Source: Rhodospirillales bacterium
GTDB taxonomy: Bacteria; Pseudomonadota; Alphaproteobacteria; UBA8366; JADFVY01
Direction of reading: 5' to 3'
Length of the DNA stretch: 64,000 nucleotides
Assembly (NCBI GenBank): GCA_020356105.1
Contig: CP070634.1
Span: 2,464,144 to 2,528,143 of the forward strand
Positions 1-64,000 of the stretch are shown here, in pieces. Below the pieces are notes generated by a model. It was not told where the DNA came from and ran no database searches. It saw only the letters and a list, made by a program, of their open reading frames with translations. The position numbers and the translations under genes are program-made. Positions within the stretch are counted from its first letter, which is position 1. Every line of letters starts with the position of its first letter.

Positions 1-1005
1 GCGTTTCATGTGTTCTGGCGAGACCCGGGACTGCTCGAGCGCGCGATCGCACTTGTAGTGCCGCGGCCCGCATCCACGCAACATCCCGACATGTCGCGCC
101 GCGTCGCCAAGGCGATGGACGCGGCGAGTTCCGGTGCGGCCCGCGATGCGCATCAGCAAGATGACCGCCGCGATGAAGACGAGGCCTCGGAGACCTGGAG
201 CCCGCAGGAGATCCTGCAGGAAAAGGATTTCGACAAGATGGCGGCCAACGATATTCGTGCCGCGCGCGAGCGTATCCGGAGCATGCGCCTACCGGTTATG
301 GCACTGCCGACCCGGCGCTGGCGGCCCGATTCGTCCGGCGCGCGGGCCGATATGCGGGCGACCCTGCGCGCAACGCTCCGCACTGGTGGGGCGGTGATTT
401 CACTGCGCCGCCGCCGGCGGCGGCGGCGTCATCCGCCGCTTGTCGTTCTCTGCGACATCTCCGGATCGATGGACCGGTATTCGCGCATGTTCCTCCATTT
501 CATGCACGCGATCACCAATGACCGGGATCGCGTCCATACGTTTCTTTTCGGGACCCGGCTGACGAATATTTCGCGATATCTGCGGTATCGAGACATCGAC
601 GTCGCGCTGGACAAGATCTCCCGGGCGGTCGAGGATTGGGCCGGCGGCACACGGATCGGACAGTGTCTGCACGACTTCAACCGCGATTGGTCCCGTCGCG
701 TACTGGCGCAAGGGGCGATCGTGCTGTTCATTTCGGACGGGCTGGACCGGGATGCCGGCGCCGGTCTGGGCGCGGAGATGCAGAGGTTGCACCTGTCCTG
801 CCGCCGCCTCGTATGGCTCAATCCGCTGTTGCGTTACGAGGCGTTCGAGCCCAAATCTATCGGTATTCGGGCGATCATGCCCCATGTTGACGAGTTCCGG
901 CCGATCCACAACCTGGAGAGCCTGCGGACACTGGTCGAGACTCTTGCGCGTCCGCAGCCACGTCGCCAGGAAGGCATGGCCCGTTGGCGGGAGATGATAC
1001 CATGA
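1..1005 (+). CDS. coxE: CoxE-like VWA-domain protein (5' end outside window)
   Basis: The reading frame is open from base 1, so the start lies upstream; the first residues read AFHVFWRDPG. The C-terminal part is a von Willebrand A domain with the MIDAS motif DISGSM. A strongly basic arginine run precedes it. This matches the CoxE family (DUF58/VWA-like), accessory proteins that act with a MoxR-type AAA+ ATPase (CoxD) in assembling the active site of molybdenum hydroxylases such as CO dehydrogenase. It is translationally coupled (ATGA, 1002-1005) to an XdhC-type gene, which supports that role. The structural subunits and CoxD, if present, would lie upstream. Family assignment is good; the target enzyme is inferred. 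Confidence 0.85.
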   Translation, partial: AFHVFWRDPGLLERAIALVVPRPASTQHPDMSRRVAKAMDAASSGAARDAHQQDDRRDEDEASETWSPQEILQEKDFDKMAANDIRAARERIRSMRLPVMALPTRRWRPDSSGARADMRATLRATLRTGGAVISLRRRRRRRRHPPLVVLCDISGSMDRYSRMFLHFMHAITNDRDRVHTFLFGTRLTNISRYLRYRDIDVALDKISRAVEDWAGGTRIGQCLHDFNRDWSRRVLAQGAIVLFISDGLDRDAGAGLGAEMQRLHLSCRRLVWLNPLLRYEAFEPKSIGIRAIMPHVDEFRPIHNLESLRTLVETLARPQPRRQEGMARWREMIP

Positions 1006-1355
1006 GCGAGCTCAAGACCGGTACAGGCGCGAGTTTCACGGCCCCGCATGCGATTCTCGAGCAGGCCGCCGCATGGCGCGCCGCGGGCCGCAAGGTCGGC
1101 CTTGCGACGGTTGTCAGGACCTGGGGCTCGTCCCCGCGGCCGGTCGGCAGTCAGCTCGCGGTCGATGAGACGGGGGCCATGGTCGGGTCGGTCTCCGGCG
1201 GCTGCGTAGAGGGGGCGGTCGTCGAGGAGGCGCGGGCCGCGATGGCAGACGGCAAGCCCCGGATGCTGGAATTCAGCGTCAGCAACGAACAGGCCTGGGA
1301 GGTCGGTCTGGCATGCGGCGGCACCGTCGAGATCTTCGTGGAGACGCTGGAATGA
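1002..1355 (+). CDS. XdhC/CoxI-type maturation protein, N-terminal-domain half
   Basis: This 117-residue protein is the XdhC_CoxI domain on its own. It shows the hallmarks TWGSSPRPVG, GSVSGGCVE and GLACGGTVEIFVE. In XdhC proteins this domain precedes a Rossmann domain and helps deliver sulfurated molybdenum cofactor to xanthine dehydrogenase-family enzymes. Here the Rossmann half is the next gene, joined by an ATGA overlap at 1352-1355, so the pair is a split XdhC. The start at 1002 was chosen because it overlaps the CoxE stop; an in-frame ATG at 984 would lie inside the previous gene. Confidence 0.85.
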   Translation: MSELKTGTGASFTAPHAILEQAAAWRAAGRKVGLATVVRTWGSSPRPVGSQLAVDETGAMVGSVSGGCVEGAVVEEARAAMADGKPRMLEFSVSNEQAWEVGLACGGTVEIFVETLE

Positions 1356-2062
1356 AGAACGCGGTGCTCGACGCGTTGCTCGCGGCGCGGGCCGCGAAGG
1401 CATCGGCGGCCCTGGTTACCGAACTCGGCAGCGGCGCCCAAACGTTGGTCGGACCGGGCGCGCCGCCAGGGGATCTTCCGCTCGGCGCTGCGCTTCACAG
1501 CTTCGTGGACAGCGCGTTGGCGGACGACAGATCGATGTCCGCCGAGATCGGCGACCAGAGATATTTCATCCATGTCTTCAACCCGCCACGCCGTCTCGTC
1601 ATCGTCGGTGCGGTACACATCGCCCAGGTGTTGGCGCCAATGGCGGCGCTCGCCGGTTACGCGGTGACGGTGGTCGACCCACGCGGCGCCTTCGCAACGG
1701 AGGATCGATTCCCTGGCGTCGAGCTGACCAGGCAATGGCCCGACGATGCGCTCGAAGGTCTCGACGTCGATCAACGGACCGCGATCGTCACCCTGACGCA
1801 CGATCCCAAGCTCGACGATCCCGCGCTCGAGACGGCGTTGCGACGGGCGCCCTTTTACATCGGCGCGCTCGGCAGCAAGAGAACACATGCCAGCCGGGTC
1901 GCACGCCTCCGCGAAACCGGATTCGACGATGCCGAAATCGCGCGCATCCATGCGCCGGTCGGCCTCGATATCGGTGCCGTTTCGCCGGCGGAAATCGCGC
2001 TTTCCATCCTTGGCGAGATGACGCTCCTGCTTCACCGAAAGCCGCCGAGGGCACCGGCGTGA
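1352..2062 (+). CDS. XdhC-type maturation protein, Rossmann-domain half
   Basis: This 236-residue protein carries the XdhC C-terminal Rossmann domain: LVIVGAVHIAQVLAP near the start, VVDPRGAFATEDRFPG, then FYIGALGSKRTHASR and IHAPVGLDIGA. XdhC binds molybdenum cofactor and hands it to molybdenum hydroxylases. About 80 residues precede the Rossmann core and look like a remnant or variant of the first XdhC domain. The start at 1352 overlaps the upstream stop, and the stop overlaps the GTG start of the next gene (2059-2062), so the cluster is one translationally coupled operon. Confidence 0.85.
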   Translation: MKNAVLDALLAARAAKASAALVTELGSGAQTLVGPGAPPGDLPLGAALHSFVDSALADDRSMSAEIGDQRYFIHVFNPPRRLVIVGAVHIAQVLAPMAALAGYAVTVVDPRGAFATEDRFPGVELTRQWPDDALEGLDVDQRTAIVTLTHDPKLDDPALETALRRAPFYIGALGSKRTHASRVARLRETGFDDAEIARIHAPVGLDIGAVSPAEIALSILGEMTLLLHRKPPRAPA

Positions 2063-3678
2063 AATTCGGCGAGACGCCGGTCGACGAGGCTGTCGGCGCG
2101 ATCCTGGCGCACAGCGTTTCCTGTGGCGGCCGAACCTACCGCAAAGGCCGGGTCCTCTCTAAGGAGGACGGATCGGCCTTGCGGGCCGCGGGGATCACCA
2201 CTGTCGTTGCCGCCCGACTCGACGCCGGCGACGTCGGCGAGGATGCCGCGGCGGAGACGATCGGAGACAATGTGGCGGGCCGCAATCTTGCCGCCGGCGA
2301 GGCTTTTACCGGGCGGGTCAATCTGTTCGCGCAGGCCCGCGGGCTGGTGGTCTACGATTCCCGCCTCTTGCAGCGGGTCAATTGCGTCCATGAGTCGATC
2401 ACGATTGCGGCCCTGCCGCCCTATGCGGTGGTCGAGCCGCGCCAGATGGTGGCGACGATCAAGATCATTCCGTTCGCGGTCGCCGGTGCGACCGTCGATG
2501 CCTGCGTCGAGACGATCGCGGCGGCCGGCGGATTGTTCGAGGTGGCGCCCTTCCTGCCGCGCCGGGCCGGTCTCATCCAGACGACCTTGCCGGGCACGCG
2601 CGAGACGTTGCTCGACAAGACGCAGGCGGTCCTGCGCGGCCGTATCGAGGCGCTCGGCGGCACGCTGCTCGGCGAAACCCGCTGTGCACATGCGATCGAC
2701 GACGTCGCCGAGGCGATCCGCGCGTGGCGGCGGCGCGGTTGCGATCTGCTCCTGCTCATGGGCGCCTCGGCGATCACCGATCGGCGCGACGTGATCCCGG
2801 CGGCGATCGAGGCGGTGGGCGGCGGCATCGATCATTTCGGCATGCCGGTGGATCCCGGCAACCTGATGCTGATCGGCCATCACGATGACCTGCCCGTACT
2901 GGGGCTGCCGGGCTGCGTTCGTTCGCCCAAGGTCAACGGCTTCGACTGGGTGCTGCAGCGCCTGTGCGCCGGGCTCGCGGTCACCTCCGACGACGTCATG
3001 GGCATGGGCGCGGGCGGGCTGCTGACCGAGATTTCCGCGCGCCCGCTGCCCCGCGCAGAGGCCTGCGCCCCGGCGCGCGCGCCCGCGACGCCGCGCGTCG
3101 CTGCGATCGTGCTCGCGGCCGGCCAGTCGCGCCGCATGGGCCGTGCCAACAAATTGCTGGCGGATCTGGACGGCTTGCCGATGATCGCCCGCGTCGTCGA
3201 TGCGGTGCTCGGATCGCGGGCCGACCCCGTGCTCGTCGTGGTCGGCCACCAGGCCGCCGAGATCGAGGCGGCGCTCGCGGAACGCGACGTGCGGATTGTC
3301 CACAATCGGGATTTCGCCGCAGGCATCAGCACATCCCTGAAACAGGGGCTGCGGGCCCTGCCGCCGGAAATCGACGGCGCGCTGGTCTGCCTCGGCGACA
3401 TGCCGCGGATCACCCCGGATCAGCTCGATCGACTGATTCGCGCTTTCAATCCCGTCGAGGGCCGCGCGATCTGCGTGCCCACGCGCCGCGGCAAGCGAGG
3501 CAATCCGGTGCTGTTCGCGCGCCGCTTCTTCGAGGAGATCGAATCGCTGGGCGGCGATGTCGGCGCGCGGCACCTGATCGGCGAGTCCCCCGACCTGGTT
3601 TGCGAGGTGGACATGCCGGATGACGGCGTCCTGCTCGACATCGACACGCCGCAGGCGCTCGACAGCCTGCGGCGTTGA
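2059..3678 (+). CDS. MPT-binding / MocA-like nucleotidyltransferase fusion protein
   Basis: This is a 539-residue two-domain protein. The first ~340 residues resemble molybdopterin-binding (MoeA/MogA-like) proteins, with the conserved block MPVDPGNLMLIG followed by GLPGCVRSPKVNGFDWVL. From about residue 346 there is a MobA/MocA-like NTP transferase domain with IVLAAGQSRRMG, NKLL and a CLGDMPRI motif. MocA-type enzymes add CMP to molybdopterin, as xanthine dehydrogenase-family enzymes require. I chose the GTG start at 2059, which overlaps the preceding stop; the open frame continues upstream to 1735 but that part lies inside the XdhC gene. This ends the molybdenum-hydroxylase accessory operon. 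Confidence 0.83.
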   Translation: MKFGETPVDEAVGAILAHSVSCGGRTYRKGRVLSKEDGSALRAAGITTVVAARLDAGDVGEDAAAETIGDNVAGRNLAAGEAFTGRVNLFAQARGLVVYDSRLLQRVNCVHESITIAALPPYAVVEPRQMVATIKIIPFAVAGATVDACVETIAAAGGLFEVAPFLPRRAGLIQTTLPGTRETLLDKTQAVLRGRIEALGGTLLGETRCAHAIDDVAEAIRAWRRRGCDLLLLMGASAITDRRDVIPAAIEAVGGGIDHFGMPVDPGNLMLIGHHDDLPVLGLPGCVRSPKVNGFDWVLQRLCAGLAVTSDDVMGMGAGGLLTEISARPLPRAEACAPARAPATPRVAAIVLAAGQSRRMGRANKLLADLDGLPMIARVVDAVLGSRADPVLVVVGHQAAEIEAALAERDVRIVHNRDFAAGISTSLKQGLRALPPEIDGALVCLGDMPRITPDQLDRLIRAFNPVEGRAICVPTRRGKRGNPVLFARRFFEEIESLGGDVGARHLIGESPDLVCEVDMPDDGVLLDIDTPQALDSLRR

Positions 3679-3755
3679 TCGGCGCGGGCGCCGCGGGGCC
3701 CGGAACCGCCGCGCCCGACGCACCGGGCTGATCTGCTCGCAACAGGAGGCAAGCG

Positions 3756-5297
3756 ATGACCGATACGCAGCCGAACATCCTGTTTGTCCTCGCCGACCAG
3801 ATGGCGGCGCCGGCCCTTCCCGTCTATGGGCATCCCATCGTCCGGACGCCCCATATGGAGCGGCTGGCGGAAACCGGGGTCGTTTTCGAGAACGCCTACT
3901 GCAACGCGCCGATCTGCGCCCCCTCCCGCTTCTCGATGTTGTCGGGCCGTCTGCCCTCGCGGATCGGCGCCTATGACAACGCCGCCGAATTCCCCTCCTC
4001 CGTCCCGACCATCGCGCACTATCTGCGCCTCGCGGGGTATCGCACCTGTGCAGCCGGCAAGATGCACTTCATCGGCGCCGACCAGCAGCACGGTTTCGAG
4101 AACCGCCTCACCACCGACATCTACCCTGCCGATTTCGGCTGGACCCCCGACTGGCGGCGGCCGGACGAACGCCTCGAGTGGTTCCACAACCTGGTCAATG
4201 TGGTCGAGGCCGGCCCCTCGGCCCGCACGCTGCAGATCGATTTCGATGAAGAGGTCGCCTTCCGGGCGCGGCGCTGGCTGTACGATCATGTGCGCAGCAA
4301 TGACGCCCGCCCGTTCTTTCTCCTGGTCAGTTTCAGCCATCCGCACGATCCCTACAACATTCCGCCCGAATATTGGGACCGGTACGAGGGCATCGCGATC
4401 GACATGCCGCGCGTGCCCGCCACGCCACCCGGCCACCGCGATCCGCACAGCCGGCGCCTCTACGACAATTACGATCGCGGCGAGTTCGAAATCACCGAGG
4501 CGCATGTTCGCAATGCGCGACGCGCGTATTACGGCGCGATGTCCTTCATCGACGACCGGATCGGGGAATTGCTGCAGGTGCTGGACGCGACCGGGCAGTC
4601 GGACACGACGATCGTCGTCATCGCCTCGGATCACGGTGACATGCTCGGCGAGCGCGGCATGTGGTACAAAATGACGTTCTTTGAATGGGCTGCCCGGGTG
4701 CCGCTGATCGTCCATGCGCCGAACCGCTGCATCGCGGGGCGGCGGCGTCAGATCGTCTCCCTGGTGGACATTCTGCCGACGTTGCTCGATCTCGCCGGGA
4801 CGTCAGCGCCGGCGCCCATCGCGCTCGACGGCCGGAGCCTGGCGCCGCTGGTCGAGGGTTCCAATGCGAGCGGCCCGGGCATCGCCTGCGGCGAGTATTT
4901 CGCCGAGGGATCGGTGGCGCCGATCTTCATGGTCCGCAAGGACAGCTACAAATACATCACCTGCCCGGCGGACCCGCCGCAGCTTTACGAAGTGGACAGC
5001 GATCCGCTGGAACTCGACAACCTCGCGGGACGGCCGGACCATGCCGACGCCGAGCGACACCTGGCGGAGATCGCGCGCGGCATCTGGGATGCAGAGCGCC
5101 TTTCGCAGGACATCGTCAGCGATCAGCAGCAGCGTCGCCTGGTCTACCGCGCCCTGATGACCGGTAACCGGACCCTGTGGGACTATGAGCCGCCGCAGGC
5201 CGAGGCACGCGCCTATATCCGCAACGTCGAAGGGCTGTACGAGCGGGAAGCCGGGGCGTTCCTGCCGCCGCGCAAGCCGCCGGATGGCGGCCCTTAG
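3756..5297 (+). CDS. betC: Choline-sulfatase-like sulfatase
   Basis: This 513-residue protein is a formylglycine-dependent type I sulfatase. NILFVLADQM begins the alkaline phosphatase-like fold, and the formylglycine signature CAPSR has its cysteine at residue 54, the position I recall for rhizobial choline-O-sulfatase. ASDHGDMLGERGMWYK and a C-terminal tail resembling BetC (DQQQRRLVYRAL) also point to that subfamily. The enzyme would release choline from choline-O-sulfate. A maturase for the formylglycine is not in the window. RBS AGGAGG lies 8 bases before the ATG (ACAGGAGGCAAGCG). No bet operon or BetI regulator is adjacent, so the substrate rests on protein similarity. Confidence 0.78.
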   Translation: MTDTQPNILFVLADQMAAPALPVYGHPIVRTPHMERLAETGVVFENAYCNAPICAPSRFSMLSGRLPSRIGAYDNAAEFPSSVPTIAHYLRLAGYRTCAAGKMHFIGADQQHGFENRLTTDIYPADFGWTPDWRRPDERLEWFHNLVNVVEAGPSARTLQIDFDEEVAFRARRWLYDHVRSNDARPFFLLVSFSHPHDPYNIPPEYWDRYEGIAIDMPRVPATPPGHRDPHSRRLYDNYDRGEFEITEAHVRNARRAYYGAMSFIDDRIGELLQVLDATGQSDTTIVVIASDHGDMLGERGMWYKMTFFEWAARVPLIVHAPNRCIAGRRRQIVSLVDILPTLLDLAGTSAPAPIALDGRSLAPLVEGSNASGPGIACGEYFAEGSVAPIFMVRKDSYKYITCPADPPQLYEVDSDPLELDNLAGRPDHADAERHLAEIARGIWDAERLSQDIVSDQQQRRLVYRALMTGNRTLWDYEPPQAEARAYIRNVEGLYEREAGAFLPPRKPPDGGP

Positions 5298-6148
5298 CCG
5301 GCGAAACGCGGCTCCCGGGCCACCCAACGGTCGAGAAATTCCAGCACCCGCTCACCGGCACCGAGGCTGTAAAGCCCGCCATGCCGCCCGCCGGGGATGA
5401 AATGCCCTTCTTTCGGTTCCGGCGCTGCGGCAAGCAGCTCGCGTGCGAAGCGCACCGGGATCAGCCGATCATCCTCTCCATGGAGGATAAGCAGGGGCGC
5501 GCGGAGCCTGTCGATGCGCGCTCTTGAGTCGAACTCGTCATGCACCAGCCAGCGCGCGGGGAAGAACCAGTAACGATCCTGCGCGACGTCGGCGATGCTG
5601 GTAAAGGGCATCGCGAGAACGACGGCGGCGAAGGCCCGGTCCGCGGCGATCGCGACGGCGACCCCGGTTCCCATCGATTCGCCATAGACGACGATCCGGT
5701 CAATGGGAAACCCCTGTGCGCGGACGAACGCGACGGCGGCCCGCCCGTCTTCGATCAGCCCGGTCTCGCTAGGCCGCCCGCCCGCGCCGGCATTGTACCG
5801 GTAGCCGGCCAACAGGACACCGTACCCGGCATCAAGGAAGACCCGCGCCTGCGCTGCGCGTGACGCAACGGTGCCGCCATTGCCATGGAAGTAGACGATG
5901 ACGGGCCCGGTGTCCTCCGGCGGCGGCGCCCACCATGCCAGCGGCTTCATGCCGTCCGCGGTCTCGATCCGTATCGCCGACATCTCGGGAACGATCGAAC
6001 GTGCCGGGTCGGGCACGACCGATTGCGGATGGTACTGAAGATCCCGCTGATACAGGTAAAGCAGGGCAAGACCCGAGAGATACAGGGCAATCGCCACGCC
6101 GGCGACACTCGCCACAAGCGATCCCGCGGCCCCGGTCGCGCGCCTCAT
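5294..6148 (-). CDS. Membrane-anchored alpha/beta hydrolase, tandem copy 2
   Basis: This 284-residue protein begins with a single N-terminal hydrophobic segment (about residues 8-30) followed by a serine hydrolase fold of the BEM46/ABHD13 type. It shows YFHGNGG (oxyanion loop), VYGESMG (nucleophile elbow), a late acidic GEDD, and GRHGG near the end as the probable histidine site. The substrate is unknown. The ATG at 6148 overlaps the TGA of the upstream paralog; longer readings to 6406 would lie entirely inside that gene. Its 3' end overlaps the sulfatase stop by 4 bases, convergently. It closely resembles the next gene upstream, so a local duplication is likely. Confidence 0.82.
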   Translation of the reverse strand: MRRATGAAGSLVASVAGVAIALYLSGLALLYLYQRDLQYHPQSVVPDPARSIVPEMSAIRIETADGMKPLAWWAPPPEDTGPVIVYFHGNGGTVASRAAQARVFLDAGYGVLLAGYRYNAGAGGRPSETGLIEDGRAAVAFVRAQGFPIDRIVVYGESMGTGVAVAIAADRAFAAVVLAMPFTSIADVAQDRYWFFPARWLVHDEFDSRARIDRLRAPLLILHGEDDRLIPVRFARELLAAAPEPKEGHFIPGGRHGGLYSLGAGERVLEFLDRWVAREPRFAG

Positions 6149-6999
6149 TGCGCGCCGCGCACCGGGGCCGTGGCGGCCCGGCGCTCCAGGAAATCGATCA
6201 CCAGCCGCGCCGCGCCATGGTCGTAGAGGTCGGTATGGGCGCCGCCGGGGAAGAAATGCGCCTCCTTCGGCTCCGGCGCCGCTTCGTGGAGCAGGCGGGC
6301 AAAGCGAATGGGAATCGTCTCGTCCCTCGTACCGTGGAACAGCAGGATCGGCGCGCGAACCCGCCCGATGCGGGCCATCGAATCGTAGCTGTCCCAGATC
6401 AGCCATTTCGCGGGGGTGTACCAGTAGCGTGACTGGGCGACGTCGGCGACGCTGCTGTAAGGCGTCTCGAGAATCAGGCCGGCGACGTCGTGCTCCGCCG
6501 CCAGCGCGACCGCAATGCCCGAGCCGAGCGACTCCCCGTACAGCACGAGTTGCTCTTTTCCATATCCCAGGTCGAGTACATGCCGCATCGCTGTCGCACC
6601 GTCCGCGATCAGGGTCGGCTCGCTCGGCTTGCCGCCGGCCCCCGCATTGTAGCGGTAGCCGGCCAGTAGCACGCCGTAGCCGGCATCGATCATCGCGCGG
6701 GCCTTGTAGCCGCGCTCACCGATATGGCCGGCATTGCCGTGAAAATAGACGACGATCGGGCCCGTGGGTTCGGTGGGCGGATGCCACCATGCGAGGCTCT
6801 CGATCCCCTCGCCCACGGGGATCTTCACGACCGTCATGTCCGGAACCTCGTGATCCGCCGGCTCCGGCACGGTCGCGTCCGGATAGTACATCAGGGCCCG
6901 CTGGCCCGCATAGAGCGCGGCGACCAGCGCCGCGTAGCCGCCGAGGCACAATACCAGGAATGTCGTCAACGCGCGTTCGGTCCCTTTTCGAGGCCCCAA
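6145..6999 (-). CDS. Membrane-anchored alpha/beta hydrolase, tandem copy 1
   Basis: This 284-residue protein has the same length and architecture as its downstream neighbour: an N-terminal membrane segment (about residues 10-30), YFHGNAGHIGERG, VLYGESLGSG, a TRDE acid region and GGAHTDLY near the end. GYGVLLAGYRYNAGAGG is shared almost unchanged by both. It is a BEM46/ABHD13-like serine hydrolase of unknown substrate, probably facing the periplasm from the inner membrane. It is the first gene of a two-gene operon coupled by ATGA. Confidence 0.82.
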   Translation of the reverse strand: MGPRKGTERALTTFLVLCLGGYAALVAALYAGQRALMYYPDATVPEPADHEVPDMTVVKIPVGEGIESLAWWHPPTEPTGPIVVYFHGNAGHIGERGYKARAMIDAGYGVLLAGYRYNAGAGGKPSEPTLIADGATAMRHVLDLGYGKEQLVLYGESLGSGIAVALAAEHDVAGLILETPYSSVADVAQSRYWYTPAKWLIWDSYDSMARIGRVRAPILLFHGTRDETIPIRFARLLHEAAPEPKEAHFFPGGAHTDLYDHGAARLVIDFLERRAATAPVRGAQ

Positions 7000-7049
7000 T
7001 CTGCAAATGCGTGAGCGGCCATTATGCCGTGTTCCGGTTAACGAGGCGT

Positions 7050-10000
7050 TCAGCCGGCCAGCGCCGTGTCCCGCTCGCGCGCGACGGCCGTCAGGCCGAA
7101 ATCGTGCAGGATTGCGTATAGCGCCGGCACGGTGAACAGGACCAGGACGGTTGCCGCAAACAGACCGAAGGCAAGGCTGGTCACCAGCGGCACCAGGATC
7201 TGCGCCTGCAGACTGCGCTCGAGCAGCATCGGCAGCAAGCCGAGCACCGTGGTCAGCGACGTCAGCAGGACGGGGCGGAACCGGATCCGCGCCGCCGCCC
7301 GCGCCGCCGCCTCGATGGACATACCGGTCGCGGCTCGTCGCTTAGTGAAATCAACCAGCAGAATCGCGTTGTTGACGACGACGCCCGACAGCGCCGCGAA
7401 CCCGACCATGCTGGGCATCGAAAGGTCGAGCCCCATCAGCAGATGTCCCCAAACCACGCCGATCAACGACAACGGAATGGTCACGATGACGATCAGCGAC
7501 TCGGCGTAGCTGCGGAACAGGAAGCTGAGCAGCAGGAAGATGCCGATCACGCCGACCGCGAAGGCGCGACCCACCGACGAGGTCCCCTCCGCGCCGGTCT
7601 TCGCTTCTCCTTCGAGCGCAAATTCGATGCCGGGAAACCGATCGCGGAGCTGCGGCAGGAATCGCGCGGTGGTGTCCGACAGGATCTGCGATACGTTCAT
7701 CTTCGTGGTATCAACATCACCCTGAACGGAGACCGTGCGCCGGCCATTGATACGATGGATGCGTGCGTATCCGCGTCCGCTCTCGATGATCGCGACCGTG
7801 CTCAGCGGCACCTGGGCGCCGCCCGGCGCCCGCACCAGGAAATAGTCGAGATCGGCAAGGCTGTCCCGGTCCAAGGCCGAGAGTCGGACGTCGATCTCGT
7901 ACGATTCGGGACCCGCCTGCACCTCGCTGACAACCTCCCCGAAATATGCAGAGCGCAACTGCGATGCGATCTGCGATGCGTCGAGCCCCAAGGCCAGCGC
8001 GCCCTCGCGCAGACGAAGTCTGATCTCGGGCTTGCCGGGCCGCAGGTCGTCTGACAGATCGGATACCGCGGGATATCCCGATAACCAGGTCTGCAACTCC
8101 CGCGAGGCCGCCTTCAACGCCCCAAGGTCGCTTCCCTTGAGCCGGATATCGATCGGGCGCCCGGCGAGTCCGATCTGAAACTCGGCAAACTTGAGGGCGA
8201 CCACGTCGGGAACGGCGCCCATCGCCGTTCGCCACGCCTGAATCAACTCGGCGACGCTCGTATTGCGGCTTTCGGCGGCAAGCAGATCGGCCGTCACCGT
8301 TGCCAGGTGCGGACCCGATTCGAAAGCGTCGACATTGACGCCATATTCGATACCGACCTGACGCACCAGCTGCTCTCCGCCGGGCTGAAGCGGTGAGAGC
8401 TCCCTGTTGACCGCTTCCAGCGTCTCGACCAGCCGATCCACGACGGCTTCGGTTCGGGCGAGTGGCGTTCCCTGCGGCAGCAACAGGCGGGCCTGCACGA
8501 CATCCCCGTCGAGCTTGGGAAAGGCCTGGAACTTAAGAACGCCGCCCGCGATCATGGCGACCGATCCCAACAACAGGAAGACGATCGACCCGATGGCGGC
8601 GTAACGCCATTCGACCGCGAGGTCCGCGGCACGGCCGGCGATCCGCTCTCGCGCCCAGGCGATCGCGCTCTCGACGCGCCTGCGCAGGCCCCGCACCTCT
8701 CCCGCATGGGACAGCGAGTGCCGCAGATGGCTGGGAAGTATGAGAAACGCTTCGATCATGCTGACGGTGAGCGTCATGATCAAGATGATCGGAATGAATT
8801 TGAGCACGTTGCCGATATCGCCGCTGAGCGTGGTCAGCGGTCCAAAGACGCAGATCGTGGTCAGATACGAGGCCAGAACGCCCGGCCCGACCTCCTTCAC
8901 GCCGCTCACGGCGGCTTCGAGGGCCGCCTTGCCGTCGCGCCAATGGCGGGCGATATTCTCCGAGATGACGATCGCATCGTCCATCAGCAGTCCCGTCGCG
9001 ATCAGCAGCCCGACCATCGTGATCATGTTGATCGAATAGCCGCCGAGCGACATGACGAAGAGCGTGCCGAGGAACGATACCGGCAGCCCGAGGGCCACCC
9101 AGAACGCAAACCGCAACCCGAAGAACAGCCACAGGGCGATCAACACCAGCGCCAGGCCCTGCGCGCCGTTCTTGAGCACCATGTTCAGGCGATCCCGCAC
9201 GACGGTCGAGATATCGCGCGTCAGGCTGAAGCTCATGGTGGGCGGCGCAACTGCCCGCTCACGCTCGAGGAAGGCGTTGATCGCGTCGACCACCACGAGG
9301 GTGTCCCCCGAGCGGGCCTTGTTGATCTCGAGCAGGGCGGCGCGCCGGCCGTCATAGAAGATCGACTGCTCGGCAAGCTCGAAACGGTCCGATATCGCGG
9401 CGATCTCGCCGAGACGTATCTCCGCGCCGCTCTCGCCACCGACCACGATGAGATCGCCGAAATCCGCCGCCGTCCGCCGTTCGTCGGCGAACCGGATCAG
9501 GACATCGCGCTCTTCGGTCTCAACGCTGCCGGCCGGCAGGTCGATGCTCTGGCGGCCGATCACATCGGCGATGTCGGAGACGCTGAGCCCGTACTGCGAA
9601 AGCGTCTGCGCCGGGATCTCGATGCGGATCTGGTGGTCGGAAAAGCCGGTGATATTGACCTGTGTGACCTCCGGAATCTGCTGCAGGCGCTCTTTCATGT
9701 CTTCCGCGTAGGCCTTCAGGTCGGGCTCGGACATCGGCCCGGCAATCGTCACCGCCGCGACGAAATCGTTGCGGCCGAGAAGCCGGATGGTCGCGCGCTC
9801 GGCGCGCACGGGAAAATCGTCGATCGCCTCGATTTCACTCTTCACGTCCTCGAGGAAGCGATCGACATTGCCGTCCTCGTCCATTTCGATGGTCGCGGTC
9901 GCCACGCCCTCTTGCGCCTCGCAGCGCAACTCGCCGACATCATTGATCCCGTCCACCGCGTCCTCGATGCGCCGGCACAGCGCATCTTCGATCTCCTCGG

Positions 10001-10160
10001 CGCTGGCGCCGGGATAGGCAACGCGCACCTGTACGTCGCCGAGCGGCAGATCGGGAAAGGTCTCGCGTTCGAGGCTCGGCAGCGCGGAAAGACCGAGCAC
10101 AAGGATTCCGATCATCAGAAGGTTCGCCGCCGTCGGGTGGCCGGCAAACAGGCGAATCAA
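7050..10160 (-). CDS. RND-family efflux pump, inner-membrane transporter
   Basis: At 1036 residues this is full length for an AcrB/MexB-like hydrophobe/amphiphile exporter. It opens with a membrane helix (LLMIGILVLGLSALPSLERE), has porter domains, and carries the TM4 proton-relay pair in GLLMDDAIVISENI. A second helical block lies near residues 870-1020, ending in VLFTVPALYAIL. Sequence style (ERETFPDLPLGDVQV) is nearer the poorly characterised alphaproteobacterial branch than AcrB itself. The start overlaps the stop of the adaptor gene (10157-10160). No outer membrane TolC partner is adjacent, so the pump probably uses one encoded elsewhere. Substrates are unknown. Confidence 0.9.
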   Translation of the reverse strand: MIRLFAGHPTAANLLMIGILVLGLSALPSLERETFPDLPLGDVQVRVAYPGASAEEIEDALCRRIEDAVDGINDVGELRCEAQEGVATATIEMDEDGNVDRFLEDVKSEIEAIDDFPVRAERATIRLLGRNDFVAAVTIAGPMSEPDLKAYAEDMKERLQQIPEVTQVNITGFSDHQIRIEIPAQTLSQYGLSVSDIADVIGRQSIDLPAGSVETEERDVLIRFADERRTAADFGDLIVVGGESGAEIRLGEIAAISDRFELAEQSIFYDGRRAALLEINKARSGDTLVVVDAINAFLERERAVAPPTMSFSLTRDISTVVRDRLNMVLKNGAQGLALVLIALWLFFGLRFAFWVALGLPVSFLGTLFVMSLGGYSINMITMVGLLIATGLLMDDAIVISENIARHWRDGKAALEAAVSGVKEVGPGVLASYLTTICVFGPLTTLSGDIGNVLKFIPIILIMTLTVSMIEAFLILPSHLRHSLSHAGEVRGLRRRVESAIAWARERIAGRAADLAVEWRYAAIGSIVFLLLGSVAMIAGGVLKFQAFPKLDGDVVQARLLLPQGTPLARTEAVVDRLVETLEAVNRELSPLQPGGEQLVRQVGIEYGVNVDAFESGPHLATVTADLLAAESRNTSVAELIQAWRTAMGAVPDVVALKFAEFQIGLAGRPIDIRLKGSDLGALKAASRELQTWLSGYPAVSDLSDDLRPGKPEIRLRLREGALALGLDASQIASQLRSAYFGEVVSEVQAGPESYEIDVRLSALDRDSLADLDYFLVRAPGGAQVPLSTVAIIESGRGYARIHRINGRRTVSVQGDVDTTKMNVSQILSDTTARFLPQLRDRFPGIEFALEGEAKTGAEGTSSVGRAFAVGVIGIFLLLSFLFRSYAESLIVIVTIPLSLIGVVWGHLLMGLDLSMPSMVGFAALSGVVVNNAILLVDFTKRRAATGMSIEAAARAAARIRFRPVLLTSLTTVLGLLPMLLERSLQAQILVPLVTSLAFGLFAATVLVLFTVPALYAILHDFGLTAVARERDTALAG

Positions 10161-11527
10161 CGGACCGACCCCTGGCCGGTGGCCGCCGCGATCATGCGGT
10201 CAAGCAGTTCCTTGTCCGGCACGGGCGCCAGCAACATCCCGTCGATCGCCGGTGCAAGATCGGTGACCACGATGACGTCACCCGCGGCAAGCCCGTCTTC
10301 GATGACGGCGAAACCGGATTGCCGCACGCCGACACTCACGCGGCGGCGCTGCAACCGATTCCTCTCGTCGACCAGGTAGACCATCCCGTCATGCAGCGCC
10401 GCCCGGGGCACCACCAGCTGATCGGGCACGGGCCGGCCCTGCAGTTCGACCTCGACGAACATGTTCTTGGCCAGCGGCGGTCGGCGGCCGACCTCGACGA
10501 GCTCGTAGGGGTTGTCCACGGCGACGACAACACCGATCGTTCGGGTGCTGGGATCCACGGCCTCGCGGATGCGCGCGAATCGCGCCGGCCAGGAGGTCCG
10601 GAAATCGCCGGCGACCAGACGCACCACCGCGGACAGTCCCAGCCTCTCGAACGCCCGGCTCAGGTTCTCGGCACCGACCTCCCGCAATTCGGCTGCCGAT
10701 CCCGCCACCAGCGGCCGGACCCGGTCAATCGGAATCTGCGCCGCCACCTCCGCAAGATCGACGCCGTCGAGCACCGCCAAGACCTGCCCGGACTGGGCGA
10801 ACTGCCGCTCCTCGACATTGACGGCGGCGACTCGTCCGGTAAACGGCGTTACCATCTCGGTCCGGTCCAGGTCGCGCTGCGCCTGCCGCAATTCTGACTC
10901 GTAGAGTGCCAGATTTGCCATCAGCACTTCGCGTTCGGCGGGTATCAAGGCCAGAGCGTTTCGCTGGCCCTGCGCCGCCTGGCGCAACGAAAGAACGGTG
11001 CGTTCGGCCTCGTCGACAGACGCTTGCGAGATGCTGCCGCGCTCGAGAAGCGTTCGTTTGCGGGTCAGATCGGTTTCGGCGAGCTTTAGCCCGCTCTGCT
11101 CGATTTCCAGCGAGCGGCGGGTGTTGGCCTCGCGAACTTCCAGCTCCGCAATCGCGGCCTCGGCGCCGCGAATTCGCGCCCTGGCGCTTTCGACGGCGAG
11201 ATCATAATCCGTCGGATCGATCCGCAGGATCACCTCTCCGGCCGTCAGCAACTCACCGGCTTCGAGGCGGGGGTGCTTTTCCGTGATGCGTCCGCTGACT
11301 TCGGCGACCGCCTCCCAGATCCGGCCGGGCTGAACCTGGCCATAGCCCAGCGCCCGCGGCACGAAATCGACGGCCGGTACGGAAATCACCCGAACCGGCC
11401 GGACACTCTCTGCGGGTGGAACCTGGACCGGGGCCTCGCCGCTGCGGGCGAGCCAGACCAGAAGGCCGACGCCAGCCAGAACCGGCGGCAGAATCAGCGC
11501 CTTCCTCTTCAGTCCAGCCAAATCCAT
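10157..11527 (-). CDS. RND efflux periplasmic adaptor (membrane fusion protein)
   Basis: This 456-residue HlyD/AcrA-like protein has an N-terminal membrane anchor (LPPVLAGVGLLVWLA), a lipoyl half (EVSGRITEKHPRLEAGELL), a helical hairpin around residues 105-215, a second lipoyl half (VTPFTGRVAAVNVEERQFA) and beta-barrel/membrane-proximal domains to the C-terminus. It links the RND transporter to an outer membrane channel. It is transcribed immediately before the transporter with an ATGA overlap, the usual order for such pumps. Confidence 0.9.
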   Translation of the reverse strand: MDLAGLKRKALILPPVLAGVGLLVWLARSGEAPVQVPPAESVRPVRVISVPAVDFVPRALGYGQVQPGRIWEAVAEVSGRITEKHPRLEAGELLTAGEVILRIDPTDYDLAVESARARIRGAEAAIAELEVREANTRRSLEIEQSGLKLAETDLTRKRTLLERGSISQASVDEAERTVLSLRQAAQGQRNALALIPAEREVLMANLALYESELRQAQRDLDRTEMVTPFTGRVAAVNVEERQFAQSGQVLAVLDGVDLAEVAAQIPIDRVRPLVAGSAAELREVGAENLSRAFERLGLSAVVRLVAGDFRTSWPARFARIREAVDPSTRTIGVVVAVDNPYELVEVGRRPPLAKNMFVEVELQGRPVPDQLVVPRAALHDGMVYLVDERNRLQRRRVSVGVRQSGFAVIEDGLAAGDVIVVTDLAPAIDGMLLAPVPDKELLDRMIAAATGQGSVR

Positions 11528-11554
11528 TCCCTGCCCGGCCGCACCGGGATCTGG

Positions 11555-12562
11555 TCATTTCATGGAGACAATACACTCAAGACCACGCGCTCGCAGCTTG
11601 TCACACAGCGATCGCGCGACGCCTTCACTCTCCAGCCGCTCCGTGGCAAGGCGGAACAGGGTCCCCTGCCCCCGGAAACTGACCGGAGAGATAACGGGAT
11701 CAAGCCCTCCCAGCAAGTCATTGTTCTTGTCCATGAAGATGCGCCATCCGCGGGCGGCATTCCCCTCCGAACTGAACGCGCCCAGGACGACACGCGGGCC
11801 ACTGCCCGTCTGCGGGCCAATCGGCTTGACCGGCGGCGGCGGCAACTCCCGTGCCGGCTCGGGCGGCGGCGGCGCGGGCGGTGGCGGCGGCGGTGGTGGC
11901 GGCGGCAGGACGGCCATGGGTTCGCCGCCGAGCGCGACCCGGCTGAACGACAGCAGATTGCGCACCACGGTCCCCTCGCTGGCCGGATCGTCAATCCGCA
12001 TGACAACGAAATAGCCGATCCGCGGGGCGTAGAAGAACTCGATCTCGCTCGGTTTGTAGCGCCCGCACACCACCTTGTAGGTATCAAAGCCCCCGGCCGG
12101 GACCTCCATACGCTCGGTGCCGGCGACGTTGCACGACCAATTGTACTGCCAGCTCTGCGGCTGCTGGCGGACCCCGTCCTTGATCGTCCAGTTCTCGACG
12201 TTGGAGGTGTAGGTGAGGATGTTGCCCTTCTTCAGGGGGAACAGCGATCCCTTAACGTCGGTAAACTCGCGGCGGCCGCCGCCTTTTCCGACGAATTTCC
12301 ATTCGAGCGCCGGCATCAGCGGATCGTGACCGGTGACATGCTCGTCGCCACGGTCGCTGCGCCAGTAGACCCGCTCCCCCTCGATCGAGACAACCGTCCA
12401 GGTTTCCTGCGGATTGTCGAACGTAAACGAGTCGCCGACCATGTATCGGCCCGGCGCTTCGATGCCGAAGCCGACATCCGCCTGGTCGCCGGTTGTGCAG
12501 CCGGCAACGATCAGGGCCCCGAGCAGCGCACCCGTAATGCCCGACCAGCGACTCATGCGCAT
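11555..12562 (-). CDS. SPOR-domain lipoprotein with GD-x-FTF module
   Basis: This is about 335 residues. The lipobox LIVAGC indicates a lipoprotein. A first domain contains YMVGDSFTFDNPQETW, ERVYWRSDRGDE and two cysteines (WSCNV, VVCGRY). A proline-rich linker (PPPPPPPPP, then PPPEP) follows, and the last ~75 residues (VVLGAFSSEGNAARGW to GLECIVSMK) are a SPOR domain, which binds denuded peptidoglycan glycans. The first domain recurs in the lipoprotein at 20021-20989. GGAGG on the minus strand just upstream of 12562 could serve that ATG or the one at 12556. The gene follows the pump operon's strand but starts 1 kb upstream of it. Role unknown, probably cell-envelope or septal. Confidence 0.75.
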   Translation of the reverse strand: MRMSRWSGITGALLGALIVAGCTTGDQADVGFGIEAPGRYMVGDSFTFDNPQETWTVVSIEGERVYWRSDRGDEHVTGHDPLMPALEWKFVGKGGGRREFTDVKGSLFPLKKGNILTYTSNVENWTIKDGVRQQPQSWQYNWSCNVAGTERMEVPAGGFDTYKVVCGRYKPSEIEFFYAPRIGYFVVMRIDDPASEGTVVRNLLSFSRVALGGEPMAVLPPPPPPPPPPAPPPPEPARELPPPPVKPIGPQTGSGPRVVLGAFSSEGNAARGWRIFMDKNNDLLGGLDPVISPVSFRGQGTLFRLATERLESEGVARSLCDKLRARGLECIVSMK

Positions 12563-12796
12563 CGTCCTCCAGACTCGAGCCATTGCCACGAGGTAAACCC
12601 GCCCACGACTCAACATATATTGTGGCTGCACGGCGTGCAACCGCTAGACCTTGACGCGGCGGCCCGGCCGAGCGCAACGCGGGGCGACGCTCACGTCGAC
12701 TGACTGAATAAGGGAATAGGCCTTACGGTATGGTTAACGCAAGACTGATAAAATGCACACCCCTGCGGGCCGCGGCCGCATCCGGACCTCCGGCGG

Positions 12797-13681
12797 TCAG
12801 CCCCCGAGAAAGAGCCGGCCCACTTCCGGGTCCTGGAGCAGCTCGTCGCCGGGGCCGGCCATCGCCGTGCTGCCGGCGACGAGCACGTAGCCGATATCGG
12901 CGAATTCGAGCCCTTTCTTGGCGTTCTGTTCGACCATGATGATCGTCTTGCCCTCGGTGTTCTGCAAATCATCGAGGATATCGAACACCATATCGATGAA
13001 TCTCGGCTCGAGGCCGATCGACGGTTCGTCGACCAACAGCACGTCGGGATTCATCACCAGCGCACGCGAGATTTCCAGAAGACGCCGTTCGCCGCCCGAA
13101 AGGACCCGCGCCGGGTGCTTGCGCCGCTCGGCCAGTCGGCTGTATTTGTCGAAGACGCGTTCCGCGGCGGCCTTGGCCTGCTTCGGGCTGTCCATGAGGT
13201 ATCCGCCCATCCACAGGTTCTCCTCCACCGTCATGCCGGGGAAGACCGATTTGTCCTGCAGGATATAGGCGATCCCCGCGCGCCGCAGCTTGTCCTTGGA
13301 TGTCAACGCCGTGACGTCCATCTGCTGGCCCTTCTCGCCGACCAGGATGCGTCCGCCGAAGATGCGCGTGAAACCGAAGATGGAATGGAGGATCGTCGAT
13401 TTGCCGGCGCCGTTCGGACCGATCAGGCACAGCGACTGTCCCTTGCCGACCTGGAGATTGAAATCGTGCAGGATCTCCATCTTGCCGTAACCGGCCTTCA
13501 GGTTTTCGATCGTCACGTAGGGGTCGTTGTTGGCAAGGCGCGCGATCTGCTCCTTGGAAATGCCCTGCTTTGCCAGCGCGGCGGCCTGGCGGTTGACGTC
13601 CTCGACGGAAATGACCGTGTCGACCGAGCCCTCGTGATAGCCGGCCGCGCCGCCGCCTGTTTCCTTGTCCGGCCCACCCAT
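12797..13681 (-). CDS. livF: Branched-chain-type ABC transporter ATPase (LivF-like), system 1
   Basis: This 294-residue ATPase has Walker A GPNGAGKS, signature LSGGERRLLEISRAL and Walker B VLLVDEPS. It is longer than ordinary LivF (about 235) because of a ~50-residue polar N-terminal extension (KQGISKEQIARLANNDPY) before the ABC core begins at VTIENLKAGYGKMEIL. Similar extensions occur in ABC operons annotated for amides, urea or branched-chain amino acids. The start overlaps the stop of livG. It is the last gene of the operon. Confidence 0.88.
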   Translation of the reverse strand: MGGPDKETGGGAAGYHEGSVDTVISVEDVNRQAAALAKQGISKEQIARLANNDPYVTIENLKAGYGKMEILHDFNLQVGKGQSLCLIGPNGAGKSTILHSIFGFTRIFGGRILVGEKGQQMDVTALTSKDKLRRAGIAYILQDKSVFPGMTVEENLWMGGYLMDSPKQAKAAAERVFDKYSRLAERRKHPARVLSGGERRLLEISRALVMNPDVLLVDEPSIGLEPRFIDMVFDILDDLQNTEGKTIIMVEQNAKKGLEFADIGYVLVAGSTAMAGPGDELLQDPEVGRLFLGG

Positions 13682-14424
13682 CAGTGCGCTCCCAGATAGG
13701 CGTCGATCACCCGCTTATCGGCCCGGATCTGGTCGGGCGGGCCGTCCGCCAGCATCTGACCGTGCGCCAGACAATAGATGTGCTCCGCGAGATTCATGAT
13801 CACCCGCATATTGTGCTCGATGACGAAAAGCGTGATCCCGAACTCCTCGTTGGCCCGCTTGAGCCTGTCGATGAGACCGTTGATCAGGGTCGGGTTGATG
13901 CCGGCCGTCGGCTCGTCGAGCAGCAGCACCTTGGGCTGGTTCATCAGCGCCATGGCGAACTCCAGCAGCTTCTGCTGCCCGAAAGACAGATCCCCCGCCA
14001 GAAGCTTGCGCTTGGCGTAGAGCCCGACGAACTCGAGCAACCGTTCGGCGCGCTCCAGCTCCCCGGGCGAATGGTCGTAAAAGATCTCGAAATACCCCAT
14101 GCTCCGATGCGGCACCGAGATCAGCATGTTCTTCACGCAGTTCATATTGCCGTAGATGCGGGTCTGCTGGAACGTGCGCAGCATGCCCAGGCGGGCGATC
14201 TGCGGCACTTTCAACCGGGAAATCTCACGCCCCTCGAACCTGATCGAGCCGCCGTCGATCGGGTGGTAGCCGACGATCGAGTTGAACAGCGTCGTCTTGC
14301 CCGACCCGTTGGGGCCGATCAGCCCGGTGATCTTGCCCGCAGGCACGTCCATCGAGACGTCCTGGTTGGCCCGCACGCCGCCGAACGACTTGGAGACGTT
14401 TCGCAGTTCGATCATCGCCGCCAT
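13681..14424 (-). CDS. livG: Branched-chain-type ABC transporter ATPase (LivG-like), system 1
   Basis: This 247-residue ATPase has Walker A GPNGSGKT, signature [15 protein letters not shown] and Walker [11 protein letters not shown] followed by [10 protein letters not shown], the extended motif of LivG. I chose the ATG at 14424, overlapping the livM stop (TGATG). The frame stays open to 14763 but that lies inside livM. It pairs with the LivF-like ATPase to drive the LivH/LivM permease. Confidence 0.9.
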
Positions 14425-15488
14425 CAGGCCGCCTCCTCCTCGCCCTCGGCGGGCGCCTCCTCGACCTCGATGCCGAACAACTCGGGCCACTTCTCCTGCG
14501 CCCAGCCCATGATTCCCTGCTGGAAGAAGACGACAGAGATGATGATCAGCAGGCCGAGTGCAACCCACTGCCAGCCGAGGAAATACTTCCAGGTGGCCTC
14601 CTTGATGACGTGATAGAGAATGGCGCCGATCACCGGCCCCCACAGCGTGCCCTTGCCCCCCAGCAGCGACATCACCACCATGGGAATGCCGAACACCACC
14701 GTCGCGAAGGCGACCTCGAGCGGCTCGATGAAGATGTTGTAATTGCCGAAGAGGGAGCCGCAAATCCCAAGGAAGAAGGCGGATAGCGCCCAGGTGATGG
14801 TCTTGTAGCGCATGGTGTGGATGCCCATCGCCTCGGCCTTCTCCTCGTCATCGCGGATGGCGTTGATGGCGAGGCCGAATCGCGTCTGGTACAGCCAGCG
14901 GAAGAAGAAGAACGTCAGCACGGCGGCGACGAAGAACGCGAAATAGAAGAACCTCTCGCCCGCCTCGGGCTCGCCCGGGAAGACCGGGAGCGATATGCCG
15001 CTTCCCGCGCCGACATACTCCCACGCGCCGACCAGCTCGCCGGCGGCGAGGGCGATACCCAGCGTTCCGATCGCGAAATACGGCCCGCGCAGGCCGAACA
15101 CCACCCAGCTCAACAAGAACGCGAACAGCACCGAGCCGACCGCCGCGACGATCGTGCCCAGCACCAGGCCGGTGTAATACTGGGTCGGCGTGAAATCGAC
15201 CTTGATCGCGCCGTAGGCCGCCGTGTACTCGGCGACGTCGTAATGCAGCCCGATCTGGACGACCGCGCTGATATACATGCCGGCGCCGAAGAAGAAGATG
15301 TTGCCGAGGGAATTGTATCCCATCTGGCCGCCCATCGCGTCCCAGGTGATCGCGAACAGCACCATCACCCAGAGCACGGTCAGCTGCGAGATGTAGGCGC
15401 TGAACAGAAACGGCGCGATGACCGCGGCGATGGCGATCAGGCCATACAAGCCCAGCGTCCGCTGGCTCTTGGTCATTGCGAGGGTCAT
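14424..15488 (-). CDS. livM: Branched-chain-type ABC transporter permease (LivM-like), system 1
   Basis: This 354-residue integral membrane protein has about 8-10 hydrophobic helices. It contains [19 protein letters not shown] near the N-terminus and the cytoplasmic EAA-like loop [19 protein letters not shown], both typical of LivM. The C-terminus ends in an unusually acidic tail ([12 protein letters not shown]). The ATG at 15488 overlaps the livH stop. The open frame to 16328 in the same phase is antisense-like sequence within livH and was rejected as an N-terminal extension. Confidence 0.9.
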
Positions 15489-16444
15489 CGAACCACCTGC
15501 CTGTGGCGGGCCTGCATGATCTGGCGGACGACCAGGACGACGATCAGCAGGCCGACCACGACCGCCTGTTGGAACTCGGCGCCGAGCGCGAAGCCGCCGT
15601 ACTGCTCGAGCGCCCCGAGGCCGAACGCCGTGACGATGACGCCCGGCAGATTGCCGAGGCCGGCCGCAACGACGATCACGAAGGAGCGGATTGAATGCGC
15701 GATGCCGTAGAACGGCTGAATCACCCAGATCATCGAGATCAGGACGCCGGCCGCGCCGCAGATCGCGGCATTGAGCGAAAAGGTGAAGGCGTAGACCCGG
15801 TCGGTGTCGATCCCCATGACCCGGGCCGCGCGCGGATCCTGCGCCGTCGCCCGGATCGCCTGCCCCATGCGGCTGTTCTTCATGAACAGCACGACCAGGG
15901 CCGCCAGGATTCCGGCGATGATCAGCGACAGCACCCGAATTTCCTGGATCGTCACGCTGCCGAAGAGAATGCGGGTGCCGAGGCCCGATTCCGCGGTCTG
16001 CACGTCCGGACCGAAGATCAGGTTCAGGACCTGCTGGATGACGATCGCCGCGCCGAAGGTTGCCAACAGCGAAGTGAACAGGTCGCGATCGATGACGTAA
16101 CGGATGATCAGGAAGTACATCAGCCAGCCGAACCCGAACATGATCGGTATCACCACCGGCAGCGCCCACAGCGGATTGACGCCGGGCTTCATGACTTCGA
16201 AGAAGGTGATGTCTGTCCCCGGTATGCCAATGCGGACGACCGCGTCGATCGACAGGTAATAGGCGATATATCCGCCCATGATGACGAACTCGCCCTGCGC
16301 CAGGTTCTTGACGTTCATGACGCCCCAAACCAGGGCCAGCCCGTAGGCCGCCAGCGCGAAGATGGCGCCGATCATCAGCCCGTCCAGCAGAAGCTGGAGG
16401 TTAAATACCGGAAAATCGATAAGCAGCTGGATGTTGTTCAGCAT
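15485..16444 (-). CDS. livH: Branched-chain-type ABC transporter permease (LivH-like), system 1
   Basis: About 319 residues with 8 predicted helices. FNLQLLLDGLMIGAIFALA near the start and the loop IRATAQDPRAARVMGIDTD identify LivH. The frame is open to a GTG at 16489, but the ATG at 16444 places the start where LivH proteins normally begin; neither has a strong RBS. It is separated from the upstream binding-protein gene by about 130 bases containing a strong hairpin. Confidence 0.88.
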   Translation of the reverse strand: MLNNIQLLIDFPVFNLQLLLDGLMIGAIFALAAYGLALVWGVMNVKNLAQGEFVIMGGYIAYYLSIDAVVRIGIPGTDITFFEVMKPGVNPLWALPVVIPIMFGFGWLMYFLIIRYVIDRDLFTSLLATFGAAIVIQQVLNLIFGPDVQTAESGLGTRILFGSVTIQEIRVLSLIIAGILAALVVLFMKNSRMGQAIRATAQDPRAARVMGIDTDRVYAFTFSLNAAICGAAGVLISMIWVIQPFYGIAHSIRSFVIVVAAGLGNLPGVIVTAFGLGALEQYGGFALGAEFQQAVVVGLLIVVLVVRQIMQARHRQVVR

Positions 16445-16532
16445 GACTATGGCTGCGCTTTCGGTGCTGGTTGATTGCGCGCCCGACACGGCGGCCCGGC
16501 CGTCGTCGCGCGACGTCCGCCAAGTGCATCAC

Positions 16533-16561
16533 GATCCCGGCGCCTGAACGGCGCCGGGATC
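16533..16561 (-). terminator. Strong hairpin between binding-protein gene and livH
   Basis: A perfect 12-bp inverted repeat (GATCCCGGCGCC / GGCGCCGGGATC) with a 5-base loop lies 12 bases after the stop of the substrate-binding protein gene. No uridine run follows on the minus strand, so it is a weak or leaky terminator, or an mRNA-stabilising element. Such a hairpin would allow more binding protein than permease to be made from one promoter. Confidence 0.6.
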
Positions 16562-16573
16562 AACACAGTCAGC

Positions 16574-17833
16574 TCAGGAACCGGGCGCTTTGCGCGGCCA
16601 GTTCACCGGGTGCGATGCGTATTTCGACGGCGCCACGACATTGTAGGTGCCGTTCTGGATCTGCCGCAGGACCATCGGCTTGGCGATGTTGTTGCCCTCC
16701 GGCGCGAACCTGATGCCACCATAGAAGGTCATCATGTCCGTTGCCGCGAGCGCGTCACGAACCTTGTCCCTGTCGAACGAATTGGCGCGCTCGAACGCGT
16801 CTTTCCAGACGATCACGGCGGCGGATGCCTGCGCCGCCTGGTAGGGCACGTTCTTGTAGCCGTCGAACGTCGCCTTGAACAGCGCGTCGTATTCGGCCGC
16901 GGTGCCGAAGTACTCGTCGCTGTAACTCAGCGTCTCGGCCCACTGCGTCGGGCACAGGATGTCGTTGGTCGTGGCCCCGAACTTGGCGACGATCTTGGCC
17001 GCCTCGCAATGGGTGACCGCGACCATCGGCACATTGATCTTCATCTCGGCGAGTTGCCGCGCCGCGGTCGCCGCGCCCTTCGAATGTCCGGAGACGACGA
17101 GAAGGTCGGGCTTCACGGCCCGCACCTTGGTGAGGGTCGTCGACATGTCGCTCAGGTCACGCGGCAGCTTGTCATCGATGATGATCTGCATGTTGTATTT
17201 CTTGGCGTCGTCCATCACGCCCGCACGGACATCCTGCGAGAACGGGTCGTTCTCGAAGGCCATCGCGATCTTGACGTCCGACGGCTTCTTGCCATTCTTC
17301 TCGGCGATCTCGGCCGCCAGCGCGATCGAACTCGCAAGATACTGCTCCGACGTCGACAGCACCGCGAACAGGTACCTATAGCCCTGCGTGAACAGGGAGC
17401 GCGACGCGCCTTCCGCCTCGACCATGGGGATCTGGTATTTCTCCGTCACCGGCGCGATTGCCTTGGTCATCCCGGAACTGTACGGGCCAAGCATGTACTG
17501 GACGCCGTCCTGCTTGATCAGTCGCTCGGCGAGCTGCGCGCCGCGGGCCGGGGTCGATTCGTCGTCATAGTAGACGACCTTCAACTTGTACGACTTCCCA
17601 CCGACCTTGACGCCGCCCATATCGTTGATCCGCTTTACGGCGAGCTCGTAGCCGTTCTGCGCATGAATGCCGTTGGTCGAGTACTTGCCTGTCAGCGAGA
17701 TCGCCGAACCGAGGATGATCGTATCACCCTCGACCTTGGCCTGCGCCGCAGGTGCGGCGAGCAACGCAGCCGTCGCGACGCCCATGATGGTCAGCGCTCC
17801 GCGCCGTGTGTATCTGCCTATACTGATTGCCAT
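16574..17833 (-). CDS. ABC transporter substrate-binding protein (LivK/amide-type), system 1
   Basis: This 419-residue type I periplasmic binding protein has an N-terminal export signal with adjacent arginines (YTRRGALTIMG), ending near APAAQA, so Tat export is possible. ILGSAISLTGKYSTNG, YDDESTPARGAQLAERLI and LGPYSSGMTKA are typical of the Leu/Ile/Val- and amide-binding families. The ATG at 17833 is preceded by GGGAGGAG; the frame continues to 17941 without that support. It is the first gene of the five-gene importer operon. The ligand is not readable from sequence; the long LivF and this binding protein would also fit amides or short peptides. Confidence 0.87.
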   Translation of the reverse strand: MAISIGRYTRRGALTIMGVATAALLAAPAAQAKVEGDTIILGSAISLTGKYSTNGIHAQNGYELAVKRINDMGGVKVGGKSYKLKVVYYDDESTPARGAQLAERLIKQDGVQYMLGPYSSGMTKAIAPVTEKYQIPMVEAEGASRSLFTQGYRYLFAVLSTSEQYLASSIALAAEIAEKNGKKPSDVKIAMAFENDPFSQDVRAGVMDDAKKYNMQIIIDDKLPRDLSDMSTTLTKVRAVKPDLLVVSGHSKGAATAARQLAEMKINVPMVAVTHCEAAKIVAKFGATTNDILCPTQWAETLSYSDEYFGTAAEYDALFKATFDGYKNVPYQAAQASAAVIVWKDAFERANSFDRDKVRDALAATDMMTFYGGIRFAPEGNNIAKPMVLRQIQNGTYNVVAPSKYASHPVNWPRKAPGS

Positions 17834-17990
17834 TGGCTCCTCCCGTTGGCGCCCGATGAACCGGGCCTGTGATTTTCCATCGCCTTCGCGATAGGTTCGG
17901 TAAACTATGAAAGATTGCTCGATTTGGCCACCCCTTTTCACATACGCAACACGCTGAAATCAAAACACAACTGTGTACGAACGGAAAATT

Positions 17991-18791
17991 ATGCCGATGA
18001 ACAGCGACTATGAGACCCTGGCGATCACCGAGCCAGAGCCGCATCTGCTGCTGCTGACGCTCAACCGTCCGCATGCGGCAAACGCCTTCAACACACGGAT
18101 GGGCGAGGAGTTGCGCGCGTTCTGGACGACGATCTCCAAGACCGGCGGAGACCCGCGCTGCATTGTCGTTACCGGGGCCGGAGACCGGGCGTTCTGCGCC
18201 GGCGCCGACCTGAAGGAGCGCCGCGCAATGTCGGACGACGCGTGGCGACGACAGCACGTGATTTTCGAGGAAGCGTTCTACGCGATGATGGACTGTCCGC
18301 TGCCGCTGATCGCCGCGGTCAACGGTGCCGCCTACGGCGGCGGTTTCGAGATCGTGCTGGCCTGCGACTTCGCCTACGCGGCCGATCACGCCCGATTCGC
18401 CTTGCCGGAAACCGGTCTCGGCATCATGCCCGGGGTCGGCGGCACCCAGAATTTGCCGCGCGCGTGCGGCGTGCGGCGTGCGAAGGAGATCATCCTGACC
18501 GGCACCCCGTTCGATGCCGAGGCGGCGCTGCGCTGGGGTATCGTCAGCCGGGTCCTGCCGATGCCGGAATTGCTCGATGAGACGCTGGCTGTCGCACGGC
18601 GTATTGCGAGCAACGCGCCGCTTGCGGTGCGAGCCGCCAAGCAGGCCCTGAATGCCGCCATCGGGACCGACATCAAGACGGGTCTCGCAATCGAGATCGA
18701 GTGCTACAACCAAACCGTAACCACGGCCGATCGGCGCGAAGGCATGCTCGCCTTCAACGAAAAGCGCCGGCCGAACTTCCGCGGCGAGTAG
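17991..18791 (+). CDS. Enoyl-CoA hydratase/isomerase family protein
   Basis: This 266-residue crotonase-fold protein has DRAFCAGADLKERR and AAYGGGFEIVLACD (oxyanion hole and first catalytic glutamate) and FALPETGLGIMPGVGGTQ (second glutamate position). Both catalytic glutamates of classical hydratases appear present, so hydration of an enoyl-CoA is plausible. GGAAA precedes the ATG at 17991. It is divergent from the ABC operon and 12 bases upstream of an acyl-CoA dehydrogenase gene, so the pair probably acts on one acyl-CoA, perhaps derived from the transported ligand (inference). Confidence 0.85.
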   Translation: MPMNSDYETLAITEPEPHLLLLTLNRPHAANAFNTRMGEELRAFWTTISKTGGDPRCIVVTGAGDRAFCAGADLKERRAMSDDAWRRQHVIFEEAFYAMMDCPLPLIAAVNGAAYGGGFEIVLACDFAYAADHARFALPETGLGIMPGVGGTQNLPRACGVRRAKEIILTGTPFDAEAALRWGIVSRVLPMPELLDETLAVARRIASNAPLAVRAAKQALNAAIGTDIKTGLAIEIECYNQTVTTADRREGMLAFNEKRRPNFRGE

Positions 18792-18802
18792 GAGGGAGTT
18801 CG

Positions 18803-19981
18803 ATGAGCCTGAACGCCATAACGATGGAACTCGGCGATGATTACCCGGAGATTCGCGAGTCGGTTGCCCGTATCTGCCAGGGTTTCCCGGGCGCCTATTG
18901 GCGCCGCCTGGAAGATGAGCGCGCCTATCCCGAGGATTTCGTCGGCGCCCTGACGCGAGAAGGTTATCTTGCCGCGCTGATTCCCGAGGAATACGGGGGC
19001 ACCGGCCTGCCCTTGCGTGCCGCCGCTGTTGTCCTCGAGACGATCCACGCCAACGGCTGCAATGCCGGCGCGTGCCACGCCCAGATGTATATCATGGGTA
19101 CGCTGCTCCGCCATGGCAGCACGGCACAGAAGCAACGCTACCTGCCCGCCATCGCGGCCGGCGAACTGCGCCTGCAGGCCTTCGGAGTCACCGAGCCGTC
19201 GACGGGCACGGATACAACGCAGATCAAGACCCGCGCCGTTCGCGACGGCGACGAATACGTGATCGACGGCCAGAAGCTGTGGACCAGTCGAGCCCTTCAA
19301 TCCGATCTCATGCTACTCCTGGCCCGCACGGCACCACCCGGCGAAATTATCAAGCGCGGAGACGGTTTATCGGTATTTCTTGTCGATTTGCGTGAAAAGA
19401 TCGGAAAGGGCGTGGACATCAGGCCCGTCGATACCATGATCAACCACAACACGACGGAGATCTTCCTCGACGGGTTGCGCGTGCCTGCGGACACGCTCAT
19501 CGGCACCGAGGGCAAGGGGTTCCGGCACATACTCGACGGGATGAATGCCGAGCGGATTCTGATCGCGGCCGAGGCATTGGGTGACGCCCGCTTCTTCTTG
19601 CGCCGCGCGGTCGAGTATGCCAACGAGCGGCGCGTGTTCGGCAGGTCGATCGGCGAGAATCAAGGGATCCAGTTTCCGTTGGCGCGGTGCCTCGCCGAAA
19701 CCGACGCGGCCGATCTGATGGCACGCAAGGCCGCGGCACTGTTCGACGCGCAACTGCCCTGCGGAGCAGAAGCCAACATGGCCAAGTTGCTTGCATCCGA
19801 GGCGAGCTGGCATGCCGCGGACGAATGCTTCCAGGCATTCGGCGGCTTCGCCTTTGCGCGCGAGTACGATATTGAGAGAAAATGGCGCGAAACGCGTCTG
19901 TTCCGCACGGCCCCGATATCCACCAATATGATTCTCGCCTATCTGGCCCAGCACGTCCTGGGGCTGCCGCGATCTTACTAG
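18803..19981 (+). CDS. Acyl-CoA dehydrogenase family protein
   Basis: This 392-residue flavoprotein has GVTEPSTGTDTTQIKT (FAD-binding), DGQKLWTSRA and YANERRVFGRSIGENQGIQF. At the C-terminus, where many family members have the catalytic Glu in EGTSE, it reads LFRTAPISTNMILAY. This marks a different subgroup, so the base must lie elsewhere or the activity differs. GGAGG lies just before the ATG at 18803. It forms an operon with the enoyl-CoA hydratase. Confidence 0.85.
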   Translation: MSLNAITMELGDDYPEIRESVARICQGFPGAYWRRLEDERAYPEDFVGALTREGYLAALIPEEYGGTGLPLRAAAVVLETIHANGCNAGACHAQMYIMGTLLRHGSTAQKQRYLPAIAAGELRLQAFGVTEPSTGTDTTQIKTRAVRDGDEYVIDGQKLWTSRALQSDLMLLLARTAPPGEIIKRGDGLSVFLVDLREKIGKGVDIRPVDTMINHNTTEIFLDGLRVPADTLIGTEGKGFRHILDGMNAERILIAAEALGDARFFLRRAVEYANERRVFGRSIGENQGIQFPLARCLAETDAADLMARKAAALFDAQLPCGAEANMAKLLASEASWHAADECFQAFGGFAFAREYDIERKWRETRLFRTAPISTNMILAYLAQHVLGLPRSY

Positions 19982-20020
19982 GGCTGTCCGGCTGCCAATC
20001 GGATCACATCGGACTGCCTG

Positions 20021-20989
20021 TCAGAGCCGCACCCACCGACCGTTCCAGGTCCGGCATGCGAGGCCGGGAACGAGGCGATCAACGCCGTTGTACCGGATCT
20101 CCTGGCGGAACACGCGGCAGAACTGACCGGCCTCGGTCTGCATCGTCTTGGTGACGGTCATCGTGATCGCGACATCACCTTCGGAAGACTGCCAGCGCGC
20201 CGCCTTACCCGAGGGCAGGCGTTCGAGAGTGTCCTGTTCGAGTTCGTAGAGTGCGCGTCTTGCCGTGCGGGTCAAGCCGTTCGGCGCCTGTTGGATCGAC
20301 ACGAGCTGGATGTCGAGTGGCTCGCGTCCCTGTATGCGGTCGATTCGCCGCACGTAGTGGCCGATCTCCGGTACGTAGTACCAGGTGCGCGTCTGCCGCC
20401 AGCGCCCGCGCGAATATCGGGTGCAGGAAATCTCGACCCCGTCGAAATCCCCGAATTGCAGAGAAACCCGCTCAGGCCCGACAACCGTACAAATCCAGTC
20501 GCGTCGAAAGAGGCGTCCCGATTGCTCGCCGTCGCGACGCACGTTGACGAGACTTTCGAATTTCCGTCGCGTCCCCGGTATCAGGGGCCACAACACATCT
20601 GGCGGCGCATCGACGGTACGGGTTATCACGCCCTTGTCGTTGCGCACCACAAGGGTGGGCAGTACGAAGTTCGGATAGCGTTCGAATTCGGATTGCAGAT
20701 CATTGCGCCAGACGATCCGCTCATCAATGATTTCCACGACGGTTTCGGTCCGTCCGCTCGAATAGGTGAATGCGTCGCCCAGCTGGTATCGCGGCAGATA
20801 CCCGAGCGGTGGTCCATCATAATCGGGGGGATCGTAGTCGGCCGAAAATGTGCCGTTGAGCGTCGAACCGATGCCCCAAAGCAGGTCTTTGGCGTCGCTC
20901 AGCTCCGGCGATGACGAGCAACTGCCCGCCGCAAGCGCCGCTGCAAATGCCCCGCCAAGAAACAGACCACGGACTCGCCGGTCAGCCAA
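20021..20989 (-). CDS. Probable lipoprotein with GD-x-FT and two-Cys C-terminal modules
   Basis: This 322-residue protein has a lipoprotein-like signal (ALAAGSC, Cys at about residue 24). Its first domain, YQLGDAFTYSSGR with ERIVWRNDLQSE, WICTV and EISCTRYSRG, parallels the SPOR lipoprotein at 11555-12562. Its last ~50 residues (GQFCRVFRQE, LACRTWNGRWVRL) parallel the C-terminus of the anti-sigma protein just upstream. It therefore joins two modules found separately in the window. It follows the sigma/anti-sigma genes on the same strand, beyond a hairpin terminator, and could be a read-through or independently transcribed member. Function unknown. Confidence 0.68.
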   Translation of the reverse strand: MADRRVRGLFLGGAFAAALAAGSCSSSPELSDAKDLLWGIGSTLNGTFSADYDPPDYDGPPLGYLPRYQLGDAFTYSSGRTETVVEIIDERIVWRNDLQSEFERYPNFVLPTLVVRNDKGVITRTVDAPPDVLWPLIPGTRRKFESLVNVRRDGEQSGRLFRRDWICTVVGPERVSLQFGDFDGVEISCTRYSRGRWRQTRTWYYVPEIGHYVRRIDRIQGREPLDIQLVSIQQAPNGLTRTARRALYELEQDTLERLPSGKAARWQSSEGDVAITMTVTKTMQTEAGQFCRVFRQEIRYNGVDRLVPGLACRTWNGRWVRL

Positions 20990-21041
20990 CTTCTCCGCCT
21001 CTCGCGCTTGCGCGCAACAGTCAAAACCACCCTATATGCGC

Positions 21042-21063
21042 GGGGCTCCCCTGCGGGAGCCCC
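21042..21063 (-). terminator. Rho-independent-like terminator after the anti-sigma gene
   Basis: A perfect 9-bp stem (GGGGCTCCC / GGGAGCCCC) with a 4-base loop lies 59 bases beyond the anti-sigma stop. On the minus strand it is followed by a partly T-rich stretch (GGTGGTTTTGAC). It separates the sigma/anti-sigma unit from the lipoprotein gene. Confidence 0.6.
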
Positions 21064-21121
21064 GGCCTGCCGCAGATTTACGGTGCGCGGTCGAACGAGA
21101 GCGTCATTCCCGACGGCCGCT

Positions 21122-21931
21122 TCAGAAGCTCAACTTCGGGACCGTTCCAACCTCCGCCACGGCCTCGATCGTCTTGATCCAACGCCCCTGCGGACCCTGC
21201 TCGCGGCAGGCAACGCCATAGTTGGGGTGATCTGGACCGCTATTCGTGTCAACCGTCCGGAACGCCCGGCAAAACGTTCCGTCCTCCCGACGATACGTCT
21301 TGACCGGAATGATGGCGCCGCCATTTCCGGTTTCCGGATTCGTCCAGACAACCGCCGTCTCGCTTCTCTTTGTTTCGAGCGCCTCCTGGAACGCGGCCTC
21401 GCGCCATGGATTGTTGATCGCCGAAGCGACACTCACGCGTTGCTGGTTCGCGGCCTGCCGCACCTCGCTTGTCTGGTACTGGCCCAGCAGGAACCCGCCG
21501 CCAAGCATGACCGCGGCGAAGGCCGCCGCCGACGCGAAGGCCGCCACCGAACGACGCCGTGCCAATGACACGACCATCGGTCCCCGATATCCCGCAGGGT
21601 TGCGATCGTCCAGCGTCAGCTCGGCAGCCGTCTCGGCGCCTTCCGGCGCATCGAGTATCATGTTCACCAGATGCTGCGGCACAATCGATTCAGCGGTTGC
21701 GGATTCGGATTCCACCGCCATCATCACCGTGTCGATCAGCCGATCCGGCACCGTTTCGTGGATTACGTCATTGTGGGCGGCCTTGATCAAGAGCGCACCG
21801 TCGTGCAGCGCCCGTACGGTCCGCGCCGCCTCTGCGTCTTGCGCCAAACGAGATTCAACAACACGCGCCGACTCTGAGTCCAGCTCTCCGTCGACATAGG
21901 CAACGAGCGTATTCGCATCGAGGTGTTTCAT
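21122..21931 (-). CDS. Anti-sigma factor, membrane-spanning, with two-Cys C-terminal domain
   Basis: This 269-residue protein begins with an anti-sigma-like cytoplasmic part (HLDANTLVAYVDGELD, then ESRLAQDAEAART). It has no HxxxCxxC zinc motif. One membrane helix lies around residues 125-148 (AAFAAVMLGGGFLLG), so the remainder is periplasmic. The C-terminus contains GTFCRAFR and GVACREQGPQGRW, resembling the C-terminal module of the lipoprotein at 20021-20989 and of bacterial surface-antigen-like proteins. It follows the sigma gene by 68 bases, the normal arrangement for ECF sigma regulation. The two cysteines could form a disulfide or redox sensor (inference). Confidence 0.78.
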   Translation of the reverse strand: MKHLDANTLVAYVDGELDSESARVVESRLAQDAEAARTVRALHDGALLIKAAHNDVIHETVPDRLIDTVMMAVESESATAESIVPQHLVNMILDAPEGAETAAELTLDDRNPAGYRGPMVVSLARRRSVAAFASAAAFAAVMLGGGFLLGQYQTSEVRQAANQQRVSVASAINNPWREAAFQEALETKRSETAVVWTNPETGNGGAIIPVKTYRREDGTFCRAFRTVDTNSGPDHPNYGVACREQGPQGRWIKTIEAVAEVGTVPKLSF

Positions 21932-21999
21932 GGTTGCCCCCTTCTATGTGCCTGTTCGTTCTGCCATTTGCGTTGTGTTACCAAGGTCCGCACATCCTC

Positions 22000-22557
22000 C
22001 TAGGCTTCGCCGCCCTTGGCGGCGAAGGTCGACCGTTCCGATCCGCCCACCATGCGGTTGAGGGCCAGCCGCGCCCGGGACAGCCGGCTCATCACCGTGC
22101 CAACCGGAATTCCGAGCGTCTCGGCGGTTTCCCTGTAGGAGCATCCCTCCACGCAGACGAGCAGCAGAACAGACCGTTGATCCGGCGGAAGCCTTTGAAC
22201 ACCGCGTCGAACCGCCTCGAGCGTCAGCCGGTTCATGGTGGCTTGCTCGCCATCCATGCCCGGAGTCTTCTGCCCCTCCGGCTCGACCAGCGACAAGTGA
22301 CTACCACGCAGCTTGCCGACGCGGATCGCGTCGATCCAAAGATTCTGCATGATGCGGAACATCCAACTGTCCAGCCGGGTGCCCGGTTGCCACTGGTTGA
22401 TGCGTTGAATCGCCCTTTCGCAGGCTGCCTGCACCAGATCGTCGGCCTCTTCCTCCGATCCGGTAAGGCCACGCGCAAACCGCCGCAAGCGCGGCAGCAG
22501 GGCAATCATTTCGGCCTTTGTTCGCTTGTCCAAGAGGAATTTTCCTTGCAACGTCAT
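22000..22557 (-). CDS. ECF-family RNA polymerase sigma factor
   Basis: This 185-residue protein has sigma region 2 (EADDLVQAACERAIQRINQW, then RLDSWMFRIMQNLWID) and region 4 (LPPDQRSVLLLVCVEGCSYR, TAETLGIPVGTVMSRLSRAR). It would direct RNA polymerase to a small regulon and be held inactive by the anti-sigma encoded next. A GGAAT-N16-CGTT element just upstream suggests that it transcribes its own gene. Confidence 0.92.
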   Translation of the reverse strand: MTLQGKFLLDKRTKAEMIALLPRLRRFARGLTGSEEEADDLVQAACERAIQRINQWQPGTRLDSWMFRIMQNLWIDAIRVGKLRGSHLSLVEPEGQKTPGMDGEQATMNRLTLEAVRRGVQRLPPDQRSVLLLVCVEGCSYRETAETLGIPVGTVMSRLSRARLALNRMVGGSERSTFAAKGGEA

Positions 22558-22563
22558 TATCTT

Positions 22564-22588
22564 AACGAACAGGCAACGAGTTTATTCC
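22564..22588 (-). promoter_or_regulatory. Putative ECF promoter of the sigma factor gene
   Basis: On the minus strand GGAAT (22588-22584) is followed after exactly 16 bases by CGTT (22567-22564), a few bases before the sigma factor ATG at 22557. GGAAT/GGAAC with CGTT is a common -35/-10 pair for alphaproteobacterial ECF sigma factors. The short distance to the ATG implies a very short leader. Confidence 0.6.
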
Positions 22589-22870
22589 CGGCAGTTTAAA
22601 AAAAACGTAAATGGCGCCCGCCATCGTTCCGACCCACGCTGGCTTCGTCGCTTCAAGCCCGGTCGACCACAAATCGCCGGGTCGCACCCTGGTCCGCGCC
22701 CACCATGCGTCGTGCAAAGCCGCGAGCGGTCGACGTGGTGCCGAGCCATGCGGCGACGCGGTCTTCGGCGATGGACGGTCGCCGTTTACCAATCCTTAGC
22801 GGGGCCGGCGCTAGTCTGGGCGAAATTGGCGGGATCGCGCGCCTTGCCCGCGATTTTGCCGGTTCGAAGC

Positions 22871-22895
22871 GGAATATTCGCCCGGATGATACGTT
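22871..22895 (+). promoter_or_regulatory. Putative ECF promoter of the secreted NGW-motif gene
   Basis: GGAAT (22871-22875) is followed after exactly 16 bases by CGTT (22892-22895), 75 bases before the ATG at 22970. Motif and spacing are identical to the element in front of the divergent sigma factor gene. Confidence 0.6.
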
Positions 22896-22969
22896 GTTGT
22901 TCGAAATGCCTGGATGAAATCCAACGACCACCAAATGGCATGGTCGCTGTCTGAATTGGGGACATTACA

Positions 22970-23347
22970 ATGCCTAACTTGATCCGCACGAAATACCGCC
23001 GCGGAAACGCCGTGGCCCGCTTCTCGCGCTTGTCGCTGTTCTGGGCCACCGTCGGCGCCGTATTCTTTGCGCTGGCATTGCCCTCCGGGCTGCACAACGC
23101 CAACCCGGGGATAAGTCCGGCTCATGCGGCGAGTGAAGACGACAATCCCGCCGGCAGCGATGGCGCCAACGCATCGACACCTCCGCAACTCGGGGACCAG
23201 GGCCGGTCCCAGTCTGGCGTGATCAAGCAAGTTGCCGGTGTGAGCGAAGAAACCGAGCTGTCGGACGAGGAAGAGCTCGAGGCAATTCGAAACGGTTGGG
23301 GTACCTGGCGAACGGCGGACGGTCCCGAATCCGTCGTGGCGCAGTGA
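22970..23347 (+). CDS. Small secreted protein with C-terminal EELxAIxNGW motif
   Basis: This 125-residue protein is unrecognised. It has a basic N-terminus, a hydrophobic signal (SLFWATVGAVFFALALP), a probable cleavage after PAHA, a polar acidic middle, and the C-terminal motif DEEELEAIRNGWGTW. The same C-terminal pattern ends the protein at 23626-24240. It is preceded by the ECF-type element at 22871-22895, so it is a likely sigma target. No cysteines, so no lipoprotein or disulfide. Function unknown. Confidence 0.7.
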   Translation: MPNLIRTKYRRGNAVARFSRLSLFWATVGAVFFALALPSGLHNANPGISPAHAASEDDNPAGSDGANASTPPQLGDQGRSQSGVIKQVAGVSEETELSDEEELEAIRNGWGTWRTADGPESVVAQ

Positions 23348-23625
23348 GTCGGCCCGGACGGCGCCGATCACCGCCATAGGCGACAAGACGACCGCCGGCA
23401 CACATCAGATCGCATTGTAGTCGACCGCCTGCGCGGGCCGCGCCGCGGGTGTCAGCCGTTTGTTCACCACAGCTCTTAACGAAGCGTAAAGAAATTCGGG
23501 CGTACCATGGAACGTTCGGATGACTGGGTCGAGTGCGACCTCTTCGCCCGGTCAGGCCGAGTCAAGAACGATAAACAGGGCCGGCACGACAACAACCAAC
23601 GGCCCAGGAACGCCCGGAGGGCGAT

Positions 23626-24240
23626 ATGGCTAAGAAAGGAACCGCCGCATCGATTGAAGCGAGACCGGCGGTACAGCGCGACCCGGCGCCGTTGTGTGCA
23701 GCATTGTACCGGCGCGTCCCGGCGGGCCTTTGGGCGGCCGTGTTCCTCATGGCAGTTGCCCTCCCGGTGACTTTCGATACCGCGTCATTAAGTCCCGCCA
23801 TAGATTCAGCGCTGGCGGCCGGAAACGGCAACGGTGATGGTCAGGGCAGAGGCAACGGCAACGGCAAGGGCCGGGGCGATGAGAAAGGCGGCGGCAAACG
23901 GCCCGGCGGAGGCGGGGGCGACGACGATGACGATGATGACCATGACGACGATGATCATGGAGGAAGCGACCCGTCCGGCGATGACCACGGCGATGACCGC
24001 GGCGATGACCGCGGCGATGTTGTCAACGACGGCGGTCACGACGATATTGGCGGTGCGAATGAGACAGAGTCCGCCGAAGCGATCGCGGATGTCGTCGAGC
24101 CAAATCAGGAAGCCGTAGCCGGCCCGGCCGCATCGGCGTTGCCGACAATCCACCAGGTATTCTCGCTTGGCGAAGACGCGGTCCTGAATAGTGAGCAGGA
24201 GTTGTTGGCCATCAAGAATGGCTGGAACTCCCAGAACTAA
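23626..24240 (+). CDS. Secreted Gly/Asp/His-rich protein with C-terminal EELxAIxNGW motif
   Basis: This 204-residue protein is unrecognised. CGGAGGGCG precedes the ATG. A signal-like segment (LWAAVFLMAVALP) ends near SALAAG, followed by a GNG/GRG-rich stretch, an extremely acidic run (DDDDDDDHDDDDH), tandem GDDRGD-type repeats, and a C-terminal part with SEQELLAIKNGWNSQN. The Asp/His cluster resembles low-affinity calcium or metal-binding repeats, but that is inference. It shares its architecture and final motif with the preceding secreted protein. I found no clear ECF element immediately upstream, so it may depend on the upstream promoter or another one. Confidence 0.68.
   Translation: MAKKGTAASIEARPAVQRDPAPLCAALYRRVPAGLWAAVFLMAVALPVTFDTASLSPAIDSALAAGNGNGDGQGRGNGNGKGRGDEKGGGKRPGGGGGDDDDDDDHDDDDHGGSDPSGDDHGDDRGDDRGDVVNDGGHDDIGGANETESAEAIADVVEPNQEAVAGPAASALPTIHQVFSLGEDAVLNSEQELLAIKNGWNSQN
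23977..24020 (+). repeat. In-frame 12-base tandem repeat
   Basis: The unit GGCGATGACCGC occurs three full times with one mismatch, plus a partial fourth copy (starts 23977, 23989, 24001, 24013). Being a multiple of three, it codes for repeated GDDR/GDDH and could change in copy number without breaking the frame. Confidence 0.8.
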
Positions 24241-24437
24241 GACAGTCCCCCCTCCCCGCCCAAGCGACCTCCGCACGCTGAAATCGCGTCCCGCCGCGCG
24301 CCGTCAGCGGCTGCCCCCGAACATGGCGGTGGCGTTGAACCCCTTGATATGCGAACATAAAGTCTCTTCATGAAACGGCCCTGCTGTTGCCCCGTTGAGG
24401 CAGAGCGCCGCAAGACTTGAAGAACAGGGAGACAAGA

Positions 24438-25649
24438 ATGAAACCTGATATTGCAATGCGGCTGGGCGCCGCGGTCGTCATGGCGGCGACGACGTTGGGA
24501 ACGGTTTCGGTGCACGCGGAGGTGACCGTGGGCGCGTTGATGCCGCTGACCGGACCGCTCGGCGAATATGGCGAGAGCTCGTTGAACGGTGTCAAGCTCG
24601 CGGCCCAGCAGATCAACCAGTCCGGTGGCTTGCTGGGCGAAGCCATGAACATCGCCGTTGGCGACACCCAGACAAATCCGCAGTCCGGCGTTCTTGCCGC
24701 CAAGCAGTTGATCGCGACCAACAAGGTCGCAGGCATCATCGGCCCGCTGGCGAGCGGCGTAACGATTCCCGTCGCGCAGAGCGTCACGAGCGTATCCGCT
24801 ATCCCGCAAATTTCGAGCGCCTCAACAGCGCCCACCATCACGACACTGAAGGACAACGACTTTCTGTTCCGCTCGACGCCGCACGACGCGTTGCAGGGCA
24901 TCGTCCTTGGCGACGTGGTCAAGGAGGCCGGCTATTCGAAGATCGCGGTCATTTACGTGAACAACGATTACGGCAAGGGCCTCGCGGACGCGTTCTCAGC
25001 GCGCTTCGCCAAGCTGGGCGGTGCTGTTACCGCATCGATCGCCTATGAGGAGAAGCAGGCGAGTTATCGCGGAGAGTTGACACAGGCGGCGAAAGGCGAT
25101 CCGGAAGCGCTGGCTCTGATCGGATACCCGGGTGACGGCGTGCCGATGCTGAAACAGGCCATCGAGGAAGGATTGTTCGGCAAGTTCATCTTCACCGACG
25201 GGATGAAATCCCTTGATATGACGAAGGCGATTCCGGCGAAGTATCTGGAGGGCTCGATCGGCACGTCGCCGGAAGCCCAGGAGTCGGAAGCCAAACGGCT
25301 GTTCGAGGGGGCCTACGAAGCCTCCTTCGGCAAGAAGCCGCCTCTGCCCTTCATCGATACCGCGTACGATGCAACTTTTCTGCTGGCGCTCGCCATCGAA
25401 AAGGCCGGTACGACCGATGGCGCGAAGGTTCGGGACGCCTTGCGGCCGGTCGCCAACCCGCCGGGCGAGCCCATCCTCCCCGGTGAATGGGCGAAGGCGA
25501 AGAAGCTGATCGCCGAAGGCAAGGATATCGATTACGTCGGCGCATCCGGCAGCCAGAACCTCGACGACGCGGGCGACGTCCCCGGCACCTTCGGGGTGTG
25601 GTCGGTCAGGGGAGGTGAAATCACCACTCTGAGAATCGTCGAGCCGTAG
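24438..25649 (+). CDS. livK: Branched-chain-type ABC substrate-binding protein, system 2
   Basis: This 403-residue type I periplasmic binding protein has a signal peptide ending near VSVHA, then VTVGALMPLTGPLGEYGES, GIIGPLASGVT and VIYVNNDYGKGLADAF. GGGAGACAAGA precedes the ATG at 24438. It is convergent with the livGFHM operon that follows, with which it probably functions. The resemblance is to Leu/Ile/Val-type amino acid binding proteins, but the ligand is not certain. Confidence 0.87.
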   Translation: MKPDIAMRLGAAVVMAATTLGTVSVHAEVTVGALMPLTGPLGEYGESSLNGVKLAAQQINQSGGLLGEAMNIAVGDTQTNPQSGVLAAKQLIATNKVAGIIGPLASGVTIPVAQSVTSVSAIPQISSASTAPTITTLKDNDFLFRSTPHDALQGIVLGDVVKEAGYSKIAVIYVNNDYGKGLADAFSARFAKLGGAVTASIAYEEKQASYRGELTQAAKGDPEALALIGYPGDGVPMLKQAIEEGLFGKFIFTDGMKSLDMTKAIPAKYLEGSIGTSPEAQESEAKRLFEGAYEASFGKKPPLPFIDTAYDATFLLALAIEKAGTTDGAKVRDALRPVANPPGEPILPGEWAKAKKLIAEGKDIDYVGASGSQNLDDAGDVPGTFGVWSVRGGEITTLRIVEP

Positions 25650-25676
25650 GCAGCGCCTTCACAACAACGCTGTCCG

Positions 25677-25701
25677 GCGCCCGCGGCCCCGCCGCGGGCG
25701 C
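25677..25701. terminator. Hairpin between convergent livK and livM genes
   Basis: A perfect 10-bp stem (GCGCCCGCGG / CCGCGGGCGC) with a 5-base loop sits in the 67-base gap between convergent genes. There is no clear T run on either side, but the position fits a shared bidirectional terminator. Confidence 0.6.
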
Positions 25702-25716
25702 TGGCACGTCCGCCCG

Positions 25717-26700
25717 CTACTTGCCGTCGCTGATATCAGATCGTCGCCGCCGCCGTTCCTCACGGCGCGTGACGAACTGAGATTCCGGCAGCAGGCCCTG
25801 CGGCCGGGTTAGAAGAATGATCTCGAGAAGGAGCCCGACCAGGAACATGCGGACCGTGGCCGCGCGCGTCAGATATTCCGGCGGGGCGAACGCGTTGGTC
25901 AGATACTCGGTGCCGGCCCAGATCGTCCAGATCACGAGCGCGCCCAACAGCGCACCCCGGTTGTTGCCGCTGCCGCCGGCAATCAGCATTACCCAGATCA
26001 GGAACGTTGTGTACATCGGATCGAACGCCTCGGGGCTGACGAAACCGAAGAAATGGGCGTAGAGGCCGCCCGCCAGCCCCATGATTGCCGAGCCGAGGAC
26101 GAAGCTCTCGAGGCGAAATCGAACCGTGTTCTTGCCGGCGGCCATCACCGCGATCTCCCGCTCGCGGATCGCCCGCATGACCCGGCCCCAAGGCGACTGG
26201 CGGCCGCGTTCGAGCGCCGCATAAACCACAACGAGTGCAAGGGCCACGACCAGAAGGTTGGTAACGCCCGTCGGGTCGTCGAACCAGCCGGCGAAGGGGC
26301 GCGGAATGCCCGCGATACCCCGGACACCGTTGGTCAGCCATTCCTCGTTCTTGAGAACAAGGCGAATGATCTCGGCGATGCCAATCGTGGCGATGGCGAG
26401 ATAATCCTCGCGCAGGTTCAGCGTGATCAAGCCGATCAGCAGCGCGATGGTTCCGCTGAGCAGGATCCCGACAAGCAGGCCGACGGCCATCGGCAGGCCG
26501 AAACCGCCGACATAACCGGGGCTATCGGCCGTCGTGAGAATGGCGCTGGTATATGCGCCGATGGCAAAGAACCCCGCGATCCCGATGTTGAACAGGCCGG
26601 TCAGACCCCATTGGACATTCAGTCCGAGCGCCAGGACGCCGTAGATGCCGACGAGGCTCAAGAAGAAGACGACGAACGTGAACAGCTCGAAGAGATCCAT
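25717..26700 (-). CDS. livM: Branched-chain-type ABC transporter permease (LivM-like), system 2
   Basis: This 327-residue permease has several helices. NVQWGLTGLFNIGIAGFFAI near the N-terminus and the loop MRAIREREIAVMAAGKNTV are LivM features. The C-terminus is basic (REERRRRRSD). It lies 9 bases after livH and is the last gene of the livG-F-H-M operon. Confidence 0.9.
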   Translation of the reverse strand: MDLFELFTFVVFFLSLVGIYGVLALGLNVQWGLTGLFNIGIAGFFAIGAYTSAILTTADSPGYVGGFGLPMAVGLLVGILLSGTIALLIGLITLNLREDYLAIATIGIAEIIRLVLKNEEWLTNGVRGIAGIPRPFAGWFDDPTGVTNLLVVALALVVVYAALERGRQSPWGRVMRAIREREIAVMAAGKNTVRFRLESFVLGSAIMGLAGGLYAHFFGFVSPEAFDPMYTTFLIWVMLIAGGSGNNRGALLGALVIWTIWAGTEYLTNAFAPPEYLTRAATVRMFLVGLLLEIILLTRPQGLLPESQFVTRREERRRRRSDISDGK

Positions 26701-26709
26701 TGCCCGCCC

Positions 26710-27573
26710 CTAGCGTGGTGCGCCGAACAGTCCGGTCGGCCGGACGAGAAGCATCACCACCATCAGCGCAAACGCCACGGCCGGCTTGTAGACGGGAGGA
26801 AACACCATCGTCGAAAGCTCGGAGGCGATGCCGACCACCATGCCGCCGACAATGGCGCCATAGGGCTTGCCGATGCCGCCGAGAATCGCTGCGGCGAAGA
26901 CCGGCAATAGGATGTGCCAGCCCATCGTCGGCTGCAACCGCGTGTCCATGCCGAGAAAGATCCCCGCCGCCACGGCGAGCGCGGCCCCGATCACCCAGGT
27001 CCACACGACCACCAGCTCGGTGTCGATGCCGACGATGCGGGCCAGCTCGGGATTGTCGGCCATGGCCCGCATCGCCTTTCCCGTCCGGGTGCGGGTCAGA
27101 AACAGATGCAATATCACGACGAGGATCACGGCGCCGGCAACGATTTGCAGCTGTGTCGGTTTGAGCCTGATACCAAGCAGTCGGACCGGCATCTGCAGCT
27201 CCTGGGTATAGACCTGCGTGTCCGGCCCCCAGACGAACTGGACGAGGCTGCGGAGGATCAGCGCGATCCCGACGGACGCGATCAGCAGGATCACCGGAGC
27301 GGTCCGACGCAGCCGCCGATAGAGCGTCTGGTCGATGAGAACGGCCAGCCCGACGCCGCCGCCGACGGCGAGCGCCGATGCGGCCCATATCGGCAGGCCC
27401 AGCCCCGTCACGCCGGCCAGCGCCAGGTAGGCGCCGACGGTCATCACGTCGCCATGGGCGAAATGTGCGAATCGCAGGATACCGTAAAGCAGGGACAGGC
27501 CGATCGCGCCCAGCGAAATGATGCTGCCGAGCACGATCCCGTAAACCGTCAACTGTATGATCTCGAGGACCAT
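26710..27573 (-). CDS. livH: Branched-chain-type ABC transporter permease (LivH-like), system 2
   Basis: This 287-residue permease has typical LivH features: TVYGIVLGSIISLGAIGLSL, LRFAHFAHGDVMTVGAYLA and the EAA-like loop MRAMADNPELARIVGIDTE. It sits between livF and livM with gaps of 8 and 9 bases. Confidence 0.9.
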   Translation of the reverse strand: MVLEIIQLTVYGIVLGSIISLGAIGLSLLYGILRFAHFAHGDVMTVGAYLALAGVTGLGLPIWAASALAVGGGVGLAVLIDQTLYRRLRRTAPVILLIASVGIALILRSLVQFVWGPDTQVYTQELQMPVRLLGIRLKPTQLQIVAGAVILVVILHLFLTRTRTGKAMRAMADNPELARIVGIDTELVVVWTWVIGAALAVAAGIFLGMDTRLQPTMGWHILLPVFAAAILGGIGKPYGAIVGGMVVGIASELSTMVFPPVYKPAVAFALMVVMLLVRPTGLFGAPR

Positions 27574-27581
27574 GCGTCGCT

Positions 27582-28282
27582 CTACCCGCCGAGAAACATT
27601 TCCGCGACCTCGCGGTTGGCCAGAAGATTGGCGCCGGTGTCTTCGTAGCGGTTGGCGCCCAATGTCAGGACGTAGCCGCGATGGGCGAGGCCCAAGGCCT
27701 GTTTCGCGTTCTGCTCGACCATCAGGATGCTGGTTCCGCCGGCATTGATCTCGACGATCTTCTCAAAGATCAGCTCGGTAAAGGCGGGCGACAGGCCGGC
27801 CGTCGGCTCGTCGAGCAGCAGCAGCCTTGGCTCCAGCATCAGCGCCCGTGCGATGGCGACCATCTGGCGCTGCCCGCCGGACAACGACCCGGCCCGGCTC
27901 GCCCGCTTCTCCTTGAGCGGCGGGAAGATGTCGTACACGCGGGCAAGCTGGCCGGAAAAGTCGTCGCGACGGATGAAGGCGCCCATCTCCAGGTTCTCGT
28001 GCACCGTCATCGAGGCGAACACGTTGCTCTCCTGCGGAACATAAGAGATGCCGAGGCGCGCCAGCCGATCGGACCGGAGCCGGGTGATGTCAACACCGTC
28101 GAAGACGAGGCGCCCCTCGCGGATGTCTACGAGGCCGAAAACGGCTTTCATCGCGGTCGACTTGCCGGCGCCGTTCGGTCCGACGACGACGACGATCTCG
28201 CCCGCCTCGACGCGCAGATCGATGCCGTTCAGGATATCCGCGCCCCCGTAACCGCCGCGAAGTCGGGTCATCGACAGGAGGC

Positions 28283-28286
<4 letters not shown>
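27582..28286 (-). CDS. livF: Branched-chain-type ABC transporter ATPase (LivF-like), system 2
   Basis: This 234-residue ATPase has Walker A GPNGAGKS, signature LSGGQRQMVAIARAL and Walker [14 protein letters not shown]. The ATG at 28286 overlaps the livG stop. Unlike the LivF of system 1 it has the ordinary family length without an N-terminal extension. Confidence 0.9.
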
Positions 28287-29116
<830 letters not shown>

Positions 29117-29562
29117 ACGCCGTCCTGCTCGTTCGGTCAACGCACGTCGCAACCGCCCGCCGCCGACCCTCTGCCGAGCGCGACAGCGCGGTCGACCGGG
29201 CGGCTGGCGGTCGTAGCGCACTGGTAGTGTGAAATAACCTCCCGATCAAGCCGCATCGGCGACAGAACGACGCACAAGCTGCCGCAACCCCATAATCGTT
29301 TTACGGGAATTTCGGAACCGGAAAGTAATTAAGGATTGCTTTCACCCCGTTTTTGGATTTTTCCAAATAAGTGCCTATATCGGCGTCTCTCGATTGGCGA
29401 GGTTTCCAGTGGTTAAGTGATTTTTTACTATTCTTTTCTATGACATAGGGGGAATTTTCGAACCGATTTTTCGTTTGATGAGATGCATATCGCGATTGAC
29501 CGAAATGGCATTGCATTTGCATGGCACTGAGCAGCCGTTCACTTGGCTGATCAAGGGTCGAA
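29117..29562. other. Divergent intergenic region between livG and the first DUF4402 gene
   Basis: This 446-base gene-free stretch is AT-richer than its surroundings from about 29290 on. It contains the sigma-54-like element at 29506-29521. No recognisable ORF or RNA gene is present. Confidence 0.6.
29506..29521 (+). promoter_or_regulatory. Sigma-54-type promoter upstream of DUF4402 gene 1
   Basis: TGGCATTGCATTTGCA matches the -24/-12 consensus TGGCAC-N5-TTGCA, with the invariant GG (29507-29508) and GC (29519-29520) exactly 10 bases apart. A start about 12 bases past the GC would leave a leader of about 30 bases before the ATG at 29563. Confidence 0.7.
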
Positions 29563-30168
29563 ATGATGAGACAGGTGCGCCGCACCAGCACACGCGAAAA
29601 TCGCCGCGCCATGCACCGGGCCTGTGGCGAGCGTATCGATTCGGCCATCGGCCGCGGACGTTGGAGGGCTTGGCATGCTGCTGGCGGCGCAATCGGGCTG
29701 CTGCTGTTGGTCTCCGTCAATCCGGCGCTCGCCCAGGTCTGCGGCACGCCGCCATGTGGCGGCGGCGGCGGCAAGCCGTTGACCATCACCTGGGCCCAGG
29801 ACCTCGAATTCGGCACGCTGGCCGGGGACGGGACGTTCTCGGGCACCGCGACGATCAATCCCGTATCCGGCGCCAAGACGGTCGCCGGCGGGGTGTACGA
29901 TTTCGGCGGCATCAACAATCCGGCGGTCTTCGACATCAGGGGGGAGAAGAACACGACGTTCTCGATCACGCTGCCCGGCTCGGTGATCCTGAGCTCGGGT
30001 GGCAGCACCATGACGTTGAACAATTTCACGTCGAGCCCGTCGGGCTTCGGCGTGTTGGCTAACAACGGCCAGGCGACGCTCTCGGTCGGCGCGACCCTGC
30101 AGGTCGGGGCCGGGCAGCCCGCGGGCGCCTATACGGGCGTGTTCACGGTGACGGTGAATTACCAGTAA
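29563..30168 (+). CDS. DUF4402-family secreted subunit protein 1
   Basis: This 201-residue protein has a long basic N-terminus, a signal-type hydrophobic segment (AIGLLLLVSV, ending NPALAQ) and a DUF4402-like beta-rich domain: LEFGTLAGDG, FDIRGEKNTTFSITLP, then LSVGATLQVG and AYTGVFTVTVNYQ at the C-terminus. The alternating hydrophobic C-terminal strand resembles chaperone-recognised pilin ends. AAGGG precedes the ATG; an alternative start lies at 29611. It is the first of three DUF4402-type genes before a PapD-like chaperone, so it is a probable fibre subunit. Confidence 0.78.
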   Translation: MMRQVRRTSTRENRRAMHRACGERIDSAIGRGRWRAWHAAGGAIGLLLLVSVNPALAQVCGTPPCGGGGGKPLTITWAQDLEFGTLAGDGTFSGTATINPVSGAKTVAGGVYDFGGINNPAVFDIRGEKNTTFSITLPGSVILSSGGSTMTLNNFTSSPSGFGVLANNGQATLSVGATLQVGAGQPAGAYTGVFTVTVNYQ

Positions 30169-30278
30169 TGGCGGGATAACGTACGGGCCTTGTATTTGGA
30201 ACAATCAGATAGATCATTGCAGTTAAATCACGAGAGGTTAAAGAAATCGACAATTTAAAACAAATCCCGATGAAATAA

Positions 30279-30295
30279 TTGGCATAAAAATTGCT
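30279..30295 (+). promoter_or_regulatory. Sigma-54-type promoter upstream of DUF4402 gene 2
   Basis: TTGGCATAAAAATTGCT matches the sigma-54 consensus with GG (30281-30282) and GC (30293-30294) separated by exactly 10 bases. It lies in the 240-base AT-rich gap between the first and second DUF4402 genes and would give a leader of about 100 bases. Confidence 0.72.
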
Positions 30296-30408
30296 TATCT
30301 TTTTGCAGGTCAGCAATCATCAAGATCGGGATGATCGGGGGTTAGCCGGCAGCCGGAGTATTGGCAGCCTAGGATTAAAGAAAGTAGTATTATTAATGGA
30401 GATTAGTC

Positions 30409-30924
30409 ATGAAGTTCACGAAGCGCATTAGCACACTGGCCGCCGGAGTGGCGGCTCTCGGCGTCGCCGGCCTCGGCTCGACCAGCGCAATGGCGGCCCA
30501 AGACCAGGTCAATGCCAACGCCACCATTGTCGATGCGATCGGCATTACCGGTGATCGGTCGCTCGAATTCGGCACCATTATCAATGGCGCCGCCAACACG
30601 GTTACCATCGCCAACACCGCCGCCGGCACGCGATCGGCGACCGATCCGACCCAACTACTACTGGGCGGCGGCGAGCAATCCGCCCAGTTCACGGTCTCGG
30701 GCGATCCCGGCCGGAGCTACAACTTGACGGTTCCCCCGTCGATTACCGTGACTGAAACTGGGGGCACTACGATGACGGTCAACAATATTCAGCACAGCGC
30801 GACCGGCACTCTCGATGGAGTAACCGGTAACGAGGTGTTCTACGTCGGCGGCGACCTGATCGTCACCAACGGCCAGCTGGCCGGGACCTACAGCGGAACG
30901 CTGCTCATCCAGGTCGATTACTGA
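30409..30924 (+). CDS. DUF4402-family secreted subunit protein 2 (probable major subunit)
   Basis: This 171-residue protein has a clear signal peptide (GVAALGVAGLGSTSAMA) and a complete DUF4402-like domain: SLEFGTIINGAANTVTI, AQFTVSGDPGRSYNLTVP, FYVGGDLIVTNGQ and TYSGTLLIQVDY at the end. The mature protein is small, polar and cysteine-free. Ending in an aromatic after a beta strand is typical of chaperone-dependent subunits. It has its own sigma-54-like promoter, and GGAG lies before the ATG. Being the shortest, most canonical copy with its own promoter, it is the best candidate for the main structural subunit (inference). Confidence 0.82.
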   Translation: MKFTKRISTLAAGVAALGVAGLGSTSAMAAQDQVNANATIVDAIGITGDRSLEFGTIINGAANTVTIANTAAGTRSATDPTQLLLGGGEQSAQFTVSGDPGRSYNLTVPPSITVTETGGTTMTVNNIQHSATGTLDGVTGNEVFYVGGDLIVTNGQLAGTYSGTLLIQVDY

Positions 30925-30945
30925 TCGGATCGGGATAACCGCGCA

Positions 30946-31542
30946 ATGCGCATGAACTTCGCAGCACGTCAGAGCGCCCATGCCCGTGATCGGGCATGGG
31001 CCGCGCTGGCGTTTGCCGCGGCTTTCGCATCGACTTCCCCGGCAATGGCCCAGCAGTCAAACCGGCCCCAGAACTCGGCCCTGTTAACGCCGATGGCCAC
31101 GACGACCACCGCCACCACAGCGGGCGCGACGATCATCGACCGGCTCGCGGTCGCCAAATATTCCGATGTCAATCTCGGTCGCGCGTCCATCCCCGCCGAC
31201 AGCACCGCCACGCTGGAGCTGCGGCCGACCGGTGAGTTGACCGCAGAAGGCTCCGGCAATCCCCATGTCGACGTTTCGTTTTCCGCGGTCTTCACGCTGA
31301 CCGGCGAGCCGAACCAGACGTTCGGCATCTCGCTGCCGCATTCGATGCCGGTGGCAACGGGTGCGATAACCCAGAGCGTGCGCGCGTTTCTCCATGATGC
31401 CGGCAAGACACCGCTCGTCGGCGCCGCGGGCAACGGCCGCTTCAACGTCGGCGCCGTGTTCAGTGTCGGACGGGAGGGCGGCGGAAAATCGCAGACCGAA
31501 GTTTACATCGGCGCCGTTAACGTTATCGTATCGAATAATTGA
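30946..31542 (+). CDS. Divergent DUF4402-like secreted subunit protein 3
   Basis: This 198-residue protein has a signal segment (AALAFAAAFASTSPAMA) and a diverged DUF4402-like domain: YSDVNLGRASIPADST, AVFTLTGEPNQTFGISLP, FNVGAVFSVG and VYIGAVNVIVSNN. It lacks the final aromatic residue. It starts 21 bases after gene 2 and is probably cotranscribed with it. It could be a minor or tip subunit (inference). Confidence 0.7.
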   Translation: MRMNFAARQSAHARDRAWAALAFAAAFASTSPAMAQQSNRPQNSALLTPMATTTTATTAGATIIDRLAVAKYSDVNLGRASIPADSTATLELRPTGELTAEGSGNPHVDVSFSAVFTLTGEPNQTFGISLPHSMPVATGAITQSVRAFLHDAGKTPLVGAAGNGRFNVGAVFSVGREGGGKSQTEVYIGAVNVIVSNN

Positions 31543-31614
31543 TATTCCCGACCGCTCGAAGATCGCATTGCAAAGTGGCCGGTCCTGTTCTCGGCCGCAC
31601 GCCGGAAGATCCTG

Positions 31615-32511
31615 ATGCGCTATGGAGGCCTGTCGCCCTTGCCCCCCCTGGTTCGACTGAAGCACTCGTTCATTGCGGCGATCACCGTCGCCCTGGCCAT
31701 CTCGTTCCATGCGTCCCCGGCAACCTCGCAAGGGCTCGGCGATCTTGCGGTCGCCCCGACCCGGATCGTCATGGAGGGCCGGACTAGGGCGGCCCAGGTT
31801 TCGCTCCTCAACAAGGGAACCGACACTGCGGTCTATCGCGTCTCGATCATCAACATGCAGATGTCCGAGTCCGGCGAGTACCGCAGGGTCGAGGAAGGCG
31901 GCACCGCCGGTGGCTATGCCGACGCGCTGGTCCGCTTCGCGCCGCGGCAGGTCGAGTTACAGCCGGGAAAATCGCAAACGGTGCGGATCATCCTGCGCAA
32001 GCCAGCCGGGCTTCAGGAGGGTGAATACCGCTCCCACATCCTCTTCCAGGCGGTCCCGGATCCGCAAACCGGCCAGAGCGTCGAGATGCAGACGAGTGAC
32101 GAGGGACTCAGCATCCGCCTCGTCGTCGTGCCGGCGATCACGATTCCCTTGATCGTCCGCCACGGTGACCTGTCGGCCTCCGCCGCGATCAGCGACATCG
32201 CCTTGACCCGGGGCGATGCAGCGAACGGCTGGCGGTCAATGGTGAATTTCTCGATCGTGCGGAGCGGCGCGAAATCCCTGTTCGGGGATATCTCGGTCTC
32301 CTACCAGCCCGCCGACAACCAGGAGAGCTACGTCGTCGGCAAGATCAACCAGCTGGCGGTCTATACGCCCAACCCGCGTCGCGCGATCAGCCTGCCCCTG
32401 CAGGTGCCCGAACATGTCACGCTGTCCGGCGGTCGGCTTCGCGTGGAATACCGGGCCCGCCCTGACGATGGCGGCGAGACCATCGCGGTCGGGGATTTCG
32501 CGCTGCCCTGA
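31615..32511 (+). CDS. PapD-like periplasmic pilus chaperone
   Basis: This 298-residue protein has a signal peptide ending near SPATSQG and the two-domain chaperone pattern: LAVAPTRIVMEGRTRAAQVS, LLNKGTDTAVYRVSI, VRFAPRQVELQPGKSQTVRI and EGEYRSHILFQAVP in domain 1, followed by an Ig-like second domain. Such chaperones cap pilin subunits by donor-strand complementation. It follows the three DUF4402 genes on the same strand and ends 20 bases from the convergent usher-like gene. Confidence 0.83.
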   Translation: MRYGGLSPLPPLVRLKHSFIAAITVALAISFHASPATSQGLGDLAVAPTRIVMEGRTRAAQVSLLNKGTDTAVYRVSIINMQMSESGEYRRVEEGGTAGGYADALVRFAPRQVELQPGKSQTVRIILRKPAGLQEGEYRSHILFQAVPDPQTGQSVEMQTSDEGLSIRLVVVPAITIPLIVRHGDLSASAAISDIALTRGDAANGWRSMVNFSIVRSGAKSLFGDISVSYQPADNQESYVVGKINQLAVYTPNPRRAISLPLQVPEHVTLSGGRLRVEYRARPDDGGETIAVGDFALP

Positions 32512-32531
32512 TCGACCGGCGGCTGCGCCGC

Positions 32532-35465
32532 TCAGGGCGATAACTCGAAGAGTGCGATGTCGGCACCGCTGATGATCGTGCCATCGCCACGGATTACAAG
32601 GGGCTTGGGGGCACTGCCGGCGAGGTCGAGGCGCTCGAGTTGTGCCGGATCGACCCGCACAGTGTAGCGGCCCGGCAGCAGCGAATCGAACAGGTAGAAG
32701 CCGTCATAGGCGGTTCGGGTCTCCTTGACCACGATGCCGTTGACGTCAACCAGCTGCACCTTCACCTCGGAGACCTCGCGACGCACACCATCGCGCATCA
32801 GATAGGCGGTGCCGTCGATCTCTCCGGTGGTCACCACCGGAAAATCGGCCACCGCCGCGCTGCCGGGGCGCGGCACCATCGAGACACCCTCGGGCTGCGC
32901 GACCCAGTAGGGATCGGAGAGGCTCCGCGCCGGCAGCGACACGTCGCGTGCCTCATAGGAGGTGAGGCCCGTGAGGAAAACGACGCCGTCGTCGTCCGTC
33001 GTCTCGCGCGGGCGTCCCCGGCTGGTGTTGAACCGGATGCCCGAGAGCGGCTCGTCGCCCTCATCATAGACGCCATTGGTATTGTTGTCGAGGAAGGCCC
33101 GGGCCGAAATCGCGCCGTCCTCGGCGACCGAATCTGCTCTCGCGTGCCATTTGCCGGTCCGCGGATCGCGGCCAATACCGAAGGAAACACTCAACAGCAC
33201 TTGCGATGCGTCATTGGTGTCGTATTCGCCGGTCAGCCCCACCGAGGCAAACTTGAACTTGCGGCTTACACCGACCCCGTAAATACTACGTGGCTCGACC
33301 ACGTACTCCCGCTGGAAGCTGAGACGGGCGTTGAAGTCGGTATCGAAATACCAGTCACCGGTAATTCCGGCCGCGCTGAACTGAGGGTCCGGCTCGAGGT
33401 CGTAGCGTACCTCGCCACGCACGTTGGCGCGTCCGAAGCGGCCGCCGATCAGCAGGGATCCATTCGCGGTCCGGTTCGTGGTGAACGTGTCGTCGATCCG
33501 CGTCCAGGCGATCGAGTTGGTGAAGGAGAGCATCCGGATCACCATCGAGAGCCGATTGGCGAGCTCGATCTCTTCGTAGCCCGTGTCACGCAACTCGTAG
33601 GTGCCGCTCAGCGTGAACGGGATGCGCGGAAACATCCCGGCATAGATGACACCGTCAAGTCGCAGGTTCGAGCGCCGCTCCAACAGCCCCGCGTTATCAT
33701 CGGCATCCTCGCTGATGAAGTCGCGGAATTCGCCGTGCTCGATCAATAACGACAGGTCCGCGGGAAGGATCATCTGCAATCCGAGCTGGCCGGCGACGCC
33801 GCCCTGGTCATCGGCGACAAGATCGAGCTCGGAGAAGGTGTTGCGATACCTGAGCCCACCGCCAAGCGAGCCGTAGGTGCGCCGACCGGAAATCAATGGA
33901 ATGCTGCTGACGCCGGCCCCCAGCGAGAAGTTCCGGGTAAGGCCGTACGCACCCTCCAGGAAGACGCGGCCCTCCCCCGCCAGGGCTGCCTCCGGACCGG
34001 TGACCGGGCCGTCATCGACATCGAACAGGTCGGTGTCCTGCTGGTTCGCGGCCAGCCGCAAGTTAAGACGACCCTTCGGAGTCTGCTCTTCGCCGACGAG
34101 AATCCGGCGCACCTCGGTGCGGCGCTGGCCTTGGGGGCCATAGAACTCGAGCCGCAGGACATTGGTCCCGAAGACAAGCGGCACGTTGAGAAACTCGTAG
34201 CGACCATCCGGCCGGCTCAGCTGGAAATCGATCAATACCTCGTTGCGGTATAGCTCGACATCCCATCCGAGCGGCAGGTCGCCGATCAGATCGGCGCGGT
34301 TGAATTGCCCCGTCTGCCCGATCGGAAACGTCGAAACCTCGGCGCCGCGGCCGAAATTGGGATCGGAGATCAGCGTCGTGGTCGGCGTGACGATATCGCC
34401 GATCGAGAACTCGGTCAGGTGGAGCGGCCCGGCCAGCTCGCCCTCCGGATCCTTGCGCCCGAGCGTAAGCCGCGCCTGCGAGAGGCCGTCGGTCTCATCA
34501 CCCGCGACGAAGGCACGGGCGCTCATCCTCAGCAGATCGGCCGTTATCAGGCCGTTGTATCGCACCACAGCCTCGGGATCGCCGTTGGCGTCCTTGCGGT
34601 AACCGGTCTCCGTGCTGAAATCGAAGAACGGCCAATCCGCCATCTTGTAGGGCGTTTCCAACGTCTCGTAGGGGCTCGCCCCATCGGCCTCGAGCCCGCG
34701 CAGCCGGGCGCGAAGCTCCTCGCGGGCCAGCCGTGATTCGATCGGCAATGGCTCGCGCGACCGTACCTTGACGAGCGAGTTCGACAGGTCAAAATCAAGA
34801 GCGACGGGAAACCAGTTCGACAGCAGGCGCGTGTCGACATAGATGTCGTCCGCATGTAGCTCGACCGAGCGCGCATCGAAGGTTCCCCGTCGTCCCTCGA
34901 CGACCACCTCGCGCCGCGCCACGTCCAGCGAAAAGATCCGGTTCTCGCTGAGGAACCACCCCTCTGCCCGCCCTTCCGCCGGATCCACCGAGATCGGAAA
35001 CTCGAGCGCGTCCGCCAGCTGGCCGAGGGGCAGCAGCAGCACGCTGCGGTCCACATAGCCGAATATGCCGTCGCTGAGCACGAGTTGCCGCAGGCGCAGT
35101 TCGAGAATGTAGAGTTGATCGTCCGGACGACTGACCGGCGCAAGATCCGCGCGCACCCTGTCGCCGCGTACCTGCAGCGCTGCCTCGTCGCCATTCGGCG
35201 CCGTGCTCGTAGTCGCTTCCGCCGGACTGGGCGCCGGCTCGATCGCGTCGGCCAAAGGCGGCGGATCTCTACCGGCGCAACCGGCGACCGCGCTCGCCAG
35301 GAACAGCGCCGCGAGCACACTCCAGGAAAACGTTGCATCGCGCAATCCGCCGGCAGCCGGCCTGGCCGCTACCGTGCGAGGTCCATCACGATGCGCGCAG
35401 GCCCTTGGCCCCGCCGCCCGAAAGCGTCGCTGCGATGCCGTCTCCATTTTCCGCAATCTGCGCAT
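32532..35465 (-). CDS. Large usher-like outer membrane protein with lipobox
   Basis: This 977-residue protein resembles alternative chaperone-usher (CfaC/TcfC-like) outer membrane ushers. It has an N-terminal domain, a long run of amphipathic beta strands (about residues 270-760) with plug-like segments such as GRYEFLNVPLVFGTNVLRLE, and C-terminal carboxypeptidase-regulatory-like domains (FLDNNTNGVYDEGDEPLSGI; GFYLFDSLLPGRYTVRVDP). Oddly, its hydrophobic signal ends in a lipobox (SAVAGC, Cys 63) after about 45 basic residues, so the true start may be further in, possibly the TTG at 35345. It is convergent with the chaperone. A sigma-54-like site lies upstream. Usher function is inferred from fold-like features and neighbours. 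Confidence 0.7.
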   Translation of the reverse strand: MRRLRKMETASQRRFRAAGPRACAHRDGPRTVAARPAAGGLRDATFSWSVLAALFLASAVAGCAGRDPPPLADAIEPAPSPAEATTSTAPNGDEAALQVRGDRVRADLAPVSRPDDQLYILELRLRQLVLSDGIFGYVDRSVLLLPLGQLADALEFPISVDPAEGRAEGWFLSENRIFSLDVARREVVVEGRRGTFDARSVELHADDIYVDTRLLSNWFPVALDFDLSNSLVKVRSREPLPIESRLAREELRARLRGLEADGASPYETLETPYKMADWPFFDFSTETGYRKDANGDPEAVVRYNGLITADLLRMSARAFVAGDETDGLSQARLTLGRKDPEGELAGPLHLTEFSIGDIVTPTTTLISDPNFGRGAEVSTFPIGQTGQFNRADLIGDLPLGWDVELYRNEVLIDFQLSRPDGRYEFLNVPLVFGTNVLRLEFYGPQGQRRTEVRRILVGEEQTPKGRLNLRLAANQQDTDLFDVDDGPVTGPEAALAGEGRVFLEGAYGLTRNFSLGAGVSSIPLISGRRTYGSLGGGLRYRNTFSELDLVADDQGGVAGQLGLQMILPADLSLLIEHGEFRDFISEDADDNAGLLERRSNLRLDGVIYAGMFPRIPFTLSGTYELRDTGYEEIELANRLSMVIRMLSFTNSIAWTRIDDTFTTNRTANGSLLIGGRFGRANVRGEVRYDLEPDPQFSAAGITGDWYFDTDFNARLSFQREYVVEPRSIYGVGVSRKFKFASVGLTGEYDTNDASQVLLSVSFGIGRDPRTGKWHARADSVAEDGAISARAFLDNNTNGVYDEGDEPLSGIRFNTSRGRPRETTDDDGVVFLTGLTSYEARDVSLPARSLSDPYWVAQPEGVSMVPRPGSAAVADFPVVTTGEIDGTAYLMRDGVRREVSEVKVQLVDVNGIVVKETRTAYDGFYLFDSLLPGRYTVRVDPAQLERLDLAGSAPKPLVIRGDGTIISGADIALFELSP

Positions 35466-35527
35466 CGATGACTTTACGATTCATTAAGCAAATAAATGCT
35501 GTTCCGGACGTCGGCTGTTCTTGGATT

Positions 35528-35544
35528 TGCAAGAAACAGGCCAA
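35528..35544 (-). promoter_or_regulatory. Sigma-54-type promoter upstream of the usher-like gene
   Basis: On the minus strand TTGGCCTGTTTCTTGCA matches the sigma-54 consensus at TTGGC, the eighth-position G and TTGCA, with GG and GC exactly 10 bases apart. It would give a leader of about 50 bases before the ATG at 35465. Confidence 0.65.
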
Positions 35545-35565
35545 GAATTCGCGATCTGCGAATTC
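35545..35565. promoter_or_regulatory. Perfect inverted repeat abutting the sigma-54 site
   Basis: GAATTCGC-N5-GCGAATTC is a perfect 8-bp inverted repeat immediately upstream (in usher orientation) of the -24 element. It could be a repressor or activator operator, or structural DNA. Confidence 0.5.
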
Positions 35566-35677
35566 GATCGCGTCTCGATCCAAACCAACTGATCTTGGGG
35601 TTCTTCGGGTCTCGCGGTCCCGTATCCGGACAAAATATTCCGCGCGGGCACCAACATTTCGTCGTGCGAATCCGCCC

Positions 35678-35701
35678 CGCACCGTATCAGCGCACGGTGC
35701 G
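35678..35701. promoter_or_regulatory. Inverted repeat at activator-site distance from the sigma-54 promoter
   Basis: CGCACCGT-N8-ACGGTGCG is a perfect 8-bp inverted repeat about 135-155 bases upstream of the usher -24 element. That is the usual distance for the upstream activating sequence of a sigma-54 enhancer-binding protein. Confidence 0.45.
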
Positions 35702-36122
35702 CCTCCCACACATGGCGAGACCTGTAACGATTGTCTGCGCTCCGTCGGCCTTGCGCAGCGTCGACGACCCTGGAACGTCCGCGGGAAGAGCTGATCTGTC
35801 GAATGAGGGACCCCGATCTTTCAGTTTGCCACTGTCCGTTCGAGGCGGAATGCTAGCAACGAAGATTTAATAAAAAATTTAATGAACTCTGATGAATCTG
35901 AATAAAACCAGGCTGAAGATACAAGAATTAACGGTGCCGATTGCAAACATAGGTTGCCGCAAATCGCAATCGAACACGCGCCAGCGACGGCCCCTTCCGA
36001 AACCCGATGTTTACCAGTTTGTTGTCATAATGCTTCAAAACGGAATGACGGGAATTCAGGATCTTGTTGGGCCGCAACGGAAATTCTATCCGGGCAATCG
36101 AAATCCACCGGACGAAGAGACC

Positions 36123-37016
36123 ATGGCGCGCATTCGCATAGGCCTCGCCCTGGGCAGCGGCGTTGCGCGCGGATGGGCGCATCTGGGAGTCCTCAAGGCG
36201 ATCGACCGCCTGGGTCTGGTTCCCGATATCATCGCCGGCAGTTCGATCGGCTCGCTGGTCGGCGGTTTCTACCTGGCGGGCAACGTCACGGAGTTGGAGC
36301 TTTGGGCCAGACGGCTGACCAAGTTGCGGATGCTGCGCTATGCCGATTTCAGCCTCGGTGGCGGTGTGATTTCCGGCAACAGGCTGTTCCAGGAGGCTGA
36401 ACGATATCTTGGCGACATAAACATCGTCAGCCTCAAGGCACCGTTCGTTGCCGTGGCGACCGACCTGTGGACCGGCCACGAGATCTGGTTGCGCGACGGC
36501 AAACTGGTCGACGCAATGCGCGCGTCACTGTCGCTGCCCGGGGTGTTTCGACCCGTCCGGATGAACGGTCACTGGCTGATCGACGGCGCGCTGGTCAACC
36601 CGGTTCCCGTCTCGGCCTGTCGAGCCCTCGGAGCCCAGATGGTGATTTGCGTCAACCTGAATGCCGATATTATCGGCAAGCATCAGGACGTGGAGTTGAA
36701 CGGCGCGTCCGATCAGGAACTCGCGGCCGCGATACAGACGATACCGGCGCTCGACGCCATCACCCAGTCGCCTCCCGGCAACCCGGGCACGTTCGGGGTC
36801 ATGGTATCGGCGCTCAACATCGTGCAGGACAGAATCGCCCGCAGCCGCCTGGCCGGCGAACCACCAGATGTCAGCATCAATCCGCGGGTCGGTCACATTG
36901 GCCTGCTGGACTTCCATCGCGCCGACGAGCTTATTCGGCTCGGCGAGGCGGCGGTCGAGCGCGCGATGCCGGAAATCCGGGATGCGATCTCCGTGTTCAG
37001 CTCAATCCACGGTTGA
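36123..37016 (+). CDS. Patatin-like phospholipase (RssA/NTE family)
   Basis: From the ATG at 36123 (preceded by GAAGAG) this is 297 residues. It starts with the glycine-rich oxyanion motif GSGVARGWAHLGVL, followed by the nucleophile motif GSSIGS and the catalytic DGAL (Ser-Asp dyad). These define cytoplasmic patatin-like lipid acyl hydrolases. The frame continues to 35892, but upstream residues do not match the family. It precedes an acyl-CoA ligase gene by about 75 bases, so released fatty acids could be activated directly (inference). Confidence 0.85.
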   Translation: MARIRIGLALGSGVARGWAHLGVLKAIDRLGLVPDIIAGSSIGSLVGGFYLAGNVTELELWARRLTKLRMLRYADFSLGGGVISGNRLFQEAERYLGDINIVSLKAPFVAVATDLWTGHEIWLRDGKLVDAMRASLSLPGVFRPVRMNGHWLIDGALVNPVPVSACRALGAQMVICVNLNADIIGKHQDVELNGASDQELAAAIQTIPALDAITQSPPGNPGTFGVMVSALNIVQDRIARSRLAGEPPDVSINPRVGHIGLLDFHRADELIRLGEAAVERAMPEIRDAISVFSSIHG

Positions 37017-37091
37017 TCGAAGCGCGGAGATGAAATCTCGTGTCGACGACGCCCGAATGAAGTATGAACGATGCCGCAATGACTGGAACCC

Positions 37092-38972
37092 GTGGGTGCG
37101 AATCTCGTGACTGAAAGAATTCCCCTTGCGTCAGCGGTTGTGATCCGCCTGAAGGACATTGCCGGTCGATTGCGCGGACGTCTCGGCCGGCCAAAACCGC
37201 CGGCACAACCGCCCGGCCCGCCGGAGCCGCAGCCCTATCCGTGGGAGGCGACATATCCGGAGGGCATCGACTGGCACGCGCAGATTCCGACGGCGCCGGT
37301 TCAGGCAATTCTCGACGATGCGGTAGAGAAATGGCCGGAACGCCCCTGTCTTGCGTTCCTCGGCAAGAAATACACCTACGCGCAGGTCGGCAAATTGGTG
37401 GCGCGCGCGGCCCGGGGATTCCAGGATATCGGAGTCTCAAAGGGCGTTCGGGTTGGCCTGTTCCTGCCGAACTCGCCCTACTACGTCGTCTGTTATTACG
37501 CCATCCTCAAGGCTGGCGGCACCGTGGTCAATTACAACCCGCTCTATGCAGAACGCGAGATCGCCCGCCAGGTCAAGGATTCGGACACCCGCATCATGGT
37601 GACGCTGCAGCTGACCGCGACCTACCCCAAGCTGGCCGGTTTGTTCGAGAGCACGGCGCTTGAAAAGGTCGTCGTCTGTCCGATGGGCGACGTCCTGCCC
37701 CTGGTCGCCAGGACCTTCTTTACCCTGTTTCGCCGCAAGGAGATCGCCAAGATCCCGGATGACGAGCGCCACGTCGAATTCGACGAGCTCATCGACAATA
37801 AGGGGGATTATGTCGCCGCACCGGTCGAAATTACGTCGGACATCGCGGTGCTGCAGTATACCGGCGGGACGACCGGCTTGCCGAAAGGCGCGATGCTGAC
37901 GCACGCGAACCTTTACGCCAACACCGTCCAGACCCGTATGTGGGCCGTCAATTCGCAACCCGGCGTGGAGAAGATCCTCGGCGTGCTGCCCTTGTTCCAC
38001 GTCTTCGGAATGACCGGCGTCATGAATGTGGGGCTGTATCTCGGCGCCGAAATCATTCTCGTCCCCCGCTTCAAGCTGGCTGATGTTCTGGCCATCATCG
38101 ACAAGGAAAAGCCGACTGCGTTCCTTGGGGTGCCGATGATCTATTCCGCCATCAACGAATACGACGCGCTCGACGAATACGACCTGTCGAGCCTGAAGGA
38201 CTGCATCTCGGGCGGCGCCCCGCTGCCGGTCGACGTCAAGCTCAGATTCGAGGAACTCACCGGCTGCGTGCTGGTCGAGGGATACGGCCTGTCCGAGGCC
38301 TCCCCCGTCTGCACGATCAATCCGTTTTCGGGCGTCAACAAGCCGGGCTCGATCGGCATGCCGGTACCCGGCACGATCGTCGAGATCGCCTCGCTGGACA
38401 ATCCCGACGAGTTGCTGCCGCCCGGCAAACGAGGCGAAATTTGCGTCATTGGCCCGCAGGTCATGGCCGGTTACTGGAATCAGCCCGATGAAACCGAGGG
38501 CGCCTTCCGGGGCGGCCGCCTGCACACTGGCGATGTCGGTTATATCGACGAAGAGGGTTACGTCTTCCTGATCGACCGCATCAAGGATCTCATCCTCAAT
38601 GCCGGGTTCAACGTCTACCCGCGGATGGTCGAAGAAGCGATCTATCTGCATCCGGACGTCGCGGAGGTGGTCGTCTGCGGCGTTCCCGACAAGCAGCGTG
38701 GAGAACTCGTCAAGGCCTATGTCAAGCGTCGTGCCGGATCGCAACTCAAGGCCGGCGAGCTCAAGCGCTTTCTCAGGGACAAGCTGGCTCCTTACGCGCA
38801 GCCGCGCCGCATCGAGTTCCGAGACGAACTGCCCAAGACGTTCATCGGCAAGCATTCGCGTCGCGAGCTTGTGGCCGAGGAGGTGCGGCGTTTCAACGAG
38901 GGCCTGCCGCCGCTCGGCGAAGAGATCGAGGTCGAGGAGATCGCGACGCCGCCGGCCCGCGCCGTCAACTGA
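37092..38972 (+). CDS. fadD: Long-chain fatty acid-CoA ligase (AMP-forming)
   Basis: This 626-residue adenylate-forming enzyme has the P-loop-like motif YTGGTTGLPKGAML, GYGLSEASPV, the adenylate region LHTGDVGYIDEEGYVFLIDR and a C-terminal HSRRELVAEE lysine/arginine tail region. Length and motifs fit long-chain acyl-CoA synthetases (FadD/LcfB). A proline-rich stretch (PPAQPPGPPEPQPYPW) follows an amphipathic N-terminus. GTG starts at 37092 and 37107 are both possible. It is followed within 25 bases by an SCP2-domain gene, suggesting a lipid-handling operon. Confidence 0.88.
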   Translation: MGANLVTERIPLASAVVIRLKDIAGRLRGRLGRPKPPAQPPGPPEPQPYPWEATYPEGIDWHAQIPTAPVQAILDDAVEKWPERPCLAFLGKKYTYAQVGKLVARAARGFQDIGVSKGVRVGLFLPNSPYYVVCYYAILKAGGTVVNYNPLYAEREIARQVKDSDTRIMVTLQLTATYPKLAGLFESTALEKVVVCPMGDVLPLVARTFFTLFRRKEIAKIPDDERHVEFDELIDNKGDYVAAPVEITSDIAVLQYTGGTTGLPKGAMLTHANLYANTVQTRMWAVNSQPGVEKILGVLPLFHVFGMTGVMNVGLYLGAEIILVPRFKLADVLAIIDKEKPTAFLGVPMIYSAINEYDALDEYDLSSLKDCISGGAPLPVDVKLRFEELTGCVLVEGYGLSEASPVCTINPFSGVNKPGSIGMPVPGTIVEIASLDNPDELLPPGKRGEICVIGPQVMAGYWNQPDETEGAFRGGRLHTGDVGYIDEEGYVFLIDRIKDLILNAGFNVYPRMVEEAIYLHPDVAEVVVCGVPDKQRGELVKAYVKRRAGSQLKAGELKRFLRDKLAPYAQPRRIEFRDELPKTFIGKHSRRELVAEEVRRFNEGLPPLGEEIEVEEIATPPARAVN

Positions 38973-38996
38973 ACAGCTACAACAGCCGAGGAAAAG

Positions 38997-39299
38997 ATGA
39001 GCCTGGAGACGATCGAGCAGGAAGTCCGCAGCAACCTAATGCGGTTCGCCGGACTCGGCTACAAGGTGAAATTCGTATTCGACGACGGACCGACATTCCT
39101 GCTGGACGGGACCGTCACGCCGCCGACGCTCAGCACCGAGGACGGGGATGCCGACTGCACCCTGCGCCTATCCGCCGAGAATATGGCGAAGCTGATGGCC
39201 GGCACCTTGAACCCGACCCTGGCCTACAGCCTCGGCAAGCTGAAGGTGGACGGCTCCGTCGGCGTGGCCCTGAAGCTGGCTTCGATGATGGAGGAATGA
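38997..39299 (+). CDS. SCP2 sterol-binding domain protein
   Basis: This 100-residue protein is a single SCP2 domain: KVKFVFDDGPTFLLDG, DADCTLRLSAENMAKLMAG and TLAYSLGKLKVDG. Such proteins bind acyl-CoAs or other lipids in the cytoplasm. GAGGAAAAG precedes the ATG. It is cotranscribed with the acyl-CoA ligase and convergent with the FadE gene. Confidence 0.88.
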   Translation: MSLETIEQEVRSNLMRFAGLGYKVKFVFDDGPTFLLDGTVTPPTLSTEDGDADCTLRLSAENMAKLMAGTLNPTLAYSLGKLKVDGSVGVALKLASMMEE

Positions 39300-39414
39300 T
39301 CCGGTTGCCGGAACGGCGCAAGCCGCACCGCCGTCGGCCGGGTGCGCGCGGCTGCCAGCCGCCCCCAGCCCGTCGCCGACCTCCTGGATCGCGCACTGGC
39401 CGGCCGCACGGCTT

Positions 39415-41199
39415 CTAGAACAGTTCCGCCTCCAGCTCCATCAACGGTTTCTTGCCGGCCATGATGGCGGCGAACAGGCTGGAGGTCTGCGGCAGGATGC
39501 GGGTCATGTAGAAGCGCGCGGTGGCGAGCTTGGCCCGGTAGAACCCGGTCTCGTCGTCCCCGGCCTTCTCCAGCGCCACCGCCGCCATGCGGGCCCACAG
39601 ATAGGCCAGCGCGGTCAGGCCGAACAGCCGCAGATAATCCGTTGCCGCGGCGCCCGCCTCTTCCGGATCGCGCAGGCCCTGCTGGGCGATCCACGCGGTG
39701 GCCTGCTGCAGCCGCCCGAAGGCCTTGGCGAACGGCAACACGAAATCCTGCATCTCCGACTTCTCCATCTCGGCCTCGATGAAGTCCATGCCGGGGTGGA
39801 AGAAACGGCGCAGCAGGCGGCCGGTGTGCTGGCCCATCTTGCGGCCGACCAGGTCGAGCGCCTGGATGCCGTTGGCGCCCTCGTAGAGCTGGGCAATACG
39901 GGCGTCGCGGACCAGCTGCTCCATGCCCCATTCGCGGATATAGCCGTGGCCGCCGAATACCTGGACGCCGAGATTGGCGCATTCGGAGCCGATATCGGTG
40001 AGGAACGCCTTGACGATCGGCGTGAGCAGTGAGACCAGGTCGTCGGCCTCCTCGCGCCTCGCATCGTCCGGGTGTTTGGCCGCGATGTCGAGGTTCAGCG
40101 CCGTCCAGGCGGCCAGCGCGCGGCCGCCCTCGGTATAGGCGCGCATGGTCAGCAGCATGCGCCGCACGTCGGGGTGAACGATGATCGGATCGGCCGGCTT
40201 GTCTGGCGCCATGGCGCCAGAAAGCGACCGTCCCTGGAGGCGCTCCTTCGCGTAGTCCGCGGCGCTCTGATAGGCGGTCTCGGCAAGGCCCAGCCCCTGC
40301 ATGCCGACCGCAAGACGCGCGTCGTTCATCATCGTGAACATGACCCGCATGCCCTTGTGCGGTGGTCCGACGAGATAGCCTTCGGCGTCCTCGAAGTTCA
40401 TCACGCAGGTCGGCGAGGCCTTGATGCCCATCTTGTGCTCGATCGAGCCGCAGGCGACGCCGTTGCGCGGGCCCATTGCGCCGTCCTCCTTGACCAGGAA
40501 TTTCGGCACCAGGAACAGGCTGATGCCGCGGATGCCGGCCGGCGCATCGGGCAGCTTGGCGAGCACCAGATGGACGATGTTCTCGGTCGCGTCCTGCTCG
40601 CCGCAGGAGATGAAGATCTTGGTGCCGCTGATCCGGTAGCTGCCGTCATCGGCGGGCTCGGCCCGGGTTCGGATGAGGCCGAGATCGGTGCCGCTGTGCG
40701 GCTCGGTCAGACACATCGTCCCCGACCACGTGCCCTCGACCATCTTCGGCAGCCATTTCGCCTTCTGCTCGTCCGACCCCCAGCGCTCCAGCAGATGATA
40801 GGCGCCCTCGGTGAGGCCCGGCAGGATCGCCAGCGAGATATTGCTCGAGCAGGCCATCTCCTTGACCATCGCGCCGAGGGTCGCGGGCAGGCCCTGCCCG
40901 CCAAATTCGGGATCGGCCGCGAGCGAGCCCCAGCCGGATTGCACGAAGGCCTCGTAAGCCTCCTTGAAGCCGCTGGGAAGCCGCACGACACCGTTTTCGT
41001 AGGTACAGCCCTCCTCGTCCCCGGTTCGGTTCAAAGGCAGCAGGACCTCCTCGCAGAGCTTTCCGGCCTCGCTCAGAACGGCGTCGACCAGGTCTGGTGT
41101 TGCCTCCTCGTAGCCGGGCAGTTCGGTCAGCGTTTCCGCGTGCAGCAGCTCGTTGAGAACGAACCGCATATCGTCGATCGGAGCGGTGTAGACGGTCAT
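39415..41199 (-). CDS. fadE: Acyl-CoA dehydrogenase, long FadE/DmdC-like form
   Basis: This 594-residue enzyme has LTEPHSGTDLGLIRTRA (flavin motif), SGTKIFISCGEQD, YAKERLQGRSLSG and FGGHGYIREWGMEQLVRDAR with a YEGANGIQALDL catalytic region, where the Glu follows Tyr. The extra C-terminal domain makes it longer than ordinary 380-residue enzymes and matches the FadE/YusJ and DmdC group. It is the last gene of the MerR-fadA-fadN-fadE operon and should catalyse the first beta-oxidation step on long acyl-CoAs. Confidence 0.88.
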   Translation of the reverse strand: MTVYTAPIDDMRFVLNELLHAETLTELPGYEEATPDLVDAVLSEAGKLCEEVLLPLNRTGDEEGCTYENGVVRLPSGFKEAYEAFVQSGWGSLAADPEFGGQGLPATLGAMVKEMACSSNISLAILPGLTEGAYHLLERWGSDEQKAKWLPKMVEGTWSGTMCLTEPHSGTDLGLIRTRAEPADDGSYRISGTKIFISCGEQDATENIVHLVLAKLPDAPAGIRGISLFLVPKFLVKEDGAMGPRNGVACGSIEHKMGIKASPTCVMNFEDAEGYLVGPPHKGMRVMFTMMNDARLAVGMQGLGLAETAYQSAADYAKERLQGRSLSGAMAPDKPADPIIVHPDVRRMLLTMRAYTEGGRALAAWTALNLDIAAKHPDDARREEADDLVSLLTPIVKAFLTDIGSECANLGVQVFGGHGYIREWGMEQLVRDARIAQLYEGANGIQALDLVGRKMGQHTGRLLRRFFHPGMDFIEAEMEKSEMQDFVLPFAKAFGRLQQATAWIAQQGLRDPEEAGAAATDYLRLFGLTALAYLWARMAAVALEKAGDDETGFYRAKLATARFYMTRILPQTSSLFAAIMAGKKPLMELEAELF

Positions 41200-41202
41200 T
41201 GC

Positions 41203-43533
41203 TCAGTTCCTCAACGGCTTGCCGGTTTCCAGCATGTGCTCGACCCGGGCCAGTGTGCCGGGATGCCGGATCAGTTTCATGAAGGCCTTGCGCTCGAGCA
41301 TCAGCAGATCGTCCTCCCCGACCTCGTCGACGAAGTCGGTCGCGCCACCGGTCAGGACCTGCTTCAACTCCTCGACGACGACCCGGTCATGCGGCGTCAC
41401 CAGCCCCTTGAGCTCGAAATCTCGCACGGCCATCTCGATCGCGGCGCGGCCGGTCTCGCCGGGCAGATGCAGTCCGACTTCCTCGGGTGGCGCATATCCG
41501 TCGGCCAGCGCGAGCGCGCGTGCCTTGGCGTCGGCCAGCAGTCGGTCGCGGTTCATCGTAATGCCGTCGCCCGCGCGCAGGATCATCATCTCCTGCGCCT
41601 CCGCGGCGGATTTCGCGACCTGGGCCGTCCCAATCGTCTCGAAGGCCTTGGCCACCGGCGGCATCGGGCCTTTCGGCGCCCGCGGCGCGGTCGCCCAACG
41701 GGTGAGAAGCTCCTTGCAGCCGCCCCAGCCCGGAATTACGCCGACGCCGACCTCGACGAGCCCGGTATAGGTCTCCGCATGCGCCTGGATGGCATCGCAA
41801 TGCATCAGGATCTCGCAGGCACCCCCGAGGGCCATGCCGGACGGCGCGCCGACCACCGGAAACGGCGCATATTTGAGCGCCTTGTAGACACGCTGCCCGG
41901 TCGCCACCAGCTCCTCGATCATCGGCCACAACGCGACATTGGCGGCGAACAGGGCGAGGCCGATATTGGCGCCGACCGAGAAATTGGTGCCCTCATTGTA
42001 GATCACGAGGCCCTTGTGGGCCTTCGGGACGAGCTTTACCGAATCCTCGACCATTTTCAGAGATTCCTGGTCGAGTGCATTCATTTTGCTGTGGAATTCT
42101 AGGCACAAAACTCCATCTCCGAGATCCCACAGGCTGGCCGACCCGTTGCGCCTGACCGGCTCGGATGCGCGTTTGACGTCCTCGAGCAGCAATACGCCGT
42201 CGCGGCGCTCGAGGTCGGCATATTCGCCTTCGACGGTCAGGTATTGCAGCACGCCGTTCTCGACCCCGTAGAAACCGCCGGCCTCGGCTGCCTTGCGCAG
42301 CAAGTCGGGCACCTCGCGGCCCTCCTCCTCGAGGCGCGTGACCAGCCAGTCGGCGCCGAGCCGGTCGGCGAGCTGGAACGGCCCCTCCTTCCAGGCGTAG
42401 CCGAGCCGCATCGCCTCGTCCGCAGCGGCAATGTCGTCGGCGATCTCGGGAATCAGCGACGCCGCATACACGAGAAGCTGCGAGAGCACCCGCCAGGCAT
42501 ATGCGCCGGTCTTGTCCGGATATTCGGCGAGCCTGCGCAAATCCCTGCCGGCCGCGGTGACGCTGTCGAGCCGCGGCCGCCGCGCCGGCGCATATGCGCC
42601 GGTCGAAAGATCGATGGCCTGCTTCTCGCGCTTGCCGTCGGTCCTGTCCAGGCGATAGAAGCCACCCTTGCCCTTGCGGCCGGTATAGCCCTCGTCGATC
42701 AACTTCTCGAATAGCGGCAAGTCGGTCCTGACCTCGTGATAGGCATCGTCCTTGGGCAGCGCCGCCGTCATTTCGCGCGACACGTATCGGCTGAGGTCCA
42801 GCCCGACGAGGTCGAGCAGCCCGAACACGCCAGTCTTGGGGATGCCCATCGGCCGGCCCATCACCGCATCGGCCTCCTCGACGGTCAGGCCGCCCTCGAC
42901 GGCGGCGGACACCGCGGCCTCGATCCAGAAGACGCCGAGCCGGTTGGCGATGAACCCCGGCGTGTCCTTGGCGTCGACCACGCCCTTGCCGAGCCGCTCG
43001 TCGCAGAAGGCGCGGATCGTCTCCACCGCCGCCTTCCCGGTCTTCGGGCCGGCGACAATCTCAAGCAGCCGCATGTAGCGCGGGGGGTTGAAGAAATGCG
43101 TGACCAGGAAATCCTTGGCGAACGTCTCCGGCAGCCCCTTCGTCAGCACCGCGATCGGCAGGGTCGAGGTGTTCGACGAGACGATCGAACCCTTCTTACG
43201 GTGCTTTTGAATCTTCTTGTAAAGGTCTTGTTTTATCTTGGGATTCTCGAGCACGGCCTCGACGATCCAGTCGCATTCGGCCAGCTTTTCGAGGTCGTCT
43301 TCGGTATTGCCGGGAGTGATCAGACCTGCGTTGCGGCGATGCATCAACGGCGCCGGGTCGGTTTTCAGCAACCGTGCGATTGCGCCCTCGGCAATCACGC
43401 TGCGCCCGGCTTCCGGCGCATCCTTCGGGACGATGTCCAGCAGCAATACGGGAACGCCCGCGTTGGCGATATGGGCCGCGATGCCGCTGCCCATTACGCC
43501 CGCGCCGATGACGGCGGCTCGTTGGATCGTCAT
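41203..43533 (-). CDS. fadN: 3-hydroxyacyl-CoA dehydrogenase/enoyl-CoA hydratase fusion (FadN-like)
   Basis: This 776-residue protein has an N-terminal NAD domain (AAVIGAGVMGSGIAAH), the dehydrogenase motif THFFNPPRYMRLLEIV, and then a C-terminal crotonase domain (APSGMALGGACEILMHCD). This order is the reverse of FadB/FadJ and matches FadN/YusL. The ATG at 43533 is just downstream of the fadA stop. It would hydrate enoyl-CoA and oxidise the hydroxyacyl-CoA in beta-oxidation. The frame is open to 43584 inside fadA, which I rejected. Confidence 0.9.
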   Translation of the reverse strand: MTIQRAAVIGAGVMGSGIAAHIANAGVPVLLLDIVPKDAPEAGRSVIAEGAIARLLKTDPAPLMHRRNAGLITPGNTEDDLEKLAECDWIVEAVLENPKIKQDLYKKIQKHRKKGSIVSSNTSTLPIAVLTKGLPETFAKDFLVTHFFNPPRYMRLLEIVAGPKTGKAAVETIRAFCDERLGKGVVDAKDTPGFIANRLGVFWIEAAVSAAVEGGLTVEEADAVMGRPMGIPKTGVFGLLDLVGLDLSRYVSREMTAALPKDDAYHEVRTDLPLFEKLIDEGYTGRKGKGGFYRLDRTDGKREKQAIDLSTGAYAPARRPRLDSVTAAGRDLRRLAEYPDKTGAYAWRVLSQLLVYAASLIPEIADDIAAADEAMRLGYAWKEGPFQLADRLGADWLVTRLEEEGREVPDLLRKAAEAGGFYGVENGVLQYLTVEGEYADLERRDGVLLLEDVKRASEPVRRNGSASLWDLGDGVLCLEFHSKMNALDQESLKMVEDSVKLVPKAHKGLVIYNEGTNFSVGANIGLALFAANVALWPMIEELVATGQRVYKALKYAPFPVVGAPSGMALGGACEILMHCDAIQAHAETYTGLVEVGVGVIPGWGGCKELLTRWATAPRAPKGPMPPVAKAFETIGTAQVAKSAAEAQEMMILRAGDGITMNRDRLLADAKARALALADGYAPPEEVGLHLPGETGRAAIEMAVRDFELKGLVTPHDRVVVEELKQVLTGGATDFVDEVGEDDLLMLERKAFMKLIRHPGTLARVEHMLETGKPLRN

Positions 43534-43535
43534 GG

Positions 43536-44675
43536 TCAGACCGCCTCCAGGATCGTCGCGATGCCCTGGCCACCGCCGATGCACTGCGTCGCCAGCGCGT
43601 ATTTGCCTTTTTCGCGCTTGAGGATTTGCGCCGCCTTGCCGGTGATCCGCGCGCCTGTCGCACCCAGGGGATGGCCCAGCGCGATGGCGCCGCCGTCGAT
43701 GTTCGTCCGATCGTGATCGAACGGCAGTTCGCGGTGGCAGGCAATGACCTGGCTGGCGAAGGCCTCGTTCATCTCGATGACGTCGAGGTCTTCGAGCTTC
43801 AGCCCGGCGCGCGCCAGTGCCTTGCCGGTGGCAACCACCGGCCCGATGCCCATGATTTCCGGCGCACAGCCGGCAACGGCGATGCTCTTGATCCGGGCCA
43901 GCGGCGGCAGGCCGTTCTTCTCCGCATAGTCGGCCGAGCAGACGAGAACCGCCGACGCTCCGTCGGTCAGCGGCGACGACGTGCCCGCGGTCACCGAGCC
44001 GCCTTCGCGGAACGCCGGCTTCAGGCCAGCCAGCGCCTCTTTGTTCGTGTCCGCGCGAATACAGCCGTCGGCGTCGACAATGCCATCCTTGGTCTCCACC
44101 GGCACAATCTCGTCGGCGAGCCGCCCAGCCTTCTGCGCCGCCGCCGCCTTGGTGTGGCTCTTGACGGAGAACTCTTCCTGTTCATCACGAGTTACCTGGT
44201 ATTTCTCGACCAGATTCTCGGCCGTCTCACCCATCGACATATAGGCACCGGGGACGTTCGCCGCGAGGCCGGCATTGGGCATCGGGTTGTAGCCGCCGAC
44301 CGGCACCCGCGTCATCGATTCCACCCCGGCGCAGACGAAGACGTCGCCCGCATCCATCTTGATCGCACCGGCGGCCATGTGGATCGCGTTCATCGACGAG
44401 CCGCAGAACCGGTTGATGGTCGCCCCGGCCACCGAGATCGGCAGATCGGACAACAACCCGATCAGCCGCCCGACGTTGAGCCCCTGCTCCGCCTCCGGCA
44501 TGGCGCAACCGCAGATCAGATCCTCGATGTCCTCGGGCTTGACACCAGTCCGCTCGATCAGCCCGCGAACAGCCGCGGCAGCCAGCTCGTCGGGACGGAT
44601 GCGCACGAATTCGCCCTTGTTGGCGAAGGTAAAGGGAGTCCGGGCATAGCCCGCGATGACGACGTCTTTGCTCAT
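43536..44675 (-). CDS. fadA: Acetyl-CoA acyltransferase (thiolase)
   Basis: This 379-residue thiolase has the nucleophile motif INRFCGSSMNAI, GHPLGATGAR (histidine) and the C-terminal CIGGGQGIATILEAV with the second cysteine. It cleaves 3-ketoacyl-CoA to acetyl-CoA and a shortened acyl-CoA. The ATG at 44675 overlaps the MerR stop (44672-44675), so regulator and thiolase are translationally coupled. Confidence 0.92.
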   Translation of the reverse strand: MSKDVVIAGYARTPFTFANKGEFVRIRPDELAAAAVRGLIERTGVKPEDIEDLICGCAMPEAEQGLNVGRLIGLLSDLPISVAGATINRFCGSSMNAIHMAAGAIKMDAGDVFVCAGVESMTRVPVGGYNPMPNAGLAANVPGAYMSMGETAENLVEKYQVTRDEQEEFSVKSHTKAAAAQKAGRLADEIVPVETKDGIVDADGCIRADTNKEALAGLKPAFREGGSVTAGTSSPLTDGASAVLVCSADYAEKNGLPPLARIKSIAVAGCAPEIMGIGPVVATGKALARAGLKLEDLDVIEMNEAFASQVIACHRELPFDHDRTNIDGGAIALGHPLGATGARITGKAAQILKREKGKYALATQCIGGGQGIATILEAV

Positions 44676-45109
44676 TGTCGCGCCTTTCGGGTGTGCTGTG
44701 AGGTACGGTTCTGGTCGGCGAGCCAGTGCTTGGCGGCCTTCATGATGCTCTTCAGTTCCGCGATCGTCGCGTCGATGTCCTCGCGCTGTTGCTGCAACGT
44801 CGCGAGACGCGCGGCGGCCTTGGCGATCAGCGCGTCCATCTGCTGCCGCTGCCCCGGGCCAGCCTCGTAAAGCTCCAGCCAATCGCGGATCTCCCGCAGG
44901 CTGAAGCCGAGGCGCTTGCCGCGCAGGATGAGGATCAGCCGGCCACGGTCGCGATGGGTGTAGACCCTGGTATTGCCGATGCGCCGGGGCTCGATCAACC
45001 CCTTGTCCTCATAGAAGCGCAGCGTCCGCGCGGTCACACCCAGATCGGCGGCCAGTTCGGTTACGGAGTAAAGCTCGGGGTGGTTCGACGCTTCCATCGC
45101 GCGGACCAT
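44672..45109 (-). CDS. MerR-family regulator of the beta-oxidation operon
   Basis: This 145-residue protein has the MerR winged helix-turn-helix (YSVTELAADLGVTARTLRFY, then EDKGLIEPRRIGNTRVY) and a C-terminal coiled coil of about 50 residues (MDALIAKAAARLATLQQQRE). It has no metal-binding cysteines, so it probably senses a CoA ester or similar, as LiuR-like regulators do. Being first in the operon, it probably regulates itself and the fad genes. An ATG at 45097 is an alternative start. Confidence 0.85.
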   Translation of the reverse strand: MVRAMEASNHPELYSVTELAADLGVTARTLRFYEDKGLIEPRRIGNTRVYTHRDRGRLILILRGKRLGFSLREIRDWLELYEAGPGQRQQMDALIAKAAARLATLQQQREDIDATIAELKSIMKAAKHWLADQNRTSQHTRKARQ

Positions 45110-45121
45110 ACACCGGCTATA

Positions 45122-45131
45122 ACGTATACGT
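45122..45131. promoter_or_regulatory. Candidate MerR/LiuR-type operator
   Basis: The perfect palindrome ACGTATACGT lies 13 bases before the MerR start in an AT-rich promoter region. ACGTxxACGT-type sites are what I recall for LiuR-like regulators of fatty and branched-chain acid degradation. A related half-site (AAACGTAAAA) lies nearby at about 45166. Confidence 0.5.
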
Positions 45132-45191
45132 CAACTAAATAACTAATTCGTTATCTATCTTGCATAAACGTAAAATGCCCCTAAAATCCGG

Positions 45192-46154
45192 TCATTCGCC
45201 CAGATCCGAAAGTCCCGCACAGATCGCCTCGAAGAAGCGCATGGCGGCCGGCGAGAGGCGACGGGCGCGCATGCAGCCGTGGATCAGACCTTGCCCCAGG
45301 TAATAGCGCGACGCCACGCCCGCCTCGCGCAGCCTGTGATGCCAAGCAGCGGCCTCGTCGCGCAGCGGATCGAGCTCGCAGGCGGCGATCATCGCCGGCG
45401 GCAGACCGGCGAGTTCCGCCGCCAGCAGCGGCGCGGCCAGGGGGTCCGAGATATCCTCGGGTTCTCTGCCCGTATAGAGCCGCAAATACGCGGCGATATC
45501 GCCGGTGCCCAGCCCCGGGGCGTCCGCGTTCTCGACGAAGGACGACAGGGAAAGATCGCAGCCCAGCGTCGGATAGATCAGCAGCTGCAGCGCCAGGGGC
45601 GGCCCGCCGGCATCACGGGCCTTCAGCGTCACTGCCGCTGCCAGCGCGGCCCCGGCGCTGTCGCCGCCGACGCCGAGGCGAGCCGGGTCGACGCCGTAAT
45701 CGCCTGCATGCGCGGCGATATGGCGAACCGCCGCGTCGCAGGCCTCGAACGGGACCGGATGGCGATGCTCCGGCGCCAGCGGATAGTCGACCGCGATAAT
45801 GGCAACGCCCGCATTCCCCGCCATCCACGCGCAGTGATCGTCATGACTGTCGAGATCGCCCACGACCCAGCCGCCGCCGTGGAAATAGACCAGGCCGCCC
45901 ATCTCCCCCTCCCCCGCCGGCCGGTAGACGCGGACCGGAATGCCCCCCCGCGGACCCGGGACGACACCGTCACGCACCGACAGTCCCCGCGGATGCGGCC
46001 CGGCGAAGGCGCGGCAAAGCGCGGTGAAGGCGCGGCGTTGCTGATCCACCGTCATCTCACCGCTGGTGTGCGAGAAAAGAGCCTCGGCGCGGGTCAGGTA
46101 TTCGGCTATGCCGGGCGCCAGCCGGTCGGCATATTTTTCAGGGACGGCCGTCAT
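45192..46154 (-). CDS. HSL-family alpha/beta hydrolase (esterase/lipase)
   Basis: This 320-residue protein of the hormone-sensitive lipase group has the oxyanion motif YFHGGGWVVGD, nucleophile GGDSAGAAL, catalytic ELDPLRDE and GLIHGCMR histidine. It is soluble with no signal peptide. Its start overlaps the stop of the thioesterase gene (46151-46154), so they are coupled. The physiological ester is unknown; the context hints at a carnitine or betaine ester (inference). Confidence 0.85.
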   Translation of the reverse strand: MTAVPEKYADRLAPGIAEYLTRAEALFSHTSGEMTVDQQRRAFTALCRAFAGPHPRGLSVRDGVVPGPRGGIPVRVYRPAGEGEMGGLVYFHGGGWVVGDLDSHDDHCAWMAGNAGVAIIAVDYPLAPEHRHPVPFEACDAAVRHIAAHAGDYGVDPARLGVGGDSAGAALAAAVTLKARDAGGPPLALQLLIYPTLGCDLSLSSFVENADAPGLGTGDIAAYLRLYTGREPEDISDPLAAPLLAAELAGLPPAMIAACELDPLRDEAAAWHHRLREAGVASRYYLGQGLIHGCMRARRLSPAAMRFFEAICAGLSDLGE

Positions 46155-46678
46155 CGGCGCGCTCGCGGAAAGGCGATGCGGCGGCCGGCCTGCTCGGGCG
46201 CCGGCAGGTGCGCATGGGCCGCCTCTATCGCCATCAGCCGGTCGGCGATCTCCGGCGGGAACGGCGCCGAGCGCGGACCGCTCATATCTACATGCAGCAG
46301 CATGTGCTCACCGGTGGCGAGCAGGTCGCCGCTGTCGCCATGATACATGGCGTGAAACAGCCTGTAGCGCTTCTCGTCACGCCCCAGCAGCCGGGTTTCG
46401 ATGCGCACCGGCTCGCCCTCCGAGACTTCCCGCAGATACATTACATGCGTTTCCAGGGTATAGATCGAACTGTTGGTGCGCGCGCGATAGGCGGCATCCT
46501 GGCCGGAATAGTCCATGAACGCGTCGGTCGCTTGGCTGAACAGGCGAACGTAATACGCCTCGTTCATATGGCCGTTGTAGTCCAGCCATTCCGACTTCAC
46601 CGTGGCACGGTAGAGGCAGAGCGGCGCATCGATGGTCATCGCCTGGCACCCCGTCAAATCCGAGAGACGATAACGCAT
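46151..46678 (-). CDS. cdhB: Hotdog thioesterase, probable betainyl-CoA thioesterase
   Basis: This protein of up to 175 residues belongs to the 4-hydroxybenzoyl-CoA thioesterase group: SEWLDYNGHMNEAYYVRLFS near the N-terminus, then IYTLETHVMYLREVSEGEPV. Similar thioesterases lie beside or are fused to L-carnitine dehydrogenase, where they hydrolyse betainyl-CoA to glycine betaine. Here it is divergent from the cdhC-cdhA genes across a 0.7 kb regulatory gap. The ATG at 46639 is an equally good start and gives a more family-like N-terminus. Function rests on similarity plus context. Confidence 0.72.
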   Translation of the reverse strand: MRYRLSDLTGCQAMTIDAPLCLYRATVKSEWLDYNGHMNEAYYVRLFSQATDAFMDYSGQDAAYRARTNSSIYTLETHVMYLREVSEGEPVRIETRLLGRDEKRYRLFHAMYHGDSGDLLATGEHMLLHVDMSGPRSAPFPPEIADRLMAIEAAHAHLPAPEQAGRRIAFPRARR

Positions 46679-47364
46679 GACCCGGCGGGCCGGGAAGGGT
46701 TTAGACCTGGGCGGCGTGCCGGGCTCGCCAATCGCGCCCTGCCGCAGATCGGGATATTGCTATCGGGAACCGGCGCTGGCTGAACATGCACCCCGCGGGG
46801 CGGACTGCCGCGCTAACAACGCGCAAATGAAAGGAGGCGCCAAGTGCTCAGACGCGGAGTCTTCGCATCGCACCCTCGCGGGCACATCCTGACGCCTCCT
46901 GAACCGTTCCGTCTGCAGAATTCTCGATCCGATTGGCCCGGAGGCCCTTCGCACCGGTCCACCTGCCGGCTTCCCGATCCACACGCCGTCCGGTCCTAGG
47001 ACCGCGCGCCGTGCAGATATATGGTCGAATATTCTCCGGCTGAATACAATAAAAAAATCCATTTCAACTCAAATTTTCAGTGGATTATTTGGTGTGTAAC
47101 TTGTGCATAAATTTCTTTTTTCTGTGGAAAGCGTTCTGAATTTTCTGTGGGCAATATACCTTTATCGCTGCGTTTTCTGCGACTTGCGTGCCTCGCGGCT
47201 TTCCCGCAAACGGCGAGCGCCCGACGCCGCCGCGGCGCAGGCCGGCAACTCGCCGTCGCAAAAAAGCGTTCCCTGGTCGGTCGAACACAAATACCCTGAT
47301 CACTGATCCGCCAAGATGCGCTTCGTGCAACGACGCGCCGGCCATCGCTGGAGGGAGGATTGCC
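46679..47364. other. Long divergent regulatory region of the carnitine genes
   Basis: This 686-base stretch has no convincing gene. Its middle (about 47020-47165) is AT-rich and carries three TTTTCWGTGG repeats. The remainder is GC-rich non-coding sequence. Short open frames here do not have RBSs or family similarity that I can see. Confidence 0.55.
47074..47150 (+). repeat. Three direct repeats TTTTCWGTGG in the cdh promoter region
   Basis: TTTTCAGTGG (47074-47083), TTTTCTGTGG (47118-47127) and TTTTCTGTGG (47141-47150) start 44 and 23 bases apart, close to four and two helical turns. This pattern suggests an operator array for a regulator binding one DNA face, such as an AraC/GATase-type CdhR-like protein, which is not encoded in the window. 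Confidence 0.55.
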
Positions 47365-48246
47365 ATGAACACGGACGTCATCATTGCCTGTGCCGTCACC
47401 GGGTCCGGCGACACCACCGGCAAGCATCCCGCCATTCCGGTGACCCCGGAGCAGATCGCCACCGCGGCGATCGAGGCGGCGAAGGCCGGTGCCGCGATCG
47501 CCCATTGCCACGTGCGCGAGCCGGACAGCGGCAAGCCGAGCCGTCGTGTCGAACTGTACGAGGAGGTGGTCGAGCGGATCCGCGCCAGTGATGTGGACGT
47601 TATCATCAACCTGACCGCCGGCATGGGCGGCGACTACGTGCCCGATCCGGACGACCCGACCAAAGGCATCGAGGGGACCGATCTCGTCAATGCGCGCGAG
47701 CGTCTGGCCCATGTCGAGGCGATCCGGCCGGAGATCTGCTCGCTCGACTGCGGCTCGCTGAACTTCGGCGACAGCCTCTATATCAGCACGCCGTCGATGC
47801 TGCGCGAAATGGCCAAACGTATCCAGGAGCTGGGCGTCAAGCCGGAGCTTGAGGTCTTCGAGATGGGCCATCTGCGCTTCGCCAACCAGCTGGTGGCCGA
47901 AGGCCTGGTCGAGGAGCCGCCGCTCTACCAGATCTGTCTCGGCATCCCTTGGGCCGCCCCGGCTGACGCCGATACCATGCGGATCATGCGCGACAAACTG
48001 CCGGACGGCGCCAACTGGTTTGCCTTCGGCATCGGCCGACACCAGATGCCGATGGCGGCGACCGCTGCGATTCTTGGCGGCAATGTGCGGGTCGGGCTCG
48101 AGGACAACCTCTACCTCGACAAGGGCGTGTTCGCGACCAACGCACAGCTGGTCGAGCGCGCCCGCGAAATCGTCCGGCTGATGGGCGGCCGAACCCTCAG
48201 TCCCGGCGAGGCCCGCGAGACGCTGGGCCTCGAGCCCCGCAACTGA
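47365..48246 (+). CDS. cdhC: 3-dehydrocarnitine cleavage enzyme (BKACE family)
   Basis: This 293-residue protein of the beta-keto acid cleavage enzyme family (DUF849) starts with [20 protein letters not shown] and has [15 protein letters not shown] (metal-binding His pair), [16 protein letters not shown] and [16 protein letters not shown]. Family members condense a beta-keto acid with acetyl-CoA to give acetoacetate and a new CoA ester. Next to a carnitine dehydrogenase the likely reaction is 3-dehydrocarnitine to betainyl-CoA. A strong RBS (GGAGGGAGGA) precedes the ATG at 47365. Confidence 0.88.
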
Positions 48247-48260
48247 CAGGAGACAGGAAC

Positions 48261-49250
48261 ATGTCCCGGATCACTCGCCTGGCCATTATCGGCACGGGCG
48301 TGATCGGTGCCGGCTGGGCGGCACGCTGCCTGGTGCGCGGCATCGACATTAGCGCCAGCGATCCAGCCCCGGACGCCGAGGCCAAGCTGCGCGCCGCGTT
48401 GCAGAATGCCCGCCCGGCCGCCGCGAAACTGTATGGATCAGACGCCGTCGCGCCCGGCAACCTGACCTTTGCCGACAGCGTCGAGGCGGCGGTGGATGGC
48501 GCGGGATTCGTGCAGGAGAGCGCGCCCGAGCGCGAGGATCTGAAACGCGAACTCCATGCCCGGATTGATGCCGTCGCCCCGCCCGAGGTAATTATCGCCT
48601 CCTCCTCTTCCGGCCTTCTGCCGACACACATACAGGCGGACTGCCGGCACCCCGAGCGCATCGTCATCGGCCATCCCTTCAACCCCGTCTATCTGCTGCC
48701 GCTCTGCGAGGTGGTCGGCGGCGAAAAGACGGCACCCGAGACAATCGAGCGGGCCTGTGCCTTCTACCGTTCGATCGGCATGCATGCGCTGCACGTGCGC
48801 ACCGAGATCGAGGGGTATCTTTCCGACCGGCTGCAGGAGGCGGTGTGGCGGGAGATCCTACATCTGGTCAAGGACGGCGTGGCGACGACCGGCGAGCTGG
48901 ACGACGCCATCCGCTACGGCCCCGGGCTGCGCTGGGCCTTCATGGGCACCAACCTGATCTTCCACATGGCTGGCGGCGATTCCGGCATGCGCCATATGCT
49001 GCACCAGTTCGGTCCGGCCCTGAAGCTGCCCTGGACCAAGCTGGAGGCGCCAGAGCTGACCGACGCGCTGATCGACCGCATGGTCGCCGGCACCGAAGCG
49101 CAGGCCGAGGGACGGACCGTCAAGGAGCTGGAACGGCTGCGCGACAACTGCCTGATCGACATCATGCGCGCACTGGAGAAGTACGACATCGGCGCCGGCC
49201 AGGTGCTGGGCGAGGATGCCGCACGGCGCAAGACGGGAGGTGGATCGTGA
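48261..49250 (+). CDS. cdhA: L-carnitine dehydrogenase
   Basis: This 329-residue 3-hydroxyacyl-CoA dehydrogenase-fold protein has the NAD motif IIGTGVIGAGWAARC and IGHPFNPVYLLPLCEVVGG, and GPGLRWAFMGTNLIFHMAGG in the C-terminal domain. These are characteristic of L-carnitine 3-dehydrogenase, which makes 3-dehydrocarnitine. Size matches the unfused Pseudomonas-type enzyme; in rhizobia a thioesterase may be fused to it, while here it is separate. It follows cdhC by 14 bases with AGGAGACAGG upstream. Confidence 0.87.
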   Translation: MSRITRLAIIGTGVIGAGWAARCLVRGIDISASDPAPDAEAKLRAALQNARPAAAKLYGSDAVAPGNLTFADSVEAAVDGAGFVQESAPEREDLKRELHARIDAVAPPEVIIASSSSGLLPTHIQADCRHPERIVIGHPFNPVYLLPLCEVVGGEKTAPETIERACAFYRSIGMHALHVRTEIEGYLSDRLQEAVWREILHLVKDGVATTGELDDAIRYGPGLRWAFMGTNLIFHMAGGDSGMRHMLHQFGPALKLPWTKLEAPELTDALIDRMVAGTEAQAEGRTVKELERLRDNCLIDIMRALEKYDIGAGQVLGEDAARRKTGGGS

Positions 49251-49261
49251 TCGCGGCGCGA

Positions 49262-49363
49262 CCTCATGCTTCGAGATGCTCCTTTCGGCACTCCTCAGCA
49301 CGGGGCTCCGCCGTCCGCGTCCTCATCCTGAGGAGCGGCGAAGCCGCGTCTCGAAGGGTGAGG
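49262..49363. repeat. REP-like palindromic element pair
   Basis: Two oppositely oriented copies of a roughly 43-base palindromic unit lie in the cdhA to acyl-CoA dehydrogenase gap. The degenerate copy at 49262-49305 begins CCTCATGCTTCGAGATG and contains CTCCTCAGCA. The copy at 49321-49363 begins CCTCATCCTGAGGAGCGGC and ends CTCGAAGGGTGAGG. This resembles a repeat widespread between genes in alphaproteobacteria. A third copy is at 57048-57090. Confidence 0.75.
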
Positions 49364-49401
49364 TCGCTCGGCCGGCACTGCGATAGCAACGGAGGGGCCC
49401 A

Positions 49402-50562
49402 ATGGATTTCGGATTGACCGAAGAACACAAGATGGTGGTCGAGACGGTCCGCGCGTTCGTCGAGGCCGAACTGTACCCGCTCGAGGCCGAGCTGGAGCGC
49501 AGCGGTGAATTGCCGCGCAAGGCCGGTCGCGAGATCCAGGACAAGGTGCTGGCGATGGGCTTCTACGCCCCGAATATCCCCGAGGAATTTGGCGGCGGCG
49601 GGCTCGACAACCTGACCTTCGCGCTCTTGGAGCGCGAGCTTGGACGGACCTCGATGGGCCTCAACCACTGGTGGGGGCGGCCGTCCAACATCCTGTGCGC
49701 CGGCACGTTGGAGCAGCGGGAGCGCTATCTCATCCCCTGCGTGAAGGGCGAGAAGATGGACGCGCTGGCGATGACCGAGCCGGACGCGGGATCGGATGTA
49801 CGGGGCATGAAATGCACCGCCCGTCGCGACGGCGGCGACTGGGTGATCAACGGCACCAAGCATTTCATCAGCCATGCCGATATCGCCGACTTCGTCATCA
49901 CCTTCATCGCCACCGGCGAGGAGGAGACGCCGCGGGGCATGAAGAAGCGCATCACCTGTTTCCTGATCGACCGCGGCACCCCGGGCTTCGAGATCCGGCC
50001 GGGCTACAATTCGGTCTCGCATCGCGGCTATCACAACTGCATCCTCGACTTCGACGACTGCCGGGTGCCGGACCACCAGATCCTCGGCGAAGAAGGCAAG
50101 GGCTTCGAGGTCGCCAATGACTGGCTCTATGCGACACGGATCACGGTGGCGACAATGTGCGTCGGCCGGGCCCGCCGGGTTTTCGAGATGGCCGCGGAAT
50201 GGTGCGCGACCCGCAAGCAGTTCGGCCAGACCATCGGCAAGTTCCAGGGGACGTCCTTCAAACTCGCCGACATGATCACCGAAATCGACGCCGCTGACTG
50301 GCTGACCCTGGCCGCGGCCTGGAAGCTCGACCAGGGACAGGACGCCAACCGCGAGATCGCCTCGGCCAAGCTCTATGCCTCGGAGATGCTGGCCCGCGTC
50401 ACCGACCAGGCGATCCAGATCCATGGCGGCATGGGACTGATGGACGATTTGCCGCTGGAGCGGTTCTGGCGCGACGCGCGCGTCGAGCGGATCTGGGACG
50501 GCACCTCGGAAATTCAGCGCCACATCATCTCGCGCGCCATCCTGCGCCCGCTGGAGACCTGA
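49402..50562 (+). CDS. Acyl-CoA dehydrogenase, probable gamma-butyrobetainyl-CoA dehydrogenase
   Basis: This 386-residue enzyme has MTEPDAGSDVRGMKCTARR, NGTKHFISHADIADF, ATRKQFGQTIGKFQGTSFKL and HGGMGLMDDLPLERFWRDAR. The usual catalytic Glu of EGTSE is Asp here (RIWDGTSEIQR), a variant seen in some subgroups. Located between carnitine dehydrogenase and a CaiD-type hydratase, it probably converts gamma-butyrobetainyl-CoA to crotonobetainyl-CoA. That substrate is inferred from context. Confidence 0.8.
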   Translation: MDFGLTEEHKMVVETVRAFVEAELYPLEAELERSGELPRKAGREIQDKVLAMGFYAPNIPEEFGGGGLDNLTFALLERELGRTSMGLNHWWGRPSNILCAGTLEQRERYLIPCVKGEKMDALAMTEPDAGSDVRGMKCTARRDGGDWVINGTKHFISHADIADFVITFIATGEEETPRGMKKRITCFLIDRGTPGFEIRPGYNSVSHRGYHNCILDFDDCRVPDHQILGEEGKGFEVANDWLYATRITVATMCVGRARRVFEMAAEWCATRKQFGQTIGKFQGTSFKLADMITEIDAADWLTLAAAWKLDQGQDANREIASAKLYASEMLARVTDQAIQIHGGMGLMDDLPLERFWRDARVERIWDGTSEIQRHIISRAILRPLET

Positions 50563-50567
50563 CCCGC

Positions 50568-52649
50568 ATGACCGCCGGCGCCCTACAGCGGCTGCTGCGC
50601 CCGGCGACCCTCGCCGTGATCGGCGGGCGCGAGGCTGCCGAGGTCATCCATCAATGCGACAAGCTGGGCTTCGCCGGCACGATCTGGCCGGTCAGCCCCA
50701 AGCGCGACAGCATCGCCGGGCGCGAATGCCACAAGCGGCTGGAGGACCTGCCCGGCGCCCCCGATGCCGCCTTCATCGCCATCCCCGCCGAGCCGACCAT
50801 CGAGGCGGTCGAGATCCTCGCCGCCATGGGCGCCGGCGGCGCCGTCTGCTACGCCTCCGGCTTCCGCGAGGTGGCCGCGGACGGGATCGCGAGGCAGGAT
50901 CGGCTGGTCGCCGCCGCCGGCGGCATGCCGATCCTCGGTCCGAACTGTTACGGCTTCGTCAATTATCTCGACGGCGCTGCCCTGTGGCCCGACCAGCACG
51001 GCGGCGAGCGGGTCGCCCGCGGCGTCGCCATCGTCACGCAAAGCGGCAATATGGGCTTGAATCTCACCATGCAGCAGCGCTCGCTGCCGCTGGCCCACCT
51101 CATCACCCTCGGCAACCAGGCCATCATCGGCATGCCGGAATGCATCGCGGCGCTTATCGAGGACGAGCGGGTGACCGCGATCGGCTTGCATATCGAGGGA
51201 CTCGCCGACCTCGCCGCCTTCGAGCGCGCGGTCGCTCTGTCCCGCGGTCGCGGCCTGCCGGTGGTCGCGCTGAAGACCGGTCGCTCGGTGACCGGGGCGG
51301 AGATCGCGCTCAGCCATACCGCCTCGCTGGCCGGCCCGGACGGTCTGTACGACGCCTTCTTCGAGCGCCTTGGCGTCGCTCGGGTGCATTCGGTGCCGGA
51401 GTTCCTCGAGACCTTGAAGTTCTTGTCCATCGCTGGCCCGCTTGCGGGCAGCCGGATCGCGTCGATGAGCTGCTCCGGCGGCGAGGCCTCGCTGATCGCC
51501 GACATGGCCGAGGGCCGCGACATCACCTTCCCGCCGATGACCGAAACGCACCGCGCTGAAGTCGCCGCCACCCTGAATTCGCTGGTTCGCGTTTCCAATC
51601 CGCTCGACTACCACACCTTCATCTGGGGTGACGAGGAACGCCAGACCGAGACCTTCACCGCGATGCTGCGCGGCCGCTACGACCTGTCGCTGCTGATCCT
51701 CGACTTCCCGCGGCCCGACCGCTGCCTGCCCGACGACTGGTGGCGCACGGTCAACGCCATCGTCAACGCCGCCCGCCGCACGGGCCAACGCGCCGCCGTC
51801 GTCGCCTCGCTGCCGGAATGCCTGCCCGAGGAGGTGCGCAGCTATCTAATCGAGCAGGGGGTGGCGCCGCTGCAGGGGATGGCCGAGACGCTCACCGCGA
51901 TCGAGGCGGCCGCGCGCATCGGCCGCGCCATGGCTGACGGCGACCCCCCGGCCCTGCTGCGCCCCGGCCCCGTCGCCGATGCCGGCAGCCGCGTCCGTGA
52001 CGAATGGGAATCAAAGCGTCTGCTTGCCGCGCACGGGCTCACGGTGCCCGAGGGCGCGCTGGTCGCCTCTCCGGCCGAGGCGGTGGCGACGGCCGAGGCC
52101 TTCGGTTATCCGGTTGCAGTCAAGGCGGTCTCGGCCGCGATGGTGCACAAGACGGAGCACGGCGCCATCGCCCTCAACCTCATCGATGCCGACGCGGTGC
52201 AGGCGGCGGCGGAGCGGATGGCGATGCTGTCGGACCGCATCCTCGTCGAGCGCATGGTCACCGACGGCATCGCCGAGTTGATCATCGGCATCGACCGGGA
52301 TGCGCAGTTCGGCCCGTATCTCGTGGTCGGCTTCGGCGGCATCCTCGTGGAGGCGATCAGCGACAGCCACACCCTGCTGCTGCCGACCACGCGCGAGCAG
52401 GTGCTGGCGGCGCTCGGGGCGCTGAAGACGGCGCCGATGCTGGATGGCTATCGCGGCCTGCCGCCGGCCGACAAGGGGGCCGCGGTCGATGCCGTCCTGG
52501 CCGTCGCGGCTTTTGCCGCCGACCACGCCGACAGCATCCTCGAGCTCGACGTCAACCCGCTAATCGTGCGCGCGCAGGGTCTCGGCGCCGTCGTCGCCGA
52601 CGCCATGATCCGCGTCGCCGAACCGGACCAAGGAGGATGCAAGCCATGA
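50568..52649 (+). CDS. NDP-forming acyl-CoA synthetase (acetate-CoA ligase family)
   Basis: This 693-residue protein has a CoA-binding domain (TLAVIGGREAAEVIHQCDKL), succinyl-CoA synthetase-like domains (VTQSGNMGLNLTMQQ; SHTASLAG with the likely phosphohistidine) and a C-terminal ATP-grasp domain (VPEGALVASPAEA, VKAVSAAMVHKTEHGA). It forms acyl-CoA with nucleoside diphosphate as product. In this operon it could activate gamma-butyrobetaine or carnitine, a role played in enterobacteria by the AMP-forming CaiC or the transferase CaiB. It begins 5 bases after the dehydrogenase and overlaps the caiD start. Confidence 0.83.
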   Translation: MTAGALQRLLRPATLAVIGGREAAEVIHQCDKLGFAGTIWPVSPKRDSIAGRECHKRLEDLPGAPDAAFIAIPAEPTIEAVEILAAMGAGGAVCYASGFREVAADGIARQDRLVAAAGGMPILGPNCYGFVNYLDGAALWPDQHGGERVARGVAIVTQSGNMGLNLTMQQRSLPLAHLITLGNQAIIGMPECIAALIEDERVTAIGLHIEGLADLAAFERAVALSRGRGLPVVALKTGRSVTGAEIALSHTASLAGPDGLYDAFFERLGVARVHSVPEFLETLKFLSIAGPLAGSRIASMSCSGGEASLIADMAEGRDITFPPMTETHRAEVAATLNSLVRVSNPLDYHTFIWGDEERQTETFTAMLRGRYDLSLLILDFPRPDRCLPDDWWRTVNAIVNAARRTGQRAAVVASLPECLPEEVRSYLIEQGVAPLQGMAETLTAIEAAARIGRAMADGDPPALLRPGPVADAGSRVRDEWESKRLLAAHGLTVPEGALVASPAEAVATAEAFGYPVAVKAVSAAMVHKTEHGAIALNLIDADAVQAAAERMAMLSDRILVERMVTDGIAELIIGIDRDAQFGPYLVVGFGGILVEAISDSHTLLLPTTREQVLAALGALKTAPMLDGYRGLPPADKGAAVDAVLAVAAFAADHADSILELDVNPLIVRAQGLGAVVADAMIRVAEPDQGGCKP

Positions 52650-53428
52650 CCAGACCGGTGATCATCGAGCGCCGCGGCGCGGTGCTGGAGGTGACGCTCG
52701 ACCGGCCCAAGGCCAACGCCATCGACGCCGCCACCAGCCGCATCATGGGCGAGGTCTTCGCCGGCTTCCGCGACGATAGGGACCTGCGCGTCGCCATCCT
52801 GACCGGCGGCGGCGAGCGCTTCTTCAGCGCCGGCTGGGACCTCAAGGCCGCGGCGGCGGGCGAGGCGCCGGATGCCGACTACGGCGTCGGTGGTTTCGGC
52901 GGGCTGCAGGAGCTGCCGGGTCTCAACAAGCCGGTCATTGCCGCCGTCAACGGCATGGCGCTGGGCGGCGGCTTCGAGCTGATGATGTCCTGCGACATCA
53001 TCCTTGCCGCCGAGGCCGCGACCTTCGCGCTGCCGGAGATCCGCTCCGGCACCATCGCCGATGCCGCCACCGTCAAGCTGCCGCGGCGCATCCCCTGGCA
53101 CGTCGCGATGGAGCTCCTGTTCACCGGCCGCTGGATGAACGCCGCCGAGGCCAAGCATTGGGGCCTCGTCAACGAGATCGTGCCGGCCGGCGACCTCATG
53201 AGCCGGGCCCGCGAGGTCGCCGCCCTGCTGGCGAGCGGCCCGCCGCTGGTCTACGCCGCGATCAAGGAGGTCGACCGCGAGACCGCGCATCTGCCGATCC
53301 AAAAAGCGATGGACCTGATCACCGGCCGGAAACTCAAAACCATCGAGACCCTCTATTCGAGCGAGGACCAGCTGGAAGGCGCTCGCGCCTTTGCCGAAAA
53401 ACGCGACCCGGTCTGGAAGGGGCGATGA
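52646..53428 (+). CDS. caiD: Crotonobetainyl-CoA hydratase (carnitinyl-CoA dehydratase)
   Basis: This 260-residue crotonase is strikingly like enterobacterial CaiD (261 residues): LEVTLDRPKANAIDAATS, FFSAGWDLKAAAAGEAPDAD, AVNGMALGGGFELMMSCD and the C-terminus AFAEKRDPVWKGR all have counterparts I recall in CaiD. It would interconvert crotonobetainyl-CoA and L-carnitinyl-CoA. Strong RBS AGGAGG before the ATG at 52646, which overlaps the upstream stop. Confidence 0.88.
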   Translation: MTRPVIIERRGAVLEVTLDRPKANAIDAATSRIMGEVFAGFRDDRDLRVAILTGGGERFFSAGWDLKAAAAGEAPDADYGVGGFGGLQELPGLNKPVIAAVNGMALGGGFELMMSCDIILAAEAATFALPEIRSGTIADAATVKLPRRIPWHVAMELLFTGRWMNAAEAKHWGLVNEIVPAGDLMSRAREVAALLASGPPLVYAAIKEVDRETAHLPIQKAMDLITGRKLKTIETLYSSEDQLEGARAFAEKRDPVWKGR

Positions 53429-53509
53429 CGGCCGCCCGTGCCGAGCGATTCCATGCAGCGGCATTTTCTGGGGGTTTGCGCCGGTTGGCGATGCCCCCTC
53501 CCAGACGCC

Positions 53510-53977
53510 CTACTCCGCGACCACCAGCCTGTAGTCCGGGGTCGGATTGAGGGGGCAGGAGAAGACGTAACTGCCGGGCGTGAGCTCGACCTCGTAATCC
53601 TTGGTCGCGCCCGTCGTCAGCCCGCCGCCGGAGACGCTGGGCAGGGTCGCGCGGGCAACGATGCCGTCGCCGCGCAGCCAGAAGCCGAGGCCATAGGGCA
53701 CGTTCTTATTTGTCACCCGGAAGATGTATTTGCCGGGCTTCAACGTCATCGGTTCGGTCGCCGCCAGCCGCGCCGCCCCGGAGGCCTCGTTGATCGCCTC
53801 GCAATCAGCCTTCTTCGCCGATCTGTAGCCGTGGTCCGTGCCACCCTCCGGCTCGAGGAACTGGCAGGGCGTCTGAGTCAGCTCGATCACCGTCGCGGCG
53901 GCCGCCGGGCCGGTGCTTGCAAGAGTGAGGGCCACTCCGGCGGCCAGCGCCGATGCGATCAGGGTGTTGCGCGACAT
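53510..53977 (-). CDS. Small periplasmic cupredoxin-like protein
   Basis: This 155-residue protein has a signal peptide (ALTLASTGPAAAA) and a beta-rich domain with KPGKYIFRVTNKNVPYGLGF and TPGSYVFSCPLNPTPDYRLV, which follows the cupredoxin strand pattern. Only the cysteine of the usual copper ligands is obvious; the C-terminal His/Met are absent, so it may not bind type-1 copper. ATG at 53977 has GGAGAAGAG upstream. Convergent with caiD. Function unknown. Confidence 0.68.
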   Translation of the reverse strand: MSRNTLIASALAAGVALTLASTGPAAAATVIELTQTPCQFLEPEGGTDHGYRSAKKADCEAINEASGAARLAATEPMTLKPGKYIFRVTNKNVPYGLGFWLRGDGIVARATLPSVSGGGLTTGATKDYEVELTPGSYVFSCPLNPTPDYRLVVAE

Positions 53978-54148
53978 GTCTCTTCTCCATTCGTGTGCCA
54001 ATACAGGGACATGTCCCCCGATATGACGCGGCGCGACAGCGCCGGCAATCAACGATCCATCACAAGCGCGTCAGCGCGTTAACCGATCCTTGCCATCCTC
54101 CGGCTAGACTGCGCTGGCGCGCGCCCTTGATCGTGGAGTTGCCCACCG

Positions 54149-54727
54149 ATGCCGCAACCGAACCGCCCCGTCCTCTCCGCCGCGCTCCTTGCCGTCGCGA
54201 CGCTGGCTGCTTTCCTGATCGCGCAGCCGGCCGCGCCGGCCCGGGCCGATACGCGCGCCGCCTGCCTCCAACGGGCGGCGGCCGAAGACCTTGCCGGAAA
54301 GGCCGATTTCCAGCACGGCCTGTTCCGGCTGATCGTCGACGGCAAGCCCGAGTTCGCGGCGCTGGCGGCGCTCAACCGGGACCTGCAGATCGCACTCGCG
54401 CAAGCCCAGGCGGCGCGTTTCGCCTATCTTGTGAAAAACGATCCGGACAGGATTGAAACAAAAGGTACCCTGTCCGAATTCCGCAATTTCGAATGGAGCG
54501 AGACGGACGAGACGGCGCTGCGCGGCGAGAGCGAGAGTTACCGGGCGCTGGCGGCGCGCATCGTCGCGCAGCGCCGGCGCAGCAACGGCCATTGCGACTG
54601 GCCGCAGCTGCGGGCCTATTTCGCCGAGGGCCTTGCGACCGGGCCAGCCTACCGGACGCTCATAGACGGCGTCGGGGAAAGCGACGCGGCGGTCGCCGCC
54701 CTCATCGACTCCTGCCCGCCGGACTAG
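54149..54727 (+). CDS. Hypothetical secreted protein
   Basis: This 192-residue protein is unrecognised. It has a signal peptide (LLAVATLAAFLIAQPAAPARA) and a mature alpha-helical part rich in Ala, Leu and charged residues (FAALAALNRDLQIALAQAQ). Three cysteines (RAACLQRA, GHCDWPQ, LIDSCPPD) could allow one disulfide. It overlaps the convergent rhodanese gene by 4 bases. Confidence 0.6.
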   Translation: MPQPNRPVLSAALLAVATLAAFLIAQPAAPARADTRAACLQRAAAEDLAGKADFQHGLFRLIVDGKPEFAALAALNRDLQIALAQAQAARFAYLVKNDPDRIETKGTLSEFRNFEWSETDETALRGESESYRALAARIVAQRRRSNGHCDWPQLRAYFAEGLATGPAYRTLIDGVGESDAAVAALIDSCPPD

Positions 54728-55140
54728 CACGACTCCGGCTTCGCCTTGGACGCCTCGACCGGCCCGCCGGCCGCGGTCCAGGCCTCGAGGCCACCCGCAA
54801 GATGGGCGACAGGCGCCAGGCCCATGTCCTGCGCCGCCTTGGTCGCCAGCGCCGAGCGCCAGTCGAGCGCGCAGTAGAACACGAAGGTCCGGTCCTCGGC
54901 GAAGAACGGCTTGTGATAGGGGCTGGCGGGATCGATCCAGAATTCGAGCAGGCCACGCGGCACGTGGCGGGCCCCCGGAATGCGCCCGGTCTTCGCGAGT
55001 TCCCGCACGTCGCGCAAATCGATGAACAGCACGTCATCACGCCCGTGCATGTCCAGCGCCTCGGCGACCGAAAGGGTTCGGACCTCCTGGCTGGCCTCGG
55101 CGACAAGCTGCTCGACCGAGCGAATGATGGTCTGCGGCAT
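54724..55140 (-). CDS. Rhodanese-like sulfurtransferase
   Basis: This 138-residue single rhodanese domain has LFIDLRDVRELAKTGRIPGA and the active-site loop FYCALDWRSALAT with the catalytic cysteine, then HLAGGLEAWTAAGGPVE. It would transfer sulfane sulfur in the cytoplasm. The ATG at 55140 is preceded by GAGAGGGACG; the upstream open frame to 55236 lacks this support. Confidence 0.87.
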   Translation of the reverse strand: MPQTIIRSVEQLVAEASQEVRTLSVAEALDMHGRDDVLFIDLRDVRELAKTGRIPGARHVPRGLLEFWIDPASPYHKPFFAEDRTFVFYCALDWRSALATKAAQDMGLAPVAHLAGGLEAWTAAGGPVEASKAKPESC

Positions 55141-55292
55141 GGTCGTCCCTCTCCTCAGCCGGCGCGATGCGCCCAGCATGCACGGGACGACGGCGGCTGC
55201 AAGCGCCACTTTCATCGGCGGGCCGGATCGTGGCATGCTGGGCGCGGCGGCGTGGTGAGGGCGGGACCGAATGCGAAACCCGGAGATCCGCC

Positions 55293-55763
55293 ATGCAGCG
55301 ACAGATCCGCTGGCTCAAGGCCAGCTTCCTTGCCGGGGCCACCGCCGATTTCGGCATCGGCATCCTCACCCTGATCCCGGCCCGCATGGGCGAGAGCACG
55401 GTGACCTACCCGATGGGCCTGGCGTCCACGCTGATGTTCGGCTGGACGGTGCTGCTGCTGTGGGGATACCGGGATCCGGTGGCGCGCAGGGGGCTTTTGG
55501 TCATCACCATCTTCCCGGTCATCACCGGGCTGATGGCGAGCGGCGTCTACGCCGTCGCCGCGGGCATATTCCCGGTTGTCCACATCGTGCCCTCGACGAT
55601 CCTCGGCCTCGGACTGATCGCCCTGATGGGATACAGCTACCTCGCCGCGCGGGGACTGGAATCGAGGAGCGAGACCGAGCGCCAGGTCGATTACGCTGGG
55701 CCCGAATCTCCCGTTACCCCGCAACGCCGCGCGCGAGGCGCGGATAGTAGGCGGCCAGGGTGA
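55293..55763 (+). CDS. Hypothetical four-helix membrane protein
   Basis: This 156-residue protein has four hydrophobic segments (around SFLAGATADFGIGILTL, GLASTLMFGWTVLLLW, GLLVITIFPVITGLMASG, VPSTILGLGLIALMGYS) and a short polar C-terminus. Unrecognised. CGGAGATCC precedes the ATG. Its last ~50 bases overlap the end of the convergent MATE gene. Confidence 0.65.
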   Translation: MQRQIRWLKASFLAGATADFGIGILTLIPARMGESTVTYPMGLASTLMFGWTVLLLWGYRDPVARRGLLVITIFPVITGLMASGVYAVAAGIFPVVHIVPSTILGLGLIALMGYSYLAARGLESRSETERQVDYAGPESPVTPQRRARGADSRRPG

Positions 55764-57111
55764 GGCCGCGCAGGGCGTTCATGGTCAGCAGGGCCAGCCA
55801 TAGCCCGTCATTGCCCCACAGCGGCACGAAACTCCACAGCGCGGCGACGTAGAGGGCGGTGGTGATGATCGCGGCGTTGCGCATCTCATGGGTGCGGGTC
55901 GCGCCCAAAAAAATGCCGTCATAGAGGTAGCACCAGACGCTGATTAGCGGCATCGCCGCCGCCCAGGGCAGATAGGCGCGGGCCAGGGCGCGCACCTCCG
56001 GGATCGTCGTCAAGAGGTCGATCAGCAGGCCGCCAGCGACGGCGAAGGCGGCCGCCGTGACGATTGCCGCGATCCCGCCCCAGCGCATCGTCGTCCGCAC
56101 CGCACCGGACAGATCCGCCCGGCTACGCCGGCCGACAGCGCCGCCGACCAGCGCTTCGGCGGCATGGGCGAAGCCGTCGAGGGCGAAGGCGGAGGTCGAC
56201 ACCAGGTTCAGCAGCACCGCGTTGGCGGCCAATGTCACGTCGCCGAGCGTCGCGCCGCGGTCGGTGAACAGCGCGAAGGAGGTGATCAGCAGCAGCGTTC
56301 GGATGAAGATATCGCGGTTGACGGCGAGCATGCGGCGGAAACGCGCGCCGTCGAGAATTCGCCGCCCGGCCGCGACCGGCCCCAGCAGGCCGAGCCGTCT
56401 GGCCGCCAGCGCGAGGCCCAGCGCCAGCGCCGCGTATTCGGCGATCAGCGTCGCCGCCGCCACCCCCTCGACGCCCCAGCCGAGGCCGAGGACGAAGACG
56501 ACGTCGAGGACGATATTGAGGCCGTTCATGAACACCTGCAGGATCAGCGGCCAGCGCGCGTTCTGCAGGCCGAAGAACCAGCCCAGCAGCACGTAGTTGG
56601 CGAGCGCCGCCGGCGCCCCCCAGATGCGCACGGCGTAATAGGCGGCGCCCTCCCCCTCCACCGCCGCGCTGGCGTTGAGCAATCGGAAGGCGAGCGCGCC
56701 GACCGGCCCCTGGACGAGAAGCAGCGCGAGTCCCAGCCCGAGGGCGAGCAGCAGCGCCCGGGCCAGAACGGCGCGGATCTCGGCCGCGTCCTCGGCACCC
56801 CAGGCCTGCGCCGTCGGCCCGGTCGTGCCCATGCGCAGGAAGCCAAAGCCCCAGTAGACGAAGTTGAAGATCAGCGCGCCGATGGCAACGCCGCCGATAT
56901 AGCGCGGGTCCGGCAGGTGGCCGACGACGGCGGTATCGACCATGCCGAGCAGCGGCACGGTGACGTTGGAGAGGATGATCGGCCCGGCCAGCGCCCAGAT
57001 GCGTCGGTTCCACGTTTGCCGATCTGCGGCCGGGCCCGTCGGCGCGACCTCACCCTTCAAGATGCCGCGTCGCGGCTCCTCAGTGTGAGGCGTGGTGCCG
57101 CCGCCCGTCAT
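55714..57111 (-). CDS. MATE-family efflux transporter
   Basis: About 465 residues with roughly 12 membrane segments and the MATE features GPIILSNVTVPLLGMVDTAV, FFGLQNARWPLILQVFMNGL and NIVLDVVFVLGLGWGVEGVA, nearest to the DinF-like branch. It exports cations or drugs using ion gradients. The only good start codon in the N-terminal region is the ATG at 57111, so the REP-like unit at 57048-57090 codes for part of the N-terminus. The frame continues to 57237 with low-quality sequence. Confidence 0.85.
   Translation of the reverse strand: MTGGGTTPHTEEPRRGILKGEVAPTGPAADRQTWNRRIWALAGPIILSNVTVPLLGMVDTAVVGHLPDPRYIGGVAIGALIFNFVYWGFGFLRMGTTGPTAQAWGAEDAAEIRAVLARALLLALGLGLALLLVQGPVGALAFRLLNASAAVEGEGAAYYAVRIWGAPAALANYVLLGWFFGLQNARWPLILQVFMNGLNIVLDVVFVLGLGWGVEGVAAATLIAEYAALALGLALAARRLGLLGPVAAGRRILDGARFRRMLAVNRDIFIRTLLLITSFALFTDRGATLGDVTLAANAVLLNLVSTSAFALDGFAHAAEALVGGAVGRRSRADLSGAVRTTMRWGGIAAIVTAAAFAVAGGLLIDLLTTIPEVRALARAYLPWAAAMPLISVWCYLYDGIFLGATRTHEMRNAAIITTALYVAALWSFVPLWGNDGLWLALLTMNALRGLTLAAYYPRLARGVAG
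57048..57090. repeat. REP-like palindrome inside the MATE 5' coding end
   Basis: A 43-base unit beginning CCTCACCCTTCAAGATGCC and ending CTCCTCAGTGTGAGG is the same element family as 49262-49363; both are also preceded by GCGCGA. It lies within the first ~22 codons of the MATE reading frame. Confidence 0.75.
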
Positions 57112-57175
57112 CCCGAGGCGGGCCGGCAGCCTGACGCGAAGGATGCGCTCGCAACGCGCTTTGCCTTCCGCGCCG

Positions 57176-58117
57176 TCACCCCTCGCCCGCCCTCTGATAG
57201 GCAAGCAGGGCGCCGGCGAGGTCCTCGAGCGCGGCACCGGCCGCCTTGAACAGCGTGATCTCGTCCTCGGACGCGCGCCCGCAATGGGCGCCGCGGCAGA
57301 GCTCGTAGAGGTCGGCGGCGATGCCCTCCGGCGTCAGGACGCCGCTCGCCAGCGGCTGTACCAGATCGCCGGCCTCGACGGTGGCGCCGGCGCGGGTATC
57401 GCAGAACACGGTGGCGCGGCGGATGCAGTCGTCGTCGGCCTCGCGCATCTTCGGCGTGAACCCGCCGATCAGATCCAGATGCTGGCCCGGCCGCAGCCAG
57501 GCGCCGCGGATCAGCGGCGCCGTCGCCAGCGTCGCGCAGCTGATGATGTCGGCTTGCGCAACCGCGGCTTCGAGGTCGGTTGCGACCCGGGCATCGATAT
57601 CGCCTTGCAGCGCCTCGACGATCTTTGCGGCCCTGTCGGGATTGCGCCCCCAGACCGTGATCCGTTCGATCGGCCGCACCGCGCGAAATGCGCCGATCTG
57701 GTGCAGCGCGAGACGACCGGTCGCGACCACAAGGAGATGCCGCGCATCCCGGCGCGCGAGGTAATCCACGGCCAGGGCCGAGGCTGCCGCTGTGCGCCGC
57801 ACCGTGAGCTCACCGCCGTCGATCAGCGCCAGTGGCTGTCCGGTCTTGCCGTCGAACAGCACATAGACGCCGCTGACCGCTGGCAGGCCGCGATCCGCGT
57901 TGCCCGGGAAAACATTGACCAGCTTGACGCCGATATGCTCGCCAACCGTCCAGGCCGGCATCAAGAGCGCCGTCGCATCCGGCTCGCCGGGCACCGCGAT
58001 GGTGTGGTGGTGACGCACCGGCATCACGCAGTCGGCGCGGAACATCTCGCGGATCGCCGCGACGAGCGCATCGAATGGTGTCAAGCGCGTCACCGTTTCG
58101 GCGTCGATCATCTGCAT
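57176..58117 (-). CDS. Ornithine cyclodeaminase/mu-crystallin family protein
   Basis: This 313-residue protein has KLVNVFPGNADRGLPAVSG, GGELTVRRTAAASALAVDYL, the NAD-binding block HLLVVATGRLALHQIGAF, ITVWGRNPDRA and DLIGGFTPKMREADDD. Family members include ornithine cyclodeaminase, ketimine reductases and opine-type dehydrogenases; the substrate cannot be fixed here. The ATG at 58117 gives a family-like N-terminus (MIDAETVTRLTPFDAL). It precedes the MATE gene by 64 bases on the same strand. Confidence 0.85.
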   Translation of the reverse strand: MQMIDAETVTRLTPFDALVAAIREMFRADCVMPVRHHHTIAVPGEPDATALLMPAWTVGEHIGVKLVNVFPGNADRGLPAVSGVYVLFDGKTGQPLALIDGGELTVRRTAAASALAVDYLARRDARHLLVVATGRLALHQIGAFRAVRPIERITVWGRNPDRAAKIVEALQGDIDARVATDLEAAVAQADIISCATLATAPLIRGAWLRPGQHLDLIGGFTPKMREADDDCIRRATVFCDTRAGATVEAGDLVQPLASGVLTPEGIAADLYELCRGAHCGRASEDEITLFKAAGAALEDLAGALLAYQRAGEG

Positions 58118-58263
58118 GGCACCGCCCCGACATAGCCCTGAAATCGCGGCGCATCCTGCGGACCGGCGGCGTGAAACGCAAGCCCTGCAATTGACATAAT
58201 AGGTCGAGGGGCTTATCCCTCTGCGGCCCTTTGGCAAGACCCCGCGGGAAGGGGACCGGGACA

Positions 58264-59451
58264 ATGAGCAAATCGCGCAAGAAGCAGGTGCGACCGCAGA
58301 CCGGGGCGGTCCGCGGCGGGCTGCACCGAAGCCCGTTCGACGAGACCTCCGAGGCGATCTACATGACCTCCGGTTACGTCTACGGGTCGGCGGAAGAGGC
58401 CGAGGCCGCCTTCAAGGGCGACGCCGACCGCTTCATCTATTCGCGTTACGCCAATCCAACCGTGGCCATGTTCGAGGAACGGCTGCGGTTGATCGAGGGG
58501 GCGGAAGCCTGCATGGCGACGGCGAGCGGCATGGCCGCGGTGTTCGCGGCGCTGATGAGCCTCTTGAAGGCCGGCGACCGCATCGTCGCCTCGCGGGCGC
58601 TGTTCGGTTCCTGCCATTTCATCGTCAACGACATCCTTCCACGTTACGGCGTGGCGCACGAATTCGTCGACGGCGCCGACGCGGCGCAGTGGGAGGCCGC
58701 GCTCGCAAAGCCGGCCCAGGCGGTGTTCCTCGAGACACCGTCGAACCCGGCGCTCGAGATCATCGACCTCGAGATGGTCTCCGCGCTGGCGCACAAGGCC
58801 GGCGCCCAGGTCGTGATCGACAATGTCTTCGCAACGCCCTTGCTGCAACGGCCGCTGGAACGCGGTGCCGACGTGGTCGTCTATTCGGCGACCAAGCATA
58901 TCGACGGCCAGGGCCGTACCCTGGGCGGCGCGGTGCTCGGCCGGGAGGAGTTCATCGGTGGCGAGCTCAAGACCTTCCTGCGCCATACCGGGCCGGCGCT
59001 CAGCCCGTTCAACGCCTGGGTGCTGGTCAAGGGGCTGGAGACCATGGATCTGCGAGTCGACCGGATGTGCGACAACGCGCTCGAGATCGCTCGGTTCCTC
59101 GAGGGCCACAACAGCATCCGGCGGGTGCTCTACCCGCATCTCGACAGCCACCCGCAGGCACGGCTGGCGCGCAAGCAGATGCGCAAGGGCGGCTCGATCG
59201 TCTCCTTCGAGCTGGCCGGCGGCAAGGCCGACGCCTTCCGCTTCCTCGATGCGCTGGAGATCATCGACATCTCCAACAATCTCGGCGATTCGAAAAGCCT
59301 GATCACCCATCCCGCGACCACCACGCATCAGCGCCTTGCAGCCGAGGAGCGTAAACGGCTCGGCATCACCGACGGGCTGGTGCGGCTGTCGGTCGGCCTC
59401 GAGGATGTCGAGGATTTGAAGGAAGACATCGCCCGGGCGCTGGGAGCCTGA
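58264..59451 (+). CDS. metZ: O-succinylhomoserine sulfhydrylase
   Basis: This 395-residue PLP enzyme of the Cys/Met metabolism family has SRYANPTVAMFEERLRLIEG, ASGMAAVFAALM, the PLP-lysine motif VYSATKHIDGQGR and SNNLGDSKSLITHPATTTH. The GQGR after the lysine motif is typical of MetZ, which makes homocysteine from O-succinylhomoserine and sulfide. GGAAGGGG lies upstream of the ATG at 58264. The leader contains small GC hairpins but I found no SAM riboswitch motif. Confidence 0.9.
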   Translation: MSKSRKKQVRPQTGAVRGGLHRSPFDETSEAIYMTSGYVYGSAEEAEAAFKGDADRFIYSRYANPTVAMFEERLRLIEGAEACMATASGMAAVFAALMSLLKAGDRIVASRALFGSCHFIVNDILPRYGVAHEFVDGADAAQWEAALAKPAQAVFLETPSNPALEIIDLEMVSALAHKAGAQVVIDNVFATPLLQRPLERGADVVVYSATKHIDGQGRTLGGAVLGREEFIGGELKTFLRHTGPALSPFNAWVLVKGLETMDLRVDRMCDNALEIARFLEGHNSIRRVLYPHLDSHPQARLARKQMRKGGSIVSFELAGGKADAFRFLDALEIIDISNNLGDSKSLITHPATTTHQRLAAEERKRLGITDGLVRLSVGLEDVEDLKEDIARALGA

Positions 59452-59487
59452 ACCGGCGGGCCGGCGCCGCCAAGCTATAGGGCGACG

Positions 59488-60438
59488 ATGACGCAGCGCA
59501 ACCAGCGTCCCCCGGGACTCGGCATGGGCGAGACCGGCGCCATCGGGGCGCCGCCCGGCCGGGCCGCGACGGGCATACCGGAGAACCGCCTTCTTGGCAT
59601 CGCGCTGATGGTCGCGGCGATGATGATTGTGCCCTTCATGGATGCGCTGGCCAAGCATCTGAGCGACCGTTACGCCGTCTCGCAGCTGACCTGGGCGCGG
59701 TTCTTCTTCCATCTCGCAATTCTCGCTCCGATCGTCCTGTATCATCATGGCCGGCGTGCGCTGCGCCCGGCGCAACCGGGCCTGCAGCTGTTGCGCAGCG
59801 GATTCACGCTGCTGGCGACCATCCTGTTCTTCGCGGCGATCGCGCGCATGCCGATCGCGGACGCCCTCGCCCTGCTGTTCGTCTCGCCGATGGTGGTCAC
59901 CGCCCTGTCGCCGGTGATGCTGGACGAGCGGGTCGGCATGCGGCGCTGGGTGGCGGTGGCCGCAGGTTTTGCGGGAGCGCTGATCATTCTGCGGCCCGGA
60001 TTCGGTGTCGCCCAGGCAGGCTCGTTCCTCGCCATGGGTGCAGGAATTTCGTTCGCCTTCTATACGCTGCTGACGCGCCGCCTTTCAGGCACTGCACCGC
60101 CGCTCGTCACCCTCGCCTACACGGCCGTGACCGGAGCCGCCGTGATGAGCATCGCGGTTATTCCCGACTGGATCACGCCATCGCCGGGGGATCTCCTGAT
60201 GATGTGCGGGATCGGAGCAATCGCGGCCACCGGCCACTTTCTTCTGATCCGCGCCTTCGATTATGCGCCGGCCTCGCTGCTCGCACCCTACAGCTATTCC
60301 GAGATCGTCATGGCGACCGCCGTCGGCTGGTTCGTGTTCAGCGATTTCCCCGACCGCTGGACCTGGGCGGGGATCATCGTGATCGTCGCGAGTGGTATCT
60401 ATATATCGTGGCGCGAGCGCAAACATAAGACAACATGA
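59488..60438 (+). CDS. DMT-superfamily EamA transporter
   Basis: This 316-residue protein has about ten membrane helices in two EamA repeats: LMVAAMMIVPFMDALAKHLS, ADALALLFVSPMVVTALSPV in repeat 1, and ILRPGFGVAQAGSFLAMGAG then SYSEIVMATAVGWFVFSDFP in repeat 2. It is a probable metabolite exporter of unknown substrate. It starts 36 bases after metZ. Confidence 0.87.
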   Translation: MTQRNQRPPGLGMGETGAIGAPPGRAATGIPENRLLGIALMVAAMMIVPFMDALAKHLSDRYAVSQLTWARFFFHLAILAPIVLYHHGRRALRPAQPGLQLLRSGFTLLATILFFAAIARMPIADALALLFVSPMVVTALSPVMLDERVGMRRWVAVAAGFAGALIILRPGFGVAQAGSFLAMGAGISFAFYTLLTRRLSGTAPPLVTLAYTAVTGAAVMSIAVIPDWITPSPGDLLMMCGIGAIAATGHFLLIRAFDYAPASLLAPYSYSEIVMATAVGWFVFSDFPDRWTWAGIIVIVASGIYISWRERKHKTT

Positions 60439-60540
60439 TGTATACTGTGCCGTTGCATTGTCCCGGAGCCATGGCTAAACTTGCGCGCCGTTGAGGGGAT
60501 GTTGAAGCGGTCGTAACCGTTCCACAAGAGAGGTGCCCGT

Positions 60541-60960
60541 ATGTTTCTGCTGCGTAGATATTCGCGATTTGTCGCCCTGCCGCTGGCCGCCTTGATGATG
60601 GCCGTCTCGATGCCACTGGGCGCGGCGCAGGCCGCGCTGATGGACACGGACCAGGTGATCGACAGGTCGGCGGTCGAGGTTGACCGGGCCCGCATCGCCG
60701 CGTTGTTCGCACGCGACGACGTGCGCCAGGAATTGCAGGCCCTGGGCGTCGATCCCGACGAGGCGAACGCCCGCATCGCCGGCATGACGGACCAAGAGGT
60801 GCGCGAGGTTGCGGCCCGCATCGACACATTGCCGGCAGGCCAGGGGGTCGCAGAAGCGCTGATCAGCGCGGCCCTCATCATCTTCATCGTGCTCCTTGTG
60901 ACCGACTTGCTCGGGGTGACCGACGTCTTCCCGTTCGTCAAGGGCGGCAAGGCACAATAA
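60541..60960 (+). CDS. PA2779-family small membrane protein, copy 1
   Basis: This 139-residue protein has a signal-like N-terminus (LPLAALMMAVSMPLGAAQA), a helical middle with RARIAALFARDDVRQELQAL and GVDPDEANARIAGMTDQEV, and a C-terminal membrane helix (ISAALIIFIVLLVTDLLG). This matches the uncharacterised PA2779 family, usually found with a PA2778-type cysteine peptidase, as here. Function unknown. Confidence 0.78.
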   Translation: MFLLRRYSRFVALPLAALMMAVSMPLGAAQAALMDTDQVIDRSAVEVDRARIAALFARDDVRQELQALGVDPDEANARIAGMTDQEVREVAARIDTLPAGQGVAEALISAALIIFIVLLVTDLLGVTDVFPFVKGGKAQ

Positions 60961-61164
60961 TCTCGGGACAGGTTGCGCAGGCCCGCGCGATGATCGCATG
61001 ACCTGTCGACGTTTCCTCGGCGGGATTCGGCGACGACCACTACGGCCGAGACGAACGGAATTGCAGCCCGATTCCGCCGCGATTCCCTTGGCCTGACAGC
61101 CCGTCGATCGGTGTGCGTCTCGTCGCGCACACGAACGTCATTACGTGTCGAGAGGTGACTTCTC

Positions 61165-61530
61165 ATGATATTGCCACGCAGACTACGCTCGGCGACCGCC
61201 ACCGTCCTGGCGGCAGCGATGTTCCTAGCCGCGATGCCGGTCGGGCATGTGCGGGCGGAAATGGTCGGAACGGACCGGATTATCGAACACCGGAATCTCG
61301 AAGCGCGGCGCGCCGAAATATCCGCGTTCCTCGCGAGGCAGGACGTCCGCGAGCGGCTCGCCGCGCTCGGCGTCGCGCCGGACGAGGCGCAGATTCGGGT
61401 CGATAGCCTGACGGACGCCGAGGTACTGCAGCTGGCCCAGGACATCGAGGACCTGCCGGCGGGCCAGGACCAGGGCTATACCCTCGTCGTCATCCTGTTG
61501 CTCGTGATCATTCTGGTGCTGCTCATTTGA
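61165..61530 (+). CDS. PA2779-family small membrane protein, copy 2
   Basis: This 121-residue paralog of the preceding gene has a signal-like start (AAAMFLAAMPVGHVRA), RRAEISAFLARQDVRERLAA and GVAPDEAQIRVDSLTDAEV, and a C-terminal hydrophobic helix (LVVILLLVIILVLLI). It lacks the extra C-terminal loop of copy 1. Both copies are preceded by GAGAGGTG. A 204-base gap separates them, with no gene seen. Confidence 0.78.
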   Translation: MILPRRLRSATATVLAAAMFLAAMPVGHVRAEMVGTDRIIEHRNLEARRAEISAFLARQDVRERLAALGVAPDEAQIRVDSLTDAEVLQLAQDIEDLPAGQDQGYTLVVILLLVIILVLLI

Positions 61531-61561
61531 GCACCGAGGCACAGCTCGCCGGCCTTTGCCG

Positions 61562-62512
61562 ATGATCCGCTGGGCGACGGCGGCGCGCTTCGCCGCCATG
61601 GGGCTGGTGCTGGGCCTTGCGGCCTGCGCGGGCACCGGACAGACGACGCAGCTGCTGCGCGATCCGGGTCCCTTGCCGCGCCGCGCCATGGTCGACGACG
61701 TGCCCTTCTTCGCGCAGGAACGGTTCTACTGCGGCCCCGCCGCAACGGCGATGGCGCTGGCCTGGACCGGCCTGCCGGTCACCCAGGACGATCTCGTGCC
61801 GCAGGTCTACACGCCGGGCCGCGAGGGCACGCTGCAGCCAGATGTAATTGCGGCGCTGCGCCGCAACGGACGTCTGGCGGTGCAGATCGAATCGCTGCCG
61901 GACCTGCTCGCCGAGTTGGCGGCCGGGCGGCCGGCTCTGGTGTTCCAGAATCTCGGCCTGTCCTGGGTGCCGCAATGGCACTTCGCCATCGCGATCGGTT
62001 ACGATCTGCACGCGCGCGAGCTGATCCTGCATTCCGGCACCAATGAGAACTACCGCCAGGATCTGGGCACCTTCGAGCGCACCTGGGAGCGCGGCGGCTA
62101 TTGGGCGCTCGCGGTCCTGAAAGCCGGGCAACTGCCGGTGCGGGCCGACGAGATTGCCGTGCTGCGGGCGGCCGCCGGGCTGGAGCGAGTTGGGCAGCAC
62201 GAAGCCGCCGCCGGCGCGTACCAGGCGATCGGCCAGCGCTGGCCGAACAGCTTCGCCGCCCATTTCGGTCTCGGAAACACGCGCTACACCTTGGACGATA
62301 TGGAAGGTGCGGAGGCCGCCTTTCGCCGTGCCATCGCCGCGCAGCCGGATGCCGCGGGCCCCGCCTGGAACAACCTCGCCTACGTGCTGGCGGCGCTCGA
62401 CCGCCCTGAGGAAGCGGTGTATGCGGCGCGGCAAGCAGTCGCCAGCGACCCCGACGAGGCGAACTACAGGGCGACCCTCGCGGAGCTCGAGGGGCGCCGA
62501 ACGGCGCCCTAA
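61562..62512 (+). CDS. PA2778-family cysteine peptidase lipoprotein with TPR repeats
   Basis: About 316 residues: a lipobox (GLAACAG), a C39-like papain-fold peptidase domain with the active-site block FFAQERFYCGPAATAMAL, a histidine region around PQWHFAIAIGYD, and C-terminal TPR-like repeats (EAAAGAYQAIGQRWPNSFA; NLAYVLAALDRPEEAVYAAR). C39-type domains cleave leader peptides, often at double glycine. It lies 31 bases after the second PA2779 gene. I chose the ATG at 61562; a TTG at 61556 is in frame. Confidence 0.82.
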   Translation: MIRWATAARFAAMGLVLGLAACAGTGQTTQLLRDPGPLPRRAMVDDVPFFAQERFYCGPAATAMALAWTGLPVTQDDLVPQVYTPGREGTLQPDVIAALRRNGRLAVQIESLPDLLAELAAGRPALVFQNLGLSWVPQWHFAIAIGYDLHARELILHSGTNENYRQDLGTFERTWERGGYWALAVLKAGQLPVRADEIAVLRAAAGLERVGQHEAAAGAYQAIGQRWPNSFAAHFGLGNTRYTLDDMEGAEAAFRRAIAAQPDAAGPAWNNLAYVLAALDRPEEAVYAARQAVASDPDEANYRATLAELEGRRTAP

Positions 62513-62546
62513 CACACGGCAATAATTTCTTTTCTTGGACTCTGCC

Positions 62547-62579
62547 TTGGGCCAGTATTGGGCCAGTACCGGGCCATAC
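62547..62579 (+). repeat. Three 11-base direct repeats upstream of the fadL-type gene
   Basis: TTGGGCCAGTA occurs twice in direct succession (62547-62557, 62558-62568), followed by a diverged third unit CCGGGCCATAC (62569-62579). The period of 11 bases is one helical turn. It ends 49 bases before the FadL-type ATG, a reasonable operator position. Confidence 0.55.
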
Positions 62580-62628
62580 AAACGGATTCGCGTCGCGGAA
62601 GCGCGGTCCCAGAACGGAGGAGATCTTC

Positions 62629-63894
62629 ATGCTATACGGGACGGACCCGACCCCCCGCCTGCGCCGAAGGCTGCTCGGCACATCGGCACTCGTTGTGCTC
62701 GGCGTCGCGCTGTACGGCGGGGCGGCACGGGATGCGGCGGCGGCCGGCTTCGCACTGAAGGAACAAAGCACCGCGGCGATGTCCAATGCCTTCGCGGGGG
62801 CCACGGCCGGCGCCGAGGACGTAACCTACATGTATTTCAACCCGGCCGGCCTCGCCCGCCATGACAAGAGCCAAGCGGCGATCGTGCTGAACTACATCAT
62901 GCCGAAGGGCGAAACCAACAACGCAACGACCAGCCCCCCTGTCGGCGGCGAGCCGAACTCGGGCGATGCGGCGGAGGATGCCTTCGTGCCGGCCGCCTAT
63001 CTGCTGTGGTCGGCGAGGCCGGACCTGAAATTCGGGCTCGGCATCAACACGCCGTTCGGGCTGACCACCAAGTACACCACGACCTGGGCCGGCCGGTTCG
63101 ATGCCGTCGAATCGTCGATCATGACGGTCAACGTCAATCCGACGGTGGCCTACCGGATCAACGAGTCGCTGTCGCTCGGCGCGGGACTGCAGATCCAGTA
63201 CATGGACGTCCTGCTGAGCCAGATGTCGGCCGGTGGACTTGCCGAAATCACCGGCGAGGATTGGGGCTACGGCTTCAACCTCGGGCTGCTGTACGAGTTT
63301 ACCGAGGCGACCCGGCTCGGCCTCGCCTACCGGTCACGCATCTCGCACGAGCTGAAAGGCGATTTCAAGGTCGCCGGTACGTTTCTCTCGAACGCGAACG
63401 CCGATTTCACGGCGCCGGAGCTGGTCACCCTCGGGGCCTATCACGACATCAACGAGCAATGGGCCATCATGGGCGAGGTGCAGTGGCAGGGCTGGAGCAC
63501 CTTCGACGAACTCCGCGTGGTCGACGACGGCGGGAGTCTGATCGCGCTGACGCCGGAGAACTGGAAGGACGCCTGGTTCTTCTCGCTCGGCGCCACCTGG
63601 AAGGCGAGCGAAACCTGGACGCTGCGCGGCGGCGCCGCGGTCGAGCAGACGCCGGTCCCGGATCAGTTCCGGACGCCGCGCCTGACCGATGCGGACCGCA
63701 CCTGGGTCGCGCTGGGGGCGCAGTACAAGCTGTCGCCGAGCTTCGCGATCGATGCGGGCTACACCCATATCTTCATCGACGATGCGACGATCAATTTGCC
63801 GGATCGGACGGGGGTCGGCGGCCCGCCGGCGCTGACCGCGACCTACGAGAACTCGGTCGACATCATCAGCCTCCAGGGCGTCTGGCGGTTCTGA
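62629..63894 (+). CDS. fadL: OmpP1/FadL-family outer membrane transporter
   Basis: This 421-residue protein has a signal ending near RDAAAA, then the FadL hatch motif GFALKEQSTAAMSNAFAGAT and YMYFNPAGLARHD, repeated beta strands (LKFGLGINTPFGLTTKY, TWKASETWTLRGGAAVEQTP) and a C-terminal aromatic (QGVWRF) for Bam insertion. It would carry long-chain fatty acids or other hydrophobic compounds across the outer membrane. RBS GGAGGAG precedes the ATG. Confidence 0.9.
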   Translation: MLYGTDPTPRLRRRLLGTSALVVLGVALYGGAARDAAAAGFALKEQSTAAMSNAFAGATAGAEDVTYMYFNPAGLARHDKSQAAIVLNYIMPKGETNNATTSPPVGGEPNSGDAAEDAFVPAAYLLWSARPDLKFGLGINTPFGLTTKYTTTWAGRFDAVESSIMTVNVNPTVAYRINESLSLGAGLQIQYMDVLLSQMSAGGLAEITGEDWGYGFNLGLLYEFTEATRLGLAYRSRISHELKGDFKVAGTFLSNANADFTAPELVTLGAYHDINEQWAIMGEVQWQGWSTFDELRVVDDGGSLIALTPENWKDAWFFSLGATWKASETWTLRGGAAVEQTPVPDQFRTPRLTDADRTWVALGAQYKLSPSFAIDAGYTHIFIDDATINLPDRTGVGGPPALTATYENSVDIISLQGVWRF

Positions 63895-63927
63895 GCCGCG
63901 GCCGAATCCGGTTCGCCGATGCGAAAG

Positions 63928-63953
63928 CGGCCGCCGGGGCGATCCGGCGGCCG
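63928..63953 (+). terminator. Terminator hairpin after the fadL-type gene
   Basis: A perfect 10-bp stem (CGGCCGCCGG / CCGGCGGCCG) with a 6-base loop lies 33 bases after the stop, followed by the partly T-rich TTCCTGTTG. A rho-independent terminator is likely. Confidence 0.65.
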
Positions 63954-64000
63954 TTCCTGTTGCGATCTCGCGATGCCTGAGTTCAGCCGTCGCGCCAGCG

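Follow-up and report, generated by a model that had tools for sequence, protein, structure and literature searches.

Does the ECF sigma factor encoded at this locus transcribe its own gene together with the divergent gene for a secreted protein, and does the locus thereby form a closed envelope-response unit? In the window, a stretch of 64,000 nucleotides, two GGAAT-N16-CGTT elements face away from each other between these genes. A first reading, made from the sequence only, had taken them for an autoregulation and target pair. The features concerned are as follows.

20021..20989, minus strand: putative lipoprotein; its C-terminus repeats the periplasmic domain of the anti-sigma
21122..21931, minus strand: membrane anti-sigma with an N-terminal zf-HC2-like part, one TM helix and a periplasmic beta domain
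22000..22533, minus strand: ECF sigma, probably of the RpoE6-type ECF26 (Sigma70_r2 and r4_2)
22564..22567, minus strand: -10 of the sigma operon, CGTT, at N16 spacing; TTCGTTA invariant in 4/4 family genomes
22584..22588, minus strand: -35 of the sigma operon, GGAAT (exact; GGAATAAAC invariant in 4/4)
22598..22605, minus strand: T8 tract just 5' of the sigma -35, a possible UP-like element; at least 7 consecutive T invariant in 4/4
22871..22875, plus strand: -35 of secreted gene A, GGAAT (exact; GGAATA[AT]T in 4/4)
22892..22897, plus strand: -10 of secreted gene A, CGTTGT, invariant in 4/4
22970..23347, plus strand: secreted protein A, the divergent target, with a signal-peptide-like N-terminus and orthologues in L080-L082
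23626..24240, plus strand: secreted protein B, rich in Gly and Asp, encoded downstream of A

Both elements lie exactly where the sequence-only reading had placed them. The sigma-side copy, 22588 to 22564 on the minus strand, reads GGAATAAACTCGTTGCCTGTTCGTT, and the A-side copy, 22871-22895 on the plus strand, reads GGAATATTCGCCCGGATGATACGTT. The whole window holds three exact matches for an expectation of 0.60, a number reached by 3 of 100 shuffles. For the 412 bp intergenic region (22558-22969), none of 5000 dinucleotide shuffles had one site per strand. Both elements, with their N16 spacing, are kept in the four sigma-bearing genomes of the family (window, L080, L081 and L082). Within each promoter all nine element positions are invariant, and only 15/53 and 8/53 of the flanking positions are. 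In more distant orthologues (46-57% identity), the same element is often found 5' of the sigma gene, of the divergent gene or of both (L072, L074, L075, L076, L094, L102, L105, L195 and L196).

A genome-wide search for the motif had been proposed as a way to define the regulon. Its bare count proved uninformative, but the placement of the sites did not. The own genome contains 25 GGAAT-N16-CGTT sites, no surplus over other spacings, with GGAAC variants about equally frequent; pooled GGAAY-N15..18-CGTT gives 193 matches against 161 in the reversed controls. We therefore gave up arguing for a regulon from the bare count. In contrast, a predicted gene begins no more than 300 nt downstream of 11 of the 25 N16 sites, but of only 1 of 36 GGAAT sites with N15, N17 or N18 (codon-usage-based gene calls; Fisher p = 1e-4, or 5e-4 without the two discovery sites). 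The extension GGAATWW is present at 13/14 non-genic N16 sites and at 1/11 genic ones, and most non-genic sites also extend to CGTTGT. The intragenic matches, about 11 of the 25, are probably due to chance. The exact form GGAATAA-N14-CGTTGT occurs five times in the own genome, for an expectation of about 0.03 from base composition that is biased, the consensus having been drawn from the same sites. Altogether, it is extremely improbable that the housekeeping sigma serves this promoter region and that both elements match by chance: the unremarkable bare count would suit that reading, but the shuffles, the 4/4 conservation amid diverged flanks, an upstream bias confined to N16 and the experimental parallel in S. 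meliloti described below all argue against it.

The locus had also been called self-contained, a view that did not hold up. A third exact match, located further along in the window, precedes another gene for a secreted protein.

29451..29475, plus strand: third GGAAT-N16-CGTT element (GGAATTTT..CGTTTG)
29611..30168, plus strand: secreted DUF4402 protein (Pfam E 1.7e-31), a probable further target

The extended element GGAATWW-N14-CGTTGT is present in 8, 5, 6 and 4 copies in the four sigma-bearing family genomes, with 0 in the reversed control; outside the family, 36 copies were found in 108 genomes, about 0.33 per genome (115 genomes searched). The predicted targets are coherent and partly orthologous. 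Most family members have secreted DUF2914/Gly-rich proteins among them, the own genome and G001 have similar phosphonate-binding-like periplasmic proteins, and G005 and G006 have L,D-transpeptidases with peptidoglycan-binding domains; a matching site lies close to the end of a contig in G003. A further predicted target is the Gly-rich protein G000:C1:2909073. As judged from sequence, the locus would thus be the hub of a regulon of about ten genes, mostly for secreted or envelope proteins. No relevant paper on DUF2914 was found in the literature searched. We also noted that several secreted proteins, DUF4402 in at least one case, are encoded in a row at 29611-31500 of the plus strand. DUF4402-like genes lie near A and B in L081 and L082; in the window a transporter block (24417-29221) seems to intervene.

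The elements had been likened to the general -35/-10 pattern of alphaproteobacterial ECF sigma factors. The promoter type is indeed known, but group ECF26 fits better. The -35 GGAATA and -10 CGT(T) of ECF26 promoters are present, and the anti-sigma is encoded downstream, with an N-terminal anti-sigma domain, one TM and a periplasmic domain. The sigma is 52% identical to an RpoE6-type sigma of pSymA that adjoins an S8 peptidase, although the tree, whose backbone is poorly separated, omitted the pSymA sequence. The S8 neighbour and an identical promoter sequence suggest that the pSymA protein is RpoE6 itself. Close plasmid-borne relatives of the window sigma are likewise divergent from S8 peptidases. 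Such a divergent S8 serine protease, which is a conserved context of RpoE6-type ECF26 and no strict group definition, is absent here, and the secreted proteins A and B stand in its place. The S8 genes of this genome lie elsewhere only, neither near the sigma gene nor directly behind the listed elements.

In S. meliloti, the GGAAT-N16-CGTT promoter of the divergent S8 gene, SMa0142, has been mapped and is RpoE6-dependent; the transcript starts 9 nt past GGAATAGACCGACGACTCAGCCGTT, with a log change of 4.7 when RpoE6 is overexpressed (PMC6180224). This gives direct experimental support, from a homologous system, to the inference on the divergent gene. By analogy, the transcript of gene A is predicted to start near 22904, and that of the sigma operon would start within an ATG at 22557. 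This ATG, only 7 nt past CGTT, was rejected as the sigma start since it is not conserved in the family. The start is probably TTG 22533, preceded by a Shine-Dalgarno sequence at 22543-22547; TTG and Shine-Dalgarno (AAGGA or AAGGG) are both conserved. Given the conservation, the genome-wide placement and the mapped SMa0142 promoter (PMC6180224), it is very likely, as first proposed, that the sigma transcribes itself and the divergent secreted protein. Autoregulation through GGAAT-N16-CGTT is not universal, because S. meliloti rpoE6 itself has an RpoD-like promoter (PMC6180224).

Could another sigma factor be the main reader of these elements? The candidates are L035, an ECF26-like paralogue (G000:C1:3310120), and an EcfG-type sigma. 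ECF26 sigmas of S. meliloti show cross-talk, and L035 has GGAATAAT-N16-TGTA in front of its gene. G003 carries three exact elements and an L035-type sigma, but its fragmented assembly (790 contigs) yielded neither the window-type sigma nor A, which makes cross-reading by the paralogue possible. Against this, L035 orthologues in 16 non-family genomes show no clear element excess, G005 has six elements and no L035 match, and the element fronts the window-type sigma in 4/4 genomes. As for the EcfG-type sigma, the best PDB match of the window sigma is chain 5uxx, which we take to be of that type. All conserved sites nevertheless read GGAAT, and no PhyR domain scored over the cut-off in the own genome; a general stress response was rejected on the latter ground, and its sigma is unlikely to read the elements. 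For EcfG sites, the -35 is GGAAC (Table 1, PMC6180224). That another sigma mainly reads the elements is accordingly improbable. Two further observations belong here: L035 is part of a second ECF26-like sigma/anti-sigma pair, possibly of sister promoter specificity, and two exact elements of G003 (L146, L147) lie 5' of DUF2914-like Gly-rich genes, and its third lies near a contig end. The lack of sigma and A in G003 may reflect an assembly gap or cross-reading.

We consider it highly probable that the window sigma, an RpoE6-type factor presumably released by an envelope signal, transcribes its own operon, the divergent gene A and about ten scattered genes through GGAAT-N16-CGTT elements. An envelope signal would free the sigma from the one-helix membrane anti-sigma. 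RNA polymerase with the sigma would then act on GGAATAAAC-N12-CGTT in front of the sigma/anti-sigma operon, a positive feedback in which the inhibitor is co-produced. On GGAATWW-N14-CGTTGT, it would transcribe A as well as the scattered genes, most of whose products are exported or belong to the envelope. A promoter element for B itself was rejected, as a search for GGAAT-N16-CGTT in front of B found none, and B is probably transcribed by read-through from A. The signal-driven release, the autoregulation in this organism and the physiological role are what we infer. The lipoprotein 20021-20989 is a possible co-sensor: it adjoins the anti-sigma throughout the family and matches it over about 100 aa (BLASTP E 5e-8; domain pattern CR..ACR). 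In Roseibium-type loci L101 and L104, a similar lipoprotein is located beyond the tail-bearing gene.

What might the secreted proteins contribute? A matched no Pfam or NCBIfam family. Both A and B carry a C-terminal tail with the consensus LSxxEExxAIxxGW.

23255..23299, plus strand: tail motif of A, ELSDEEELEAIRNGW, matching an HMM built on the anti-sigma tails of S8-type loci with a score that 0/300 shuffles equal
24181..24225, plus strand: tail motif of B, VLNSEQELLAIKNGW, matching the same HMM

At S8-type loci it is the anti-sigma that ends in a periplasmic tail, G..L[SDN]..[AE]E..A[IL]..GW, with the GW absent or substituted in rhizobial anti-sigmas and in L195. The window anti-sigma has a conserved Cys pair in its periplasmic beta domain and no GW tail; its AF2 model shows helices, a TM at 123-153 and a beta domain at low confidence (mean pLDDT 48). 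The anti-sigma is tail-less in the window family, L072, L077 and the Roseibium-type L101 and L104, and in all of these the divergent gene encodes a secreted Gly/Asp/Ser-rich protein with the tail at or near its C-terminus, an exclusivity of limited weight as the loci are phylogenetically non-independent. An HMM built on 21 non-redundant anti-sigma tails was searched against 475 C-termini: secreted tails fill places 1-11 (two of them from B orthologues), L077 ranks 13, and the matches listed include no end of a class-2 anti-sigma. For every tail, 300 shuffled versions all scored lower, and the first five places still go to secreted tails when the HMM is restricted to anti-sigmas from outside the Alphaproteobacteria. 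By this profile comparison, the tail of A and B is homologous to the anti-sigma tail of S8-type loci. Three proteins of the own genome bear it: A, B and 2909073, whose gene is preceded by an exact element of its own. Among 115 genomes, the tail is confined to sigma-bearing ones, 6/7 of which supplied the model.

Most simply, the tail would be a working component of the sensing module that is provided either in cis or in trans. More tentatively, a C-terminal sensor tail may have moved from the anti-sigma to sigma-induced secreted proteins, where it would work in trans, on the anti-sigma or a partner, and feed back the state of export or of the envelope. It is a real possibility, if short of probable, that the tail on anti-sigmas and secreted proteins instead docks to a third partner, for instance a protease or an export factor with its gene at another locus, with no contact between tail and anti-sigma. 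The pairing of the anti-sigma tail with a co-regulated secreted S8 protease at S8-type loci is in line with such docking, as are S8 genes elsewhere in genomes with tails on secreted proteins, but those of the window genome are neither close to the sigma nor directly behind its listed elements. Moreover, the tail of the modelled S8-type anti-sigma (L083) is predicted to be helical and ordered (block pLDDT 90-95), which suits cis contact; Foldseek with this model against the PDB gave no match at E <= 0.001. An attempt to tell from a tree whether tails came to secreted proteins once or several times was abandoned on account of the poorly separated backbone and long branches. Separately, many of the loci L084-L103 (Roseateles/Pelomonas and relatives) have a secreted Gly-rich protein (MFATRRTQVLRTTLS...) beyond the S8 gene; its tail is unrelated, and exported Gly-rich partners seem general at such loci.

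The tail common to the anti-sigma and the secreted targets of its sigma is a small candidate peptide, ligand or degron, for the signal of RpoE6-type ECF26 systems, and its transfer from cis to trans, if true, would be a new feedback wiring into an anti-sigma factor. The regulon predicted here also consists of little-studied exported proteins (DUF2914, DUF4402, A/B). The present system would act like outer-membrane stress sensing by RseA/DegS if a peptide from the C-terminus of an exported protein signals to the membrane anti-sigma, a likeness of principle only. With EcfG/PhyR/NepR (ECF15), it shares a related sigma and a similar promoter with CGTT, but EcfG sites are GGAAC there and the anti-sigma is a membrane protein here. 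RpoE1/RpoE4 of S. meliloti, ECF26 sigmas of the sulfite response, recognize -35 GGAATA and -10 GT and target sulfite oxidation genes (PMC3511301, PMC6180224). The window system resembles them in consensus, in membrane anti-sigmas and, as inferred here, in an autoregulated operon; no sorT-type target was seen among the predicted ones. The sigma/anti-sigma arrangement with a divergent target, and the promoter type, are thus already known from ECF26. Closest is RpoE6-EcfR6-SMa0142 of S. meliloti, with the anti-sigma 3' of the sigma and a divergent secreted protein. Unlike S. meliloti rpoE6 and its RpoD-like promoter, the window sigma has an ECF element of its own. No relevant paper on a secreted tail-bearing partner of an anti-sigma was found in the literature searched, within which this exchange of the S8 protease for tail-bearing proteins seems to be a variant not described before: the divergent protein is an S8 protease in S. 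meliloti, whereas Gly/Asp-rich GW-tailed proteins take its place here.
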